Positions 1 through 64,000 of a stretch of DNA of 64,000 nt are shown here, in pieces. This stretch comes from Shinella zoogloeoides (GTDB lineage Bacteria > Pseudomonadota > Alphaproteobacteria > Rhizobiales > Rhizobiaceae). A model generated the notes under the pieces. It was not told the DNA's origin, did not search any database, and saw only the letters and a program-made list of their open reading frames with translations. The stretch spans positions 995,501-1,059,500 of the forward strand of contig NZ_CP132311.1 of NCBI RefSeq assembly GCF_030733845.1. Direction: 5' to 3'. The first letter of the stretch is position 1, and each line of letters begins with the position of its first letter. Both the position numbers and the translations under genes were made by a program.

Positions 1-19
1 ATTCCTCCCAATTCTATTC

Positions 20-1942
20 TTACAGGCCGCGCGTGCGAAGCCATGCGTCGGTCAGTTCGCGGAAGCGGCCGGCCATGTCGGCAATCGCAGCCTCGTCGTC
101 CATCTTGCCGGCCATCCAGGCGCGGGCGGCATCGACGAAGATCGTGCGGCCGACGGCAAAGCCCTTCACGGCCGGCGCCACCTTCGTCGCCTCGAAGGCT
201 TTGACCAGCTCCTCCGTCGGTGCTTCCAGGCCGAGCAGCACGATACCACGGCAATATGCATCGTTTTTGGCGATCACCGTCTCGATGTTCCGCCATGCCT
301 CGGGCGAAGCCTGCGGCTCCAGCTTCCACCAATCCGGCTTGATGCCAAGGTCGTAGAGCTCCTGCAGCGCGGTCGAGACCGTATCGTCCGTGAGCGGCCC
401 GTTCTTGCCGGCGATGATCTCGATTAGCAATTCGCGCCCGACGCGCCGCGCCGCCTCGAAAAGCGTGCGCAGCTTCTCCTGCTGTTCGGTCTTGAGCGCC
501 GCCGGGTCGTCCGGATGATAGAAGCACAGGCACTTGATGCAATGGTCGAGCGGCCATTCTACGAGCTGCGAGCCGATGTCCTGGCTGAACTCGAAGCGCA
601 GCGGCTTGGAGCCCGGCAGCTCGACCGGCCGGCCGAGCCACGAGAAATTCCTGGTGGCGGCGTCGAAGAAGGCGTCGCGGCCGAAGCGCTCGTCGATCAG
701 CATGCCGTAGCCGGGCCGGCCCTCGGCAACGCGTGCTGCGGCCTCGACCGTCAGCCGCTTGAATTCGGAAATCTTTTCATGCGGCACGTTCAGTTCGTCC
801 GCGACATCGACGAGCTGCATGCGGTGATCGCAGGCGAGCGCCATCAGCAGCGGAATATCGCCCTGCTTGCGGTTCGTCGCCCAGTGGATGTGGTTGATCG
901 CCTCGTCCTTGCGCAGCGCCCGGTGCCTGCTGCCGTTCTTGAGGAAGAATTCCAGCTCTTCCCAGCTCGGATATTCCGGCGAGCAGAGCAGGCGCGAGAC
1001 GGCGAAGGCGCCGCAGGCATTGGCCCAGGTCGCGGAGGTCGCATGGTCCTCGCCGGTGAGCCAGCCGCGCAGGAAGCCCGACATGAACGCATCGCCCGCG
1101 CCAAGCACGTTGTAGACCTCGATGGGAAAACCCTGGCCGATCACGCCGTCTTCCCGATCGTCGGAGATCGGACCGTCATAGACGATGCAGCCCATGGCGC
1201 CGCGCTTCAGGACGATGGTGGCGGCGGAAACGGCGCGGATGGCCTTAAGAGAGGACAGCACGTCGTCGGCGCCCGAAGCGATCATGATCTCCTCTTCCGT
1301 GCCGACGATGAGGTCGCAATCCGGCAGGACCGATTTCATGATGGCCGAGACGCGATCGGATTTCACGTAGCGCTCGAAGCCTTCGGCATGGCCTGCAAGG
1401 CCCCAGAGATTAGGGCGGTAATCGATGTCGAAGATGACCTTGCCGCCGCTTTCCTTGGCGATGCGGATCGCCTTGCGCTGCGCGGCCTCGGTGTTGGGGC
1501 GGGAAAAATGTGTGCCGGAGACCAGCACGGCGCGCGAGGAGCGCACGAAAGCCTCGTCAACGTCGCCCTCGTCGAGCGCCATGTCGGCGCAGTCGGTGCG
1601 CACGAAGATCATCGGCGAAACGCCTTCGGCCTCGATGGCGAGCAGGACCAGCGCCGTCAGTCGCTCCCTGTCGGTGCGGATGCCGGCGACTTCGACGCCT
1701 TCGCGGGCGCACTGCTCGCGGATGAAACGGCCCATCTGCTCGTCGCCGACGCGGGTGATGAGTGCGGACTTGAGGCCGAGGCGGGCGGTGCCGATCGCGA
1801 TATTGGCCGGGCAGCCTCCGACGGACTTGGCGAAGGAGGCCGTATCTTCCAGGCGCGTGCCGAGCTGCTGGCCATAGAGATCGACGGACGAACGGCCGAT
1901 CGTGATGACGTCGAGCGTCTTGTCCTGGTCAATAGGGCGCAT
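20..1942 (-). CDS. iolC: 5-dehydro-2-deoxygluconokinase fused to a C-terminal DUF2090 domain
   Basis: Phosphorylates 5-dehydro-2-deoxy-D-gluconate in cytoplasmic myo-inositol catabolism. Residues 1 to about 330 are a PfkB/ribokinase-type sugar kinase, with an N-terminal GGCPANIA region and the ATP/anion-hole motif GAGDAF near the end of the domain. Residues of about 340-640 form a second, aldolase-like DUF2090 domain; this fusion is usual for IolC of rhizobia and other proteobacteria. The start at 1942 (MRPIDQDK) is preceded by GGGAGGA at good spacing. An in-frame ATG at 1972 would add 10 residues but lacks such a site. The gene follows iolR on the same strand, and after its TAA stop a GGGAGGA sequence (minus strand, positions 8 to 2) points to another iol gene just off the window. 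Confidence 0.95.
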   Translation of the reverse strand: MRPIDQDKTLDVITIGRSSVDLYGQQLGTRLEDTASFAKSVGGCPANIAIGTARLGLKSALITRVGDEQMGRFIREQCAREGVEVAGIRTDRERLTALVLLAIEAEGVSPMIFVRTDCADMALDEGDVDEAFVRSSRAVLVSGTHFSRPNTEAAQRKAIRIAKESGGKVIFDIDYRPNLWGLAGHAEGFERYVKSDRVSAIMKSVLPDCDLIVGTEEEIMIASGADDVLSSLKAIRAVSAATIVLKRGAMGCIVYDGPISDDREDGVIGQGFPIEVYNVLGAGDAFMSGFLRGWLTGEDHATSATWANACGAFAVSRLLCSPEYPSWEELEFFLKNGSRHRALRKDEAINHIHWATNRKQGDIPLLMALACDHRMQLVDVADELNVPHEKISEFKRLTVEAAARVAEGRPGYGMLIDERFGRDAFFDAATRNFSWLGRPVELPGSKPLRFEFSQDIGSQLVEWPLDHCIKCLCFYHPDDPAALKTEQQEKLRTLFEAARRVGRELLIEIIAGKNGPLTDDTVSTALQELYDLGIKPDWWKLEPQASPEAWRNIETVIAKNDAYCRGIVLLGLEAPTEELVKAFEATKVAPAVKGFAVGRTIFVDAARAWMAGKMDDEAAIADMAGRFRELTDAWLRTRGL

Positions 1943-2029
1943 GTCTTCCTCCCGGTCTCGCGGCGCCGTCATGAAGGCGCGGCGGCATTGCGGAAAAATG
2001 AAACATGAATTCCATTATTCTGTCAATTC

Positions 2030-2043
2030 GGAATATTCATTCC
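2030..2043. promoter_or_regulatory. IolR operator, perfect GGAA-N6-TTCC, in front of iolC
   Basis: The sequence GGAATATTCATTCC lies between iolR and iolC, about 90 bases upstream of the iolC start. It matches exactly the GGAA-N6-TTCC recognition motif described for IolR of Sinorhizobium meliloti. It is the likely repressor site controlling iolC and the genes after it. Assignment rests on motif match and position. Confidence 0.75.
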
Positions 2044-2062
2044 GTTTGCATTCCGCAGCATT

Positions 2063-2920
2063 TCATCTGGAGGATCGCCGCAGACTGCGCCGCTTTTCAG
2101 CGATGGCGACGGGCAGGGCCATGGCGAGCGCCATCGAGGCGGACAGCGAGCGGAAGCCCGCATAGTCGGCTTCGGACACCTCGAACCAGTGCGTGGCGGA
2201 GGCGGCGAGGGGGGAGAAGACGGAATCGGTGATGGCGACGATCGGCACGCCCCGGCCCGCCAGTTCCTGCGCCTGGGCAAGGCTTTCGGCCGCATAGGGC
2301 GCGAAGCTGGCGGCGATGACGGCGTCCCTGCCGGTCGCGAACTGCGTCATTTCCGGATCGATACCGTTCGGCGAGGCGATGATCTGGTGGCGGATGCCGA
2401 GCTTGCCGAAGGCGTAGGCGATGTGGGCCGTCAGCGGATAGGAGCGGCGCTTGGCGACGAGATAGATGGTTTCGGCGCGGGCGAGCAGATCGACGGACTT
2501 CGAGAACGTCTCGCCGTCGATGGTGCTGGCGAGCCGGGCGACGGACTGGCTCGCGGCGGTGAGGAAGCCGGAAAGCAGTTCCATGTCGCTGCTCGCCGCC
2601 GGTCCCGCTTCGAGCGAGAGGAGGCGCTCTTCGTAGGAAAGTGTGCGATCCCGCAGCCGGGCGCGAAAAACGTTCTGCAGGTCGGAAAAGCCCTCGTAGC
2701 CCAGGTGGTGGGCAAGGCGCACCAGCGTGGAAGGCTGGACGTCGGCAGCCGTCGCGATGCTGGCGGCGGTGCCGAAGGCCATCTCGTCCGGGTTGGAGAG
2801 CGCATAGGCGGCGACCTGCGCCAGCCGCTTTGGCATGGTCGCCTTGCGCTCGATGATGACGCTGCGCAGGCTGTCGAAATCGCGGGGCACGCGCGCAAGG
2901 GCCGCTTCGCTGCTGGTCAT
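2063..2920 (-). CDS. iolR: RpiR/MurR-family repressor of inositol catabolism
   Basis: This 285-residue protein has an N-terminal RpiR-type helix-turn-helix (about residues 15-90, including ATAADVQPSTLVRLAHHLGY) and a C-terminal SIS sugar-phosphate-binding domain (about 125-255). It is expected to repress the iol genes until an inositol-derived sugar phosphate binds the SIS domain. It is co-oriented with and directly upstream of iolC, and divergent from an inositol-type dehydrogenase, the same arrangement as in S. meliloti. IolR-type boxes lie on both sides of it, suggesting autoregulation and control of its neighbours. The family is clear; the exact effector is inferred from context. Confidence 0.9.
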   Translation of the reverse strand: MTSSEAALARVPRDFDSLRSVIIERKATMPKRLAQVAAYALSNPDEMAFGTAASIATAADVQPSTLVRLAHHLGYEGFSDLQNVFRARLRDRTLSYEERLLSLEAGPAASSDMELLSGFLTAASQSVARLASTIDGETFSKSVDLLARAETIYLVAKRRSYPLTAHIAYAFGKLGIRHQIIASPNGIDPEMTQFATGRDAVIAASFAPYAAESLAQAQELAGRGVPIVAITDSVFSPLAASATHWFEVSEADYAGFRSLSASMALAMALPVAIAEKRRSLRRSSR

Positions 2921-2958
2921 GTATCCTGTCCTCCTCGGGCGGCCATTCTGCTACGAAT

Positions 2959-2972
2959 GAAATAAATATTCC
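2959..2972. promoter_or_regulatory. Near-match IolR operator between iolR and the divergent dehydrogenase
   Basis: Read on the minus strand this is GGAATATTTATTTC, one base away from GGAA-N6-TTCC. It lies 39 bases upstream of iolR and about 100 upstream of the divergent dehydrogenase, so it could serve both promoters. A weaker site than the one at 2030, but the shared GGAATATT core supports it. Confidence 0.55.
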
Positions 2973-3069
2973 ATATTCTAGGAAAAGATAGTTTTTGTTC
3001 CAAATCTTTCCCGCTATGCATGGCGTTCGGAGCGCCCTGCGGCGAGATATAGCGGATGGAGGACATGGC

Positions 3070-4191
3070 ATGAAGGCCCTCGGGATTGGACTGATCGGCA
3101 CCGGCTACATGGGCAAGTGCCACGCGCTCGCCTGGAACAATGTCAGCGCCGTCTTCGGTGACGTGGAGCGTCCGCGCCTCGTGCATCTTGCGGAAGCCAA
3201 TGCGGATCTCGCCGCGGCCCGCGCCCGCGAATTCGGCTTCGAGAAAGCAACCGCCAACTGGCGCGACCTGCTCGCCGATCCCGGGATAGACGTCATCTCC
3301 GTCACTACGCCGAACCAGTTCCATGCCGAAATGGCGATCGCCGCGCTGGAAGCGGGAAAACATGTCTGGTGCGAGAAGCCGATGGCGCCGGCCTTCACGG
3401 ATGCCGAGCGCATGCTCGCTGCCCAGCGCTCGTCCGGCAAGGTCGCCGTCATGGGCTACAACTATATCCAGAACCCGGTGATGCGGCACATCCGCTCGCT
3501 CATCGACGAGGGCGCCATCGGCACGGTCAACCACGTCCGCATCGAAATGGACGAGGATTTCATGGCCGACCCGGAAGCGCTCTTCTACTGGAAGAGCGAG
3601 GCGTCGTCGGGCTACGGCGCGCTCGACGATTTCGCGGTGCATCCGCTCTCGCTGCTCTGGAGCCTGTTCGGCCATGTCGAGGCGGTCATCGCGTCGCTGG
3701 CCAAACCCTATGCCGACCGCCCGCTGAAGGAGGGCGGCCGCCGCGCCGTCGAGAATCACGATATTGCGAGCGTGCTCCTGCGCCTTCCCGGCGGCATTTC
3801 CGGCGTGCTGATGGCCAACCGCTCGGCCTGGGGCCGCAAGGGCCGCATCGCCCTCCAGATCTACGGCTCGAAGGGCTCTATCCTCTACGACCAGGAGCGC
3901 ATGAACGAATTCCAGCTCTATACGACGGATGGCCGCGCGAGCGAGCAGGGCTTTTCCACGATTCTGACGGCGCCGCATCACAAGCCCTACGACCGCTTTA
4001 TCCCGGCGCCCGGCCACGGCCTCGGCTTCAACGACCTCAAGGTCATCGAGTGCCGCGAGCTGATCGCCGCCATTGCCGGCATGGCCTCCCATTCCATCGA
4101 CTTCAACCATGGCCTGCGCATCGAGAAATCCGTGCATGCGATGGCGCAATCCTTCCGCGAGGGGCGCTGGGTGGAGATCGCGGCGGAATGA
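3070..4191 (+). CDS. Gfo/Idh/MocA-family dehydrogenase, probably an inositol dehydrogenase
   Basis: A 373-residue NAD(P)-dependent oxidoreductase with an N-terminal Rossmann fold (GLIGTGYMGKCHA, residues 6-18), the family EKP motif (CEKPMAP, about residue 100), and a C-terminal GFO/IDH/MocA alpha/beta domain. The ATG at 3070 follows GGATGGAGG; longer in-frame starts upstream have no such site. It is divergent from iolR with a shared near-match IolR box. A dehydrogenase occupies the same place next to iolR in S. meliloti. Oxidation of an inositol isomer is therefore the best guess; the substrate cannot be read from the sequence. Confidence 0.85.
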   Translation: MKALGIGLIGTGYMGKCHALAWNNVSAVFGDVERPRLVHLAEANADLAAARAREFGFEKATANWRDLLADPGIDVISVTTPNQFHAEMAIAALEAGKHVWCEKPMAPAFTDAERMLAAQRSSGKVAVMGYNYIQNPVMRHIRSLIDEGAIGTVNHVRIEMDEDFMADPEALFYWKSEASSGYGALDDFAVHPLSLLWSLFGHVEAVIASLAKPYADRPLKEGGRRAVENHDIASVLLRLPGGISGVLMANRSAWGRKGRIALQIYGSKGSILYDQERMNEFQLYTTDGRASEQGFSTILTAPHHKPYDRFIPAPGHGLGFNDLKVIECRELIAAIAGMASHSIDFNHGLRIEKSVHAMAQSFREGRWVEIAAE

Positions 4192-4232
4192 ATTTTTCCT
4201 GAAAAAGCCAAAAAAATCCGGCTGCCCACTCA

Positions 4233-4260
4233 TTGAAACAGCATGGGCCATACGTAATAC
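4233..4260 (+). promoter_or_regulatory. Candidate sigma-70 promoter for the caspase/Sel1 gene
   Basis: TTGAAA and TAATAC hexamers separated by 16 bases, 28 bases before the ATG at 4289. The match to the housekeeping consensus is good and no other promoter is evident in this 97-base gap. Confidence 0.45.
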
Positions 4261-4288
4261 TGGCGGCAATAATGCCGGAGGGAAGGGC

Positions 4289-7200
4289 ATGTTCAAGCGA
4301 ATACAAAAGCGCTGGGCGCCGGTCTTCTTTGTCTCGGTTGCTGTCGTTGTGTTCAACGCGAACGCCGCTGAGGCGAAACGCGTTGCATTGCTGATAGGCA
4401 ACCAGAAGTACGAAGAGACGGCCCAGCTCAACAATCCTGCCAACGACGTGGAGCTCATGCGCGCCTCGTTCGAAAGCGCAGGCTTCGATTCCGTCAAGAC
4501 GGTCCTCGATCTCGACCGCGCCGCCATGGTGAAGGCGCTGCGCGAATTCGAGGACGATTCGATGGATGCGGAAATGGCGGTGGTCTACTATTCCGGCCAC
4601 GCCATGGAGATGAACGGGATCAACTACCTCATTCCCGTCGACGCGGCGCTGAAGAGCGACCGCGACGTCGAGGACGAGAGCGTCGCCATCGACCGCGTGC
4701 AGCGCTCGCTGGAAGGCGCCAAGAAGCTGAAGCTCTTCATTCTCGACGCCTGCCGCAACAATCCGTTCTCCCAGTCGATGACCCGCTCGATCGGCACCCG
4801 CGCCGTGACGCGCGGCCTTGCCCGCGTCGAGCCCGAATCGGCCGACACGCTGATCGCCTTCGCCTCCAAGGCCGGCACGGTGGCGCTCGACGGCGAGGGC
4901 AGCAACAGCCCCTTCGCCACCGCGCTCTCGAAATACCTGACCGAACCCGGCCTCGACGTGCGCATCGCGCTCGGCAAGGTGCGCGACGAGGTGGTGGAAG
5001 CCACCAACCGCGAGCAGGAACCCTTCGTCTACGGTTCGCTGGGTGGCGCGCAGATCTTCCTGAACATCAAGGAAGTGAACATCAACGTCACCAACAGCGG
5101 CAACACGCAGGAGGTCTCGCCGAACGGCCAGTCCGAGGCGGCGGCCGACTGGCAGAACATCCGCGACCTCGCCGACGAGGACCTGATCGCCGCCTTCATC
5201 GCCAAGCATGGCAAGGACCCGGTCTACAAGATGCTGGCGGAAAAGAAGCTCGCCAGCCTCAAGGAAGCCACCCAGAACGAAGGGCAGGATGCCGCGGGCA
5301 TCGCGTGGGAAGCGCTCAAGGAGTCGACGGATGCGGCGGCGCTGCAGCGCTTCATCGAGCGCTATCCGGACAGCCAGCACCGCGGCGATGCCGAACAGCT
5401 CATCGCCGCGCTGGAGCCTAAGAAGGGCCTCAGCGTCGATCTCGCCTCAAAGGAAACGGCCGCCTCGCGCGACTGCTACCTGCTTGCCGGCGAGCCGCAG
5501 TCGCTGCCCGGCTTCATGGGCGTCAACTTCCTGAAGATCGATGCCAAGCGGGCGCTCGCCGCCTGCGCGCAGGCGGTCAACGAGAACCCGTCCGACGGCA
5601 TGCTCGTCAACCTGCTCGGCCGCGCGCATGACGCCGACCGCAACTATGTCGAAGCCCGCCGGAACTACGAGAAGGCCATCGAACTCGGCAATATGTACGC
5701 GCTCACCAACCTTGCCTGGTTCTCGGTCTACGGCACGGACGGCCCGGTCGACGTGCCGAAGGGCCTGTCGATGCTCGAGAAGGCATCGATCGCCGGCAAT
5801 TCCTACGGCCAGGCGTCGCTCGGCTGGCTCTACCGCGAAGGCTATGGCGGCACGCGCCAGGACTATAACGAAGCGGTGAAGTGGTATCAGCAGTCGGCCA
5901 ACCAGGGCTATGCCAATGCCATGGCGACGATGGGCTGGTTCTACCGCGAGGGCCTCGGCGTCTCGCAGGACTATGTCCAGTCGCTGACCTGGTACCGCAA
6001 GGCCGCCGATGCCGGCGACGCCAACGCCATGTCCTCGCTCGGCTGGGCCTACCAGAACGGCCTCGGCACGGCGCAGAACTATGCCGAAGCCAAGGTCTGG
6101 TACGAGAAGGCCGCCAATATGGGCGATTCCTACTCGATGGCCTCGCTCGCCTGGCTCTACGACGTCGGCAACGGCGTGAAACAGGACTATGTGGAAGCCC
6201 GCTACTGGTACGAGAAGGCCGCCAATGCCGGCAGCGCTTACGCCATGGGCAACCTGTCCCGCCTTTACGACCAGGGCCTCGGCACGCCGGCCGATGCGAA
6301 GGAGGCCGTCCGCTGGGCCGCCGCCAGCGTGGAAAGCGGCGATGCAAACAAGCTGAAGGAGCTGAAGGAAACCCCCGGCAACTTCACGGTCGCCTTCCGC
6401 AGGGAAATGCAGGACCTGCTGCGCGAGCGCGGCTACTACAGCGGAACGTCGGACGGCGAGTTCGGCCCGGCGACCTTCGCCGCCATCGACAAGCTGGCGA
6501 CCGGCCGCAACGACGGCTCGACCCTGTCGAACACCAACACGACGACGACCGATACCAGCCAGTCGACGGTCACCCTCAGCGGTTCGGATGCCGACCAGTG
6601 CTACGAACTGGCGGGCGAGCCGAACCTGCGTCCGGGCTTCCTCGGCAAGCTTTTCGCGCAGATCGACTATGGTCGCGCGATCCCGGTCTGCGAGGCGGCG
6701 CTCAACGCCAATCCGTCGGACAACTCGATCCGCAACATGCTGGGCCGTGCCCATGATGCCGCGCGCAACTATCCGAAGGCCCGCGAGCACTACCAGAAGG
6801 CCGCCGACGAGGGGAACCTCTACGCGCTGACCAACCTTGCCTGGTACTCGATCTACGGCACGGACGGCGCCGTCGACATGGCCAAGGGTACCCGCATGTT
6901 CGAGCAGGCCTCGAACGCCGGTAACCCTTACGCCCAGGCCTCGCTCGGCTGGCTCTACCGCGAAGGCTACAACGGCACGCGCAAGGACTATGACGAGGCG
7001 ATCAAGTGGTATCGCAAGGCAGCCGAACAGGGCTATGCCAATGCGCAGGCCACGATGGGCTGGTTCTACCGTGAAGGCCTCGGCACGGCGCGCGACTACA
7101 ACGCCTCGCTCGACTGGTACAAGAAGGGCGCGGAAGGCGGCGACATCAACGCCATGTCGTCCGTCGGCTACGCCTACCAGTCCGGCCTCGGCGTTGCGGT

Positions 7201-7636
7201 CGACTATGCCGAAGCCATGCGGTGGTACGAGAAGGCGGCCGCCCAGAACGACTACTACTCGATGGCCTCGATCGCCTGGCTCTACGACGTCGGCAACGGC
7301 GTGAAGCAGGATTACGTGCAGGCGATCAACTGGTACGAGAAGGCGGCAAACGGCGGCAACACCTACGCCATGGGCAACCTGTCCCGCCTCTACGACCAGG
7401 GCCTTGGAACGCGTGCCAACGCCAAGGAGGCCGCCCGCTGGGCCGCAGCCAGCGTCGAGGGCGGCGACCAGGGCAAGCTGCAGGAACTCAAGGGCTCGCC
7501 GGCGAACTTCACGCCGCAGTTCCGCAAGGAGTTCCAGGAAATCCTGAAGTCCCGCGGCTACTACAACGGCCCCATCGACGGCGACTTCGGCGCCTCGACG
7601 CAGAACGCGATCGACCGCCTCGCATCCCGCACCTGA
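4289..7636 (+). CDS. Secreted caspase-like (peptidase C14) protein with duplicated Sel1-repeat and C-terminal modules
   Basis: A 1115-residue protein. Residues 1-27 form a signal peptide. Residues of about 28-270 are a caspase/metacaspase-type p20 domain (LLIGNQKY start) with both catalytic residues: His104 in YYSGHA and Cys155 in LDACRNNP. A linker of about 120 residues follows, then two copies of one module (residues 393-743 and 769-1115). Each begins CYxLAGEP, continues as TPR/Sel1-like repeats and ends in a segment resembling a peptidoglycan-binding fold (RGYYxGxxDGxFGxxT). The start at 4289 is chosen because it gives a signal peptide and has GGAGGGA upstream; longer frames run into the previous gene. 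It is monocistronic, with promoter and terminator. Periplasmic or surface location and proteolysis are inferred. Confidence 0.85.
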   Translation: MFKRIQKRWAPVFFVSVAVVVFNANAAEAKRVALLIGNQKYEETAQLNNPANDVELMRASFESAGFDSVKTVLDLDRAAMVKALREFEDDSMDAEMAVVYYSGHAMEMNGINYLIPVDAALKSDRDVEDESVAIDRVQRSLEGAKKLKLFILDACRNNPFSQSMTRSIGTRAVTRGLARVEPESADTLIAFASKAGTVALDGEGSNSPFATALSKYLTEPGLDVRIALGKVRDEVVEATNREQEPFVYGSLGGAQIFLNIKEVNINVTNSGNTQEVSPNGQSEAAADWQNIRDLADEDLIAAFIAKHGKDPVYKMLAEKKLASLKEATQNEGQDAAGIAWEALKESTDAAALQRFIERYPDSQHRGDAEQLIAALEPKKGLSVDLASKETAASRDCYLLAGEPQSLPGFMGVNFLKIDAKRALAACAQAVNENPSDGMLVNLLGRAHDADRNYVEARRNYEKAIELGNMYALTNLAWFSVYGTDGPVDVPKGLSMLEKASIAGNSYGQASLGWLYREGYGGTRQDYNEAVKWYQQSANQGYANAMATMGWFYREGLGVSQDYVQSLTWYRKAADAGDANAMSSLGWAYQNGLGTAQNYAEAKVWYEKAANMGDSYSMASLAWLYDVGNGVKQDYVEARYWYEKAANAGSAYAMGNLSRLYDQGLGTPADAKEAVRWAAASVESGDANKLKELKETPGNFTVAFRREMQDLLRERGYYSGTSDGEFGPATFAAIDKLATGRNDGSTLSNTNTTTTDTSQSTVTLSGSDADQCYELAGEPNLRPGFLGKLFAQIDYGRAIPVCEAALNANPSDNSIRNMLGRAHDAARNYPKAREHYQKAADEGNLYALTNLAWYSIYGTDGAVDMAKGTRMFEQASNAGNPYAQASLGWLYREGYNGTRKDYDEAIKWYRKAAEQGYANAQATMGWFYREGLGTARDYNASLDWYKKGAEGGDINAMSSVGYAYQSGLGVAVDYAEAMRWYEKAAAQNDYYSMASIAWLYDVGNGVKQDYVQAINWYEKAANGGNTYAMGNLSRLYDQGLGTRANAKEAARWAAASVEGGDQGKLQELKGSPANFTPQFRKEFQEILKSRGYYNGPIDGDFGASTQNAIDRLASRT
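5465..7633 (+). repeat. Tandem in-frame duplication of a 1.05-kb module inside the caspase-like gene
   Basis: Copies at about 5465-6515 and 6593-7633 encode colinear protein modules sharing long identical stretches such as DYxEAxKWY, TMGWFYREGLG, AWLYDVGNGVKQDYV and MGNLSRLYDQGLGT. A Ser/Thr/Asn-rich linker of about 25 residues (about 6516-6592) joins them. Spacing and order are preserved, so this is a duplicated unit rather than just many Sel1 repeats. Confidence 0.85.
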
Positions 7637-7665
7637 CCCGAAAGGCCGGGTGCCCGAAAAACAAA

Positions 7666-7702
7666 GCCGCTGGAAACGAACCCGTTTCCGGCGGTTTTTT
7701 TA
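7666..7702 (+). terminator. Rho-independent terminator of the caspase-like gene
   Basis: Stem CCGCTGGAAACG / CGTTTCCGGCGG with loop AACC, followed by seven T residues, 30 bases after the TGA stop. One mismatch in twelve pairs. Confidence 0.85.
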
Positions 7703-7876
7703 TTGTGATGCCCGGCAGGGGAATCAGTTCGTGAACCTGACGACACCTGAGAGAAGGGCGGCAAGTGCCGCGCGGATATGCACAGGCCGGCCGGCGAAAA
7801 TGCCCCGGAAACAGGCAATGAAACGGGTTGCCGGCCGCATGGATCATTTCATTTCGCCGTGACGATCAAAAAGGCC

Positions 7877-7905
7877 TTGCAATCGCAAGCTCTGCCGCAT
7901 AGTGA
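7877..7905 (+). promoter_or_regulatory. Candidate promoter of the tRNA-Ser gene
   Basis: TTGCAA and TAGTGA separated by 17 bases, ending 10 bases before the first tRNA base. The -10 match is poor, so support comes mostly from position. Confidence 0.35.
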
Positions 7906-7915
7906 AACCGCGAGC

Positions 7916-8005
7916 GGAGAGGTGGCCGAGTGGTCGAAGGCGCTCCCCTGCTAAGGGAGTATACCGGAAACGGTATCGAGGGTTCGAATCCCTTCTTCTC
8001 CGCCA
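7916..8005 (+). tRNA. tRNA-Ser(GCU)
   Basis: A 90-base class II tRNA with encoded CCA. The acceptor GGAGAGG pairs with CTTCTCC with one G-U pair. The anticodon arm is CTCCC-CTGCTAA-GGGAG with anticodon GCT, reading AGC/AGU serine codons. A long variable arm (ATACCGGAAACGGTAT) and T-loop GGTTCGAATCC are present. It is a single gene with its own putative promoter. No partial copy that would mark an integrated element was found nearby. Confidence 0.97.
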
Positions 8006-8773
8006 GTTTTCTCTTTCCCTTGTTTTCTTTCCCGCCACGGCACGGCACCTCGCGCTCTTTTGCGCGGCCGTCCGGCTTCGGTCATTCTGGCGGCAGTGCG
8101 CGGTGCTGATGCCGTAGGCCGGATGCGATTCTCCCATCGTCGTCGTCGCGGGAGAGGTTCGTCTCTTTATATACGTGACGGATACGGGGATCAGGCGAAT
8201 GCCCACGACGGGCGCGCTGACAAGACTCGTGCATACGACCAAAAAATCTCTTGAGGATGCGACGGCATGGCGCCGACGGCCGATGCGAGGCTATCTGGAG
8301 ATGCCATCGGGCATCGCGACTCGGTCCGAATCGAAGGGCTGGGCAAGCAGGCGATTCTCGTTTTTCGCCATCGCCGGGCGGGCTGCCGGTGCCGATCATG
8401 ACGTGAGAAAATGCCGCTTTGCCACCTTGAAGGGCCGCATTTGCCGTCTTGTCGCCCCTGATGTGGCAGGTCGGGAGGGAAGATGGGGGTGGCTAAGTGC
8501 CCGCTTCATAAGGTATTTTGTTAATGATCCTTAAACTTTTAGCGATCTGCCCTGCCATTTTGTGTCCTTTGCGCAACAGCGTGGGGCGAAGGCGGACACA
8601 AACCCCATCTCCTTTCAGTTTGGAGATTGCTTACGGAAGCGCGTCTTGTATTTTCAGCATCGGAAGCAGGGGCGGTTGATCGTCCACTTCTTGAACTTGG
8701 GGATGGGGCAGGGAACGCTGTCCTTCAGCAAAAAACCCAGACCCGTTTGAAACTTTTTGACTGGAGGTCAGAA
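8006..8773. other. 768-base gene-poor region upstream of the porin
   Basis: No ORF here has a convincing start site, codon bias or recognisable protein. A 119-codon frame at 8175-8534 lacks all three. The region is lower in GC than its neighbours near 8510-8760 and ends in a good Shine-Dalgarno (CTGGAGG) for the porin. It probably holds the porin promoter and a long leader; a small RNA is possible but no defined hairpin-plus-T-run was seen. Confidence 0.5.
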
Positions 8774-9781
8774 ATGAACATCAAGAGCCTTCTCATCGGC
8801 TCCGCTGCCGCTCTCGCAGCAGTTTCCGGCGCACAGGCCGCCGACGCTATCGTTGCTGCCGAGCCCGAGCCGATGGAATACGTTCGCGTTTGCGACGCAT
8901 TCGGCACCGGCTACTTCTACATCCCGGGCACGGAAACCTGCCTCAAGATCGGTGGTTATGTCCGCTTCCAGGTTAACGTCGGCGAGCACGCTGCCTACGA
9001 CAACTCGAACGCGACCAACCCCTTCAACAACTCTGACTGGGATGCCGGCACGCAGGCTTACCTGACGTTCGACGCCAAGTCCGACACCGAATACGGCACG
9101 CTGACCGGCTACATCGCCCTCGAAGCTGACCTCGACGGCCCGTACGCTGGCGTATATGTCGACGAAGCCTACATCCAGCTCGGCGGCTTCAAGGCCGGTA
9201 ACTACTACGGTCCCTGGGACAAGGGCCTGAACGGCGAAACCGAAGACCTGAACGACGACAAGATCTTCAACTCGATCTCGTACACGTATGAAGGCGGCGC
9301 CTTCTCCGCTTACGTATCGCTTGACGAACTCGAATTCAGCACGACCCGTCCGAACGGCGTTGGCGTCACCGGCCTCGTAACGGCTGCTCTCGGCGGCGTT
9401 TCCATCGACCTGCTCGGCTCGTACGACACCGAAGTCGAAGAAGGCGCCATCCGCGCCCTGCTCTCGGCTGAACTCGGCCCGGGCACGCTTCAGGTTGCTG
9501 GTATCTGGTCTTCCGACCCGAACGCCTACTACCGTACGGCTGAATGGACTGTTGCTGGTTCGTACTCCTTCAAGGCTACTGAAAAGCTGACGATCACCCC
9601 GGCTGCTCAGTACTGGAGCGATGTCGGCTTCATCGACGGTGTTGACCAGTGGCGCGTTGGCCTCACGGTCGGCTACGAAATCACGCAGGGCCTCGCAGCT
9701 CTCGCAACGGTTAACTACACCGACAACGACCTGACGGACGACAGCACCACCGGCTTCCTCCGCCTGCAGCGCAGCTTCTAA
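8774..9781 (+). CDS. Outer-membrane porin of the RopA/Omp2b (Porin_2) family
   Basis: A 335-residue protein with a signal peptide (residues 1-22, ending SGAQAADA) and a beta-barrel of alternating polar and aromatic segments ending in Phe (LRLQRSF), the usual C-terminal signature recognised by the BAM complex. The segment YVRVCDAFGTGYFYIPGTETCLKIGGYVR is the hallmark of rhizobial RopA and Brucella Omp2 porins, with the two cysteines expected there. The start at 8774 follows CTGGAGGTCAGAA. The gene shows a strongly restricted codon choice (for example GGC, CTC, AAG), typical of a highly expressed protein. It is monocistronic, with a long leader and a strong terminator. Confidence 0.93.
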   Translation: MNIKSLLIGSAAALAAVSGAQAADAIVAAEPEPMEYVRVCDAFGTGYFYIPGTETCLKIGGYVRFQVNVGEHAAYDNSNATNPFNNSDWDAGTQAYLTFDAKSDTEYGTLTGYIALEADLDGPYAGVYVDEAYIQLGGFKAGNYYGPWDKGLNGETEDLNDDKIFNSISYTYEGGAFSAYVSLDELEFSTTRPNGVGVTGLVTAALGGVSIDLLGSYDTEVEEGAIRALLSAELGPGTLQVAGIWSSDPNAYYRTAEWTVAGSYSFKATEKLTITPAAQYWSDVGFIDGVDQWRVGLTVGYEITQGLAALATVNYTDNDLTDDSTTGFLRLQRSF

Positions 9782-9804
9782 TCTGAAGTTGAGCTAAAGA
9801 TTGA

Positions 9805-9834
9805 CCCGCAGTCTCTTCGAGACTGCGGGTTTTT
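9805..9834 (+). terminator. Terminator of the porin gene
   Basis: CCCGCAGTCTC / GAGACTGCGGG perfect stem around TTC, followed by TTTTT, 23 bases after the porin stop. Confidence 0.93.
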
Positions 9835-9857
9835 CATTTGTGGCTTTGAAAAACGGC

Positions 9858-9902
9858 ACGCCTTTCCAGTCCCCGCGGTTATCCCGGAGACTGGAAAGGC
9901 GT
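9858..9902 (-). terminator. Terminator of the alpha/beta hydrolase gene (minus strand)
   Basis: A perfect 14-bp inverted repeat, ACGCCTTTCCAGTC (9858-9871) and its complement (9889-9902), with a 17-base loop. Read on the minus strand it follows the hydrolase stop by 6 bases and is followed shortly by GTTTTTC, as expected for a rho-independent terminator. Confidence 0.75.
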
Positions 9903-9908
9903 TATCGC

Positions 9909-10793
9909 TTAAAGGCGATCGAGAAACGCCTTTACCTTGGGAAACAGGCCGGGATGATGCAGGAGAGGGGCGTGGCCCTGGCCTTCGGCGACCACGGCTT
10001 GGACAGTCGGACGCTGCGCAGCCATGCGCGACAGGGTATCGGCTGAAAACAGCCTCGAATGTTCCCCGCGTACCGCGAGAACCGGCTTTTCCGCGAGAAG
10101 GTCGAACTGCGGCCATAGCGTGGGCAGCGGCTTGCTGAAATCGATCGCATGCAGCTGGTCCGCCAGCCTCGGATCGTGGTCGGCGACGACCTGTCCGTCC
10201 TTCACCGTATAGATGGCATCGGCCATCTCGCGCCAGTCGGCGCGCGTCAAGGCCGGGAAGGTCGATCCGTGGAGGTCTTCGAGCCCGACGGCCGCCGAAC
10301 CGAAGGTCGCCGGCTGGGCGCGTTTGCCGAGATAGTCGCGGATATCCTTTAGTCCCTCGGCTTCGATTTCAGGTCCGATATCGTTGAGAACGACGCCGGC
10401 GATGAAGCCGGGTTGCGTCGCGGCCAGGATATGCAGGATCAGCCCGCCGCGCGACGTCCCGACGAAGACCCCACGCGCAATGCCGAGCGCTGCGCACACG
10501 GCGATCACGTCTCGGCATTCGATGGCGACATTGTAGTTCGCGGGGTTGGCGTCATAAGCGGAGAACCCGCGCCCGCGATAATCGAACGCGACGACGCGCC
10601 GGGGGGAAACGGGATCCTGCGAAAGCAGCACGGCGAATTGGTGGAAGTCGCGCGCATTGCGGCTGAGGCCCGGCAGGCAGAGGATGGGGAGGCGCGTTTT
10701 ATCGCCGCGAACGGGCTGGTAATCCCGCACATGAAGCTGCAATCCGTCCGGAGCGGGGAAGAAGCGGCTCGTGGAATATATCATGGTTCGCAT
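9909..10793 (-). CDS. Alpha/beta-fold hydrolase
   Basis: A 294-residue soluble hydrolase. It shows the oxyanion region (LCLPGLSRNARDF), the nucleophile elbow GTSRGG (Ser in a G-x-S-x-G variant) and a C-terminal catalytic His in GQGHAPLL; the acid is probably the Asp/Glu near AVRGEHSRL. The substrate is unknown. The family includes esterases, haloperoxidase-like and epoxide hydrolase-like proteins. The start at 10793 (MRTMIYST) has AAAGG six bases upstream; an ATG at 10784 is an alternative. The upstream extension of the frame is low-complexity arginine-rich shadow sequence and was excluded. It is monocistronic between the porin and the transglycosylase. Confidence 0.8.
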   Translation of the reverse strand: MRTMIYSTSRFFPAPDGLQLHVRDYQPVRGDKTRLPILCLPGLSRNARDFHQFAVLLSQDPVSPRRVVAFDYRGRGFSAYDANPANYNVAIECRDVIAVCAALGIARGVFVGTSRGGLILHILAATQPGFIAGVVLNDIGPEIEAEGLKDIRDYLGKRAQPATFGSAAVGLEDLHGSTFPALTRADWREMADAIYTVKDGQVVADHDPRLADQLHAIDFSKPLPTLWPQFDLLAEKPVLAVRGEHSRLFSADTLSRMAAQRPTVQAVVAEGQGHAPLLHHPGLFPKVKAFLDRL

Positions 10794-10869
10794 GCCTGCC
10801 TTTGTCTGCGGACAGACTAGAGAGCCGTCGCGTCCCGGGCAAGGTACCCGCTGCCGGGCAGGGAACCGG

Positions 10870-12939
10870 CTACCGCCCGACGCTGAGATCGTGCACGATG
10901 TCGGCCTGCTGCCCGAGCCGCGTCTTGTAGACCTGGTAGTTCTCCATGACGCGCTGCACATAGCCGCGGGTCTCGGAGAAGGGAATGCGCTCGATCCAGT
11001 CGACCACCTCGTCGATCGGCTTGCCGCGCGGATCGCCATAGCGGGCGATCCACTGCGGCACGCGGCGCGGGCCGGCATTGTAGGCGATGAAGGTCAGCAC
11101 GTAGGAGCCGCCGAAATCGCTGATCTGCTCGCCGAGATAGTGCGCGCCGAGCGTGGCGTTGTAGGCGGCATCCGAGGTCAGTCGTTCCTTGGAATAGGCA
11201 AGGCCGTAGCGCTTGGCGACGCCCTGCGCCGTGCCCGGCATCAGTTGCAGCAGGCCCTGCGCATTGGCGGGCGAGACGGCGGCCGGGTTAAAGGCGCTTT
11301 CCTGCCGCGCGATGGCATAGGCAAGTGCCTTGCCCGAGCCCGCAATATTGGCGCCGTCGGGAATGACGCCGATGGGGAAGGCGAGGGCGGCGACATCGAT
11401 GCCGCGCCCGAAGGCGATCTTGCCGATCTGCAGCGAGAGCTGGTGGTTTCCGCCCTTTTCCGATTGCGCGGCGAGCAGGGCAAGTTCGCCGGGGTTCACC
11501 AGTTCGCCGGCGAGTGCGCGATAGAGGCTGTCGGCGCGCCAACCGTGGCCGGCGGCCTGCAGCCGGGCGATCGCCTGCACGGCCTCGTGCTGATTGAAGC
11601 GCGCCCGCTCCTCCGCCGTCGGGGTCGGATAGGCGACGTTGAGCGTCTTGCGGCCGAGCCGCGCGGCGGCAAGCTGGCCGTAGAAGGTGCCCGGAAAGTT
11701 CGCCGCCTTGGCAAAATAGTCCTTCGCCTCGCCCGGGCTTGCCTTTTCGGCGGCGCGGCCGAGCCAGTACCAGGCGCGGGAAACGGAAAGCGGCCGGTCG
11801 GAAGCCTGCAGGATGCGCTGGAAATGCTTGGCCGCCGCTTTCGCGTCGCCGAGGTCGCGCAGCGCATACCAGCCGGCATGGAACTCCGCCTCCACGATAT
11901 CCGAAGGATCGTTCGCGCCGTGATGCGCGGCCACGCGATAGGCGTCGCGATAGTCGCCGAGATCGGCAAGGCCGCGGCTGACGATGCGCTGCTCGTTCCA
12001 CCATGCGCCCGGATTGACGAGGCGCGCCGGGTCTTCCGGCATGGCGGTGAAGAGCTTTCCGGCCGCGCGATATTCCTCCTTGTTCCGCAGGTGGCGGATG
12101 CGCAGGAAGGTGTATGCCGGATCCTTCTGCCAGCTTGCGTCCACGGCCTTGATCAGGTCGCCAGCATTCTTGGCCTTGCGAAGGACGGCTGCCCAGGCGC
12201 GGTAAAGCGACTGCGCCTTGCCGAGATCGCCGAAACGCTGCGCCTGGTCGATGCGGTCGCGGTAGAGCAGCATGTCCATGCGCGCCTTGTGGTCTGCCAC
12301 GGTGAGCAGGGTGCCGAACTCCGCAAGGATCTGGCTTTCAAGGTCGCTGGAGAGCGCTTCCTTCTGCCAGAAGGAGCGCAGGATGTCGGTGGCGCGCACG
12401 GTATTGCCCGTCGCAACGAGAGCGCGGCTCAGCACGAGGGCGCCTTCCGCCGTTTCCGGCCGCGTCGTGCCGAAGGCGGCGAGGACGTCGGCGGTCGGCG
12501 GGTTTTCCCGGGCGAGCGCCCGCTCGGAATGGGTGCGCAGTGCCTTCAGGCCCGGCCAGCCCTTGAGCTCACGCTGGGCGGCGGCGATTTCGTAGGAGGG
12601 CACGCCGCGCTGGCCCGAAACGGCGATCGCCCAGGTCAGGATATGGCGGTCGAGGCTGTCGGCGGGCAGGCGGTTGCGGGCGGCGATGGCTGCGGCGGCA
12701 TCGCGGTTGGAAAGTGCGTCGAGGCCTTCGCGCAGCTCGGCGCTCGCCGGCTGAAGGCTCTCCGTGCGCGGGATGGCGTTGGTGATGACGTCCTTCGACG
12801 GCATGTCGGCGGCAAAGCCGAGCGGCTTTATCGCGGGCATTGCCGTGTTCTCCGCTTCCACCGGCGTGGAGTGAAGCGCAAGGCCGGCGAGGCCTGCAAG
12901 CAACAAGGCGCCAAGGGCGAAACTGTTTGTCGAGATCAT
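10870..12939 (-). CDS. slt: Soluble lytic murein transglycosylase (Slt70-like)
   Basis: Cleaves the MurNAc-GlcNAc bond of peptidoglycan, producing 1,6-anhydro-muropeptides in the periplasm. The 689-residue protein has a signal peptide (about 1-29), a long alpha-helical superhelical region (about 60-500) as in Slt70, and a C-terminal SLT catalytic domain. That domain has catalytic Glu547 in ARQESAFNP, the GLLQLMPGTA motif and the YNAGP motif (AYNAGPRRVPQW), all conserved. It is divergent from dapA across a 322-base gap and is not obviously in an operon. Confidence 0.93.
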   Translation of the reverse strand: MISTNSFALGALLLAGLAGLALHSTPVEAENTAMPAIKPLGFAADMPSKDVITNAIPRTESLQPASAELREGLDALSNRDAAAAIAARNRLPADSLDRHILTWAIAVSGQRGVPSYEIAAAQRELKGWPGLKALRTHSERALARENPPTADVLAAFGTTRPETAEGALVLSRALVATGNTVRATDILRSFWQKEALSSDLESQILAEFGTLLTVADHKARMDMLLYRDRIDQAQRFGDLGKAQSLYRAWAAVLRKAKNAGDLIKAVDASWQKDPAYTFLRIRHLRNKEEYRAAGKLFTAMPEDPARLVNPGAWWNEQRIVSRGLADLGDYRDAYRVAAHHGANDPSDIVEAEFHAGWYALRDLGDAKAAAKHFQRILQASDRPLSVSRAWYWLGRAAEKASPGEAKDYFAKAANFPGTFYGQLAAARLGRKTLNVAYPTPTAEERARFNQHEAVQAIARLQAAGHGWRADSLYRALAGELVNPGELALLAAQSEKGGNHQLSLQIGKIAFGRGIDVAALAFPIGVIPDGANIAGSGKALAYAIARQESAFNPAAVSPANAQGLLQLMPGTAQGVAKRYGLAYSKERLTSDAAYNATLGAHYLGEQISDFGGSYVLTFIAYNAGPRRVPQWIARYGDPRGKPIDEVVDWIERIPFSETRGYVQRVMENYQVYKTRLGQQADIVHDLSVGR

Positions 12940-13261
12940 GCTATGTCCCGGATGCCTGACAGGCGGCCCGTCTGACCGTCTCTTTCCGCCTGATCCTTGA
13001 CAATCAATTAACCCTTTGTTGCCTTAACGAAACCTTACCGGCAACGCTCACTAAGCCGTGAACGCCGGTGCCTTGAAAGCGACGGGCGAGGGAAGGCGAA
13101 TATTCGCTCGCCATCGCCGTTTCGCCTTGATCATGCATGAAAAACGCCCCTCGCGCCGCTTGCCGCATGACTGTCACATGATTATTGTGCGGCAGTTTTT
13201 AACCACGGAATACGGCCAAAGCATGTATGCCTCCGGGCGGCTCTGGTCTCAGGAGTTCTCG
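12940..13261. other. Divergent promoter region between slt and dapA
   Basis: A 322-base gap with an AT-rich stretch (about 12995-13040) that probably holds the promoters. No ORF with a ribosome-binding site, no lysine riboswitch-like structure and no clear terminator were seen. The dapA frame stays open upstream to 13058 but has no proper start there. Confidence 0.5.
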
Positions 13262-14146
13262 ATGTTCAAGGGATCCATTCCCGCTCTCGTCACCCCCTTC
13301 ACCGATGCCGGCGCTGTCGACGAAGATGCCTTCGCCGCCCATGTCGAATGGCAGATCGGCGAAGGCAGCCATGGCTTCGTTCCGGTCGGCACCACCGGCG
13401 AATCGCCCACGCTGTCGCATGACGAGCACAAACGGGTCGTGGAACTCTGCATCAAGGTGTCCGCCGGCCGCGTGCCGGTCATCGCCGGTGCAGGCTCGAA
13501 CAACACCAAGGAAGCGATCGATCTCGCCCAGCACGCCGAAAAGGCCGGTGCGGACGCGATCCTGGTCGTGACGCCCTATTACAACAGGCCGACCCAGAAG
13601 GGGCTGTTCGCGCATTATGCCGCGATCGCCGGGGCCGTGAAGCTGCCGATCATCATCTACAACATCCCCGGCCGCTCGGTGGTCGACATGACCCCTGAGA
13701 CGATGGGTGCGCTTCACAAGGCGCATCCCTCGATCATGGGCGTCAAGGATGCGACGGGCAAGATCGAGCGCGTTTCGGAGCAGCGCATCGCCTGCGGCAA
13801 GGGTTTCGTCCAGCTTTCCGGCGAGGATGCGACCGCACTCGGCTTTAACGCCCATGGCGGGACGGGGTGCATCTCGGTGACGGCCAATGTCGCGCCGCGG
13901 CTCTGTGCCGAGTTCCAGGAGGCGACGCTTGCCGGCGATTATGCCAAGGCGCTGGAATACCAGGACAAGCTGATGCCGCTGCACAAGGCGATCTTCCTGG
14001 AGCCGGGGCTCTGCGGCGCCAAGTATGCGCTGCACCGCACGCGCGGCATGAACCGCACCGTCCGCTCGCCGCTCCTCTCGGCGCTCGAGCCTTCCACCGA
14101 GGCAGCGATCGACGCGGCGCTTCGCCACGCCGGCCTGTTGAACTGA
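13262..14146 (+). CDS. dapA: 4-hydroxy-tetrahydrodipicolinate synthase
   Basis: Condenses pyruvate with aspartate semialdehyde, the first committed step to diaminopimelate and lysine. The protein has 294 residues, normal for DapA. The Schiff-base lysine is Lys162 (GVKDATG), the active-site tyrosine is Tyr133 in YNIPGRS, and the GTTGESPTL motif of the substrate pocket is present. AGGAG precedes the ATG at 13262. smpB starts two bases after the stop, so the two genes are very probably cotranscribed, as in other rhizobia. Confidence 0.97.
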
Positions 14147-14147
14147 C

Positions 14148-14627
14148 ATGGCAACGAAAGCGCGCCCGACGACGGTCAAGAAGATTGTAGCGGAGAACCG
14201 GAAGGCCCGCTTCAACTACGAGATCGTGGATACCTACGAGGCCGGTCTGGTGCTGACCGGTACGGAGGTCAAGTCGCTGCGCGAAGGCAAGGCGAATATC
14301 GCGGAATCCTACGCCTCGGACGAGGGCGGCGAGATCTGGCTGATCAATTCCTATCTGCCGGAATACCTGCAGGCGAACCGCTTCAACCACGAGACGCGGC
14401 GGCGCCGCAAGCTCCTGCTTTCCAAGCGCGAGATCCATCGCCTGCGCATCGCGATCAACCGTGAAGGCATGACGCTCGTGCCGCTCAAGGTCTACTTCAA
14501 CGATGTCGGGCGTGCCAAGCTCGAGCTCGCGCTTGCCAAGGGCAAGAAGCTGCACGACAAGCGCGAGACGGAGAAGGAGCGCGACTGGAACCGCCAGAAG
14601 GGCCGCCTGCTGCGCGAGCGCGGCTGA
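14148..14627 (+). CDS. smpB: SsrA-binding protein SmpB
   Basis: Binds tmRNA and brings it to stalled ribosomes for trans-translation. The 159 residues include the family motifs [25 protein letters not shown] and the basic C-terminal tail [17 protein letters not shown] that enters the mRNA channel. It lies directly downstream of dapA. No ssrA gene is present in this window. Confidence 0.97.
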
Positions 14628-14647
14628 AGCGGCTTCCGGCTTCCTCC

Positions 14648-15118
14648 TCAGAACTGGGTGTAAAGCTGCGCAATCATCGTCTGCTGGGCGGTGCGCGACA
14701 GCTGCGCGCTGCCCACTTCGGCCGGTACGTCCGGCGACGGGGCAGGGTTGGCGCTCGGCGTGCGCGCCGTCAGGAACGAGGACATCAGCGAGTTGAGATC
14801 GCCGCTGTCGATGGCGAGCCGTGCGCCCGGGTTGCGCTCCGCTGCGACCTGCTGGTCGGTGGTCGGCTGGGCGACCGGTGCGGCATAGGAGAGGGCGGAG
14901 ATGCCCGGCAGGCCGTTCGGCGCATAGAGGAAGCCGAGGTCACCCTGGTCTTCAGCAACGTCGGAGGGCGTCGAGACGGTCGTCACCGGCTGCGGCAGGA
15001 CGAGGGCAGCAAGCGCCGCCACGGCGGGGCGGTTCTCGGATGCATTGGCCGAACGCAGCTCCAGCGCGTTCGATACTGCCCGGTAGCTGTTGCCCGAGGC
15101 CGATACTGCGTCCACCAT
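14648..15118 (-). CDS. Conserved hypothetical protein, low complexity
   Basis: 156 residues rich in Ala, Pro, Ser and Val, with no signal peptide, membrane segment or recognisable domain. The N-terminus (MVDAVSASGNSYRAV) resembles secreted or flagellum/rod-associated rhizobial hypotheticals, but no function can be assigned. No strong Shine-Dalgarno is seen at 15118. It is convergent with smpB, separated by 20 bases. It could be a real but fast-evolving gene; codon third positions are GC-rich as in neighbours. Confidence 0.55.
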   Translation of the reverse strand: MVDAVSASGNSYRAVSNALELRSANASENRPAVAALAALVLPQPVTTVSTPSDVAEDQGDLGFLYAPNGLPGISALSYAAPVAQPTTDQQVAAERNPGARLAIDSGDLNSLMSSFLTARTPSANPAPSPDVPAEVGSAQLSRTAQQTMIAQLYTQF

Positions 15119-15269
15119 GTTCCGAATGCCCTGATACGAATGACTGTCCGATGTCGGGAATATCAGGAGAGTCTTGCAGAACGTTAATGGGCGGCCATCG
15201 CATTTGATTCAATGTTTAACAAAGCATTGAAAGCGGCGGATTTTCGGGGTTTCGAAGGCTGTGCGAGAC

Positions 15270-15297
15270 GAAAAACCCCGGCACAGGGGCCGGGGTC
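15270..15297 (-). terminator. Terminator of the NYN-domain gene (minus strand)
   Basis: On the minus strand: ACCCCGGC, loop, GCCGGGG, then TTTTT, located 25 bases beyond the TAG stop of the NYN gene. Confidence 0.85.
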
Positions 15298-15321
15298 CGC
15301 GTTTCTTTTCGAGGCAGGCCC

Positions 15322-15897
15322 CTATTGGGCGACGGTTTCCACAGGCTCGACCGTGCGCTGCGGGCGCTCGGACGGGTCGCGGCCGATTTCGGCCTTCAGC
15401 GAGCCGAGGTCGATGAAGTAATCGGCCTGGCGGCGCAGGTCGTCGGCGATCATCGGCGGCTGCGTCTGCATGGTGGAGACGACGGAGACCTTGCGGCCCC
15501 TGCGCTGCAACGCCTCGACGAGCGTGGTGAAATCGCCGTCGCCGGAGAAGATGACGAGGTGATCGACGGTCTCGGACTGCTCCATCGCGTCGATGGCGAG
15601 CTCGATGTCCATGTTGCCCTTGATCTTGCGGCGGCCGAGCGAGTCGGTGAATTCCTTGGCGGGCTTGGTGACGACCTTGTAGCCGTTGTAGTCGAGCCAG
15701 TCGATCAGCGGGCGGATGGAGGAATATTCCTGGTCCTCGATGAGGGCCGTGTAGTAATAGGCGCGCAGCAGGTAGCCGCGTTTCTGGAAGGCCTTGAGCA
15801 GCTTCCTGTAATCGATGTCGAAGCCGAGTGTTCTTGATGCCGCATAGAGATTTGCACCGTCGATGAAGAGGGCGATTTTCTCGCGGGGGTCGAACAT
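15322..15897 (-). CDS. NYN-domain (LabA/DUF88-type) predicted ribonuclease
   Basis: A 191-residue member of the NYN family, a PIN-like nuclease fold. Conserved acidic residues are visible in FIDGANLY (near the N-terminus), KGNMDIELAIDA and FSGDGDFTTLVE, the metal-binding positions expected for this fold. The C-terminal 30 residues are a polar tail. The family is widespread in alphaproteobacteria next to rpoZ, and its RNA target is unknown. It is divergent from rpoZ across 410 bases and has its own terminator. Confidence 0.85.
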   Translation of the reverse strand: MFDPREKIALFIDGANLYAASRTLGFDIDYRKLLKAFQKRGYLLRAYYYTALIEDQEYSSIRPLIDWLDYNGYKVVTKPAKEFTDSLGRRKIKGNMDIELAIDAMEQSETVDHLVIFSGDGDFTTLVEALQRRGRKVSVVSTMQTQPPMIADDLRRQADYFIDLGSLKAEIGRDPSERPQRTVEPVETVAQ

Positions 15898-16307
15898 GCC
15901 GGATAATCCTTTTAAATAGAAGTTGCGTTAAACGACTGATTTTTGCCCAAACGGCAGTTGCCCGGATGCACTATCCGGTTGAATTAATTCTTCTTCATAT
16001 AATCTTCATTTAGGGCAGTGTCCGGCGCTTTCCAAGCAAACCTAGGTTGCGAAGGCGATTTTTCCGGCCGGCATCGTTTCAGCAAATTCAAAGGCTTCGG
16101 AATTGGGAAATAGTTCCCGCGCCTTACCCTATTTGTCCGATATTTCCGCGTTTTGCTTACCGTAACGGGAGGTGTCAATCACAAGTTACATGGGCTGCCT
16201 TACGACACCTCTCCGCCGGCGCCGGACAAGGAAAAACTTGAATTTGCCTTCCATTGCCTGTATCGGGCATGCAAACTCCTGAAATTCTCGATCACAAAGG
16301 ACAGGCA
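15898..16307. other. Divergent regulatory region between the NYN gene and rpoZ
   Basis: 410 bases without a supported gene; short open frames here lack start sites. An AT-rich stretch near 15910-16010 probably contains the NYN promoter. A weak TTGAAT-N17-TATCGG pair near 16237-16265 could be the rpoZ promoter. Confidence 0.4.
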
Positions 16308-16709
16308 ATGGCCCGTGTCACCGTTGAAGATTGCATTGACAAGGTAGACAACCGCTTCGAGCTGGTTCTTCTTGCAAGCCATCGCGCCCGCCTCATCTCG
16401 CAGGGCGCCTCCATTACCATCGACCGCGACAACGACAAGAACCCCGTCGTGGCGCTGCGCGAGATCGCCGACGAAACCCTTTCGCCCGACGACCTGAAGG
16501 AAGACCTGATCCACTCGCTGCAGAAGCATGTGGAAGTGGACGAGCCCGAGTCCGACCCGGCAAGCCTGCTGGCGGACGACGCAACGACCGCCACCGTCGA
16601 CGAGGACGAGGACCAGCCGGAAACGATCGCCTTCGACCGCATGTCGGAAGAAGAGCTGCTCGCCGGCATCGAAGGTCTCGTTCCGCCGGAAAAGAGCGAC
16701 GATTACTGA
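16308..16709 (+). CDS. rpoZ: RNA polymerase omega subunit
   Basis: Small RNA polymerase subunit that helps assemble beta-prime and forms part of ppGpp site 1. The 133-residue protein begins [23 protein letters not shown], diagnostic of RpoZ, and has the long acidic C-terminal extension usual in Rhizobiaceae. The ATG at 16308 follows AAAGGACAGGCA; a longer frame from 16254 was discarded. It lies 111 bases upstream of rsh, the classical rpoZ-spoT pairing. Confidence 0.96.
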
Positions 16710-16820
16710 TTTCGGTTACCTTGCCGAAACCTTTGTTGTTGCGAATGCCGGTGCGCCCCTCTTAAGGTCGGGGCGCACTTTTCTTTTGCCCTGCCGGAAG
16801 CGGGGAGGAGCCGTCCGAGG

Positions 16821-19049
16821 ATGATGCGTCAATATGAACTCGTCGAGCGGGTTCAGAAATACAAGCCCGATGTCAACGAGGCCTTGCTGAACAAGGCCTA
16901 TGTCTATGCGATGCAGAAGCATGGGCAGCAGAAGCGGGCGAGCGGCGATCCCTATATCTCGCATCCCCTCGAAGTCGCCGCGATCCTCACGGACATGCGG
17001 CTCGACGAATCCACCGTCGCGGTGGCGCTGCTGCACGACACGATCGAGGATACCAGCGCGACGCGCGCGGAAATCGACGAGTTGTTCGGCGAGGATATCG
17101 GCGCGCTCGTCGAGGGCCTCACGAAGATCAAGAAGCTCGACCTCGTCTCCAAGAAGGCCAAGCAGGCGGAAAACCTGCGCAAGCTGCTGCTCGCCATTTC
17201 CGACGACGTGCGCGTGCTGCTCGTCAAGCTCGCCGACCGGCTGCACAACATGCGCACGCTGGACCACATGTCGCCCGAAAAGCGCGCCCGCATCTCCGAG
17301 GAGACGATGGACATCTATGCGCCGCTCGCCGGCCGCATGGGCATGCAGGACATGCGCGAGGAGCTGGAGGACCTTTCCTTCCGCTACATCAACCCGGAAG
17401 CCTACGAGACCGTCACGCGCAAGCTGGAGGAACTTTCCCGGCGCAACGAAGGCCTGATCCGCAAGATCGAGGACGAGCTGCGCGAGCTGCTGGTGACGAA
17501 CGGCCTTGCCGAGGCGCTGGTCAAGGGCCGGCAGAAGAAGCCCTATTCGGTCTTCCGCAAGATGCAGTCGAAGTCGCTCTCCTTCGAGCAGCTGTCCGAC
17601 GTCTACGCCTTCCGCATCCTCGTCGACGACGTTCCCGGCTGCTATGCGGCGCTCGGCATCGTGCACACGCGCTGGCGCGTCGTGCCGGGGCGTTTCAAGG
17701 ACTATATCTCGACGCCCAAGCAGAACGACTACCAGTCGATCCACACGACCATCGTCGGCCCCTCGCGCCAGCGCATCGAGCTGCAGATCCGCACCAAGCG
17801 CATGCACGAGATCGCCGAATACGGCATCGCGGCGCATTCGCTCTACAAGGACAAGGAAGCGGTGAACGGCGACGTCGCCCCGTCGCCGCGCTCCAACGCC
17901 TATGCGATGCTGCGCCGGACGATCGAGGCGCTGGCGGAAGGCGACAATCCGGAAGAATTCCTGGAGCACACCAAGCTCGAGCTCTTCCAGGACCAGGTCT
18001 TCACCTTCACCCCGAAGGGCCAGCTCATCACGTTGCCGCGCGGCGCGACGCCGATCGATTTCGCCTATGCGGTGCACACAAATGTCGGCGACACCTGCGT
18101 CGGCGCCAAGATCAACGGCCGCATCATGCCGCTCGTCACCCGCCTCAACAATGGCGACGAGGTGGAGATCATCCGCTCCGGCATCCAGGTGCCGCCGCCG
18201 GCCTGGGAAGAGATCGTCGTCACCGGCAAGGCGCGCGCCGCCATTCGCCGCGCCACCCGCGCGGCCGTGCGCAAGCAATATTCCGGCCTCGGCTACCGCA
18301 TCCTCGAGCGCACCTTCGACCGCGCCGGCAAGGTCTTCTCGCGGGACGGGCTGAAGCCGGTCCTGCACCGTCTCGGCCAGAAGGAGGTGGAGGACGCCAT
18401 CGCCTCGGTCGGGCGCGGCGAACTCTCCTCGCTCGACGTGCTGCGCGCCGTTTTCCCGGATTATCAGGACGAGCGCGTCACGGTGAAGCCTAGCTCCGAC
18501 GACGGCTGGTTCAACATGCGCAGCGTCGCCGGCATGGTGTTCAAGCTGCCCGGCAAGACCAAGGCTGAGCTGGAGCGCGGCGAAGGGGAGGCCGGTCCCG
18601 AGGCATTGCCGATCCGCGGTCTTTCCGGCAATGCCGAGGTGCATTTCTCCGCCGGCGGCGCCGTTCCCGGCGATCGCATCATCGGCATCATGGAGAAGGA
18701 CAAGGGCATCACCATTTACCCGATCCAGTCGCCGGCCCTGCAGAAGTTCGATGATGAGCCGGAACGCTGGATCGACGTGCGCTGGGATCTCGACGAGGCC
18801 AACAACACCCGCTTCATGGCGCGCATCATGATCAACGCGCTGAACGAGCCGGGCACGCTCGCCGAGGTCACCCAGACGATCGCCACCAGCGACGTCAATA
18901 TCCGCTCCATGTCGATGACGCGCGTCGCCGCCGACTTCACCGAGGTCCATATCGACCTGGAAGTCTGGGACCTCCGGCAGCTCAACCAACTCATGGGCCA
19001 GTTGAAGGAGCTGCAATGCGTCTCGACGATCAACCGCGTCTTCGTATGA
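16821..19049 (+). CDS. rsh: Bifunctional (p)ppGpp synthetase/hydrolase (RelA/SpoT homologue)
   Basis: Makes and degrades (p)ppGpp during starvation. The 742-residue protein contains an HD hydrolase domain with intact metal residues (His48 in HPLEVAA, His72-Asp73 in LLHDTIED) and a RelA synthetase domain (about 230-360) with KQNDYQSIHTT at 300. A TGS domain (about 393-450, VFTFTPKGQLITLPRGAT) and a C-terminal ACT domain (about 669-742) complete it. All active-site segments appear intact, so it should be bifunctional, the norm for the single Rsh of rhizobia. ATG ATG at 16821 follows a purine-rich GGGGAGGAG. Confidence 0.96.
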   Translation: MMRQYELVERVQKYKPDVNEALLNKAYVYAMQKHGQQKRASGDPYISHPLEVAAILTDMRLDESTVAVALLHDTIEDTSATRAEIDELFGEDIGALVEGLTKIKKLDLVSKKAKQAENLRKLLLAISDDVRVLLVKLADRLHNMRTLDHMSPEKRARISEETMDIYAPLAGRMGMQDMREELEDLSFRYINPEAYETVTRKLEELSRRNEGLIRKIEDELRELLVTNGLAEALVKGRQKKPYSVFRKMQSKSLSFEQLSDVYAFRILVDDVPGCYAALGIVHTRWRVVPGRFKDYISTPKQNDYQSIHTTIVGPSRQRIELQIRTKRMHEIAEYGIAAHSLYKDKEAVNGDVAPSPRSNAYAMLRRTIEALAEGDNPEEFLEHTKLELFQDQVFTFTPKGQLITLPRGATPIDFAYAVHTNVGDTCVGAKINGRIMPLVTRLNNGDEVEIIRSGIQVPPPAWEEIVVTGKARAAIRRATRAAVRKQYSGLGYRILERTFDRAGKVFSRDGLKPVLHRLGQKEVEDAIASVGRGELSSLDVLRAVFPDYQDERVTVKPSSDDGWFNMRSVAGMVFKLPGKTKAELERGEGEAGPEALPIRGLSGNAEVHFSAGGAVPGDRIIGIMEKDKGITIYPIQSPALQKFDDEPERWIDVRWDLDEANNTRFMARIMINALNEPGTLAEVTQTIATSDVNIRSMSMTRVAADFTEVHIDLEVWDLRQLNQLMGQLKELQCVSTINRVFV

Positions 19050-19219
19050 CGGTTTCCATGCAAATTTGTGGCAGCCTGCCTTGAATAGGGCAGGTTTGCC
19101 CAAGTTTTGACCAGTCGTTATGCGTGTCTCGCATGGCTGTATTGGGATAGTGTCGCTGGTGTCTGCGGGGCGACAGACCTATCTTCTGCATCGGGAGGTC
19201 AACCGAATGAGGTTTGCCA

Positions 19220-19372
19220 ATGCTGAAGCAGTTCAAGAATTTCACCCGCGCCCTGCGCATTCCGTCCGCTGAAGACCGCGAAACCGCCTACCTGAACGGC
19301 GCTATCGACCGGATCGACCTGGAATACCGCCAGCGTCAGATCGACCGCGGCCTCTTCCGCAAGTCCTACTGA
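19220..19372 (+). CDS. Small DUF3563-family protein
   Basis: A 50-residue protein (MLKQFKNFTRALRIPSAEDR ... LFRKSY) matching the DUF3563 pattern: an N-terminal amphipathic segment, then an acidic-basic helix ending RGLFR. The family is short and widespread in Rhizobiales, with unknown function. The ribosome site is GAGGT (19209-19213) seven bases upstream. A better GGGAGGT (19193-19199) instead serves an overlapping 21-codon frame at 19207-19272 in another phase. The gene sits between rsh and DUF2062. Confidence 0.8.
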   Translation: MLKQFKNFTRALRIPSAEDRETAYLNGAIDRIDLEYRQRQIDRGLFRKSY

Positions 19373-19474
19373 GACCAGCGGCTTTGTGTGGCGCACATGG
19401 TTGCGCCACGGCGACCGCCCGGCGCCATGACGGCGCCATTGAAATGCCACTAACGGATCGGCTATGTCTGGGCG

Positions 19475-20056
19475 ATGTTGTTCAGGCGCCGAAAAAAACC
19501 TTCCTGGCCGGACCGATTGCGCGAATTCTTCTGGCCGCGCAAAGGGTTGACGCGCCCGGCGCGGTATCTCGCCAAGCGAATCCTGCGCCTTTCCGCCTCG
19601 CCCCACGCGGTAGCCGCGGGCGTCGCGGCCGGCGCCTTCTCCGCTTTCACGCCGCTCCTCGGTTTTCATGTCATCCTGGCGCTGGCGCTGGCCTACCTGA
19701 TGGCGGGCAACCTGCTTGCCGCCGCGCTCGCCACGACCATCGCCAATCCGCTGACCATTCCGCTGATCGCCCTCGCGACCTTCCGGCTGGGCGAGGCGAT
19801 GCTCGGCATCCAATCCGCCGAGGCGATTTCCGCATCCGAGCTCTTCCATAGGCTGGAGCATCTCGAACTGTCGGAACTCTGGCAGCCGGTGCTGAAGCCG
19901 ATGCTGGTCGGCGCCGGCATTCTCGGCACCTCGGCCGCCATCCTTGCCTATTGCGCGACGCGCTTTGCCGTGCGCTCGTTCAAGGCGCGGCGCCACGCCC
20001 GCCTTGCATCCGCCGCGCATATCCCCGTCCTTTCCCGTGGAGACCATACCCTATGA
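19475..20056 (+). CDS. DUF2062 membrane protein
   Basis: A 193-residue protein with a basic, Trp/Phe-rich N-terminus and two hydrophobic stretches (about 45-90 and 145-170). The DUF2062 core around [25 protein letters not shown] is characteristic. The molecular role is unknown; members are small inner-membrane proteins. Its TGA overlaps the acpS start (ATGA at 20053), so the two are translationally coupled and head the acpS-lepB-rnc-era group. Confidence 0.85.
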
Positions 20057-20463
20057 TCATCGGCATCGGCAGCGACCTCATCGACATCCGCCGGGTGGAG
20101 AAGTCGCTGGAGCGGTTCGGCGAGCGTTTCACGGAACGCTGCTTCACCGAGATCGAGCGGGCGAAGTCGGACGGGCGCAAGAACCGCGCGGCCTCCTATG
20201 CCAAGCGGTTCGCCGCCAAGGAGGCCTGTTCCAAGGCGCTCGGCACGGGGCTGGCGCAGGGCGTGTTCTGGAAGGACATGGGCGTCGTCAACCTGCCGGG
20301 CGGCAAGCCGACGATGAAGCTCACCGGCGGCGCGCACGAACGGCTTAAGCAGCTTCTGCCGGAAGGCCACGAGGCGCGCATCCACATCACCATCACGGAT
20401 GACTTTCCGCTGGCCCAGGCTTTCGTGATCATCGAGGCGCTGCCGTCCGGAACGCCCGGATAA
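20053..20463 (+). CDS. acpS: Holo-[acyl-carrier-protein] synthase
   Basis: Transfers 4'-phosphopantetheine from CoA to acyl carrier protein. 136 residues, of family length. The start [16 protein letters not shown] has the Mg-binding Asp and the conserved E in the segment [17 protein letters not shown], the family signature. The ATG at 20053 overlaps the preceding stop; a longer frame from 19951 is excluded because it lies within DUF2062. Confidence 0.97.
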
Positions 20464-20530
20464 CAGGCATCCCGCGTCTTTTTGACCGACACGATTTCCA
20501 ACAGACAACCTTTCCTCTATAGAGGGCCCC

Positions 20531-21301
20531 ATGTTTGCAAATAAGGAAAAGTCCGGCGTGGCAGAGAAGACTGAGAAGGCCCAGAGCGGCCTGTGGGAAA
20601 ACGTCAAGGTCATCATCCAGGCGCTCCTGCTCGCCGTGGTCATCCGCACCGTGTTTTTCCAGCCCTTCACCATCCCGTCCGGCTCGATGATGCCGACGCT
20701 GCTCGTCGGCGACTATCTGTTCGTCAACAAGTTCTCCTACGGCTATTCGAAATATTCGCTGCCGTTCTCGCCGAACCTGTTCTCCGGCCGCATCTTCGCG
20801 AGCGAACCGGAGCGCGGCGACATCGTCGTTTTCCGCTTCCCGCCGAACCCCGACATCGACTACATCAAGCGTCTCGTCGGCCTGCCGGGCGACCGGATAC
20901 AGGTGCGCGACAGCGAACTCTACGTCAACGGCGTGCCCGTCAAGCGCGAGCATAACGGCTTCTTCCGTGCCGACGACCAGTACGATACCGGCGAGGACGT
21001 GCCGATCTTCCGCGAGACCATGGACAATGGCGTAGCCTACGACACGCTGGACACCCGTCCGGGCACCGTCGGCGACAACACGCGCGAATTCATCGTGCCG
21101 GAAGGCCACTATTTCATGATGGGCGACAACCGCGACAACTCGGCCGACAGCCGCTTCGACGTCGGTTTCGTTCCGGCGGAAAACCTGATTGGTCGCGCCA
21201 GCCTGATCTTCTTCTCGCTCGGCAACGACACCTCGTTCAGCGAGATCTGGAAATGGCCGACCAACCTGCGCTGGGACCGCCTGTTCAAGGTCGTTGAATG
21301 A
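20531..21301 (+). CDS. lepB: Signal peptidase I
   Basis: Membrane serine protease that removes Sec and Tat signal peptides. 256 residues: a hydrophobic anchor (about residues 30-48), the catalytic Ser in IPSGSMMPTL (about residue 55), the general-base Lys in DYIKRLVGLPGD (about residue 115), and the GDNRDNSADSR box near the C-terminus. The ATG at 20531 is assigned, but a GTG at 20558 with AAGGA upstream gives an N-terminus closer to other rhizobial LepB proteins. A perfect CCTCTATAGAGG palindrome (20514-20525) covers the ribosome-binding area of the ATG. The stop overlaps the rnc start (ATGA). Confidence 0.95.
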   Translation: MFANKEKSGVAEKTEKAQSGLWENVKVIIQALLLAVVIRTVFFQPFTIPSGSMMPTLLVGDYLFVNKFSYGYSKYSLPFSPNLFSGRIFASEPERGDIVVFRFPPNPDIDYIKRLVGLPGDRIQVRDSELYVNGVPVKREHNGFFRADDQYDTGEDVPIFRETMDNGVAYDTLDTRPGTVGDNTREFIVPEGHYFMMGDNRDNSADSRFDVGFVPAENLIGRASLIFFSLGNDTSFSEIWKWPTNLRWDRLFKVVE

Positions 21302-22011
21302 AGGGCGCCATTCCGCTGAACGACGCGAACCGGAAAGCCCTTGAAGACCTGATCGGTTACGCCTTTTCCGACAAGGACCGCCTCGACCGGGCCATCACGC
21401 ATGCCAGTGCCCGCCCCGGCAAGGGCAGCAACTACGAGCGTCTGGAATTCCTCGGCGACCGCGTGCTGGGGCTTTGCGTCGCCGAGATGCTGTTCCGCAC
21501 TTTTCGCGAGGCGAAGGAGGGCGAGCTTTCCGTTCGCCTGAACCAGCTCGTGAGCGCGGAAAGCTGTGCGGCGGTCTCTGATGATCTCGAGCTGCACCGC
21601 TTCATCCGCACCGGCGCCGACGTGAAGAAGCTCACCGGAAAAGCCATGCTGAATGTGCGCGCCGATGTGGTAGAGTCGCTGATCGCCGCGATCTACCTCG
21701 ACGGCGGGCTTGAGGCGGCGCGGGACTTTATCCTGCGCAACTGGCAGGACAGGGCGGCCCGCGCGGAAGGCGCGCGGCGCGACGCCAAGACCGAATTGCA
21801 GGAATGGGCGCATGCCAGGTTCGGCGTGACGCCCAACTACCGCGTGGACGAACGTTCGGGACCGGATCACGACCCGCGCTTCACCGTGACGGTGGAGATA
21901 AAGGGCGTGAAGCCGGAAACCGGCATCGACCGCTCGAAACGGGCGGCCGAACAGGCGGCCGCGACAAAAATTCTGGAACGCGAAGGCGTCTGGCCCAAGG
22001 GCAGCGCCTGA
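21298..22011 (+). CDS. rnc: Ribonuclease III
   Basis: Double-strand-specific endoribonuclease for rRNA processing and mRNA turnover. 237 residues with the signature NYERLEFLGDRVLGL (catalytic Glu and Asp), the second acidic site in ADVVESLIAAIYLDGG, and a C-terminal double-stranded RNA-binding domain from about residue 160 (DAKTELQEWAH to the end). Its ATG overlaps the lepB stop. Confidence 0.97.
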   Translation: MKGAIPLNDANRKALEDLIGYAFSDKDRLDRAITHASARPGKGSNYERLEFLGDRVLGLCVAEMLFRTFREAKEGELSVRLNQLVSAESCAAVSDDLELHRFIRTGADVKKLTGKAMLNVRADVVESLIAAIYLDGGLEAARDFILRNWQDRAARAEGARRDAKTELQEWAHARFGVTPNYRVDERSGPDHDPRFTVTVEIKGVKPETGIDRSKRAAEQAAATKILEREGVWPKGSA

Positions 22012-22012
22012 A

Positions 22013-22057
22013 GCAATTCCAGCACAAGCGCGCAAGCGATTTTGCGTTTGGAATTGC
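22013..22057. repeat. Short dispersed palindromic element, GCAATTCC family
   Basis: Ends GCAATTCC and GGAATTGC are exact complements, 29 bases apart, with an inner hairpin (CGCAA/TTGCG). It begins one base after the rnc stop. A second copy lies at 31502-31545. Elements of this type recur between genes in rhizobial genomes. Confidence 0.7.
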
Positions 22058-22110
22058 GTAAACAAAAGGACGAGGCATTTCGTGGAAATGCTTCAGGATT
22101 GACGGACAAG

Positions 22111-23055
22111 ATGACCGAAGAACAGAACAACCCCGCCGGGAACGGCACGAACGGCGAGGGCCCGACCCATTCGGGCTTCGTGGCGCTCATCGGCGCGACC
22201 AATGCCGGCAAGTCGACGCTGGTCAACCGCCTCGTCGGCGCCAAGGTGTCGATCGTCAGCCACAAGGTGCAGACGACGCGCGCCATCGTGCGCGGCATCG
22301 CCATCCACAACAACGCCCAGATCGTCTTCATGGACACGCCCGGCATCTTCAAGCCGCGCCGCCGGCTCGACCGCGCCATGGTCACGACCGCCTGGGGCGG
22401 TGCCAAGGATGCCGACGTGATCATGTTCCTGATCGACAGCGAGCGCGGCCTTAAGGGCGACGCCGAGACGATCCTGGAGGGCCTGAAGGAGGTCCACCAG
22501 CCGAAGATCCTCGTCCTCAACAAGGTCGATCGGGTGAACCCGGAGGACCTGTTGAAGCTCGCCGCGGCCGCAAACGAGGTCGTCAAGTTCGAGCGCACCT
22601 TCATGATCTCGGCGCTGAACGGTTCGGGCTGCGAGGATGTGCTCGACTATCTCGCCGCGGCGCTGCCCGAGGGACCGTGGTATTATCCGGAAGACCAGAT
22701 TTCCGACCTGCCGATGCGCCAGCTCGCGGCGGAAATCACCCGCGAGAAGCTGTTCCTGCGCCTCCACCAGGAGCTTCCCTATTCCTCGCATGTCGAGACG
22801 GAGCGATGGGAGGAGCGCAAGGACGGCTCCGTGCGCATCGAGCAGGTGATCTATGTCGAGCGCGACAGCCAGAAGAAGATCGCGCTGGGCAAGAACGGCG
22901 ATGCGATCAAGGCCATCTCCATGGCCTCGCGCAAGGAGCTGTCGGAAATCCTCGAACAGCCCGTGCACCTCTTCCTCTTCGTGAAGGTGCGCGAGAACTG
23001 GGGCGACGACCCCGCCCGCTTCCGCGAAATGGGCCTGGATTTCCCGACGTCCTGA
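22111..23055 (+). CDS. era: GTPase Era, 16S rRNA maturation factor
   Basis: GTP-binding protein that binds the 3' end of 16S rRNA and helps 30S assembly. G1 (GATNAGKST), the switch-II motif DTPGIF and G4 NKVD are visible, followed by a C-terminal KH domain (about residues 200-300). 314 residues from the ATG at 22111. A TTG at 22099, three bases after CAGGA, would add LTDK and is a possible true start. It has a hydrophilic N-terminal extension of about 20 residues, typical for rhizobia. recO, which often follows era, is here 9.4 kb away. Confidence 0.95.
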   Translation: MTEEQNNPAGNGTNGEGPTHSGFVALIGATNAGKSTLVNRLVGAKVSIVSHKVQTTRAIVRGIAIHNNAQIVFMDTPGIFKPRRRLDRAMVTTAWGGAKDADVIMFLIDSERGLKGDAETILEGLKEVHQPKILVLNKVDRVNPEDLLKLAAAANEVVKFERTFMISALNGSGCEDVLDYLAAALPEGPWYYPEDQISDLPMRQLAAEITREKLFLRLHQELPYSSHVETERWEERKDGSVRIEQVIYVERDSQKKIALGKNGDAIKAISMASRKELSEILEQPVHLFLFVKVRENWGDDPARFREMGLDFPTS

Positions 23056-23086
23056 CGGAATGGGATTTCATTGGGGGACGCTCACT

Positions 23087-23235
23087 CCCCTCTGCCCTGC
23101 CGGGCATCTCCCCCTCAAGGGGGGAGATTGGATGGAGCAACGCTCTGCCCATTTCCAGCGCTATTGATTGAACGAGGCTCCTACCTCTTGCCGATCTCCC
23201 CCCTTGAGGGGGAGATGCCCGGCAGGGCAGAGGGG
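23087..23235. repeat. Perfect 42-bp inverted repeat, RIME-type intergenic element
   Basis: Left arm 23087-23128 (starting CCCCTCTGCCCTGCCGGGCA) and right arm 23194-23235 are exact reverse complements, separated by 65 bases. Each arm holds its own smaller palindromes (CTGCCCTGCCGGGCA; CTCCCCCTCAAGGGGGGAG). Sequence and form match the rhizobial intergenic mosaic elements (RIME). It lies between the convergent era and GGDEF/EAL genes and may also end transcription from both sides. Confidence 0.8.
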
Positions 23236-23257
23236 GGGTAGGCCGCGTCCACCAGCC

Positions 23258-25621
23258 TCAAGCCCGCGCCCGAAGCTCCAGCGTCTGCGTCATCTCGCGC
23301 GCTTTCTCCATCAGCCGCTGCATCGCCCAGATGCCAAGCTCCTCGATCGGCTGGGGCTTGCAGATGAGATAGCCCTGGTAGAGATCGCAGCCGGCGGCGG
23401 CGAGCAGGGCCATCTTCTCGGTCGTATCGACCCCCTCCGCGATAACGGACATGTCCTGCGCATGGCAGAGCGCGACGAGCGCGCGCAGCGTCGGCAAGGC
23501 GGCCGAGCGGGTCAGGCTTTCGACAAGCTCGCGGTCGAGCTTGATGGTCTCGGCCGGATACTCGATGATCTGCTGCACGGATGTGTAGCCCGCGCCGAAA
23601 TCGTCGATGGAGATGCGGAACCCGCGTGCGCGCAGGATCTCGATGTTGCGGCGCGATTGCTCGCCGAGCTTCACCGCGAAGGTTTCCGTCAGCTCGATCT
23701 CGATCATGCGCGCTTCCACGCCATGCCGGTCGGCACAGGCGCAGAAATGGTCGCTGATCGACTTGGTGTAGAGTTCGGCGGACGAGATGTTGATGCAGAG
23801 GACCGTTTCCGCGCCGAAGAGCTTGCGGATCTGGCCGTACTCCGCCATTGCCCGGTCGATCACCCACCAGTCGATCTTGCTGAACAGGCCCGTCGTCTCG
23901 GCGATGGGGATGAATTCGTCCGGCGTCACGCGGCCGAGCAGGGGGGAGTTCCAGCGCAGCAGCGCCTCGCAGCCCGTCACCTTGCCGTGGCCGTCGACGA
24001 TCGGCATGTAGACGAGGTGGAATTCGTCGTCCGGGTCGAGGATGCGCAATTCCTCCTCGATGCGGCGCTGGCGGTTGCGCTTTTCGTGCAGCGATCGCGA
24101 ATAGCGGGCCGAGCCGTTCTTGCCCTGGGATTTCGCTTGGTACATGGCGGCATCCGCATTGGCGATGAGTTCCGGCAGGTTGCGGGCATCTTCCGGATAG
24201 ACGGCGATGCCGATGCTGGCCGTCACCGGATAGGCCTTGTCCAGCACCTCGAAGCCCTCGGCGAAGAGGTCGAGGATCGCGTTGGAAATCTCGGTGATCG
24301 TGCCGCCGCCCGGCTGGCAGCGCAGCATGATGGCGAACTCGTCGCCGGAAAGGCGGGCGAACAGGCCATGCGGCAGCCCGCGCTCGGCAACGACGCGGTC
24401 GACGATGGCGGAGATGCGGTCGGCCAGCGTCTTCAACAGCTCGTCGCCGATCTTGTGGCCGTGCTTGTCATTGACGAACTTGAAGTTGTCGACGTCGATG
24501 AAGAGCAGGGTGCAGCCGATATCCTCGGCTTCCGCCTCCTCGATGATCTGCGTCGAGCGGATGTTGAAATATTCCCGGTTCGAGATGCCGGTCAGCGTGT
24601 CCGTCCAGGAGGCGTTCTGCACGAGGTCGAAGGACTGCATGGAGTGGTCGTGCAGCCGTTTGACGTTCGCCGAGAGGCGGCCGATCTCGCCGGCCTCGTT
24701 CATTTCCGGCAGCGCGCTGCGGCTGCCGGTCATCACGTCGGTGAGCTGACGGTCGAGGCTGGCGATAGGATTGGTGATGTAGCGGCGCACGAGCAGCAGC
24801 ACGAGGCCGATGGTGAACAGGCTGAGCGCGATCGCGCCGAGCGCCAGCAGCGTCTTTAGCGTGGCGAGCCGGTTGTTGAGGAAAGCGGGATCCGGTGTCA
24901 GGCGGGCGAAGAGGGAAGGGCCGAGCGTCGCGGTCGCCGAAAGCGCGCCCTTCGCCAGGAACTGGTGCTGGCCGATATCGACCGTCGCGCCGTATTCCTT
25001 TTCGAGCGCCCGCTTCATGTCGAGGAAGGCTTTTGGCCGGACAGCCGTCTGCACCAGGATCGCGCCGCCCTTGGCGCTTGCTACCGGGCGGTTGAAGGTG
25101 AGCGGATCGATGAACTCGGAATGCACGATCAACGGCTCGATACCGGCCTCGTCGAGATAGTTCCAGGAGGAGAGCCGGGGGCTCGCGATAACCTGGCGGG
25201 CATGCTCCATCTGCTGCGGGGTGATTTCTGCGAACGGGTCGTCGCTGTCCTCGAAATAGTAATCGACCGTCAGCGGCGGGCGGATGATCGCCACCGAGAT
25301 GAAGCGCTTGCGGTCGTCGGAGAGCGAGGTGATGCTCTGCTGCAGGCGCACGCCGAGCGCGGTGCTGCGGTAGGCCGCGTCGGGCTCGTTGATGAAGAGC
25401 CGGACCGCGCCGCCTTCGACCAGCGAATAGATGAAGCTGCGGTTCTGCGTGACCTCGTTCTGGAAGACGGCGGTCAGGAGGCCCATCTGCTGCCAGAGGC
25501 GCGCGCGCTCCAGCCCGAGGATCGAGGAGCTCTGGACGTAATAGATGAGGGAGGCGGCAAGCACGTAGCCTGCCAGCACGACCGGGAAGATGAGGGCGAG
25601 GGCGCGTTTACCGAGCGTCAC
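23258..25621 (-). CDS. Membrane GGDEF-EAL protein with periplasmic sensor domain and HAMP
   Basis: 787 residues: TM1 (about 7-28), a periplasmic domain (about 30-255), TM2 (about 256-279), HAMP (about 280-330), GGDEF (about 335-500) and EAL (about 515-775). The cyclase signature is SGDEF (425-429) and the I-site RxxD is absent. The EAL domain keeps all expected catalytic residues: EALLRW, NIS, ELTET, DDFGAG, IKLDREL, AEGVD and YQGY. So c-di-GMP hydrolysis is certain to be possible and synthesis plausible. The start is GTG at 25621, inside the last codons of the upstream binding-protein gene, indicating tight translational coupling. The pairing suggests that the binding protein presents a ligand to the periplasmic domain. 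Confidence 0.9.
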   Translation of the reverse strand: MTLGKRALALIFPVVLAGYVLAASLIYYVQSSSILGLERARLWQQMGLLTAVFQNEVTQNRSFIYSLVEGGAVRLFINEPDAAYRSTALGVRLQQSITSLSDDRKRFISVAIIRPPLTVDYYFEDSDDPFAEITPQQMEHARQVIASPRLSSWNYLDEAGIEPLIVHSEFIDPLTFNRPVASAKGGAILVQTAVRPKAFLDMKRALEKEYGATVDIGQHQFLAKGALSATATLGPSLFARLTPDPAFLNNRLATLKTLLALGAIALSLFTIGLVLLLVRRYITNPIASLDRQLTDVMTGSRSALPEMNEAGEIGRLSANVKRLHDHSMQSFDLVQNASWTDTLTGISNREYFNIRSTQIIEEAEAEDIGCTLLFIDVDNFKFVNDKHGHKIGDELLKTLADRISAIVDRVVAERGLPHGLFARLSGDEFAIMLRCQPGGGTITEISNAILDLFAEGFEVLDKAYPVTASIGIAVYPEDARNLPELIANADAAMYQAKSQGKNGSARYSRSLHEKRNRQRRIEEELRILDPDDEFHLVYMPIVDGHGKVTGCEALLRWNSPLLGRVTPDEFIPIAETTGLFSKIDWWVIDRAMAEYGQIRKLFGAETVLCINISSAELYTKSISDHFCACADRHGVEARMIEIELTETFAVKLGEQSRRNIEILRARGFRISIDDFGAGYTSVQQIIEYPAETIKLDRELVESLTRSAALPTLRALVALCHAQDMSVIAEGVDTTEKMALLAAAGCDLYQGYLICKPQPIEELGIWAMQRLMEKAREMTQTLELRARA

Positions 25622-26657
25622 TGAGTTGGGCCAGACTGCTGATGATGCGGCGGCGGGCCTGGACCGATTGCACGGTCAGTTCCTCCTGAAGCTGGCTCTT
25701 GGCCAGGATTTCCGGTGCGGCATAGATTTCGGGATTGGATCGGACGTCCTGCGGCAGCAGCGCCAGGGCGGCGGTGCTCGCGGTCGGCATGTTGAGCGTG
25801 ATGGCGTTGCGCGCGCCGTTCTCGGCACTGCTGATATAGTCGACGAGCTTCAGCGCGAGCTCCTTGTTCTGCGAGCGCTCGCTGACGGCGATGCAGTCGA
25901 GCCAGGAGAGCGTGCCTTCCTTCGGCACGACGTAGCGCCAGAGGCCCGGCGCGGAGACCTTGTCGTTCAGGGTGTACTGGTCGCCGCTGTAGCCGAGCGC
26001 CATGTAAATGTTCGGCCCCTTGTCGGCGCTCTGGACCGAGGTGATGACGTAGTCGTAGGTGAGCACGTAGGGCAGCTGCGCCTTCATCAGCTCGTAGGCT
26101 GCCTTCAGCGTCTCGTTGTCGTTGGCGTTGACGGACTTGCCGAGCAGCACGAGCGGGGCGACGAAGGCCTCGGCGTGGTCGTCGTACATGGCGATATGGC
26201 CGCGCAGGCTCTCAGCCGGTTTCATCATGTCCGCCCAGGAGGTCGGCGGCGTGGTGATCTTGTCGGAGCGGTAGAGGATGCCCATCGTGCCCCAGAGATA
26301 GGGCACGCCATAGCCGCCGCAGCGTGTCGTCCAGCTGTCGGCATAGTCCTTCAGGGCCGGCACGTTTTTCGTGTCGACGGCCATGATGATGCCGCGGTTG
26401 CCGTAGAGCCTGGCGCCGTTCTCGTTGGTCACGACCACATCGACATTGCTGTTGGGGTCGGCGAGAATCTCGTCGCGCGCATCGCCGCTGTCGTAGAAGG
26501 TCTGGCGTACCTCGATGCCGGTCTTGGCCGAGAAATCCTTCAGGATCTGCTCGTCGATGTAGGATTCCCAGATGAGGAGATTGAGCGTCGCCGCGCTTGC
26601 CGGGGCAGCGATGGCGAAGGCCGTCGATGAGACTGCTGCAAGAAATGCGCCGCGCAT
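25608..26657 (-). CDS. Orphan polyamine-type periplasmic substrate-binding protein (PotD/PotF/NspS-like)
   Basis: 349 residues with a signal peptide (about 1-23, ASA-A cleavage) and the fold of spermidine/putrescine-binding proteins: the mature N-terminus LNLLIWESYIDEQILKDF, the hinge segments GVPYLWGTMGILY and the Trp/Asp-rich pocket (SWADMM, LGYSGDQY, SWLDCIAV). No permease or ATPase gene is next to it. Instead its last 14 bases overlap a GGDEF-EAL gene. The start at 26657 gives the signal peptide; a start at 26702 would add 15 residues. Likely a sensory rather than transport binding protein. Ligand identity (polyamine or related) is inferred from family only. Confidence 0.85.
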   Translation of the reverse strand: MRGAFLAAVSSTAFAIAAPASAATLNLLIWESYIDEQILKDFSAKTGIEVRQTFYDSGDARDEILADPNSNVDVVVTNENGARLYGNRGIIMAVDTKNVPALKDYADSWTTRCGGYGVPYLWGTMGILYRSDKITTPPTSWADMMKPAESLRGHIAMYDDHAEAFVAPLVLLGKSVNANDNETLKAAYELMKAQLPYVLTYDYVITSVQSADKGPNIYMALGYSGDQYTLNDKVSAPGLWRYVVPKEGTLSWLDCIAVSERSQNKELALKLVDYISSAENGARNAITLNMPTASTAALALLPQDVRSNPEIYAAPEILAKSQLQEELTVQSVQARRRIISSLAQLSDAR

Positions 26658-26868
26658 GCCGAAGGCCCCGTTATCCCCTATGCCGGACAAGATAGGCGGC
26701 AAGACTTTATGAAGAGTTACAACCGGTAAGCTCCCCTTTTTGTCCGTTCAACCCTGATGCAGCCGTACCGCCGTGCTATCGTGATATATTGTGGACGTGA
26801 CGGTCCTGCGGTTGGCCTTCCGCCGTGCGCTCACTATGGTCGCCCCGCACCATCCAGAGGAGTTCGAC

Positions 26869-29178
26869 ATGGCCCCGACACCGCTCAAGATCGCGAACCT
26901 GATCGCCGCCGAGATAAAGGCGACATCCGCGCAGGTTTCCGCCGCCGTCGGGCTGCTCGACGAGGGCGCGACCGTGCCCTTCATCGCGCGCTACCGCAAG
27001 GAGGTGACCGGCGGGCTCGACGATACGCAGCTTCGCGTTCTGTCCGAGCGGCTGACCTATCTGCGCGAGCTGGAGGCCCGCCGCGCCTCCATCCTCGAAT
27101 CCATCGCGGGGCAGGGCAAGCTGACGGACGAGTTGACGGCCAAGATCGCCGCCGTCACGACGAAGGCCGAGCTGGAGGACATCTACCTGCCCTACAAGCC
27201 GAAGCGCCGCACCAAGGCGGAGATCGCCCGTGAACGCGGCCTCGGCCCGCTGGCCGATGCGATCCTGGCGGACCGCGCACTGGTGCCGGCGGAACTGGCG
27301 GAAAAGTTCATCTCGGCCGAGGTGCCGGACGTGAAGGCCGCGCTGGAAGGCGCGCGCGACATCGTCGCCGAGCAACTGACGGAAAATGCCGATCTCCTGA
27401 AGCGCCTGCGCGAATACATGAAGGACAACGCATACCTCCGCTCCCGCGTAGTCGAGGGCAAGAAGGAGGCCGGCGCCAAGTTCTCCGACTATTTCGACCA
27501 TACCGAGCGCTGGGCGAACGTGCCGGGCCATCGTGCGCTAGCCATGCTGCGCGGCTGGAACGAGGAGTTCCTGTCGGTCGATATCGTCGTCGATCTGGAC
27601 AATACCGAGCCGGTCAAGCCCGTGGAGCGCATCATCGCCTCCTTCTACGCCCTCGGCACGAAGCCGGGTGACAAGTGGCTGGCGGAGGTCATCGGCTGGA
27701 CCTGGCGCGTCAAGCTCTCCATGTCGCTGTCGCTCGACCTGATGCGCGAGATGCGCGAGCGCTCCGAGGAGGAAGCGATCCGCGTCTTCGCGCGCAACCT
27801 CAAGGACCTGCTGCTCGCCGCCCCCGCCGGCACGCGCGCCACGATGGGCCTCGATCCGGGCATCCGCACCGGCGTCAAGGTCGCCGTGGTCGACAATACG
27901 GGCAAGGTGCTGGAGACGACGACGGTCTATCCGTTCCCGCCGAAGAACGACGTGCGCGGCACGCAGGCCGAGCTTGCCAGCCTCATCCGCAAGCACAAGG
28001 TGGAGCTGATCGCCATCGGCAACGGCACCGGCAGCCGCGAGACGGAGAAGCTGGTCGCCGACATGCTGGCGCAGCTCCCCGCGCCAAAACCCACCAAGGT
28101 CATCGTCTCGGAGGCGGGCGCCTCGGTCTATTCCGCCTCGGAAACGGCGGCGGCCGAATTCCCGAACCTCGACGTCTCGCTGCGCGGCGCCGTCTCCATC
28201 GCCCGCCGTCTGCAGGATCCGCTGGCCGAGCTCGTCAAGATCGAGCCGAAGTCGATCGGCGTCGGCCAGTACCAGCATGATGTCGACCAGGGCAAGCTCT
28301 CGCGCTCGCTCGATGCCGTGGTGGAAGACGCGGTGAACGCGGTCGGCGTCGATCTCAACACGGCCTCCGCGCCGCTGCTCGCGCGAGTTTCCGGGCTCGG
28401 AAAGTCGTCGGCCGAGGCGATCGTCGCGCATCGCGACGCCAACGGCCCGTTCGAAAGCCGCAAGGAGCTGATGAAGGTCTCGCGCCTCGGCGCGCGCACC
28501 TTCGAGCAGTGCGCCGGCTTCCTGCGCATCCCGAACGGCAAGGAGCCGCTCGATGCCTCCTCGGTACATCCCGAAGCCTATGGCGTCGCCAAGAAGATCG
28601 TCGCCGCCTGCGGGCGCGATGTGCGCGCGCTGATGGGCGACAGCGCGGCGCTCAAGACGCTCGATCCCAAAATCTTCGTCGACGAGCGCTTCGGCCTGCC
28701 GACCGTCAAGGACATCCTCGCCGAGCTCGAAAAGCCCGGCCGCGACCCGCGCCCGGAATTCAGGACCGCGACCTTTGCCGATGGCGTGGACGACATCAAG
28801 GACCTCAAGGTCGGCATGCTGCTGGAAGGCACGGTGACCAACGTCGCCGCCTTCGGCGCCTTCGTCGATATCGGCGTGCACCAGGACGGCCTCGTGCACG
28901 TCTCCCAGCTCGCCGACCGCTTCGTCAAGGACCCGCACGAAGTGGTGAAGGCCGGCGACGTGGTGAAGGTGCGTGTGACCGAGGTGGACGTGCCGCGCAA
29001 GCGCATCGGCCTCACCATGCGCAAGGACGGCGGCGCGCCCGCCGCCCGCGACAACGCTCCGCGCGGCGACAGGGATGCGCAGATGAAACCCAAGTTCAGC
29101 CAGGCCGCTCCCAAGCAGCAGGCGCCGTCGCAGGGTGCCTTCGGCGCGGCGCTCGCCGAGGCGATGAAGCGGAAGTAA
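26869..29178 (+). CDS. tex: Tex family RNA-binding transcription accessory protein
   Basis: 769-residue protein with the standard Tex order: an N-terminal helical domain, an RNase H-like YqgF fold from about 326 ([17 protein letters not shown]), helix-hairpin-helix motifs near 500 ([19 protein letters not shown]), and a C-terminal S1 RNA-binding domain at about 645-720 ([28 protein letters not shown]). The tail after S1 is a low-complexity Ala/Gln/Lys-rich extension. The ATG at 26869 follows AGAGGAG. It is divergent from the binding-protein gene. The role in transcription or RNA quality control is known only in outline for the family. Confidence 0.95.
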
Positions 29179-29316
29179 GGCCAAATTTTCCTAATGGCTG
29201 CCGGCAGAAATCGTCGTTTGTTTTGACCCACCCGTTTGCGCATAGTCGCGGCATGGGCGGGCTCAACGGGCCGGCGGCGCAATGCGCCGCGGTGTCCGAC
29301 AGACAGGAAAATGCAT

Positions 29317-30210
29317 ATGACGATCACGATTTCACGCCGGCGGGCGATTGCCGGCGCTCTCCTTGCCGTTCCCGCGGTTTCCATGCTCGCCGGCGCCGCG
29401 CGTGCCTCGGGCGGTAGCGGGATGGAAAAGCGGCTGGCCGAACTGGAAGCGCGCCACGAGGGCCGCATCGGCGTTGCCATACATAATCTCGCCACCGGCG
29501 CACGGCTCGGCCACCGCGCGGACGAACGCTTCCTGATGTGCAGCACGTTCAAGGCCCTGCTGGCAGGCCACATCCTCGCCCGCGTGGACCGCGAGGAGGA
29601 AACGCTCGACCGGCGCATCGTCGTGAAGAAATCTGACATCGTCGAGTGGGCGCCGGCCGTCGAAAAGCGTGTGGGCGGCGATGGTATGTCGATCGCCGAA
29701 CTCTGCGAGGCGACGGTCACGCTCAGCGACAACGCCGCCGCCAACCTTCTTCTGGCCGCCTCCGGCGGGCCGAAGGCCGTGACGGAATTCCTGCGCGGCC
29801 TGGGCGATGACGTGACGCGCCTGGACCGCACGGAGCCGGCGCTCAACTATCACGAGACGCCGGACGACGAGCGCGATACGACGACGCCCGTCGCCATGGC
29901 CGAGACGCTGCGTAAGCTGCTCTTTACCGACGCGCTTTCGCCGCGCTCCAAGGCGCAGCTCGCCGCCTGGCTGGTGATGAACAAGACGGGTGATGCCCGC
30001 CTTCGCGCCGGCTTCCCGGCCACATGGATGACGGGCGACAAGACCGGCACGAACGGCGACAAGGCCGGAAACGCCAACGATGTGGCCGTCGCCTAGTCGC
30101 CGGATCGCGGCGCGGTCGTCGTCACCGCCTTTTGCGAAATGCCCGGCATTTCCGGCGACGAGCGCAACGCCGTCATCGCCGAGATCGGCCGCATCGCCGC
30201 CGAGGTCTGA
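29317..30210 (+). pseudogene. Class A beta-lactamase interrupted by an in-frame amber codon
   Basis: The frame begins with a twin-arginine-like signal (ISRRRAIAG) and carries every class A active-site element: Ser76-Thr-Phe-Lys79 (SxxK), Ser137-Asp-Asn139 (SDN), Glu173 in RTEPALN (the omega loop Glu166 equivalent) and Lys242-Thr-Gly. Translation stops at TAG 30094-30096 after 259 residues. The same frame then continues for 37 more codons (SPDRGAVVVTAFCEMPG ... AAEV) to TGA at 30208, matching the last strand and helix of the family, where Trp (TGG) is expected at the stop position. One G-to-A change therefore explains the break. The gene may be inactive or the base may be an error. The start at 29317 has AGGA nine bases upstream. 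Confidence 0.85.
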
Positions 30211-30241
30211 TCCGCGCGGGCGCCGCCGGCAGGGCGGCGCC

Positions 30242-30565
30242 TCAGCCGTCCAGCCCGTCTTTCAGCGCCGAGAGCACGTTCATCGCATGGCCGGCATACT
30301 GGCTGATCCAGCGGTCGTGGATCGCCTGGATCGGCAGGGCGTTGAGATGGTTCCAGCGCTCGCGGCCCTCGCGGCGCGCAATGACGAGCTCTGCCTCTTC
30401 CAGCACCTTGAGGTGCTGCATGACCGTGCAGCGGTCCATTTCCGGGAATTTCTCGCACAGCGCGCCCGTCGTCAGAGGGGCGTGCCGGATCGCGTCCAGC
30501 ATCTGCCGGCGTTTCCCGTTGGCGAGCGCCTTGAAGACGGCTTCCTCTTTCGATTCGCTTGACAT
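30242..30565 (-). CDS. ArsR-family transcriptional regulator
   Basis: 107-residue winged-helix repressor (ALANGKRRQMLDAI, MDRCTVMQHLKVLEEAELV, then the beta wing REGRERWNHLN). It lacks the ELCV-type metal-binding cysteines of ArsR/SmtB sensors, having just one Cys in ALCEKF and one in MDRCTV. It is divergent from an SRPBCC gene, a common pairing in which the two are co-regulated. A 7-bp-armed palindrome overlaps its start codon. Confidence 0.88.
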   Translation of the reverse strand: MSSESKEEAVFKALANGKRRQMLDAIRHAPLTTGALCEKFPEMDRCTVMQHLKVLEEAELVIARREGRERWNHLNALPIQAIHDRWISQYAGHAMNVLSALKDGLDG

Positions 30566-30583
30566 GTTATGTTTTTATAACAT
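30564..30583. promoter_or_regulatory. Candidate operator for the ArsR-family regulator
   Basis: ATGTTAT-GTTTTT-ATAACAT, perfect 7-bp arms, overlapping the ArsR-type start codon and lying 54 bases before the divergent SRPBCC gene. A palindrome of this size and location fits autoregulation by a dimeric winged-helix repressor. Confidence 0.6.
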
Positions 30584-30636
30584 ATTTTATCCCAGTACAA
30601 GATCGAGGAGGGCGGTACGCCCCGAAGGAGGACGGC

Positions 30637-31125
30637 ATGACGCTGGAATTTCGCGTGAACGGGAGAATCGGCAAGCCGGTCGCCGAAGTCTTCGATGCGG
30701 TGGTCAATCCGCAAAAGCTGAGCGGCTATTTCACGACGATCGGCGGCGCGAGTGCGCCGCTCGTCGAAGGCACGACGGTGACGTGGTGGGACATGGCTCC
30801 GGTCATCGTCGACAAGGTGGAGAAGGACGCCCTTATCGTCTTTCGCTGGGACGCCATGGTCGACGAAGGGGAGGAGCCCTACAAGACGCGCGTCGAGATG
30901 CACTTCAAGCCACTCGACGACGGCGGCACGATGGTGACCATCGGCGAGACCGGATGGCGCGAGAACGAGCGCGGCCAGAAATCCTCCTACATGAATTGCG
31001 AGGGCTGGTCGCAGATGCTCGCCTGCATGAAGGCCTATGTCGAATACGGCATCAACCTGCGCGAAGGCTATTACCCGAGCGAGCTCAAGGGCGTCGTCGC
31101 CGCTGAGCAGCAGGATTTCATCTAG
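30637..31125 (+). CDS. SRPBCC (AHSA1-like) domain protein
   Basis: 162 residues of the START/SRPBCC ligand-binding fold (FRVNGRIGKPVAEVFDAVVNPQKLSGYFTT at the start; GGTMVTIGETGW; a C-terminal helix GWSQMLACMKAYVEYG). AHSA1-type proteins paired with ArsR regulators are widespread; their ligands are mostly unknown. The ATG at 30637 follows GAAGGAGGA. It is followed after 9 bases by a VOC-family gene and is probably cotranscribed with it. Confidence 0.85.
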   Translation: MTLEFRVNGRIGKPVAEVFDAVVNPQKLSGYFTTIGGASAPLVEGTTVTWWDMAPVIVDKVEKDALIVFRWDAMVDEGEEPYKTRVEMHFKPLDDGGTMVTIGETGWRENERGQKSSYMNCEGWSQMLACMKAYVEYGINLREGYYPSELKGVVAAEQQDFI

Positions 31126-31134
31126 GAGCGTGTC

Positions 31135-31497
31135 ATGACAGCGAAGATCAAGGGCGGCATCAACATCGCCATGAAGGTGCCTTCGCACCAATACGAGGCG
31201 ACCATCGCCTTCTACCGCGACGTCGTCGGCCTTGAACCGTTCGACGACAAGCCGCCGGCCAGGGGCTTCTTGCTCGGGCCGAACCGGCTGTGGATCGACG
31301 AGGCGCCGAACTACAGCCAGGCCGAGGTCTGGCTGGAGCTCTTCACGCCGGACCACAAGATTGCCCTCGGGCATCTGGAGCAGAACGGCGTCGTTCGCTG
31401 CGATGCCGTAGAGGATCTGGGCGAGGGCTTTCGCGGCGGATGGGTCATGAACCCGGCCAATATCGTGCACATGGTGCGCGAGCCGGATGCCTGGTAG
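31135..31497 (+). CDS. VOC (glyoxalase/bleomycin-resistance) family protein
   Basis: 120 residues with the vicinal-oxygen-chelate beta-alpha-beta-beta-beta pattern (MKVPSHQYEATIAFYRDVVGLEPF, LGPNRLWID, VWLELFTPD). A metal-site Glu is plausible in ELFT, but the usual His near the N-terminus is at SHQ and cannot be confirmed. Substrate unknown. It ends the ArsR-controlled pair. Confidence 0.8.
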   Translation: MTAKIKGGINIAMKVPSHQYEATIAFYRDVVGLEPFDDKPPARGFLLGPNRLWIDEAPNYSQAEVWLELFTPDHKIALGHLEQNGVVRCDAVEDLGEGFRGGWVMNPANIVHMVREPDAW

Positions 31498-31501
31498 CAA
31501 A

Positions 31502-31545
31502 GCAATTCCAGGAAAAATGCGAAGCGGTTTTCCGTCCGGAATTGC
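31502..31545. repeat. Short dispersed palindromic element, GCAATTCC family, second copy
   Basis: GCAATTCC and GGAATTGC ends with inner GGAAAA/TTTTCC arms; 44 bases, starting four bases after the VOC stop. Related to the copy at 22013-22057. Sits between convergent genes, where it could stop transcription in either direction. Confidence 0.75.
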
Positions 31546-31554
31546 GTCGACAAA

Positions 31555-32286
31555 CTAGATGGCCGCGGGCGGCGCGAAGCCGTCGACCGCGGCCATCGGC
31601 ACGGCCTGATCGGCCGGCGTCTGGTGCTGCAGCACGACGACGCGGCTGCCGCTCGGCACGCGGCCGTAGAGGTCGATGATGTCCTGGTTGAACAGGCGGA
31701 TGCAGCCGCTCGAAACCGCCTTGCCGATCGACCACGGCTCGGACGTGCCGTGGATGCGGAAGAGCGTGTCGTTGCCGCCCTGATAGAGATAGAGCGCGCG
31801 CGGACCGAGCGGATTGGTCAGGCCGGGCTCCATGCCGCCCGCCCATTTGAGGTTCCGTTCGGGCTCGCGCTTGATCATGTTGGGCGTCGGCGTCCAGCGC
31901 GGCCATTCCGCCTTGCGGCCGATGCGCGCCGCGCCCTCGAATTCCAGCCCCGCCTTGCCGACGCCGATGCCGTAGCGCATCGCCATGCCCGCGTCCTGCA
32001 CGAGGTAGAGGAAGCGGTTCTGCGTGTCGATGACGATCGTGCCGACCGGCTCGGCCGTCTGGTAGGCGACAAGCTGGCGGAAATATTTCGGGTTCACCCG
32101 GCTGATGTCCATGGCCGGCAGCGGAAAGCGTTCCTCGGGATGCGGCCCGTACATCGCGACATGGAGGGGGGCGGGCCCCTTCTTCACCGGCTTTGCGGTG
32201 GTGGCGCAGCCGCCGAGCGTTGCGGCAAGGGCGAGGAAGGTGAGGGAGCGGAGAGCCGCAAAAGAGCGGGCGCGAGACACACACAT
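31555..32286 (-). CDS. L,D-transpeptidase lipoprotein (YkuD domain)
   Basis: 243 residues: a lipoprotein signal with lipobox LGGC (Cys27), then a YkuD catalytic domain with the HGT ... SSGCIRL motif (catalytic Cys195). It would cross-link peptidoglycan (3-3 links) or attach proteins to it in the periplasm. Rhizobiales rely heavily on such links and carry many paralogues. The start at 32286 is chosen because it gives a compact lipoprotein signal; starts at 32304 or further upstream are possible. It is convergent with the VOC gene. Confidence 0.9.
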   Translation of the reverse strand: MCVSRARSFAALRSLTFLALAATLGGCATTAKPVKKGPAPLHVAMYGPHPEERFPLPAMDISRVNPKYFRQLVAYQTAEPVGTIVIDTQNRFLYLVQDAGMAMRYGIGVGKAGLEFEGAARIGRKAEWPRWTPTPNMIKREPERNLKWAGGMEPGLTNPLGPRALYLYQGGNDTLFRIHGTSEPWSIGKAVSSGCIRLFNQDIIDLYGRVPSGSRVVVLQHQTPADQAVPMAAVDGFAPPAAI

Positions 32287-32493
32287 GAGTTGGGCACCTG
32301 TCATTTCAAGTCTGCAATCTGGCTTTAAGAGCCTTTCGGCGCTTCTTTGAAGGCAAAGCGGGCGCGGGCAGGGCGAGAAAAAAGCGAAATTATGGCAAGG
32401 GCTTAGGTGTTGCCATCGGGCCACGCTTCCTTCCGCCGCATCGCGGCGTCACATCCGCTTGCAGCCGGAAGGCCGAGGGCGTAAGGCTTCACC

Positions 32494-33258
32494 ATGCAAT
32501 GGAGTGATGAGGCCATCGTTCTGGGCGTGCGGCGCCATGGCGAGACGTCGGTGATCGCCGAGGTGATGACGCGTGGGCGCGGGCGGCATCTCGGCATGGT
32601 CCGCGGCGGCCGCTCGCGCACCATGCAGCCGGTGCTCCAGCCGGGCAATTCCGTGGACGTGACCTGGCGGGCGCGGCTCGACGAACACCTCGGCGAATTC
32701 CGCGTCGAGCCGGTCGAATTGCGCGCCGGCCGTCTGATGGAGACGGCGACCGCCGTCTACGGCGTGCAGGCCATGGCCGCGCTGCTGCGTTTCCTGCCGG
32801 AGCGCGATCCGCACCCCCATCTCTACGAGGCGCTCTCCGTCATCCTCGACCACCTGCACGAGCCGGTGGATGCGGGCGAACTCTTCATCCGCTTCGAGCT
32901 TGCCGTGCTGAACGACCTCGGCTTCGGCCTCGACCTCCTCGAATGCGCCGCGACGGGCACGCGGGAAAACCTTTGCTTCGTCTCGCCGAAATCCGGCCGC
33001 GCCGTCTCGCGCGAGGCCGGAGGCCCCTGGGCGGACAAGATGCTGGCGCTGCCGGCCTTCCTCGGCGACGAGAGCCGGCACGCGGCCGATGCCGCCGCGC
33101 TTGCCGACGGGTTCCGGCTGACGGCCTTCTTCCTCAACCGGCATGTCTGCGAGCCGCGCGGACTGGAGCTTGCAAGCGCCCGCGAGGGCTTCGTGCAGGC
33201 GGCGCTGAAGGCGCTCGGCGTGCAGCGAGACGATCAACCGAAAGAGGCAAGTGCATGA
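32494..33258 (+). CDS. recO: DNA repair protein RecO
   Basis: Recombination mediator of the RecFOR pathway. 254 residues with the N-terminal OB fold ([41 protein letters not shown]) and the C-terminal helical domain containing [10 protein letters not shown]. The paired Cys residues of E. coli-type zinc binding are not complete here, as is common in alphaproteobacteria. The stop overlaps the next gene (ATGA). Confidence 0.95.
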
Positions 33259-33764
33259 CGGTCGAAATCTATCCGGGGCTGACGGTCGGCGGCATCGGCA
33301 CGCTGCCGTTCGACGTGGTAAAGCGCGACGGCGGGCTGAAGGTGCTCAAGGCCATGCTCGCCGGCGAGCTTCCCGCGCCGTCGATGGCAAAGACGCTTGC
33401 CTTCAGCATGACCGAGGTGGAAGAAGGCCGCGTCGTCTTCGCCGGCATGCCGTCGGCCGATCACCTCAATCCGCTCGGGACCGTGCATGGCGGCTGGACG
33501 GCGACGGTGATGGATTCGGCCCTCGGCTGCGCCGTCTTCTCGGTCATCAAGCCGGGCGAGGCCTATACGACCATCGAGTTCAAGCTGAACCTCGTGCGCC
33601 CCGTTCTGCCCGGCATGGGCGTGGTGTTCTGCGAGGGAAAGATCGTGCATCGCGGCCGCACCATCGCCACCTCCGAGGCGTGGCTGCGGGATGGAAACGG
33701 CAAGCTGCTCGCCCACGGCACGGAAACCTGCGCCATCTTCCCGATCGAAAATCTGACGCGCTGA
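33255..33764 (+). CDS. PaaI-type hotdog thioesterase
   Basis: 169 residues of the hotdog fold. The PaaI/4HBT motif [25 protein letters not shown] has the Gly-rich His-Gly-Gly loop and the catalytic acidic residue in the following helix; the tail [15 protein letters not shown] is characteristic. Likely hydrolyses an acyl-CoA, substrate unknown. The ATG at 33255 overlaps the recO stop. Confidence 0.87.
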
Positions 33765-33860
33765 GCGCCGAACAGATCGCCGTCCTGAAACGTAACCCCG
33801 TTTGGCGTTTGGAAAAAACCGGGTAGTCTCCCGCCCGGACAGTGCCGCTCTGGAGTCGCA

Positions 33861-36692
33861 ATGCTGGAAATCCTCTCCCTGGTCGCCATCGGCCTGGCTC
33901 TCTACACCCTCAATGCCTCGAAAAACAGCGCGCAGAAGATCGGCGACGAGGTGATGCGCCTCAAGCGCGAGATCGAGGCGCTGAAGGCCGGCGGCGTGAC
34001 GGTGCCCTCCGAGACGGCCACCGACGCCGTCGCCGAAACGGCCGAGGCTGCGGGCGAAGAGGCGGCCGCGACGCCGGTGCCGGAGGATTTCTCCAGCCCC
34101 TGGGCGGCGAAGGCCGACGAAGCCGAGACGGGCCGGGCGATCTTCGGTGGCGGCCCCGCCGTGCCGGCTGAGGCAGCGGCGAGCGAGACGGCGGAGGAGG
34201 CGGTTGCCGTTCCCGTCGCCGCGCCGGTCAAGCCGAAGGAAAGCTTCGAAAGCCGCATCGGCGCGCGCTGGGCCGTCTGGGTGGGCGGCATCGCGCTCGC
34301 GCTCGGCGGCATCTTCATGGTCAAGTATTCCATCGAGGCAGGCCTGCTGAGCCCGGCCGTGCGCCTGTCGCTCGCGGCGGTCTTCGGCCTCGTGCTGATG
34401 GCCGTCGGCGAGTTCGTGCGCCGCCGCACCCAGCCGCTCATCGCCAATGCCTTCCAGAACGCCATGATCCCCGGCGTGCTGACCGCGGCCGGCGCGATCA
34501 CGCTCTTCGCCGTCACCTATGTCGCCCACGAATTCTACTTCTATCTCGGCGCGCCCGCTGCCTTCGCGCTTCTTGCCGCCGTTTCCTTCGCGACGATCGG
34601 CCTGTCGCTGCTGCACGGCCAGGCGCTCGCCGGCCTTGGCCTGCTGGCCTCGATGCTGACGCCCGCGCTGGTCTCGACCAGCGAGCCGAGCCCCTGGAGC
34701 CTCTTCGGCTTCCTCAGCGTCGCATGGCTCGCCACCTTCGCCGCCGCGCGCATCCGCCGCTGGCAGATCGTGCCGGCGCTCGCCAATGGCGGCATGCTGC
34801 TCTGGGTCGTGCTCTATCTCACGTCGGCGGAGAATGTCGAGGTGATGCCAGTGCTCCTGGCGATGCTCGTGCTGGCGCTCGGCCACGGCCTTGTCTGGCC
34901 GGGCAGCATCACGGCGGACGACATGCCGGCACCGTCCGAGGCGGCTCCCGTCGGTCCGCTCGACCGCCTGTTCGCCCCGCCGGCCTTCGCCGTCTCGCTG
35001 ACCGGCGCGCTGGCCATGGCCTTCCCGGCGCTGCTGCTGGCAAGCAGCGTGCCCGAAATCACCTCCGCCGATTACGGTTTCGCTATCGTCGTCATGGCAC
35101 TGGCGCTGATCGGCGCCCTGCGCGGCTGGGCGATCTACCCGGCCATCCTGTCGGCCGTCGCGGCGGTGGTCGGCACCGTTCAGTTGGTCGGCCTGCCGAG
35201 CGGCGGTCTGGTCGACACGTTCGGAACCCTCGCGCCGCCGGTGCTGGATGGCGCCGCCTCGCTTCCGGTCCCGGTCCTCGGCCCTGTCCCCGCCAACCTC
35301 CTGCTGGTGCTGGCCGTCGCTTATGCCTCCGTCGGCCTTGCGGCGGTGCGCCTGCGCCTCTCCGGCTCGGGCCTGTTCGGCGCGCTCTGGAGCCTGCTTG
35401 CGCCGGCCGTGCCGTTCGCGATCCTCGCCATCAGCTTCTTCAATTTCGGCAACCTCTCCTTCGACCTGAAGCACGGCCTCCTCGCCATCGCCTTCGGCCT
35501 TGCCTTCCTCGCTGCAGCGGAAGGCTTTTCGCGCGGACGCGGGGAGGAGGAGGGGCTCTTCGTCCCGCAATGGACCTTTGCGGCCGGTGGCTTCGCCTTC
35601 CTCGTCCTGGCGCTGCACGCCCTGACGGACGGGCTCGTCACCACGCTCGGCATCATGGTTCTCGGCACGGCCGCCGTCTTCGCGACCCGCGTCCGCAACT
35701 GGCCCGTGCTGCCCTGGCTGATGGCGGGCGCGGCAGCCGTCGTCGCCGGCCGCATCGCGTGGGAGCCCACCATCGTCGGCGCCGCGAACCTCTCGAAGAC
35801 GCCGGTCTTCAACCAGCTTCTGGCCGGCTACGGCATTCCCGCGCTGCTGCTCGCGCTCTCGGCCTTCGAGCTGCGCCGCTGGCCGGGGGTACGCATCCGC
35901 AACCTGCTGCAGGCGCTCGCCAGCCTGTTCCTGCTGCTGACGGCGGCGATCCTCGTGCGCCACGGCATGAACGGCGGCGTGCTCGACAGTTCGGTGCCGA
36001 CGCTCGGCGAGCAGGCGACCTATACGCTGCTGGTCATCGGCGCCTCGGCGATCATGATGTCGCTCGACCTGAAATCGCCGAGCCCCGTCTTCCGCTACGG
36101 TTCGATGGTGGTCGGCGGTCTCTCGGTGCTGTCGGTGCTGAGCGCGCATTTCATCGGCCTCAACCCCTATTTCACCGGCGAACTGCTCGGCAAATGGCCG
36201 TTCGTCGACCTGTTGCTCGTCGGCTACCTGCTGCCCGGCATCGCCTATGGCGGACTTGCCCTTTATGCGCGCGATCGGCGGCCGATGCCCTATGTCACCA
36301 TGCTGGCCCTGACCGGCGTTGCGCTCGTCTTCGCCTGGTTCACGCTCTCCGTCCGCCGCTACTGGCACGGCGAGGGCATTGCCGACTGGAAGGGCTTCCT
36401 CCAGCCGGAGACCTACACCTATTCCGTCGTCTGGCTGCTGCTCGGCGTGCTGCTGCTCGCCATCGGCTCGAAGGTCGATTCCAAGAGCATCCGCCTTGCC
36501 TCGGCCGGCCTCGTGCTGATCGCCGTCGTCAAGGTCTTCCTGATCGACATGTCCAACCTCGAAGGCATCCTGCGTGCGCTCTCCTTCATCGGGCTCGGCG
36601 CGGTGCTGATCGGGATCGGCCTGTTCTACCAGAAGATCCTCTCCGGAAAATCCGGGACGGGCGAGAAGGCGGAATTGAACGCGCCGTCGTGA
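33861..36692 (+). CDS. Large DUF2339 polytopic membrane protein
   Basis: 943 residues. A first hydrophobic segment (1-16) is followed by a coiled-coil-prone, Ala/Glu-rich stretch (about 20-120), then more than twenty hydrophobic segments up to residue 930. The segment ESRIGARWAVWVGGIALALGGIFMVKYSIE at about 128-158 is the DUF2339 hallmark. Function unknown; the family is widespread as a single giant inner-membrane protein. It stands alone between the thioesterase and an HD hydrolase. No catalytic motif could be recognised. Confidence 0.88.
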   Translation: MLEILSLVAIGLALYTLNASKNSAQKIGDEVMRLKREIEALKAGGVTVPSETATDAVAETAEAAGEEAAATPVPEDFSSPWAAKADEAETGRAIFGGGPAVPAEAAASETAEEAVAVPVAAPVKPKESFESRIGARWAVWVGGIALALGGIFMVKYSIEAGLLSPAVRLSLAAVFGLVLMAVGEFVRRRTQPLIANAFQNAMIPGVLTAAGAITLFAVTYVAHEFYFYLGAPAAFALLAAVSFATIGLSLLHGQALAGLGLLASMLTPALVSTSEPSPWSLFGFLSVAWLATFAAARIRRWQIVPALANGGMLLWVVLYLTSAENVEVMPVLLAMLVLALGHGLVWPGSITADDMPAPSEAAPVGPLDRLFAPPAFAVSLTGALAMAFPALLLASSVPEITSADYGFAIVVMALALIGALRGWAIYPAILSAVAAVVGTVQLVGLPSGGLVDTFGTLAPPVLDGAASLPVPVLGPVPANLLLVLAVAYASVGLAAVRLRLSGSGLFGALWSLLAPAVPFAILAISFFNFGNLSFDLKHGLLAIAFGLAFLAAAEGFSRGRGEEEGLFVPQWTFAAGGFAFLVLALHALTDGLVTTLGIMVLGTAAVFATRVRNWPVLPWLMAGAAAVVAGRIAWEPTIVGAANLSKTPVFNQLLAGYGIPALLLALSAFELRRWPGVRIRNLLQALASLFLLLTAAILVRHGMNGGVLDSSVPTLGEQATYTLLVIGASAIMMSLDLKSPSPVFRYGSMVVGGLSVLSVLSAHFIGLNPYFTGELLGKWPFVDLLLVGYLLPGIAYGGLALYARDRRPMPYVTMLALTGVALVFAWFTLSVRRYWHGEGIADWKGFLQPETYTYSVVWLLLGVLLLAIGSKVDSKSIRLASAGLVLIAVVKVFLIDMSNLEGILRALSFIGLGAVLIGIGLFYQKILSGKSGTGEKAELNAPS

Positions 36693-36728
36693 CAGGCTAG
36701 GTCATGGGGGATCACTTTCGGATGGCCC

Positions 36729-37382
36729 ATGTCCTTCACCTGCCTCGCCGCCGCCTTCTCGCCTCTTGCGGATCTCGCCGAACGCCTGCTGCCGCAGGCC
36801 TTCGCCGCCGATGACGGCTCGCATGACGCCGCCCATCTCATCCGCGTGTGGAAGAGCGCCCGGCGCATCCAGGCGGAGGAGGGCGGCGATGCGCGTGTGC
36901 TCGCCGCCGCCGTGCTGTTGCACGATTGCGTGTCGGTGGAGAAGAATTCGCCGCTACGCCGTGAGGCCTCGCGCCTTGCCGCCGAGAAGGCCGCAAGCCT
37001 GCTTGCCGCCGAAGGCTGGAACGCCGGGGATGTGGCGGCCGTCTCCCATGCCATCCTCACCCACAGCTTTTCCGCCAATATCGCGCCGGAAACGCTGGAG
37101 GCGAAGATATTGCAGGACGCCGACCGGCTCGACGCCATCGGCATGGTCGGTGCGGCGCGCTGCTTCTACATTGCCGGTCGCATGGGCAGCGGCCTCTACG
37201 ATCCGCTCGATCCGCTTGCCGAAAACCGGCCGCTCGACGACAAGGCCTTCGCCATCGACCATTTCGAGGTCAAGCTGTTCAGGCTGGCGGATGGCTTCCA
37301 GACGGCGGCCGGCGCACGCATGGCCGGCGAGCGCACGCAGCGCCTGCGGGCGATCCGCGATATGCTTCTGGATGAAATCTGA
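36729..37382 (+). CDS. HD-domain phosphohydrolase (YedJ-like)
   Basis: 217 residues with the HD metal-binding set: His in SHDAAHLIRVW (about 35-45), His-Asp in LLHDC (about 65), a further His at about 105 (SHAILTHSF) and Asp in ILQDADRLDAIG (about 130). Members hydrolyse nucleotides or other phosphate esters; the substrate is not deducible. No strong ribosome site was found at 36729; an ATG 7 bases earlier is in another phase. Confidence 0.85.
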   Translation: MSFTCLAAAFSPLADLAERLLPQAFAADDGSHDAAHLIRVWKSARRIQAEEGGDARVLAAAVLLHDCVSVEKNSPLRREASRLAAEKAASLLAAEGWNAGDVAAVSHAILTHSFSANIAPETLEAKILQDADRLDAIGMVGAARCFYIAGRMGSGLYDPLDPLAENRPLDDKAFAIDHFEVKLFRLADGFQTAAGARMAGERTQRLRAIRDMLLDEI

Positions 37383-37461
37383 AGAAAAACATGCTTCTGT
37401 GCCGCCGGATTGAATCGGTTCGGCAAAGCGTTGAATCGAAATTTCAGGAAAGGTCGCCCGC

Positions 37462-38307
37462 ATGAAGGTCGAGGGTCTGAACATTCATCCGCTGAAGAGC
37501 GGCCGGGCCATTCCCGTCGAAAGCGCGACCGTGCGCCTCGATGGCTTCGCCGGCGACCGGCGTTTCATGGTCGTCGAACCCGACGGGCGCTTCATCACCC
37601 AGCGCGAGCTCCAGGCGCTTGCCCGCATCGAGGCGACGGCTGTCGGCGACAGCCTGCATCTCGAAATGGAGGGCAGCCAGCTCTTCGCCAGCTTCGAGCC
37701 CGAGGACCGGCTGGACGTGCTGATCTGGGACAGCCCGGTGAACGCCGCCGTGGCGGACGAAGCGGTGAACGACGTCCTGTCGGATTGGCTCGCACGCCCG
37801 GTCAAGCTCGTGCACATGGATGCGCTGGCGCAGCGGGCAGAAGGCGAGGAATGGGCCGGCAGCCCGGCCCCCGTCGGTTTTGCCGACGGTTTCCCGGTCC
37901 TCGTCACGACAACCGGCTCGCTTGCCGACCTCAACAGGACGCTGGTCGCCAAGGGGCAGGAGCCGGTCGGGATGGACCGTTTCCGCACCAATATCCTCGT
38001 TTCCTGCGATGAGCCCTGGGCAGAGGATTTCTGGGAGACGATCGAGATCAACGGCATCGTCTTCGATTTCGTCAAACCCTGCGCCCGCTGCATCATGACC
38101 ACGCAGGACCAGACGACCGGCGAGCGCATCGGCGGAAACCCGATCCAGGGCCTTGCCGAAAAGCGCATGTCTGCCGACCGTCGCGTGCCGGGTGTGCTCT
38201 TCGGCTGGAACGCGGTGCCGCGCGGCGAGGGCGAGGTCCGCCTGGGCGACGCGGTGACCGTGACGAAGACGCGCGGCGAGCGCTGGCCGATGAAGGTTCG
38301 GGCCTAG
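37462..38307 (+). CDS. MOSC-domain protein (YcbX/mARC-like)
   Basis: 281 residues: MOSC N-terminal beta-barrel (MKVEGLNIHPLKSGRAIPVE to about 120) and a MOSC domain (about 130-275) with the molybdenum-cofactor cysteine in KPCARCIMTTQD. Members bind the sulfurated molybdenum cofactor and reduce N-hydroxylated compounds such as 6-hydroxylaminopurine. Unlike E. coli YcbX, no C-terminal [2Fe-2S] domain is present, so an external electron donor would be needed. Confidence 0.88.
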   Translation: MKVEGLNIHPLKSGRAIPVESATVRLDGFAGDRRFMVVEPDGRFITQRELQALARIEATAVGDSLHLEMEGSQLFASFEPEDRLDVLIWDSPVNAAVADEAVNDVLSDWLARPVKLVHMDALAQRAEGEEWAGSPAPVGFADGFPVLVTTTGSLADLNRTLVAKGQEPVGMDRFRTNILVSCDEPWAEDFWETIEINGIVFDFVKPCARCIMTTQDQTTGERIGGNPIQGLAEKRMSADRRVPGVLFGWNAVPRGEGEVRLGDAVTVTKTRGERWPMKVRA

Positions 38308-38342
38308 GTCATTCTTGCTGTTTCCGGCTTCCGGCGCTATGT

Positions 38343-38359
38343 ATATCCCAATGGGATAT
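38343..38359. promoter_or_regulatory. Candidate VapBC autoregulatory operator
   Basis: ATATCCC-AAT-GGGATAT, perfect 7-bp arms, ending 18 bases before the vapB start and 10 bases before its GGAGG site. Position and symmetry fit binding by a VapB dimer. Confidence 0.6.
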
Positions 38360-38377
38360 CACATTGGAGGATTGCGC

Positions 38378-38611
38378 ATGGCCAATTCGACCGTTTTCAC
38401 CAGCAACCGCAGCCAGGCCGTTCGCCTTCCCAAGGCTGTCGCCTTTCCGGCGGATGTGCATGCGGTCGAAATCATCCGGATCGGCCGCAGCCGTGTCATC
38501 GTTCCGCAAGGGCAGAGGTGGGACGATCTTTTCCTGAACGGACCGCGCGCCAGCGACGATTTCATGAGCGAGCGGGAGCAGCCGGCACCGGAGGAGCGCG
38601 AGTCCTTCTGA
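38378..38611 (+). CDS. vapB: VapB-type antitoxin
   Basis: 77 residues with a MazE/AbrB swapped-hairpin DNA-binding N-terminus (TVFTSNRSQAVRLPKAVAFP ... RVIVPQG) and a flexible acidic C-terminal tail (SEREQPAPEERESF) that would wrap the toxin. The ATG at 38378 follows GGAGGATTGCGC. Its stop overlaps the vapC start (TGATG). Confidence 0.9.
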   Translation: MANSTVFTSNRSQAVRLPKAVAFPADVHAVEIIRIGRSRVIVPQGQRWDDLFLNGPRASDDFMSEREQPAPEERESF

Positions 38612-39009
38612 TGCTGACCTACATGCTCGATACCAATATCTGCATCTACGTGATGAAGACCTATCCGCCGGCCGTGCGCGAGAAATTCAATGCGCTGGCC
38701 GAGCAGCTTTGCATATCGAGCATCACGCTCGGGGAGTTGCACTACGGCGCTGAGAAATCGGCCCGCCGCGCGGAAAACCTGACGGCGATCGAACATTTCG
38801 TGGCGCGCCTGGAGGTGCTGCCGTTTGCCGACAAGGCTGCCGCGCACTATGGCCAGGTCCGCGCGGAACTTGAACGGGCGGGCACGCCCTGCGGCCCCCA
38901 CGACATGCAGATCGGCGGCCACGCCCGCAGCGAGGGCTTGATCGTCGTCACCAACAATCTCAGGGAATTCGCCCGCATGCCGGGCTTGAGGGCCGAAAAC
39001 TGGCTGTGA
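38611..39009 (+). CDS. vapC: VapC-type PIN-domain toxin
   Basis: 132-residue PIN ribonuclease. Metal-binding acids: Asp in MLDTNICIY, Glu in SITLGELHYG, Asp in PHDMQIGGHA. The terminal segment LIVVTNNLREFARMPGLRAENW is the family standard. Expected to cleave a specific RNA, often initiator tRNA or 23S rRNA, when VapB is lost. It ends just before a palindrome and the convergent corA. Confidence 0.92.
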   Translation: MLTYMLDTNICIYVMKTYPPAVREKFNALAEQLCISSITLGELHYGAEKSARRAENLTAIEHFVARLEVLPFADKAAAHYGQVRAELERAGTPCGPHDMQIGGHARSEGLIVVTNNLREFARMPGLRAENWL

Positions 39010-39017
39010 TCGGCCCT

Positions 39018-39063
39018 GGAGCATCCTGCGAACAGACGGAATCGCCTTATCGCAGGACGCTCC
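39018..39063. repeat. Palindromic element with 14-bp imperfect arms between vapC and corA
   Basis: GGAGCATCCTGCGA (39018-39031) and TCGCAGGACGCTCC (39050-39063) pair at 13 of 14 positions around an 18-base loop, filling the 61-base gap between convergent genes. Either a bidirectional terminator without a T-run or another dispersed rhizobial palindrome. Confidence 0.6.
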
Positions 39064-39070
39064 CGCGCTC

Positions 39071-40063
39071 TCAAACCCACCCGCGCCGCTTGAAGTAGAG
39101 GAAGGGCATCAGCGCCGAAAAGATCATCAGCCCGACCGCCCAGGGATAGCCGAAATGCCATTGCAACTCCGGCATGATCTCGAAGTTCATGCCGTAGGCG
39201 GAGGCGACCAGCGTCGGCGGCAGGAAGACCACCGAGGCGACGGTGAAGATCTTGATGATCTGGTTCTGCTCGAGATTGATCAGGCCAAGCGTCGCGTCGA
39301 GCAGGAAGTTGATCTTGCCCGAAAGGAACGCGGCGTGGTCGCCAAGCGAGACGGCGTCGCGCTGCACAAGCTTCACCAGCTGGCGCATTTCCTTGGACGG
39401 CCGGCGGGCCGGGCTTTCGACCGCCGCATGGTAGGCGACGAGGCGCGAGATGCTGACGAGGCTTTCGCGCACGCCGCTCAGGAAATCGCCCTTGCGGCCG
39501 AGCTGCTCGATCAGCGCCTCGAGGTCCCGCGTCTTCTTGGTGGAGGACGCTTTCTTGCCGCGGAAGACCTCGCGCGAAATGCCGTCGATCTCGTTGCCGA
39601 GCCGTTCCAGCACGTCCGCCATGCGGTCGATCACGGCCTCGATGAGGCCGAGCATGACGTCCTCGCCGGTCTCGTAGGAATGGCCGTTGCCGCGCAGCGC
39701 GCGGTGGCAGAAGGTGGCGAAGGGCTTTGCATCCGCATGGCGCACCGTCACCAGCGTCGGGCCGCGCAGGATGAAGGTGACCGGCATCTTGGCCGGCTCG
39801 TCGCCGTCGAGATTGCTGAGTGCCGTCATGGTCATGAAGGTCGCGCCGTCCTCCTGGTAGAGGCGTGCGGAGAGCTCGATGTCCTCCATTTCCTCGCGCG
39901 AGGGGATGGAAAGGTGCAGCGCCGCCTCGACATCCTTCGCCTCCTCGGGCGTCGGGTTCAGCAGGTCGTACCAGAGGGCAGGGGAAATCGCCTGCTCGAT
40001 GGCCGGGTTGGAAATTTCGCGCAGGCAAAAGCGGTCAGCCTTGCGGGCATAGATCTGCAGCAT
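39071..40063 (-). CDS. corA: CorA-family magnesium/divalent cation transporter
   Basis: 330 residues with a cytoplasmic N-terminal alpha/beta funnel domain, a long stalk helix and two C-terminal transmembrane segments. The selectivity motif is YGMN (in SAYGMNFEIMPE), between the segments, and the C-terminus is basic (YFKRRGWV). Mediates Mg2+ (or Co2+/Ni2+) entry through the inner membrane. No leader resembling a Mg2+ riboswitch was recognised upstream. Confidence 0.95.
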   Translation of the reverse strand: MLQIYARKADRFCLREISNPAIEQAISPALWYDLLNPTPEEAKDVEAALHLSIPSREEMEDIELSARLYQEDGATFMTMTALSNLDGDEPAKMPVTFILRGPTLVTVRHADAKPFATFCHRALRGNGHSYETGEDVMLGLIEAVIDRMADVLERLGNEIDGISREVFRGKKASSTKKTRDLEALIEQLGRKGDFLSGVRESLVSISRLVAYHAAVESPARRPSKEMRQLVKLVQRDAVSLGDHAAFLSGKINFLLDATLGLINLEQNQIIKIFTVASVVFLPPTLVASAYGMNFEIMPELQWHFGYPWAVGLMIFSALMPFLYFKRRGWV

Positions 40064-40292
40064 GCTTCACTCCTTTGAGGGCGTTCTCGCCGTCCGGAGC
40101 GAAGCCAGGGCTTCTACCGGACAGGTCGCTCGATTGCTCTCGATAGTCGACTGTCGGGGTCCATTGATCTTATCCGGGTTGGGTTGGCGTCTTGTGACGC
40201 GCGGGGTGGACATGCGCCCAAAATCCTGCCGCGTCAAGCACATCCGGCAGTCTGATGAATCAGGACTTCCATCAATGCGGTTGATCGCTCGG

Positions 40293-40319
40293 TCAATTAA
40301 ATTCGCTTTTGTTAATTGA
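40293..40319. promoter_or_regulatory. Operator-like palindrome upstream of the MFS gene
   Basis: TCAATTAA (40293-40300) and TTAATTGA (40312-40319), perfect 8-bp arms with an 11-base spacer, 44 bases before the MFS start. A smaller TTGA-N8-TCAA lies just upstream, at about 40281-40296. The 299-base gap 40064-40362 otherwise shows nothing recognisable. Regulator unknown. Confidence 0.5.
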
Positions 40320-40362
40320 TGGCCGGGCGTAGGTTCCGGGCACAGAATCCCGGAGATACACC

Positions 40363-41598
40363 ATGTCTGCCCCATCCGCCGTTGCGGCGCCCGCCGCCAC
40401 CCGGCCCATGCCCTGGCTCATCATCCTCGCCGGCTCGCTGATCGCCGTTCTCACCTTCGGCCCGCGCTCGGCCATGGGCTTCTTCCAGCTTCCCATGCTG
40501 CAGGACACCGGCTGGGATCGTACGACATTCGGTCTAGCCATGGCGTTCCAGAACCTTGCCTGGGGCGTCAGCCAGCCGTTCTTCGGCGCCATCGCCGACA
40601 AGTTCGGCACCTGGCGCGTGCTGCTGATCTCCGGCCTCGTCTATGCGCTCGGCCTCTTCCTCATGTCGCTCGGCACCTCGCCACTCTGGCTGCACGTCGG
40701 CGGCGGCGTGCTGGTCGGCCTCGGCGTCGGCGCGGGTTCCTTCGGCATCCTGCTCTCCGCCTTCGCGCGGAACGTCACGCCGGACCAGCGCTCCATGGCC
40801 TTCGGCATCTGCACGGCCGCGGGGTCGGCAGGCATGTTCCTCTTTGCGCCGCTCTCGCAAGGTCTCATCAGCGCCTATGGCTGGTCCGACAGCCTCGTCT
40901 ATCTCGGCATCCTGATGTTGGCCGTGCCGCTCATCGCCATTCCGCTGCGGGGCAATTCCTCCTCCGGCATCACCGCCGCGAGCGAGTACAAGCAGACGAT
41001 CGGCGAGGCGCTGAAGGAAGCGCTCGGCCACCGCAGCTACCTGCTGCTGACCGCCGGCTTCTTCGTCTGCGGCTATCAGGTCGCCTTCATCACCGCGCAT
41101 TTCCCGGCCTATCTCGGCGATCTCGGCATCGACGCGCGCTATGCCGTGATCGCGCTGGCGCTGATCGGCTTCTTCAACATCATCGGCTCGCTTGCCGCCG
41201 GCTTCATCGGCCAGCGTTACTCGAAACCCTATTTCCTCGCCTATATCTACATCGCCCGCTCGGTCGCCGTCTCGGCCTTCATCCTGCTGCCGAAGTCGCC
41301 CGCCTCGGTCATCATCTTCGCCATCGTCATGGGGTTGCTGTGGCTCTCCACGGTGCCGCCGACCAATGGCCTCGTCGCCATCATGTTCGGCACCAAGCAC
41401 CTCGGCCTTCTCGGCGGCATCGTCTTCCTGTCGCACCAGGTCGGCTCGTTCCTCGGCGTCTGGATGGGCGGCTATCTCTACGACCATTTCGGCACCTACG
41501 ATCCGGTGTGGTGGCTCGGTGTGGCGCTCGGCATCTTCGCGGCGATCGTGCACTGGCCGATCGAGGAAAAGGGCGTCGCCCGCCCGGCCATGGCCTGA
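40363..41598 (+). CDS. Major facilitator superfamily transporter
   Basis: 411 residues with twelve predicted membrane segments and the MFS loop motif between helices 2 and 3 (GAIADKFGTWRVLL). It resembles the oxalate/formate antiporter or monocarboxylate branch (RSAMGFFQLPMLQDTGWDRTTFGLAMAFQNLAWG at the start). Substrate cannot be assigned. It stands alone, with a palindromic upstream site and a downstream hairpin. Confidence 0.9.
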   Translation: MSAPSAVAAPAATRPMPWLIILAGSLIAVLTFGPRSAMGFFQLPMLQDTGWDRTTFGLAMAFQNLAWGVSQPFFGAIADKFGTWRVLLISGLVYALGLFLMSLGTSPLWLHVGGGVLVGLGVGAGSFGILLSAFARNVTPDQRSMAFGICTAAGSAGMFLFAPLSQGLISAYGWSDSLVYLGILMLAVPLIAIPLRGNSSSGITAASEYKQTIGEALKEALGHRSYLLLTAGFFVCGYQVAFITAHFPAYLGDLGIDARYAVIALALIGFFNIIGSLAAGFIGQRYSKPYFLAYIYIARSVAVSAFILLPKSPASVIIFAIVMGLLWLSTVPPTNGLVAIMFGTKHLGLLGGIVFLSHQVGSFLGVWMGGYLYDHFGTYDPVWWLGVALGIFAAIVHWPIEEKGVARPAMA

Positions 41599-41612
41599 AC
41601 GAAAACCATTGC

Positions 41613-41645
41613 CGCCGCCCGAAGGAATTCGGGCGGCGCTTCTTG
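41613..41645 (+). terminator. Probable terminator of the MFS gene
   Basis: CGCCGCCCGAA / TTCGGGCGGCG, 11 perfect pairs around GGAA, followed by only a weak T-run (CTTCTTG). Confidence 0.65.
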
Positions 41646-41711
41646 CAAACCGTCACAAAAGTTTCTAAATCTGAACCACCGGCCAATGCCGGTTTTGTTT
41701 TACAGCTATTA

Positions 41712-41726
41712 TGCTCAAAGTGAGCA
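41712..41726. promoter_or_regulatory. Candidate NadQ operator upstream of nadA
   Basis: TGCTCA-AAG-TGAGCA, perfect 6-bp arms, 43 bases before the nadA start and overlapping the end of a TATTAT hexamer (41707-41712) that could be the -10 box. A NadQ/NrtR-like regulator is encoded 6 kb downstream, making this the obvious repressor site. Confidence 0.6.
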
Positions 41727-41768
41727 AAATGGCGAAGCCACCGGAGACTGGTGGAGGAGGAGGGTTCC

Positions 41769-42848
41769 ATGACCGTTCTGGCCCAGCATGCGGCGGCAGC
41801 CGAAGCCGCCGGTCCGCTCACCGCCGCGGAGCGCTTCGGCGTCATCGAGAAGCCGGACCTCACCTTTACGCCCGAGATCGCCCGCGAGACCGAACACCTC
41901 TACGAGAAGGTGAAACAGTTCATTCCCGCCTTCGAATGGCCGGTCTATGCGCCCTATGTCGCCGCCATCAACCGGTTGAAGAAGGAGCGCGGCGCGGTCA
42001 TCCTCGCGCACAATTACCAGACGCCGGAAATCTTCCATTGCGTCGCCGACATCGTCGGCGATTCGCTGCAGCTCGCGCGCGACGCCACCAAGGTGGATGC
42101 CGAGATCATCATCCAGTGCGGCGTGCATTTCATGGCCGAGACCTCGAAGCTGCTGAACCCGGAAAAGACCGTGCTGATCCCGGATTCGCGGGCCGGCTGC
42201 TCGCTGTCGGATTCGATCACCGGCGCGGACGTGCGCCTCCTCAAGCAGCGTTATCCCGGCGTGCCGGTCGTCACCTACGTCAACACCTCGGCCGACGTGA
42301 AGGCGGAGACGGACATCTGCTGCACCTCGTCCAACGTGCTGGCGGTGATCGAGAGCCTGGAGAGCGACACGGTCCTCTGCATCCCCGACGAATATCTCGC
42401 GATGAACGTCGCCAAGCAGACGAACAAGAAAATCCTCACCTGGAAGGGCCATTGCGAGGTGCACGAGCGCTTCACGGCATCCGAGCTGCTGTCCTACAAG
42501 GAAGCCCATCCCGGCATCGAGATCATCGGCCATCCGGAGTGCCACCCGGATGTCATCGCCGTCTGCGATTTCGCCGGCTCCACCTCGGGCATGATCAACT
42601 ATGTGAAGGACCACCGTCCCTCGCGGGTGCTGCTCGTCACCGAATGCTCCATGGCCTCCAACATCCAGGCCGAGCTGCCGGGCGTCGATTTCGTCAAGCC
42701 GTGCAATCTCTGTCCGCACATGAAGCGCATCACGCTGCCGAAGATCCTCGACAGCCTGGTGAGCATGACGGAAGAGGTTGTGGTCGATCCGGCGATCGCC
42801 GATCGCGCCCGCCTCGCCGTCGAGCGGATGGTGAACCTGAAGCAGTAG
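41769..42848 (+). CDS. nadA: Quinolinate synthase A
   Basis: [4Fe-4S] enzyme joining iminoaspartate and dihydroxyacetone phosphate to quinolinate. 359 residues. NadA signatures include [24 protein letters not shown], the dehydratase motif [20 protein letters not shown] and the cluster cysteines in the ECSMAS and [12 protein letters not shown] segments. The ATG at 41769 follows GGAGGAGGAGGG. First gene of nadA-nadB-(parDE)-nadC. Confidence 0.97.
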
Positions 42849-42938
42849 GCCGTCCTCCGCTCCGGAGGGAAAGGGGCGCGAATGCCCCGCGGTCAGTCTC
42901 CCGCAAGGGAGCGCAGCGGCGCGTCGGAGGATAGACAC

Positions 42939-44537
42939 ATGCCCATTGATAGTTTCCGCCCGCAATCCTGGAACGGCATCGACGATATCGTCATCGTCGG
43001 CGGCGGTCTTGCCGGCCTTTTCTGCGCGCTGAAGCTCGCGCCGCGTCCGGTGACCATCCTTGCGGCGGCCCCCATCGGGCAGGGCGCCTCCTCGGCCTGG
43101 GCGCAAGGCGGCATCGCGGCGGCCATGAGCCCGGGCGATACGTTCGAAAAGCATGTCGCCGACACGCTGGAAGCCGGCGCCGGCATCGTCGATGAAAAGA
43201 TGGCGCGCTTCATGGTCTCCGAAGGCCCGGCGCGGATCCATGACCTGCTCGAATACGGCGTGCCCTTCGACCGCGACCTCGAAGGCAAGCTGCTGCTCTC
43301 GCGCGAGGCCGCCCATTCGGAGCGCCGCATCGTGCGCGTCAAGGGCGACATGGCCGGCAAGGCCATCATGGAGGCGCTGATCGCGGCCGTGCGCAACACG
43401 CCGTCGATCCGCGTGCTGGAAGGCTATGTCGTCGAGGAACTGGTGCGCGAGGGCCGCTTCATCTCGGGCGTCGTCGCAAGGCCGGATGCCGGCCAGTCGA
43501 AGAACCGCGTGCATTTCCCGGCCCGCGCCGTGGTGCTGTGCTCGGGCGGCGTCGGCCACCTCTTCGCCGTCACCACCAATCCGTGGGAGGCCTGCGGCCA
43601 GGGCGTCGGCATGGCGGCCCGCGCCGGCGCGATCATCGCGGACCCGGAATTCGTTCAATTCCACCCGACCGCCATCAATATCGGCCGCGACCCCGCGCCG
43701 CTCGCCACCGAGGCCCTGCGCGGCGACGGCGCGCATCTGGTCAATGCCGCCGGCAAGCGCTTCATGCTCGATATCCACGAGGATGGCGAGCTTGCGCCGC
43801 GCGACATCGTCTCGCGCGGCGTCTTCGCCGAAGTGCGGGCCGGCCGCGGCGCTTTCCTCGACTGCACCAAGGCGGTCGGCAAGCATTTCCCGGACATGTT
43901 CCCGACGGTCTACGCATCCTGCATGGCCGCCGGCATCGATCCCGTCACCCGGCCGATCCCCGTCGTCCCCGCCGTGCACTACCACATGGGCGGCGTGCTG
44001 ACGGATGCCGAGGGGCGCACCTCGATCGACGGTCTCTGGGCCGCCGGGGAGGTCACCTCCACGGGCGTGCACGGCGCCAACCGCCTTGCCTCCAACTCGC
44101 TGCTGGAAGCCGTCGTCTTCGCCGCGCGCATCGCGGAGAACATCAAGGGCATGCTGCCGGAACCCAAGACCAACGACTGGGGCAAGAATGCCGGCGAGAG
44201 CGACGACCTCGTGACCATCGAGGACAGCCCTGCGCTCACCCGCCTGCGCCGCGTCATGAGCGACCATGTCGGCGTCATCCGCACCCGCGAGGGCCTTGCC
44301 GCCGCGATCCGCGAGATCGCGACGCTGGAACGCGAGAACAGCCGCATGCGCTTCCACAACATCGTCACCACGGCAAAGCTGATCGCGACGAGCGCTTACC
44401 TGCGCGAAGAAAGCCGCGGCGGCCATTTCCGCTCCGATTTTCCCGAGCAGAAGGCGAACTGGAAACACCGTACCTTCCTGACCCTTTCCGACGCGGAAAT
44501 GGTGGTGGCGAACCTCTCGGAGACGGCGGCGGCGTAA
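42939..44537 (+). CDS. nadB: L-aspartate oxidase
   Basis: FAD enzyme making iminoaspartate for NadA. 532 residues: an N-terminal FAD-binding [25 protein letters not shown], the succinate-dehydrogenase/fumarate-reductase catalytic segment ([30 protein letters not shown]) and a C-terminal helical domain. The ATG at 42939 is the first with a family-like N-terminus. It lies 90 bases after nadA. Confidence 0.97.
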
Positions 44538-44550
44538 GGGTTGGCAAAAA

Positions 44551-44578
44551 TTGACAACCTTGATGCCGGTGCTAGAAT
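44551..44578 (+). promoter_or_regulatory. Strong sigma-70-type promoter inside the nad operon, driving parDE-nadC
   Basis: TTGACA and TAGAAT with a 16-base spacer in the 60-base nadB-parD gap; transcription would start about 10 bases before the parD start. A short inverted repeat GGTTG ... CAACC (about 44539-44559) surrounds the -35 box and could be the ParD operator. Confidence 0.65.
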
Positions 44579-44597
44579 TGCACGAGAGGATCGCGCC

Positions 44598-44855
44598 ATG
44601 CCGACGTTGAATGTAAGCCTGACATCGGAATTTGCCGATTTCATCGAGGATGCCGTCGCGAGCGGCTCCTACGTGTCGGCGAGCGAAGTCGTGCGCGACG
44701 CGCTTCGCATGATGCGCCAGGAGCAGGAGAGGGAGGCGACAAAGCTCGCCTTGCTGCGCGAGGCGGTCGATACGGGTTTCGCACAATCCGAGCGGGGCGC
44801 GTTTTCCGACCGGTCCGTCAGCGATATCTTCGCCGCGGCCGTTCGTGAAAAATGA
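44598..44855 (+). CDS. parD: ParD-family antitoxin
   Basis: 85 residues with the ribbon-helix-helix N-terminus of the CC2985/ParD type (MPTLNVSLTSEFADFIEDAVASGSYVSASEVVRDALRMM) and a charged C-terminal region that binds ParE. The ATG at 44598 follows GAGAGGA. Its stop overlaps the parE start (ATGA). Lies between nadB and nadC. Confidence 0.93.
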   Translation: MPTLNVSLTSEFADFIEDAVASGSYVSASEVVRDALRMMRQEQEREATKLALLREAVDTGFAQSERGAFSDRSVSDIFAAAVREK

Positions 44856-45220
44856 TTGTCCGGCTGACGCGGGAGGCGGAACGCGACCTTGCCGAAATCG
44901 CGCGCCATACGGTGGCGACGTTCGGAGCCGACCAGGCGATGCGCTATGCCGCGCTGATCGAGCATGCGCTCGCCCTTCTGGCCGAAAATCCCGGCCGGCC
45001 GGCATCACGCGCGCGCGATGAGCTGCGTCCGGGCGTAAGGTCCATGCATCTTTCCCGTGCGGCGGCCAGGCGTCACGCCGCGTCCCATGTCCTCTACTAT
45101 CATCTTGTAGCGGATGCGGAGGGCGAACAGGACATCGTCATCCTCCGCGTCCTGCATGAACGCATGGAGCCGTTGAAGCGGCTCGTCGACAACAGTCCCG
45201 AGAAGGATTCGCAGCCATGA
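44852..45220 (+). CDS. parE: ParE-family toxin
   Basis: 122-residue RelE/ParE-superfamily toxin (MIVRLTREAERDLAEIARHTVATFG, then RPASRARDELRPGVRSM and the end DIVILRVLHERMEPLKRL). ParE toxins typically inhibit DNA gyrase. Overlaps parD by four bases at its start and nadC by four bases at its end, so toxin translation is coupled to both. Confidence 0.92.
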   Translation: MIVRLTREAERDLAEIARHTVATFGADQAMRYAALIEHALALLAENPGRPASRARDELRPGVRSMHLSRAAARRHAASHVLYYHLVADAEGEQDIVILRVLHERMEPLKRLVDNSPEKDSQP

Positions 45221-46125
45221 CCACTCCCTATCTCCCCGTGCTTTCTCCCCTGATGGTGGAAGAGCAGGTGCGTGCGGCGCTTTCCGAGGATCTCGGCCGG
45301 GCGGGCGATATCACCAGCCAGGCGACGATCGCGCCGGACATGGTGGCGAAGGCCGAGTTGAACGCGCGCGAAAATGGCGTCGTCGCCGGCCTCGATCTCG
45401 CCCGCGAGGCCTTCCGGCTGATGGACCCGTCGATCCGTTTCGAGGCCTTCGTCAAGGATGGTGACGCGCTCGTTCCCGGCGCGGTGATCGCAAGCGTTTC
45501 CGGGCCCGCGCGCGCGGTGCTTTCGGCCGAGCGGGTGGCACTCAATTTCCTCATGCATCTGTGCGGCGTCGCGACCCATACGGCGCACTTTGCGGCGGAA
45601 ATCGCCCATACGCCTGCCAAGGTCTGTTGCACCCGCAAGACCATTCCCGGCCTTCGGGCACTGGAAAAATACGCGGTGCGCATGGGCGGCGGCTCGTCGC
45701 ACCGCTACGGCCTCGACGATGCGATCCTCATCAAGGACAATCATATCGCCGTTGCCGGCGGCGTCGCCGGGGCCATCCGGGCGGCGCGCGCCTTTGCCGG
45801 CCATCTCGTCAAGGTCGAGGTGGAGGTGACGACGCTGGAAGAGCTCGAAGAGGCGCTGGAGGCGCAGCCGGACGTCATCCTGCTCGACAATATGGGGCCG
45901 GAACTGCTGCGCCGCGCCGTCGAGATCAACCGGGACTGCGCCGGCCTCACCGACGCCGCCTATGCCGGCGATCCGCGCCGCGTGAAGCTCGAAGCCTCCG
46001 GCAATGTGAACCTCAAGACCATCCGCGCCATCGCCGAGACCGGCGTCGACTACATCTCGACGTCAAAGATCACCATGGCTGCGCCGACGCTCGACATCGG
46101 GCTCGATGTCGTCGTGAGCCGATAG
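45217..46125 (+). CDS. nadC: Nicotinate-nucleotide pyrophosphorylase (quinolinate phosphoribosyltransferase)
   Basis: Decarboxylates quinolinate onto PRPP, giving nicotinate mononucleotide. 302 residues. Signatures: HLCGVATHTAHFA, CTRKTIPGLRALEKYAVRMGGGSSHRYGLDDAILIKDNHI and the C-terminal barrel segment VEVEVTTLEELEEAL ... DNMGPELL ... ISTSKITMAAPTLDIGLD. Starts inside the parE stop (ATGA); its only nearby promoter is the one before parD or the nadA promoter. Confidence 0.97.
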   Translation: MTTPYLPVLSPLMVEEQVRAALSEDLGRAGDITSQATIAPDMVAKAELNARENGVVAGLDLAREAFRLMDPSIRFEAFVKDGDALVPGAVIASVSGPARAVLSAERVALNFLMHLCGVATHTAHFAAEIAHTPAKVCCTRKTIPGLRALEKYAVRMGGGSSHRYGLDDAILIKDNHIAVAGGVAGAIRAARAFAGHLVKVEVEVTTLEELEEALEAQPDVILLDNMGPELLRRAVEINRDCAGLTDAAYAGDPRRVKLEASGNVNLKTIRAIAETGVDYISTSKITMAAPTLDIGLDVVVSR

Positions 46126-46126
46126 A

Positions 46127-46171
46127 GTTTGTCAGGGAAAAGCGGGAACCGGTTTTCCCGAAAAGACAAAC
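46127..46171. repeat. Short dispersed palindromic element, GTTTGTC family
   Basis: Ends GTTTGTC and GACAAAC, inner arms GGGAAAA / GTTTTCCC; 45 bases, one base after the nadC stop. Similar in architecture to the GCAATTCC elements at 22013 and 31502 but with different ends, as seen for a second repeat family in rhizobial genomes. Confidence 0.7.
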
Positions 46172-46289
46172 GAAAACAAGAAAGGCTATCGTCTGTTTGG
46201 TTCGGAATGAACCTGACAGACTGTAGTGGGGAACACCCCATCGCACGGTGCGTTCCGGTTTCATGAGCAATCAACCGGAAGGATGCATC

Positions 46290-46808
46290 ATGTTGAAGAT
46301 CGTTGCGCTCGCCGCGGCAGGCGCCCTTGTGGCGGCCGGCGCCCCCACCATGGCCCAGCAGGCGAAGGACACGGCGCAGGCCAATTTCATCGACCGTTCC
46401 GGCACGGAAAACGGCCGCGCGACCATTACCGCCGGCCGCGACGGCGTGCTGTTCGAGGTGGAGGTTTCCGGGTTGCAGCCCCGCAAATGGGTGGCGCTCC
46501 ACATCCATGAGAACGGCAGGTGCGACCATGCGGGCGGCCACGATTCGGCCGGCGGGCATTTCAATCCTGACGGCAAGGAACACGGCTTTGCCGCCGCGAA
46601 CGGCCCGCATGCCGGCGACCTGCCGAACCAGTATGTCGCGGAAGACGGCGTGATGCGCGCTCAGGTCTACACGACGATGGTGCGGCTCGACGATGCCGAG
46701 AGCGGCATTCGCGGCCGGGCGCTCGTGGTTCATGCAGGTTCCGACGACTATCGCACCGATCCGGCCGGCGGCGCGGGCGATAGGCTCGCCTGCGCCGTGA
46801 TCAAGTAA
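46290..46808 (+). CDS. sodC: Periplasmic Cu/Zn superoxide dismutase
   Basis: 172 residues with a signal peptide (about 1-22, TMAQ-Q). Metal ligands: HIHENGRC (Cu ligands), AGGHFNPDGKEHG (bridging His and Zn ligands) and ALVVHAGSDDYRTDPAGGAG near the end. The disulphide cysteines (GRC and LACAVIK) are present. Dismutates superoxide in the periplasm. The ATG at 46290 follows GGAAGGA. Convergent with the MscS gene, with four bases between stops. Confidence 0.95.
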   Translation: MLKIVALAAAGALVAAGAPTMAQQAKDTAQANFIDRSGTENGRATITAGRDGVLFEVEVSGLQPRKWVALHIHENGRCDHAGGHDSAGGHFNPDGKEHGFAAANGPHAGDLPNQYVAEDGVMRAQVYTTMVRLDDAESGIRGRALVVHAGSDDYRTDPAGGAGDRLACAVIK

Positions 46809-46812
46809 GCGG

Positions 46813-47649
46813 CTACTCGGCCGGGGCCGCGTCAGGCTCCGGCCCGTTCGGCGTGAGCTGCTGGCCGAAGGCGATGCGCACGCGGCGGTTCATCTCCCGT
46901 GTGGTCTTGAACCATTTGGGCGTCGAGACCCAGTAGCGCAGCATCAGCACGGCGGAGCTTTCTTCCAGGCTGTCGACATAGACCTTCGGCGGCGGCACGG
47001 ATTCGATCATCGGGTCCTCGCGGGCGATGGCCAGCAGACGGTCGATCTCGTCGTCGATGTCCCGGTCGCTTGGGATATTCACCTTGAGATCGTGCTTGCG
47101 CGTGCGCTCCCGGCTGTAGTTGGTAACGGGCGTGTTCCACAGCGTCGAGTTCGGTGCCAGGCGATAGAGCCCGTCGCTGGACTTCAGCTCCGTGGCGAAG
47201 AGGCCGACCTCGGTGATCGTGCCGGAAACCTCCTTCGTCTCGATATATTCGCCGACCCGGAAGGGGCGCAGCACGAGCAGCATGATGCCGGCGGCGATGT
47301 TCTGCAGCGTGCCTTGCAGCGCAAGGCCGATGGCAAGGCCGGCGGCGCCGAGGGCGGCGATGATCGAGGCGGTCTGCACGCCGAACTGGCCGAGCACCGT
47401 CACGAAGACGAGCACGAGCACCGCATAGCGCAGGATGTTCGCGAAGAAATGCGCGAGCGTCATGTCTATGCCGCGCACATGCGATAGCCCGGAAAGCGCC
47501 CAGCGATGCATCAGCCGCGAGAGGAACCAGCCGAGCAGGAGCAGCACCAGCGCGCCGAGGATCGAGAATGAATATTGCACGGCGAGCGCGCTCGCCTGCA
47601 TGAGCGCCGCGCGCGTCGCGACGATGATGTCGGTGGCCTGTTGTTCCAT
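46813..47649 (-). CDS. Small-conductance mechanosensitive channel (MscS family)
   Basis: 278 residues: three N-terminal membrane helices, with pore helix TM3 as the Ala/Gly-rich GAAGLAIGLALQGTLQNIAAGIMLLVLRPFRVGEYI, then the beta domain and the cytoplasmic alpha/beta vestibule. Length and the TM3 pattern match E. coli MscS. Releases solutes on hypo-osmotic shock. Monocistronic. Confidence 0.94.
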   Translation of the reverse strand: MEQQATDIIVATRAALMQASALAVQYSFSILGALVLLLLGWFLSRLMHRWALSGLSHVRGIDMTLAHFFANILRYAVLVLVFVTVLGQFGVQTASIIAALGAAGLAIGLALQGTLQNIAAGIMLLVLRPFRVGEYIETKEVSGTITEVGLFATELKSSDGLYRLAPNSTLWNTPVTNYSRERTRKHDLKVNIPSDRDIDDEIDRLLAIAREDPMIESVPPPKVYVDSLEESSAVLMLRYWVSTPKWFKTTREMNRRVRIAFGQQLTPNGPEPDAAPAE

Positions 47650-47726
47650 GGATCCTTTCCCCGTCGTTGACGTCGATTGGGGAATGGCACGGGCGCGGAG
47701 AAGTTCCAGCGGTTCTCCGCGCGCGT

Positions 47727-48704
47727 CTACCGCATGCCGACCTTGAGGCCCGGGGCCGGGCGCTCTTCCAGGATGCGGCGGCGGAAGCGGAAGAGGGCGG
47801 CGGGGCGCCCGCCGGTGGCGGCGGTGGAGCCGCCGGTCGGCTCGACGAGCTCGGCGCCTTCGACGAGCCGGCGGAAGTTCTGCTTGTGCAGGTGGCGGCC
47901 GGAAATGGCCTCCACGGTCGCCTGCAGTTCGGTGAGCGTGAATTCCGGCGCCATCAGCTCGAAGATGACGGGACGGTATTTGATCTTGCCGCGCAGCCGC
48001 GCCATGGCGGTGGCGACGATGCGACGGTGGTCGTGCTGCATGGCGGCGCCCGGCGAGGCCTGGCAGGGGCGGGCGCGGCCGTCCGTCACCGCCTCCTCGG
48101 CAAGGCCCGCCTCGTAGAGCAGTTCGTAGCGCTCCAGCACGCGCTCCTCGTCCCAGGGGAAATCGTCGAGGCCGAAGGCGAGGCGCATGCGGGTGAGCGG
48201 CAGCGGCGTCTGGTTGACGCGGTCCTCGGCCGGTGTCTCCGCGGCCCAGCGCTTCAGGGCGGGCAGGATCAATTGGTCGATCACCGCCGGGCGGCCCTGC
48301 CGCCAGTCCTCCCAGGGCAGATAGGCGTACCAGTCGCGCCAGCGCGCGCCGGCCTCCGCCAGCCGCTCGTTCGCCTCGGCGTCGGTGCGGGTGAGCGCGA
48401 GATAGCCGACCGAGACCATGTGGGTGCCGGCCTCGTCCGGCAGTTTCTGGCGGCCGCGGTCGCCGAAGGTGTAGAGCTGTTCGATATAGCCGAGCTTCAG
48501 CGCCGTCTGCGCCTCCACGCTGGCGCGCAGGCTCGTCTCGAAGGTGCGGTGCTGTTGCGGATCGAACGGGCCGAATGGCAGGGCATCGCGGGCATTGCCG
48601 CCGTCGCCGCCGATGGCAAGGATGCAGGGGCTGCGGCCGGAGATCGCGACGACCGCCGCATTGAGGCCGATTTCGACCGGCGGGCGGGCTCGGGCCTGCA
48701 TCAT
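47727..48704 (-). CDS. nadQ: NadQ/NrtR-like NAD-biosynthesis repressor (degenerate Nudix domain plus winged helix)
   Basis: 325 residues. The N-terminal 200 or so look like a Nudix fold without a usable Nudix box. The C-terminal winged-helix domain is typical of NrtR-type regulators (FELMAPEFTLTELQATVEAI, KQNFRRLVE, TGGRPAALFRFRR). Such proteins repress NAD-synthesis genes in response to NAD metabolites; alphaproteobacterial NadQ controls nadABC. It is the last gene of an overlapping operon (ygfZ, HD hydrolase, phosphatase, this gene; ATGATG overlap at 48701-48704) and lies 1.6 kb from nadC. A palindrome in front of nadA is its likely site. Confidence 0.8.
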   Translation of the reverse strand: MMQARARPPVEIGLNAAVVAISGRSPCILAIGGDGGNARDALPFGPFDPQQHRTFETSLRASVEAQTALKLGYIEQLYTFGDRGRQKLPDEAGTHMVSVGYLALTRTDAEANERLAEAGARWRDWYAYLPWEDWRQGRPAVIDQLILPALKRWAAETPAEDRVNQTPLPLTRMRLAFGLDDFPWDEERVLERYELLYEAGLAEEAVTDGRARPCQASPGAAMQHDHRRIVATAMARLRGKIKYRPVIFELMAPEFTLTELQATVEAISGRHLHKQNFRRLVEGAELVEPTGGSTAATGGRPAALFRFRRRILEERPAPGLKVGMR

Positions 48705-49228
48705 GGCCGCACCGGCGCCGCGGAAAAGCAAAAGGGGCTGTCGCCGAAATAGTCCGCCCCGCGGCCGATGCCCTTCACGGCGGCCACGAGCCGTCCGTTG
48801 CGGCCCAGCACATGATCGCCGATCTCGATCAGCCGCGCATTCGGCGTCGCCTGCACGGAAGCGGCGCGCAGGCGCTGCGCGAGTTCATGCTCGTCCTGCT
48901 CCGGCTCCACGGCGAGCGCGGCCAGCAAGGCGGCGGCGGGCGAGCGGGAGACGCCCATCATGCAATGGACGAGCAGCGGCGCCTGCCGGTCCCAGCTTCT
49001 CGCGAAGCCGATGATGGCCGCCACATGCTCCTCGCCGGGGGCGACGAGCTTGCCGGTGCCGGCAAAGGCGATGTCATTGACGCCGAGGATCAGGTGGCGC
49101 TCGGCGGCGATCACCGCGGGGCGGTGAAAACCCTGTTTCGGCGCCACGAGGCTCAGCATCTCGCGACAGCGATGGCGGACGGCGAGCTCCGCGATCTTTC
49201 CAAGCGGGGCGACGACGATCGTACCCAT
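48701..49228 (-). CDS. Tyrosine-phosphatase-fold protein
   Basis: 175 residues with a CX5R P-loop, HCMMGVSRS (Cys and Arg intact), in a dual-specificity phosphatase-like setting (LILGVNDIAF upstream and PLLVHCMM). The ATG at 49228 is two bases after the previous stop; longer frames upstream overlap the HD gene and were dropped. The stop overlaps the nadQ start. Substrate unknown. Confidence 0.83.
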   Translation of the reverse strand: MGTIVVAPLGKIAELAVRHRCREMLSLVAPKQGFHRPAVIAAERHLILGVNDIAFAGTGKLVAPGEEHVAAIIGFARSWDRQAPLLVHCMMGVSRSPAAALLAALAVEPEQDEHELAQRLRAASVQATPNARLIEIGDHVLGRNGRLVAAVKGIGRGADYFGDSPFCFSAAPVRP

Positions 49229-49230
49229 CG

Positions 49231-49860
49231 TCACACCGCCGCGGCGAGGGGGCCGCGCTCGCGTTCCAGCGCCTCGAAACGCTCGGCAAAGCGCCGCTGC
49301 GCCTCGACGGCGGGAAGCGGCGCGATGTCGATCATCTCGACGGTGATGCCGCGCGGCGCGCCGAAGAATTTCGTCGCCTCGGCATGGGAGAAACCGGCAA
49401 GCTCCGTCGCCTCGAAGAAAGCGGCGACCTGGTCGGCCTTCTTGATCTTCGCCTTCAGGCCGGCGGGCGTGGCCGGCGGCAGGCCGAAGCGCAGGTGCAC
49501 CGCCGCCTCCAGCCGCTTCTCCACCGTCTTGTAGCCGCCGCCGACCACCGCCTTGAAGGGCGAGATCATGTCGCCGATCACGTATTCCGGCGCGTCGTGC
49601 AGCAAGGCCATCAGGCATTCGCCGGCGTCGCAGCGGTTCTGCTGGCGGAAGATCGTCTCGACGACCAGCGAATGCTGCGCCACCGAGAAGGCATGGTCGC
49701 CGTCGGTCTGGCCGTTCCAGCGCGCGACACGGGCAAGGCCATGCGCGATGTCGGAAAGCTCGATGTCGAGCGGCGAGGGATTGAGCAGGTCGAGGCGGCG
49801 GCCGGACAGCATGCGCTGCCACGCGCGGGGCTCCGTCTTCGCTCGCACGGCTCCGCTCAT
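49231..49860 (-). CDS. HD-domain hydrolase (YfbR-like)
   Basis: 209 residues with the HD set: His in SVAQHSLVV, His-Asp in ALLHDAPEYVIGDM and Asp in IKKADQVAAFFEATEL. It resembles the YfbR/YedD-type nucleotidase group acting on deoxynucleoside monophosphates; the substrate is inferred. Overlaps ygfZ at its start (ATGA, 49857-49860). Confidence 0.85.
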   Translation of the reverse strand: MSGAVRAKTEPRAWQRMLSGRRLDLLNPSPLDIELSDIAHGLARVARWNGQTDGDHAFSVAQHSLVVETIFRQQNRCDAGECLMALLHDAPEYVIGDMISPFKAVVGGGYKTVEKRLEAAVHLRFGLPPATPAGLKAKIKKADQVAAFFEATELAGFSHAEATKFFGAPRGITVEMIDIAPLPAVEAQRRFAERFEALERERGPLAAAV

Positions 49861-50702
49861 TGCGCCGACACCTCGGAGGTGTCCGCAGCGAAGGTCAGGC
49901 CGGTCCAGGCGGGAAGTTCGACGGTGACGGGCGCGCCCGCCGCGGTGATCGGCGTGCCGCCATTAATGGCGTCGGCCGCCCGGTCGATGCGCACGATGGC
50001 AAGGCCGAGCGGGCCGGAAACGCTGCCGAGCGTGCCGATCGGCTTGCCGCCGGCAAGAAGCTCGGTGCCGGTCGCGGGCAGGTCGGCCTCGCCCCTGACG
50101 ATGACCGGGCGGCGGCGCGCGGTGCTGCGGTGATGCATGCGGGAGACCACCTCCTGCCCGACATAGCAGCCCTTGCGGAAGGAAAGCCCGCCGCTGAGAT
50201 CGAGCAGCACATCATGCGGAAAGGCATCGGAAAGCGCGTAGTCATGGCCGGATTCGGGAATGCCCGCGCCGATGCGCAGCGCCTCGTAGAGCGCAGGATC
50301 GTCGCTGCCGCCGTTCCCCGGCGTGCGGGAGAGCGCGATGCCGGCCTTGGCGAAACGGCCGTCGCGCGCCGCCTCCGCTTCCGCACCGTCCCATGCGATC
50401 GTCACCGTATCGCCCTCGGCAAGGCCGAGATCGACCGCGGCACGCAGCTTGTACATGGTCAGGCGCTTCAGCAGCGCATCACGCTGGCCTTCCGTCGTCT
50501 CGATCAGGAAGGCGTCCGCGCCGTCGCGGCGGATCAGGAAATCGAAGAGGACCTTTCCCTGCGGCGTCAGCAGCGCGCCGGGACGGATCTCGCCTTGCGG
50601 CAGGTCGGGCAGGTTGGTGGTGATCAGCGATTGCAGGAAGGTCTCGGCGTCCTTGCCGGATATGTGGAGGAAGGCGCGGCCGGAAAGCGTGACGGAAGGC
50701 AT
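49857..50702 (-). CDS. ygfZ: Folate-binding Fe-S cluster maintenance protein YgfZ
   Basis: 281 residues of the GcvT-like folate-binding fold with the diagnostic motif KGCYVGQE (in GLSFRKGCYVGQEVVSRMHH) and N-terminal FLHISGKDAETFLQSLITTNL. YgfZ helps several [4Fe-4S] enzymes keep their clusters. First gene of a four-gene overlapping operon ending with nadQ; longer upstream frames are shadows. Its function fits the neighbouring [4Fe-4S] enzyme NadA. Confidence 0.93.
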   Translation of the reverse strand: MPSVTLSGRAFLHISGKDAETFLQSLITTNLPDLPQGEIRPGALLTPQGKVLFDFLIRRDGADAFLIETTEGQRDALLKRLTMYKLRAAVDLGLAEGDTVTIAWDGAEAEAARDGRFAKAGIALSRTPGNGGSDDPALYEALRIGAGIPESGHDYALSDAFPHDVLLDLSGGLSFRKGCYVGQEVVSRMHHRSTARRRPVIVRGEADLPATGTELLAGGKPIGTLGSVSGPLGLAIVRIDRAADAINGGTPITAAGAPVTVELPAWTGLTFAADTSEVSAQ

Positions 50703-50883
50703 GATTCGATCCAGATTTCTCGCGCGCCGGCATCGTGATTCTTCGAGTCCGGCGCAGGCGGTGCACGATCGCACCTGTTGAAACAGAAGTAGAACGGCCC
50801 GGCGCCTTTCGCAAGGTCGCGGGGCCTTGTCCGGCGCTTCGGGATGGTTATGAAGACGCCTGATCAATAGGAACGATGACGTC

Positions 50884-51489
50884 ATGAGCGCTTTGCCGAC
50901 GCTTCCCCACGATGCATGGTCCGCCTGGCACCCGCAGGAGCTTGCGAACCGGCTCGCAGCCGTCGTGCGGCCGTGGTGCGTTGTCGGCGGCTGGGCGCTG
51001 GATCTTTGGCATGGCGAGGAGACGCGGCCGCACGAGGATCTTGAATTCACCATCCTGCGCGGCGATTTCGCCCTGTTCCGCGCCGCCTTGTCCGGCCTGC
51101 GGCTCCATGCGGTCGGCGACGGCCACGTCGAACCGCTCGGGGTGGGTGAGGCGCCGCCCGCCGATAAAGCGCAGGTCTGGTGCGAGGACGTCGCGGCGGC
51201 ATGCTGGCGCGTCGACATGATGCTGGAGGGCGGCACGCCCGAGACCTGGGTCTACAAGCGCGACCCGGCGATCCGCCGGCCGCGCGGCGAGGTCGTGCAT
51301 GTGACGGAGGGCGGCATTCCCTATCTCGCGCCGGAAGCCATCCTGCTGTTCAAGGCGAAATACCGGCGCGACAAGGACGAGGCGGATTTTTCCCGCGCGC
51401 TGCCCAAGCTCGACGCAGCGCAGCGGCGCTGGCTCGGGGCCTGCATCGCCAGGGCCCATCCCGGCCATGCCTGGCTGGAGGCGCTATAG
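50884..51489 (+). CDS. Nucleotidyltransferase-fold protein, aminoglycoside adenylyltransferase-like
   Basis: 201 residues. The nucleotidyltransferase motif is CVVGGWALDLWHGEETRPHEDLEF, with Gly-Gly and acidic positions of the family, and the later Asp is in WRVDMMLEGG. It resembles the aminoglycoside 2''-adenylyltransferase-like group of chromosomal proteins, most of which have no proven resistance role. Isolated gene, convergent with the next. Confidence 0.8.
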   Translation: MSALPTLPHDAWSAWHPQELANRLAAVVRPWCVVGGWALDLWHGEETRPHEDLEFTILRGDFALFRAALSGLRLHAVGDGHVEPLGVGEAPPADKAQVWCEDVAAACWRVDMMLEGGTPETWVYKRDPAIRRPRGEVVHVTEGGIPYLAPEAILLFKAKYRRDKDEADFSRALPKLDAAQRRWLGACIARAHPGHAWLEAL

Positions 51490-51491
51490 GC

Positions 51492-52286
51492 TCATTCGCC
51501 GGTGAGGAAGAATTTCCACTGGCCATCGGGCGTGATGCCGACGCGGTAGAAATTGTAGCTGCCGAATTCCTGCATTTCGGCGAAATCGCCGGCGGTGACG
51601 ATGCGCAGCAGTTCCACCTTTTCCGGCGGCGTGAGGCCGGCGAGCGGCTTTTCGGTGAAATAGGGCCAGACATACATCTCGTCCGCCGTGCCCTTGCCGA
51701 CATGCGCGAAGCCCGTCGCAAGCACGTCGAGCAGGATCGCGAGCACCTCGATGCCCTCCGCATCGCCGGACTGGCCTTTCAGCGTCTCGACCGGCCCTTC
51801 CTCGCTCTCCACCAGCGAGACCTGCGTCTCGGTCATCCCCTTGCCGAGCAGGGGACGCAGGCGCTCGATATCGCCGGAGGCCGCGGCCTCGACGATGAGC
51901 TGGCGCATGCGGCGCACCGGCTCGGGCGCCTTTTCGATATCGTAGAATATCTCGGCCGGCACCTCCGGCTCTTCCACCGCCTTGTCGTCCGTGACGGCGG
52001 GGTCCTCGCCTGATGGCTCCGTCACCGACTGGTCCCTGCGAATCAGCGGATCGGGCATCGGCAGTTCGAGCGGGCCGATTTCCTGCTCCTGTTCCGGCTC
52101 TTCTTCCACAGGCGGCGACTTCTCGCCCTCGGCGGGCTGCTGCTGAACCTGGCCCTGCTCGTTCTTCAAGCCGCTGAGCGCAAAGGCGGGGCGCAGCGGC
52201 GCGGTGAGCGCCGTCGTCCCGAAAAGCACCGACAATACGATGAGGCTGCTGCGAAACAGCTTTTTGCCGTCAGCCGACGTCTGCAT
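51492..52286 (-). CDS. Secreted conserved hypothetical protein
   Basis: 264 residues. Signal peptide (about 1-38, ending RPAFALS), then a long disordered Glu/Pro-rich acidic linker (about 45-110) and a C-terminal globular region (about 115-264) ending GITPDGQWKFFLTGE. No catalytic motif recognised. Probably periplasmic. The start at 52286 was chosen for the signal peptide; the frame is open further upstream without a start site. It follows a small gene on the same strand by 16 bases. Confidence 0.75.
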   Translation of the reverse strand: MQTSADGKKLFRSSLIVLSVLFGTTALTAPLRPAFALSGLKNEQGQVQQQPAEGEKSPPVEEEPEQEQEIGPLELPMPDPLIRRDQSVTEPSGEDPAVTDDKAVEEPEVPAEIFYDIEKAPEPVRRMRQLIVEAAASGDIERLRPLLGKGMTETQVSLVESEEGPVETLKGQSGDAEGIEVLAILLDVLATGFAHVGKGTADEMYVWPYFTEKPLAGLTPPEKVELLRIVTAGDFAEMQEFGSYNFYRVGITPDGQWKFFLTGE

Positions 52287-52302
52287 GACCTGTCTTTCCA
52301 GC

Positions 52303-52581
52303 CTATTGCAGGATGCGCCCGGGGGAGAATTCTCCAGCCAGCATGCGCTCGCGCAGCGATTCGAGCATCGCTTCTGCGCCTTTTTCGCCCTGGACGCGAA
52401 TCGTCTCGCGCAGGGCAAGCGCGATCGCGGCGTCGGCGATGATTTCCGGTTCGATGCCGTCAGCCATTCCGTCGGCCCAGGCTTCGTTCTGGTATTCCAG
52501 AGCGGCCTGCATCTTCTCGTGCACGATCATCTCGTCGATATCGTTGAGAGTAGGTTCCATCAATCGGTCCATGCGCGGCAT
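52303..52581 (-). CDS. Small conserved hypothetical protein
   Basis: Up to 92 residues, acidic and largely helical (MIVHEKMQAALEYQNEAWADGMADGIEPEIIADAAIALALRETIRVQGEKGAEAMLESL). No signal peptide or known motif. No good ribosome site at 52581; an ATG at 52560 (MEPTLNDIDEM) is an alternative start. Upstream of and possibly cotranscribed with the secreted hypothetical. Confidence 0.7.
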   Translation of the reverse strand: MPRMDRLMEPTLNDIDEMIVHEKMQAALEYQNEAWADGMADGIEPEIIADAAIALALRETIRVQGEKGAEAMLESLRERMLAGEFSPGRILQ

Positions 52582-52664
52582 TCAGTTCTTACTGCACTGT
52601 TAACGACCTTAGCAGCCTTTTCCCAAAACGGCACTGGCTCCCGCGAAAACAGGTTAATTAAACA

Positions 52665-53090
52665 CTAATTTCCGAAGCGTGCGGTAATTTCTGTGGCAAG
52701 TGTTGCACCTTCGTTACGGTATCTCTCTTCTGCGACAACCGCCGAGTCGGTGCAAGCCGTGTAGATGGCGGCGAAGGAGCGATATCCACGGTTGAACGCC
52801 GCCGTCAGCTTTTCCTGCCGCTTCGGCTCGTTCGCCGCTTCGAGCTCGATCAGCCGCTGCATCGAGGCGCGCCAGTTGTCCTCCGCCTTGTCCATGCAAA
52901 GGTTGCGCAGGTAGTGCACGGCGCCGACGATCTCGGAAAGGCGCTCCAGCCGCTCGTCATAGGGGGCGGGCTTCTCCTCGACGGCGGGGGTCGGCGGCGT
53001 TTCCTTGGCCTTGTCGCCCTTCGCCTGCTGGGCGAGGGCGGGTGCGGCGAAGGCGAGCGCGAGGAGGAGGGCGAGCCGAATCACCTTCAT
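52665..53090 (-). CDS. TIGR02301-family secreted protein
   Basis: 141 residues with a signal peptide (1-20, ending PALAQ). A conserved body with two cysteines (RNLCMDKAEDNWR and IYTACTDSAVVAEERYRNEG) matches the alphaproteobacterial TIGR02301 family of unknown function. The ATG at 53090 overlaps the stop of the NUDIX gene. Confidence 0.83.
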   Translation of the reverse strand: MKVIRLALLLALAFAAPALAQQAKGDKAKETPPTPAVEEKPAPYDERLERLSEIVGAVHYLRNLCMDKAEDNWRASMQRLIELEAANEPKRQEKLTAAFNRGYRSFAAIYTACTDSAVVAEERYRNEGATLATEITARFGN

Positions 53091-53521
53091 GCGCCGCGCC
53101 CCGTCCGCTCCGCTTCCAGCCGGAGGATGCATTCGCGCACGCTGTCGGGGGCGGGCATTTTCTCGATCTGCGCCGCCGTGTACCAGCCGACGCTCGCCGC
53201 ATCGTCGGAGGCGACCGCGACGGCCATCGGATCCGCCTTCACCTTGAACACGGAGAGAAAGAAGGAGGGGCTGCCGGGACCGTCTTCGCGGCCGGGCAGG
53301 TCGTAGGTGGCAAAAAGCATCGGCTTTTCGCCCTGAATGCCGGTTTCCTCGAGAAGTTCGCGGATCGCCGTTTCGGCCGGCGTCTCGCCCTCTTCGCCGC
53401 GCCCGCCTGGAAAAGCATACATGGCATCCGACGGCGGCTTGCTGCGCAACACGAGCAGGTAGCGCCCGTCACGCTCGATAATGGCGGAGGAGGCAGGCTG
53501 GGGCTTCTTCGACTTCTTCAT
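53087..53521 (-). CDS. NUDIX hydrolase
   Basis: 144 residues with a complete Nudix box, GGRGEEGETPAETAIRELLEETGI (G-x5-E-x7-RE-U-x-EE-x-G-U). Hydrolyses a nucleoside diphosphate linked to another moiety; the substrate is unknown (an ADP-ribose or 8-oxo-dGTP-type activity is possible). Stop overlaps the start of the TIGR02301 gene, suggesting coexpression. Confidence 0.9.
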   Translation of the reverse strand: MKKSKKPQPASSAIIERDGRYLLVLRSKPPSDAMYAFPGGRGEEGETPAETAIRELLEETGIQGEKPMLFATYDLPGREDGPGSPSFFLSVFKVKADPMAVAVASDDAASVGWYTAAQIEKMPAPDSVRECILRLEAERTGRGA

Positions 53522-53581
53522 CGCTGTCCGGTTCGATTGCGCTTCATTGACCCCTTATAGGCAAAGTGCGATGACGACGCC

Positions 53582-54358
53582 ATGTGTGGACGATTTGCAT
53601 TGCTGGCGAAGACGGACCTCGCCGAGGCCTATTTCGACCTTGCCGAACTGGACGACCTGCCCGAGCGCTACAACATCGCGCCGACGCAGCCGATCCTGAT
53701 CGTCGTCGCGGACGACAGGCAGAGGCCGGGAAGCAACCTGCCGGAACGCAAGGCGATGCTGGTGCGCTGGGGCTTCATGCCCGGCTGGGTGAAGGACCCG
53801 CGCGACTTTCCGCTGCTCATCAATGCGCGTTCGGAGACGGCGATCGGCAAGGCCTCGTTCCGCGCCGCCATGCGCCACCGCCGCATCCTCGTGCCGGCCA
53901 CCGGCTTCTTCGAATGGCGCCGGCCGGAGGAGAAGGGCGCGAAGGCGCAGGCCTATTTCATCCGCCCGAAAAAGGGCGAGATCGTCGCCTTCGCCGGCCT
54001 CATGGAGACCTGGTCGTCGGCCGACGGCTCGGAGGTCGATACCGGCGCGATCCTGACGACGGCGGCGAACAACGACATTTCCCGCATTCACGACCGCATG
54101 CCGGTCGTCATCCGCCAGGAGGATTTCGCGCGCTGGCTCGACTGCAAGACGCAGGAACCGCGCGACGTGGTGGACCTGATGCGGCCGATCGACGATGGCT
54201 TCTTCGAGGCTATCCCCATCTCCGACAAGGTGAATAAGGTCGCCAATATGGGGCCGGATATTCTGGAACCGGTCGAGGAACGCGCTGAGATGCCGGCGAA
54301 GGAAACGAAAAAGGGCGCAGAAGCGCCCCCGTCATCGGATCAGCTCTCGCTCTTCTGA
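53582..54358 (+). CDS. SRAP-domain protein (YedK/HMCES) with a C-terminal clamp-binding motif
   Basis: 258 residues of the SOS-response-associated peptidase family. Shields abasic sites in single-stranded DNA by a thiazolidine link to Cys2. Active-site residues are visible: Cys2 (MCGRF), Asn81 and Arg83 (INARSE), Glu111 (GFFEW) and His170 (RIHDRMP). A tail of about 35 residues beyond the domain ends in QLSLF, the consensus beta sliding-clamp-binding motif, at the very C-terminus. Divergent from the NUDIX gene. Confidence 0.93.
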   Translation: MCGRFALLAKTDLAEAYFDLAELDDLPERYNIAPTQPILIVVADDRQRPGSNLPERKAMLVRWGFMPGWVKDPRDFPLLINARSETAIGKASFRAAMRHRRILVPATGFFEWRRPEEKGAKAQAYFIRPKKGEIVAFAGLMETWSSADGSEVDTGAILTTAANNDISRIHDRMPVVIRQEDFARWLDCKTQEPRDVVDLMRPIDDGFFEAIPISDKVNKVANMGPDILEPVEERAEMPAKETKKGAEAPPSSDQLSLF

Positions 54359-54362
54359 GCGA

Positions 54363-54542
54363 TCAGTCGTCGTGCAACTGAAGCACGGCCGGAAGATCGC
54401 GCTTGCGGCGCACATCGGCGGACTTGATCTCCGGCTTGCAGCGCGTGGCGGCGACAACGGCGGGCAGGCCGAGCGGCTTGTAGCGCTCCTGCAGGTTCTC
54501 GTTGGCGGCGTGCTGTACCGGTTGTTTCTTTGCGGTCGACAT
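54363..54542 (-). CDS. Small hypothetical protein (59 residues)
   Basis: MSTAKKQPVQHAANENLQER then RYKPLGLPAVVAATR; basic, no signal peptide. AGGAGA lies eight bases before the ATG, a convincing start. Shares the pattern R-Y-x-P-x4-A-V-V-A-A with the next small ORF. Ends four bases after the SRAP stop, on the opposite strand. Confidence 0.7.
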   Translation of the reverse strand: MSTAKKQPVQHAANENLQERYKPLGLPAVVAATRCKPEIKSADVRRKRDLPAVLQLHDD

Positions 54543-54720
54543 TTCATTCTCCTGAGGTGGTTTCATCAGGCAGCCCCGTATATCCCCCGGTCGCTACCCC
54601 CGATGAGCCATGCATTTACAGGCCCCATTCGGCCAAATTCTGCTCAAATTTTGATCGCACTGCGGCGGCGGCCCGAAACCACCGGTTTTGGCGGTCAACA
54701 ATTGTGACCGGCGCTAACAT

Positions 54721-54846
54721 TCATTTTGCGGGATTCTGCCGCACTTTTACCAGCAGCGCGGCCGCCACGACGGCGCGGATGGCCACCGGATTGTAGCGGG
54801 CGACGAGGTTGGCCTCGGGGCGGGACGGGGTCTTTGCGGCGTTCAT
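54721..54846 (-). CDS. Very small hypothetical protein (41 residues)
   Basis: MNAAKTPSRPEANLVARYNP then VAIRAVVAAALLVKVRQNPAK. AAGGA about eight bases before the ATG. Its RYNPVAIRAVVAA matches RYKPLGLPAVVAA of the neighbouring 59-residue protein, so both are probably real and related. A single hydrophobic stretch could associate with the membrane. Function unknown. Confidence 0.6.
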   Translation of the reverse strand: MNAAKTPSRPEANLVARYNPVAIRAVVAAALLVKVRQNPAK

Positions 54847-55136
54847 GATGCTGGTCCTTCGATCTGTTGGCCTGGTGCCTCTCTTCTTGCATGGAAGCGC
54901 CGGGCGGCCTGTCACCGTGGTAACAGGCGGAACGGACAGGATTTTCGCTCGGGAGGGCATGCGCCCGCTTGACCGCACGTCCGCGCGGCGCGATAAAGCA
55001 AGCCATGAAAACGGTACTCTGCATTCGCCGGAGCATTATTCGCTAGCGCACGCGCTGGCCCGGCCGTTTTCGTCCCCCAAAATCCCCGGATGACAACGAC
55101 CCGGCCAGCCGGGTGCACGCATTTTGGGAGATTCCT

Positions 55137-56570
55137 ATGGCCGATAAGCCGGTCCTGACGCTGTACAACACGCTCACGCGCTCGAAGGAGGCCTTCGCCC
55201 CCATCGATCCCGACAATGTGCGCATGTATGTCTGCGGCCCGACGGTCTATGATTTCGCCCATATCGGCAATGCGCGGCCGGTCATCGTCTTCGACGTGCT
55301 GTTCCGGCTGTTGCGCCATGTCTATGGCGAGAGCCATGTCACCTATGCGCGCAACATCACGGATGTCGACGACAAGATCAACGCGCGGGCGCTTCGCGAT
55401 TTCGGCGGCGAGATCGCCGACGGCACGCTGTCGCTCAACGAGGCGATCCGCCGCGTGACGGAGAAGACGGCGAACCAGTTCCACGCCGACATCGTTGCGC
55501 TCGGCGCCATGCCGCCGACCTATGAGCCGCGCGCGACCGAGTTCGTCGAGCCGCGCGCGGACGGCAAGGTGGACATGATCACCTTGATTCAACGTCTCAT
55601 CGAACGTGGCCATGCCTATGTTGCCAATGGCGAAGTGCTGTTCGACACGCAGTCGATGGCCGACTATGGCGACCTCTCCAAGCGCAATCTCGACGAGCAG
55701 CAGGCCGGCGCCCGCATCGCCGTCGACGCGCACAAGAAAAACCCCGGCGACTTCGTGCTGTGGAAGCTCTCCTCGCCGGAAGAGCCGGGCTGGGCCTCTC
55801 CCTGGGGCCGCGGTCGTCCGGGCTGGCATATCGAGTGCTCGGCCATGTCCGCCGCCTATCTCGGCGAGGTCTTCGACATTCACGGCGGCGGCCTCGACCT
55901 CATCTTCCCGCACCACGAGAACGAGATCGCCCAGTCGCGCTGCGCGCATGGCACCAAGGTCATGGCGAATGTGTGGATGCACAACGGCTTCCTGCAGGTC
56001 GAAGGCCGCAAGATGTCGAAGTCGGAAGGCAATTTCTTCACGATCGCCGAACTGCTGCACGAAGAAAAGTTCGGCGGCCGCAAATGGCCGGGCGAGGTGC
56101 TGCGCCTTGCTATGCTGATGACGCACTACCGCGAGCCGATCGACTTCAGCGTGAAGCGCCTCGAAGAGGCCGAGCGGCTCATCGCCAAGTGGCCGACAGG
56201 CGGCGACCCGGCACAGGGCCGCGTGGATGAGAGCGTTCGCGCGCCGCTGCTCGACGACCTCAACACGGTCGCCGCCGTGCAGGCCCTGCACGCGCTCGCC
56301 CAATGCGCCAACAACGATGCGCTGATGCTGCCGGTCTTCGCCGCCAGCGCCCGGCTTCTCGGCGTGCTGCCGAAGAAAGCGGAAGTCTCCAAGGCGCTGG
56401 AGGACAGCATCGACACGCTCATCCAACTTCGCCTCGAAATGCTGAAGGCGAAGAATTTCGCGGAAGCCGACAAGATCCGCGACGACCTTTCCTCGAAGGG
56501 CGTCCAGCTCAAGGACGGCAAGGACCCGGCAACGGGCGAGCGCGTGACGACGTGGGAGGTGAAGCGGTGA
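55137..56570 (+). CDS. cysS: Cysteinyl-tRNA synthetase
   Basis: Charges tRNA-Cys. 477 residues: class I signature HIGN at 42-45, zinc cysteine Cys33 in YVCGPTVYD, the second zinc motif HIECSAMS, and the KMSKS loop at 292 (KMSKSEGNF). The anticodon-binding C-terminus is intact. The ATG at 55137 follows GGGAGA. Monocistronic; the 290-base region before it holds no other supported gene. Confidence 0.97.
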
Positions 56571-56591
56571 GGTTGTGTAGGGCTCGGTGAA

Positions 56592-56613
56592 GGCATATGC
56601 TTAGGCATATGCC
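56592..56613. promoter_or_regulatory. Candidate operator for the second VapBC pair
   Basis: GGCATATGC-TTAG-GCATATGCC, perfect 9-bp arms, 19 bases before the vapB start. Typical size and place for toxin-antitoxin autoregulation. Confidence 0.6.
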
Positions 56614-56632
56614 GAAATCCATGGAGGTCGCT

Positions 56633-56905
56633 ATGAATGCAAGACCGCAGGACGTGACTGAAGCAGCGCAGGAGCGGGAGGTGAAACTTTTCCGCAACGG
56701 CCGCAATCAGGCCGTTCGCATTCCTGTCGAGTTCGAACTTCCCGGCAACGAGGCGGTGATGCGCAAGGAAGGCGACCGCCTCATCCTTGAGCCGAAGCCG
56801 AGAAAAATGGGGTTGGCCGCCCTGCTTGCGACCTTTGAACCCTGGGAAGGCGAATTTCCGGAATTAGACGAAACGACGCCGCCTCCGGAGGATGTCGAGC
56901 TGTGA
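56633..56905 (+). CDS. vapB: VapB-type antitoxin, second pair
   Basis: 90 residues with a MazE/AbrB DNA-binding N-terminus (EVKLFRNGRNQAVRIPVEFELP ... RLILEPKPRK) and an acidic tail (EFPELDETTPPPEDVEL). GGAGGT lies four bases before the ATG at 56633; upstream ATGs at 56597-56621 fall in the operator region and are not preferred. Stop overlaps the vapC GTG start. Confidence 0.88.
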   Translation: MNARPQDVTEAAQEREVKLFRNGRNQAVRIPVEFELPGNEAVMRKEGDRLILEPKPRKMGLAALLATFEPWEGEFPELDETTPPPEDVEL

Positions 56906-57318
56906 CCACCTTTCGCTACATGCTCGACACCAACATTATTTCGGACATGGTTCGCAATCCCGAGGGTGCGGCCGCCGGCCGCGCGACCGCGGTGCCGACG
57001 GACGAACTCTGTACAAGCGCCATAGTCGCTTCGGAATTGCGCTACGGCTTGAGGAAAAAGGGAGCCGTTTCCCTGGCTCGCCGCGTCGAGGCCGTTCTGG
57101 AGGAGATCACGATTCTTCCCTACGACCCGCCGGTCTCCTTTGCCTATGCGCAAACGCGCGATGTGCTCGAACGCAAGGGACAGCCTATCGGCTATACAGA
57201 CCTCTTCATCGCCGCCCACGCCCTGTCGCTCGACCTGACGCTAGTCACGGCGAACGTTCGCGAATTCTCGCGGGTGGAGGGTCTGAAGGTCGAAAACTGG
57301 TTGGAGCCGGAATCATGA
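56902..57318 (+). CDS. vapC: VapC-type PIN-domain toxin, second pair
   Basis: 138 residues with PIN acids Asp (MLDTNIIS), Glu (VASELRYGL) and Asp (YTDLFIAAHAL), and the family end LVTANVREFSRVEGLKVENW. The start codon is GTG within GTGA, overlapping vapB. Its stop overlaps the start of a GFA gene (ATGA), tying toxin translation to the following metabolic-type genes. Confidence 0.92.
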   Translation: MTTFRYMLDTNIISDMVRNPEGAAAGRATAVPTDELCTSAIVASELRYGLRKKGAVSLARRVEAVLEEITILPYDPPVSFAYAQTRDVLERKGQPIGYTDLFIAAHALSLDLTLVTANVREFSRVEGLKVENWLEPES

Positions 57319-57797
57319 CCACACCCTTCTATACCGGCGGGTGCCAGTGCGGCGCCGTGCGCTTTCATGTCGAGGGAGCACTCGGCGATGCGTCGGTCTG
57401 TCATTGCCGCATGTGCCAGAAGGCGAGCGGCAATTTCTACCTGCCGCTCGTCTCCGTGCGGCAGGCAAGGCTCACCTGGACGCGGGGAGAGCCCAGGCGC
57501 TTCCAGTCGTCGAACCACGGCTATCGCGGCTTCTGCGCGGATTGCGGCACGCCGCTGACCTACGAGGCGCCGGATGGCGTGGCGCTCACCATCGCCGCCT
57601 TCGATGATCCGGCCGAGATTGCGCCGCGCATCCAGTGGGGCATCGAGGCGAAGCTGCCCTATGTTGATGCGATCCGTGACCTGCCGGGCGAGGAGACGAT
57701 GGCCGATCAGGATGCGGCCTCCTTCCTTGCCGATCTCGTCTCCTACCAGCATCCCGACCACGACACGGACGAATGGCCGCCGGAGCGCAAGCCATGA
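57315..57797 (+). CDS. GFA-family protein, first of three tandem copies
   Basis: 160 residues of the GFA (glutathione-dependent formaldehyde-activating enzyme/CENP-V) family. Zinc motifs: GGCQCGAVRFHVEG, CHCRMCQKASGN and FCADCGTPLTYE. The C-terminal HPDHDTDEWPPERKP is shared with the two following paralogues. Probable small-molecule or glutathione-linked activity; unproven. Start lies in the vapC stop. Confidence 0.88.
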   Translation: MTTPFYTGGCQCGAVRFHVEGALGDASVCHCRMCQKASGNFYLPLVSVRQARLTWTRGEPRRFQSSNHGYRGFCADCGTPLTYEAPDGVALTIAAFDDPAEIAPRIQWGIEAKLPYVDAIRDLPGEETMADQDAASFLADLVSYQHPDHDTDEWPPERKP

Positions 57798-58285
57798 GCA
57801 TATCGCGCATCTTTACCGGCGGCTGCCAGTGCGGCGCGGTGCGCTACCGCGTCGAAGGCACGCTGGCCGATCCGCACCTTTGCCATTGCCGCATGTGCCA
57901 GAAGGCGGCCGGCAACTATTTCCTGCCGCTCGCCAATGCACCGCGCGAGAGGATTTCCGTCACCCGCGGCAAGCCCGGCTGGTTCAAGTCCTCGGATATC
58001 GTGCGGCGCGGCTTCTGCCGGGACTGCGGCACGCCGCTTTTCTATGAGGAACAGGGCTCGGGGCATATCAATGTGACGCTCGGCTCGCTCGACGATCCCG
58101 ACGATCTGCGCCCCGCCGCCCAGTCCGGCGTCGAATCGCGCGTTGTCTGGTTTTCGCAATTGCCGAAGCTTCCCGAGCACGAGAGCAATGAAGGGGAATG
58201 CGGCGAGACGCGCCATGTGACGATCCGCGACTCGAACCGCCAGCATCCCGACTACGACACCGATCACTGGCCGCCGGAGGAGTAA
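57794..58285 (+). CDS. GFA-family protein, second tandem copy
   Basis: 163 residues with the same zinc motifs (GGCQCGAVRYRVEG, CHCRMCQKAAGN, FCRDCGTPLFYE) and tail HPDYDTDHWPPEE. Its middle section (LPKLPEHESNEGECGETRHVTIRDSNRQ) differs clearly from the other copies, so it may have another ligand. Overlaps the preceding gene by four bases. Confidence 0.88.
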   Translation: MSISRIFTGGCQCGAVRYRVEGTLADPHLCHCRMCQKAAGNYFLPLANAPRERISVTRGKPGWFKSSDIVRRGFCRDCGTPLFYEEQGSGHINVTLGSLDDPDDLRPAAQSGVESRVVWFSQLPKLPEHESNEGECGETRHVTIRDSNRQHPDYDTDHWPPEE

Positions 58286-58288
58286 GAC

Positions 58289-59718
<1,430 letters not shown>

Positions 59719-59746
59719 GACAAGACTGCCTCCCGGGAGGGAACTC

Positions 59747-61360
59747 ATGAAAGACCGTATCTACCTTTTCGACACCACGCTGCGCGACGGCCAGCAGACC
59801 CCCGGCATCGACTTTTCCGTCGAGGACAAGATCGCGATCGCCGGCATGCTGGATGCGTTCGGCCTGGACTATGTCGAGGGCGGCTATCCGGGCGCCAATC
59901 CGACGGATACGGCTTTCTTCTCGAAGAAGCGCACCGGCAGCGCGAAATTCGTCGCCTTCGGCATGACGAAACGCGCCGGCGTTTCCGCCTCCAACGATCC
60001 CGGCCTTGCCGCTCTGCTCGGCTCGAGGAGCGATGCCATCTGTCTCGTGGCGAAGAGCTGGGACTATCATGTGCGTGTCGCGCTCGGCTGTTCCAACGAG
60101 GAGAACCTCGAAAGCATCGCCGAATCCGTGAAGGCCGTCGCCGCCTCCGGGCGTGAGGCCATGGTCGACTGCGAGCATTTCTTCGACGGCTACAAGGCCA
60201 ATCCGGACTATGCGCTGGCATGCGCCACGACGGCTTTTCATTCCGGCGCGCGCTGGGTCGTGCTCTGCGACACCAATGGCGGCACGCAGCCTTCCGAGGT
60301 GCAGGCGATCGTGAAGGCGGTGGTGGCCGCTGGCGTGCCGGGCGAAAACCTCGGCATCCACGCGCACAATGATACGGGGCAGGCGGTCGCCAATTCGCTC
60401 GCCGCCGTCGAGGCCGGCGTGCGCCAGATCCAGGGCACACTGAACGGCATCGGCGAGCGCTGCGGCAATGCCAATCTCGTGACGCTCATCCCGACGCTGG
60501 CGCTGAAGGAAGCCTACAGTGCCCGTTTCGAGATCGGCATCGACTCGGAAAAGCTCACCGGCCTCACCAAGCTGGCACACACATTCGACGAGCTGCTGAA
60601 CCGTTCGCCGGACCATCAGGCGCCCTATGTCGGCGCCTCTGCCTTCGCCACCAAGGCCGGCATCCACGCCTCGGCGCTCCTGAAGGACCCGCGCACTTAC
60701 GAGCATGTCACGCCGGAAAGCGTCGGCAACCTGCGCAAGGTCATGGTGTCGGACCAGGGTGGCAAGGCGAATTTCATCAATGCTCTGAAGCTGCGCGGCA
60801 TTACGGTCGGCAAGGACGATCCGAAGCTCGACCGCCTCATCCAGATCGTCAAGGAGCGCGAGGCGACCGGCTATGCCTATGAGGGCGCGGATGCGAGCTT
60901 TGCGCTGCTCGCCTATCGCACGCTCGGCTCGGTGCCGGATTTCTTCCATGTCGAAAGCTTCCGTGTCATGGTCGAGCGCCGCTACGACGTCAACGGCCAG
61001 CTCAAGACGGTGTCGGAAGCGGTGGTGCGCGTCGTCGTCGACGGCGAGACCATGATGTCGGTCGCCGAAGGCCACGGCCCGGTCAATGCGCTCGACCTTG
61101 CGCTGCGCAAGGACCTCGGCAAGTACCAGGCCGAGATCGCCGACCTGGAACTGGCGGACTACAAGGTGCGTATCCTCAATGGCGGCACGGAAGCCATCAC
61201 GCGGGTCCTCATCGAATCGACCGATGCCTCCGGCGCGCGCTGGTGGACCGTCGGCGTCTCCGACAACATCATCGACGCCTCCTTCCAGGCGCTGATGGAC
61301 TCCATCGTCTACAAGCTCCTGAAGAACCGCGGGGAGGCCGGAAGGGTTGCGGCGGAATAG
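59747..61360 (+). CDS. cimA: Citramalate synthase
   Basis: Condenses pyruvate and acetyl-CoA to (R)-citramalate for isoleucine synthesis. 537 residues, the CimA (not LeuA) length: an HMGL-like TIM barrel (LFDTTLRDGQQTPGIDFSVEDK, GIHAHNDTGQAVANSLAAVEAG, GTLNGIGERCGNANL) followed by a C-terminal LeuA-dimer regulatory domain. The ATG at 59747 follows CGGGAGGGAA. Some bacteria use related proteins as 2-isopropylmalate synthase homologues, but length and barrel sequence favour CimA. Confidence 0.92.
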   Translation: MKDRIYLFDTTLRDGQQTPGIDFSVEDKIAIAGMLDAFGLDYVEGGYPGANPTDTAFFSKKRTGSAKFVAFGMTKRAGVSASNDPGLAALLGSRSDAICLVAKSWDYHVRVALGCSNEENLESIAESVKAVAASGREAMVDCEHFFDGYKANPDYALACATTAFHSGARWVVLCDTNGGTQPSEVQAIVKAVVAAGVPGENLGIHAHNDTGQAVANSLAAVEAGVRQIQGTLNGIGERCGNANLVTLIPTLALKEAYSARFEIGIDSEKLTGLTKLAHTFDELLNRSPDHQAPYVGASAFATKAGIHASALLKDPRTYEHVTPESVGNLRKVMVSDQGGKANFINALKLRGITVGKDDPKLDRLIQIVKEREATGYAYEGADASFALLAYRTLGSVPDFFHVESFRVMVERRYDVNGQLKTVSEAVVRVVVDGETMMSVAEGHGPVNALDLALRKDLGKYQAEIADLELADYKVRILNGGTEAITRVLIESTDASGARWWTVGVSDNIIDASFQALMDSIVYKLLKNRGEAGRVAAE

Positions 61361-61470
61361 CGCCAAGGTTCAGCGAAGCTCAATCATCCCTTCACCGGAA
61401 TGAATTGGTGCATTCACGATCGTTGGAGTATCCGGTCGAGGAATCCGATAAATCGACGGGAATTGACACC

Positions 61471-62415
61471 ATGGCCGACGCAAATTCCTCCAGCGGCCCC
61501 CAGGCAGGCGATTCGCCGCGCGGTTTCGTCTTCGCCCTGATCGCCTACGTGCTCTGGGGCTTCCTGCCCTTCTTCATGAAGGCGGTGGCGCATATTCCGG
61601 CATCCGAAGTGGTGGCGCATCGCATCATCTGGTCGGTGCCGCTGGCCGGCCTCGTGCTGATCTGGCTCGGCCGCACCAGCGAGATCAAGGTGGCGCTGCG
61701 CTCGCCGCGCATGCTGGCGATGGCGACGCTGACGGCGTCGCTGATCACCATCAACTGGGGCATCTATGTCTGGGCGATCGGCGCCGGCCGCGCCATCGAG
61801 ACGGCGCTCGGCTACTATATCAACCCGCTCTTCTCGATCTTCCTCGGCGCCGTTCTCCTGAAGGAGAAGCTGGACCCGGCGCAGATGGTGGCCATCGCGC
61901 TTGCCGCCTGCGCGGTGGCGATCCTCGCCTTCGATGCGGGCGGCCTGCCGTGGGTATCGCTCAGCCTCTGCTTTTCCTGGGGCTTCTACGCCTTCTTCCG
62001 CAAGACGCTGCCGATCGGGCCGAACCAGGGCTTCTTCCTCGAAGTGCTGCTGCTCAGCGTGCCGGCGCTCGGCTACGTGATCTGGCTCGAAGCGTCGGGC
62101 AAGGGCCATTTCGGCGATACGGGCTTGGCCGACGTGCTGTGGCTGCTGGCCTGCGGCATCGTCACGGCGGTCCCGCTGATGATCTACGCCAATGGCGCGA
62201 AGCTACTGCGCCTCTCCACCATCGGCATCATGCAGTATATCGCGCCGACCATGATCTTCTTCATCGCCGTCTTCGCCTTCGGCGAACCCTTCGGCACGAC
62301 GAAGCTCATCGCCTTCGCCTTCATCTGGGCAGCGCTTATCCTCTATTCCGGCTCGATGCTGCGCACGGCCCGCGCAAAGCGCGTAGCGGCGGCGGAACTC
62401 CGGGCCGCAGAATAG
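61471..62415 (+). CDS. rarD: RarD-type EamA-family membrane transporter
   Basis: 314 residues with about ten membrane segments (AYVLWGFLPFFMKAVAHIPASEVVAHRIIWSVP is the RarD hallmark; LGYYINPLFSIFLGAVLLKEKL and MQYIAPTMIFFIAVFAFGEPF close the two EamA halves). RarD proteins are associated with chloramphenicol sensitivity, but the true substrate is unknown. The ATG at 61471 is a weak start; no strong ribosome site was found. Confidence 0.9.
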   Translation: MADANSSSGPQAGDSPRGFVFALIAYVLWGFLPFFMKAVAHIPASEVVAHRIIWSVPLAGLVLIWLGRTSEIKVALRSPRMLAMATLTASLITINWGIYVWAIGAGRAIETALGYYINPLFSIFLGAVLLKEKLDPAQMVAIALAACAVAILAFDAGGLPWVSLSLCFSWGFYAFFRKTLPIGPNQGFFLEVLLLSVPALGYVIWLEASGKGHFGDTGLADVLWLLACGIVTAVPLMIYANGAKLLRLSTIGIMQYIAPTMIFFIAVFAFGEPFGTTKLIAFAFIWAALILYSGSMLRTARAKRVAAAELRAAE

Positions 62416-62425
62416 GCAAATGAAA

Positions 62426-62454
62426 AAAGCCGGAGGGGAAAATCCTCCGGCTTT
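62426..62454 (-). terminator. Bidirectional terminator between rarD and the LOG gene
   Basis: AAAGCCGGAGG / CCTCCGGCTTT, 11 perfect pairs around a 7-base loop. The minus-strand side has a longer T-run (CTTTTTTC) and serves the LOG gene; the plus-strand side has TTT and serves rarD. Confidence 0.85.
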
Positions 62455-62476
62455 CGCAATCTCTTGAAAGTGCGCT

Positions 62477-63097
62477 TCAGAGCCGCGCGATGATCTCGGC
62501 TTCGCCTTCGCGGTCGATCTGCCCCGCCCAATGGTCGAGCAGCGCCGCGACGATCTCCTCCGGCTCGTCGATGACGAGCGGCTGGACGAGATGGGCGGTG
62601 TGGATGAAGCCTTCGTCGGCCATGTGGCGGATGAGCTTCAGCATCGGATCCCAGAAGCCGCCGATATTGGCGAAGACCATCGGCTTGCGGTGCCGGCCGA
62701 GCTGCGCCCAGGTCATCACCTCGACGATCTCCTCCAGCGTGCCGATGCCGCCCGGCAGCGCGACGAAGGCGTCGGCGCGCTCGAACATCTTGTGTTTGCG
62801 CTCGTGCATGTCGGGCGTGATGATCAACTCGCTGAGCTGGCCGAGCGAATGACGCGTGGCCTCCATATCCACGAGGAATTGCGGTATGATACCGGTGACG
62901 CGGCCGCCATGCGAGAGCACGCCGCTGGCGACCGCGCCCATGATGCCCTTCGTGCCGCCGCCATAGACGAGGCGCAGGTGGTTCTCGGCCATCGCCTTGC
63001 CGAGCTGCCGCCCGGCGTTGATATAGGCGGACTCGCGGCCCGGCTGGGAGCCGCAGTAAACGCAGACGGATCGAATCGGCAGGGTTTGTTCGCTCAT
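62477..63097 (-). CDS. LOG-family protein (cytokinin-activating phosphoribohydrolase type)
   Basis: 206 residues with an N-terminal VCVYCGSQPG motif, LVYGGGTKGIMG and the catalytic PGGIGTLEEIVE motif of LOG/TIGR00730 proteins. Some members release free cytokinin bases from their nucleotide forms; others hydrolyse purine nucleotides. Start at 63097 (MSEQTLPIRS) with GGGGGGAT upstream; longer frames lack family N-termini. Convergent with rarD. Confidence 0.9.
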   Translation of the reverse strand: MSEQTLPIRSVCVYCGSQPGRESAYINAGRQLGKAMAENHLRLVYGGGTKGIMGAVASGVLSHGGRVTGIIPQFLVDMEATRHSLGQLSELIITPDMHERKHKMFERADAFVALPGGIGTLEEIVEVMTWAQLGRHRKPMVFANIGGFWDPMLKLIRHMADEGFIHTAHLVQPLVIDEPEEIVAALLDHWAGQIDREGEAEIIARL

Positions 63098-63257
63098 GGG
63101 GGGATTCAGACACCCGGCCGGGAGCCCGTCAAGGATAATGACGGAAAAACCTGGGCCACACGGCCCGGAACGTCCCCGCAACCTTGTGCTGGACACGGGG
63201 AATCGATAGCAGTTTGCTTAGGGGACTCCCCGGGAAACCGGGACAGAGAGAGAGTTG

Positions 63258-64000
63258 ATGATGAAGAACAAGACCGGCCTGGTGGCTCTGATCGTGCTGG
63301 CGGCGGCAACGTTGCTCATGGTTTTCTTTGTGCTGCCCAACATGAACAAGGACAAGCCGGCGGAAACACCCGTAGCGACGCTCGTCGAAAAGCCGGCCGA
63401 GGGCGGCAAGACCGCCAAGGCGGATGGCCAGGAGGCAAGCGCCACCAGCGAAGAGGCGGCTGGCGAGAAGCCAGCGGGCGGTGAAGAAGCCGCCGGAACC
63501 GCAACCCAGGAAATTGCCAAGGCGGATCCGGCTCCGGCCGATGCCGCCGCCGGCTGGGTCACGCCCGCCTTCGATCTCCTGCGTGTCGAGCCGGACGGCT
63601 CCACCGTGATCGCCGGGCGCGGCCAGCCGAACACCAAGCTCGAAATCATGAACGGCGACACCGTCGTCGCCACGGCCGATATCGGTCCGGCGGGCGATTT
63701 CGCGGCTGTCTTCGAGCAGCCGCTGGCGGCCGGCGACTATCAGCTGACGCTCAGCACCAAGGATGACAAGGGCGTCTCCAAGACATCGGAAGAGGTCGCG
63801 ACCGTGTCCGTGCCGAAGAACGGCGATGGCGAACTGCTCGCCATGGTGTCCAAGCCGGGCGAGGCGAGCCGCCTGATCACGGTGCCGGATGCGGCCGAGA
63901 AGGCGCAGAAGACCGTCGATCAGGCTGCCGGCGACACGGCTGCTACGACGGCGACCAGCACGGAGACCGCGTCGGCCGATAGCACGCCGACCGCTGGCGA
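63258..64000 (+). CDS. Membrane-anchored envelope protein, partial (runs off the right edge)
   Basis: At least 247 codons open to the window end. ATG ATG at 63258 follows AGAGAGAG. The N-terminus is a signal anchor (TGLVALIVLAAATLLMVFFVL), followed by an Ala/Glu/Lys-rich disordered stretch (about 30-95) and a beta-sandwich-like region (about 97-185: GWVTPAFDLLRVEPDGSTVIAGRGQPNTKLEI) similar to Ig-like repeats of rhizobial LysM proteins. The expected C-terminal LysM domain is not in the window, so family assignment is tentative. Confidence 0.7.
   Translation, partial: MMKNKTGLVALIVLAAATLLMVFFVLPNMNKDKPAETPVATLVEKPAEGGKTAKADGQEASATSEEAAGEKPAGGEEAAGTATQEIAKADPAPADAAAGWVTPAFDLLRVEPDGSTVIAGRGQPNTKLEIMNGDTVVATADIGPAGDFAAVFEQPLAAGDYQLTLSTKDDKGVSKTSEEVATVSVPKNGDGELLAMVSKPGEASRLITVPDAAEKAQKTVDQAAGDTAATTATSTETASADSTPTAG

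Follow-up and report, generated by a model that had tools for sequence, protein, structure and literature searches.

The 64,000-nt stretch of DNA analyzed here (hereafter the window) carries an overlapping gene pair that, judging from sequence comparison and from analogy with published systems, very probably encodes a rhizobial-type NspS-MbaA system, in which c-di-GMP would be controlled in response to polyamines. The upstream gene, nspS (25608..26657, minus strand), is an intact ORF from ATG, encoding a PotD/PotF-type periplasmic binding protein of 349 amino acids. The downstream gene, mbaA (23258..25621, minus strand), is likewise intact, and encodes a GGDEF-EAL membrane protein of 787 amino acids. 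As the first-pass annotation had reported, the 3' end of nspS overlaps the GTG start of mbaA by 14 nt; the ORF coordinates place this overlap at 25608..25621 (minus strand). The pair is flanked by a gene resembling tex (26860-29178) and by one for an era-like GTPase (22042-23055), both names being assumed here from the Pfam domains. An alternative TTG start of nspS, 45 nt further upstream, is also open. A scan for promoters and terminators gave nothing clearly above shuffled sequences, and no minus-strand site. The genome carrying the window is 5.18 Mb in size, and its close named relatives are Shinella species.

Gene pairs of this kind have been described in 222 of 16,076 proteobacterial genomes, where the pair was recognized as a PotD-like gene directly upstream of a gene for a GGDEF-EAL membrane protein, overlapping or within 20 bp (PMC9993111, available in part). 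The window pair matches this description, both in its 14-nt overlap and in its Pfam domains. The available text of the same study, published in 2023, reports the NspS-MbaA pair of Sinorhizobium meliloti (SMc00991-SMc00992) together with mutants, and includes a Shinella clade in the NspS-MbaA phylogeny, with a 13-bp overlap noted for a few Shinella isolates (PMC9993111). The first-pass annotation had proposed the NspS/MbaA reading, and had added that no rhizobial example was described. Gene order, overlap, domain pairing, similarity to the S. meliloti proteins and conserved adjacency all speak for the former, but the latter is wrong, and the idea of a first rhizobial case is rejected. Since the S. 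meliloti system is known and Shinella is named with it, the Shinella pair is a further member of a published kind, and modest as a discovery.

I compared the window proteins to those of S. meliloti Ak57 (CP090106.1), whose pair, to judge from name, order and overlap, would correspond to SMc00991-SMc00992. The identity is 57% over 345 amino acids for NspS, and 59% over 770 amino acids for MbaA. The Ak57 genes overlap by 4 nt and adjoin an MFS transporter gene; the 12 features annotated on that stretch include no ABC permease. In a tree of substrate-binding proteins (SBPs), window and S. meliloti NspS fall in one alphaproteobacterial clade of 16 rows (support 99/98), all with GGDEF-EAL partners. 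Of the eight paralogues included from the window's own genome, seven form a group (82/98, drawn open); the remaining one, L011, has a very long branch. At least two public proteins of the NspS family among the matches listed (P0094 and P0113) are already named 'polyamine sensor NspS'. No Vibrio protein was found by name among the best 80 of 93 contig loci, or the best 120 of each protein search; the S. meliloti NspS is reported to be ∼32% identical to that of V. cholerae (PMC9993111, in its available part).

The nspS product matches SBP_bac_8 in Pfam (E 7e-32), and its N-terminus, judged by eye, resembles a signal peptide (..APASA/ATL). Its top sequence match in the PDB (E 5e-32) is 7xjm, a protein named as putrescine-binding, and its predicted model (pLDDT 92) agrees in fold with PotD and PotF structures. 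MbaA is laid out as a TM stretch, a periplasmic domain, a second TM stretch, a GGDEF domain (SGDEF, residue 425; Pfam E 3e-36) and an EAL domain (EALLR, residue 552; Pfam E 1e-59). Hydropathy identifies the two TM-like stretches at about residues 3–30 and 252–283, with a periplasmic part of ∼225 residues between them, the size that had been attributed to the sensor in the first reading. The periplasmic sensor domain (residues 25–262; 24836..25549, minus strand) has a dCache-like fold: it possesses a long N-terminal helix and PAS-like modules, which I take to be the definition of dCache sensor domains. At an E value of 0.001, Pfam calls neither dCache_1 nor HAMP in the window MbaA; a putative HAMP is mentioned for the S. 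meliloti orthologue (PMC9993111, in the part available). Window and S. meliloti MbaA share the SGDEF and EALLR motifs at these positions. Also common to both are N611, E643, D673-D674, K694, E729 and Q749 (window numbering), presumably catalytic residues.

The pairing of nspS with mbaA is beyond chance. All 25 loci from the genus and family have an MbaA partner, whose alignment to the window MbaA begins at residue 1 and runs through the whole stretch compared. The overlap of the two genes measures 14 nt at 22 of these loci and 4 nt at the remaining three. Among the named loci, which are the best 80 of 93 from a scan of genome contigs, 77 possess a full MbaA-like downstream protein, covering more than 600 residues of the window MbaA; this count retains L099 and L106, which show frameshift-like damage or a missing SBP stop. 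In the other three (L113, L114 and L116; Lamprocystis and Thiodictyon), the downstream ORF contains GGDEF and EALLR motifs, with a diverged front. I also drew 151 genomes evenly from the family, with cut-offs of E 1e-70 for NspS and E 1e-15 for the MbaA periplasmic domain. NspS was found in 16 genomes and the MbaA domain in the identical 16, and by their coordinates all 16 pairs abut (G067 and G115, each with one TGA within the matched SBP stretch, were kept). The hypergeometric P for this co-occurrence is 7e-22, a value uncorrected for relatedness.

The adjacency that the first-pass annotation had proposed looking for across genomes thus held in these sets, and is weaker in a draw of 398 genomes from the phylum. 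There, an NspS-type protein is found in 32 genomes and the MbaA domain in 29, with both in 26, the SBP alone in six and the domain alone in three. The matches form 24 adjacent pairs in 22 genomes, so that 24 of 41 SBP matches have an adjacent partner match and 17 do not; nine of 33 partner-domain matches are without an adjacent SBP match, some of them on other contigs. Several partners of these SBPs are kinases. Control of c-di-GMP by polyamines through a binding protein would then be a stable trait of Shinella (20 of the 20 other Shinella genomes searched), and a patchy one in the family (16 of 151). The conserved pairs also provide a large comparison set for the choice of ligand by NspS, and for the communication between NspS and MbaA.

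NspS resembles PotD and PotF, and the genome is rich in ABC permeases, with at least 141 matches to BPD_transp_1 (PF00528; 150 of 159 candidates were scored). It could therefore be argued that NspS serves ordinary polyamine uptake through a distant permease, its gene lying next to a GGDEF-EAL gene by accident. I consider this highly improbable. The co-inheritance and adjacency with MbaA in all 16 carriers among the 151 family genomes argue against it, as do the NCBIfam equivalog cut-offs, which NspS misses by far (108 of 582 bits for PotD, 96 of 636 bits for PotF). PF00528 has no match inside the window, which, as regards permeases, bears out the earlier description of a binding protein lacking transporter genes, and the closest match among those listed (C2:973516-974025) lies at a distance of ∼45 kb from the pair, or 47 kb when measured from nspS. 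A nearby transporter using NspS was accordingly rejected, there being no listed permease match within 44 kb. In contrast, eight of the 11 other SBPs in the genome (L002, L004, L005, L007, L008, L010, L011 and L012) have a permease match on the same strand within 2.5 kb (from coordinates, by eye), and the transporters therefore have SBPs of their own. For L003, a permease match is found ∼1.6 kb away on the opposite strand; of the PF00528 matches listed, none comes within 10 kb of L006 or L009. A second alternative retains the architecture, with another small cation or amine as the ligand in place of a polyamine. PotD-like folds are known from the structure matches to bind other ligands, for example agropinic acid in AgtB, and positions 59, 78, 79 and 121 of the NspS pocket vary among 304 relatives (a partly redundant set of ranked search matches and seven picked sequences), D59 being Asp in 193 of them. 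However, the five aromatic and acidic positions assigned to polyamine binding (W30, Y223, D226, W252 and D254) are nearly invariant, with identity in 293–304 of the 304, and the phenotypes in S. meliloti depend on specific polyamines, as given in the available part of PMC9993111. This alternative is unlikely, if somewhat less so than the uptake protein. The eight ligand contact residues of V. cholerae NspS are all described as kept in S. meliloti (PMC9993111, same part). Six of these eight positions are identical in the window NspS when transferred via the S. meliloti alignment, with the V. cholerae numbering deduced; the window has L121 where S. meliloti has F, and the D90 position lands, with uncertainty, on N78/E79.

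For the NspS-MbaA reading, the following mechanism can be proposed. NspS would be exported to the periplasm, where, from its family and pocket, it probably binds a polyamine. By the V. cholerae work and the co-inheritance of the two genes, the liganded or closed NspS would dock on MbaA at its dCache-like periplasmic domain. Docking is then predicted to shift the SGDEF/EAL enzyme between c-di-GMP synthesis and degradation, altering biofilm and exopolysaccharide (EPS), as suggested by both V. cholerae and S. meliloti. In V. cholerae, norspermidine favours c-di-GMP synthesis, and spermidine its breakdown (PMC8079147; PMC8967002, both available in part). The wild type of S. meliloti 1021 forms less biofilm and EPS with putrescine, spermine or diaminopropane, an effect that is much weaker or missing in the nspS mutant; norspermidine increases biofilm 1.2-fold in 1021, and 3.2-fold in Rm8530 against 2.2-fold in its mutant (PMC9993111, available part). 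Norspermidine, the V. cholerae signal named in the first-pass annotation, should therefore not be carried over as the sole signal to the window pair. Unlike in V. cholerae, the S. meliloti results in the accessible text include no pair of polyamines with opposite effects (PMC9993111). Because the polyamines lower biofilm and EPS in S. meliloti 1021 and none acts reciprocally, I expect, by analogy, that MbaA of Shinella acts mostly as a phosphodiesterase tuned by NspS, and that the signal is likely to be putrescine or some other common polyamine.

A stricter variant, which is compatible with this reading rather than exclusive of it, has the pair functional with an inactive SGDEF site in Shinella, leaving MbaA purely a phosphodiesterase. 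The departure from GGDEF would fit, and the increased biofilm or EPS described for S. meliloti nspS or mbaA mutants is what losing a phosphodiesterase should cause; the nspS insertion is expected to abolish mbaA expression as well, and the effect of NspS alone is not isolated in these mutants (PMC9993111, in the part available). Against this, the V. cholerae MbaA also has SGDEF; its response to polyamines depends on both this site and the EVL motif (PMC8079147), and it seems to synthesize c-di-GMP (PMC8079147; PMC8967002, in the available portions). This variant is possible, and I would hold it only tentatively.

NspS of the window possesses only two cysteines, C113 (codon 26319..26321, minus strand) and C255 (codon 25893..25895, minus strand), the latter beside the predicted ligand aspartate D254. 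Both are present in 77 of the 80 named loci, and the three exceptions are the loci with a diverged partner (L113, L114 and L116). Among the 304 relatives, 255 have both cysteines, one has the first only and, by column totals, one the second only, and the ten SBP paralogues of the same genome (L002-L011) have neither. A near-strict covariation of C113 and C255 was considered, but is weakened by 12 distinct distant SBPs in which Cys is found at 255, within a WxDC motif, and not at 113. From the sequences, a C113-C255 disulfide is plausible, although common descent within the clade may be all that the cysteine mark reflects. The word 'disulfide' is absent from the available portions of PMC9993111 and PMC8079147, as is 'cystein' from that of PMC9993111, and among 10 of the 11 papers matching NspS, disulfide and polyamine, none is about NspS as far as titles and abstract openings tell. 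That binding proteins coupled to MbaA bear a signature of two cysteines is possibly a new detail.

Some distant relatives of NspS are found next to another type of receptor. All four partner genes that were read through (L149-L152) encode dCache-HAMP-hybrid histidine kinases, with dCache_1 scores of 29–47 bits against a cut-off of 45. A motif which I take to be a histidine-kinase box follows seven further distant SBPs. Related pairs of a binding protein and a sensor kinase are, to judge from a literature listing (PMC11113362), known in general. A narrow literature search found no paper on hybrid histidine kinases paired with polyamine SBPs, which is weak evidence of absence; their coupling to distant NspS relatives is possibly a new detail, seen here at the level of sequence. 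This suggests that the binding-protein/dCache front end is common to different output types. A speculative joint reading, which I regard as doubtful, would be that an NspS-type protein and a dCache receptor form a portable polyamine front end with interchangeable output (GGDEF-EAL in the NspS-MbaA branch, HisKA-HATPase-REC-REC-Hpt in the distant proteobacterial relatives), that the c-di-GMP branch is marked by the C113/C255 pair, which would form a disulfide near the hinge and could tie sensing to the periplasmic redox state, and that the main rhizobial signal would be putrescine or another polyamine of plant or rhizosphere, not norspermidine.

PotD, PotF and SpuD are uptake proteins that serve ABC permeases. 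The window NspS is similar to these in fold and sequence, and is unlike them in having no permease match within 44 kb among those listed, and in missing the equivalog cut-offs. LuxP-LuxQ is another receptor dependent on a binding protein, with a histidine kinase as output and a different ligand. The V. cholerae NspS-MbaA system, compared here through published descriptions, is alike in gene order, domain design and SGDEF motif, with an overlap of 16 bp, and differs in its EVL motif, where the window MbaA has EAL (PMC9993111; PMC8079147, in their available parts). The S. meliloti pair differs from that of the window in its overlap, 4 nt vs 14 nt by one count (3 and 13 bp as given in the available text of PMC9993111), and in its neighbours, an MFS transporter and purD in place of the era-like and tex-like genes. 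It is alike in being an adjacent and overlapping pair, in combining SGDEF with EAL, and in possessing a periplasmic domain of similar length.

Shinella pollutisoli carries, besides its first NspS-MbaA pair, an additional diverged one (loci L103 and L036; contig C17 of genome record G016, 22880-23902), in which NspS is 45-47% identical, the start codon is ATG and the overlap is 14 nt. One more GGDEF-EAL match lies upstream at L103. In two Rhizobium records (L099 and L106), nspS is apparently frameshifted or lacks a stop codon, and in L099 mbaA appears to be broken too, which may reflect either sequencing error or decay.

At locus L154:5306-7521, corresponding to about 296.3-298.5 kb of contig C3, the genome containing the window also encodes another binding protein of the NspS superfamily. 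Its gene shares 4 nt with the end of an agmatine deiminase-like gene, a member of the peptidyl-arginine deiminase family. Among the matches listed for this genome, no permease match is found within 20 kb of this binding protein. In the window itself, an ORF at 29236-30096 (+) resembles a class A beta-lactamase, judged by its STFK, SDN and KTG motifs; its reading frame stops shortly past the KTG motif.

At four loci from other proteobacteria, the gene directly downstream of an NspS-like binding protein gene encodes not a GGDEF-EAL protein but a hybrid kinase, of dCache-HAMP-HisKA-HATPase-REC-REC-Hpt architecture (L149:1748-5365, L150:1627-5262, L151:1523-5077 and L152:1521-5036). As seen in the window NspS and its aligned relatives, the MbaA-coupled binding proteins are marked by a cysteine pair, C113 and C255 (codons at window 26319-26321 and 25893-25895, both on the minus strand), whereas the kinase-coupled proteins seen lack C113 and possess a few additional residues at that place.
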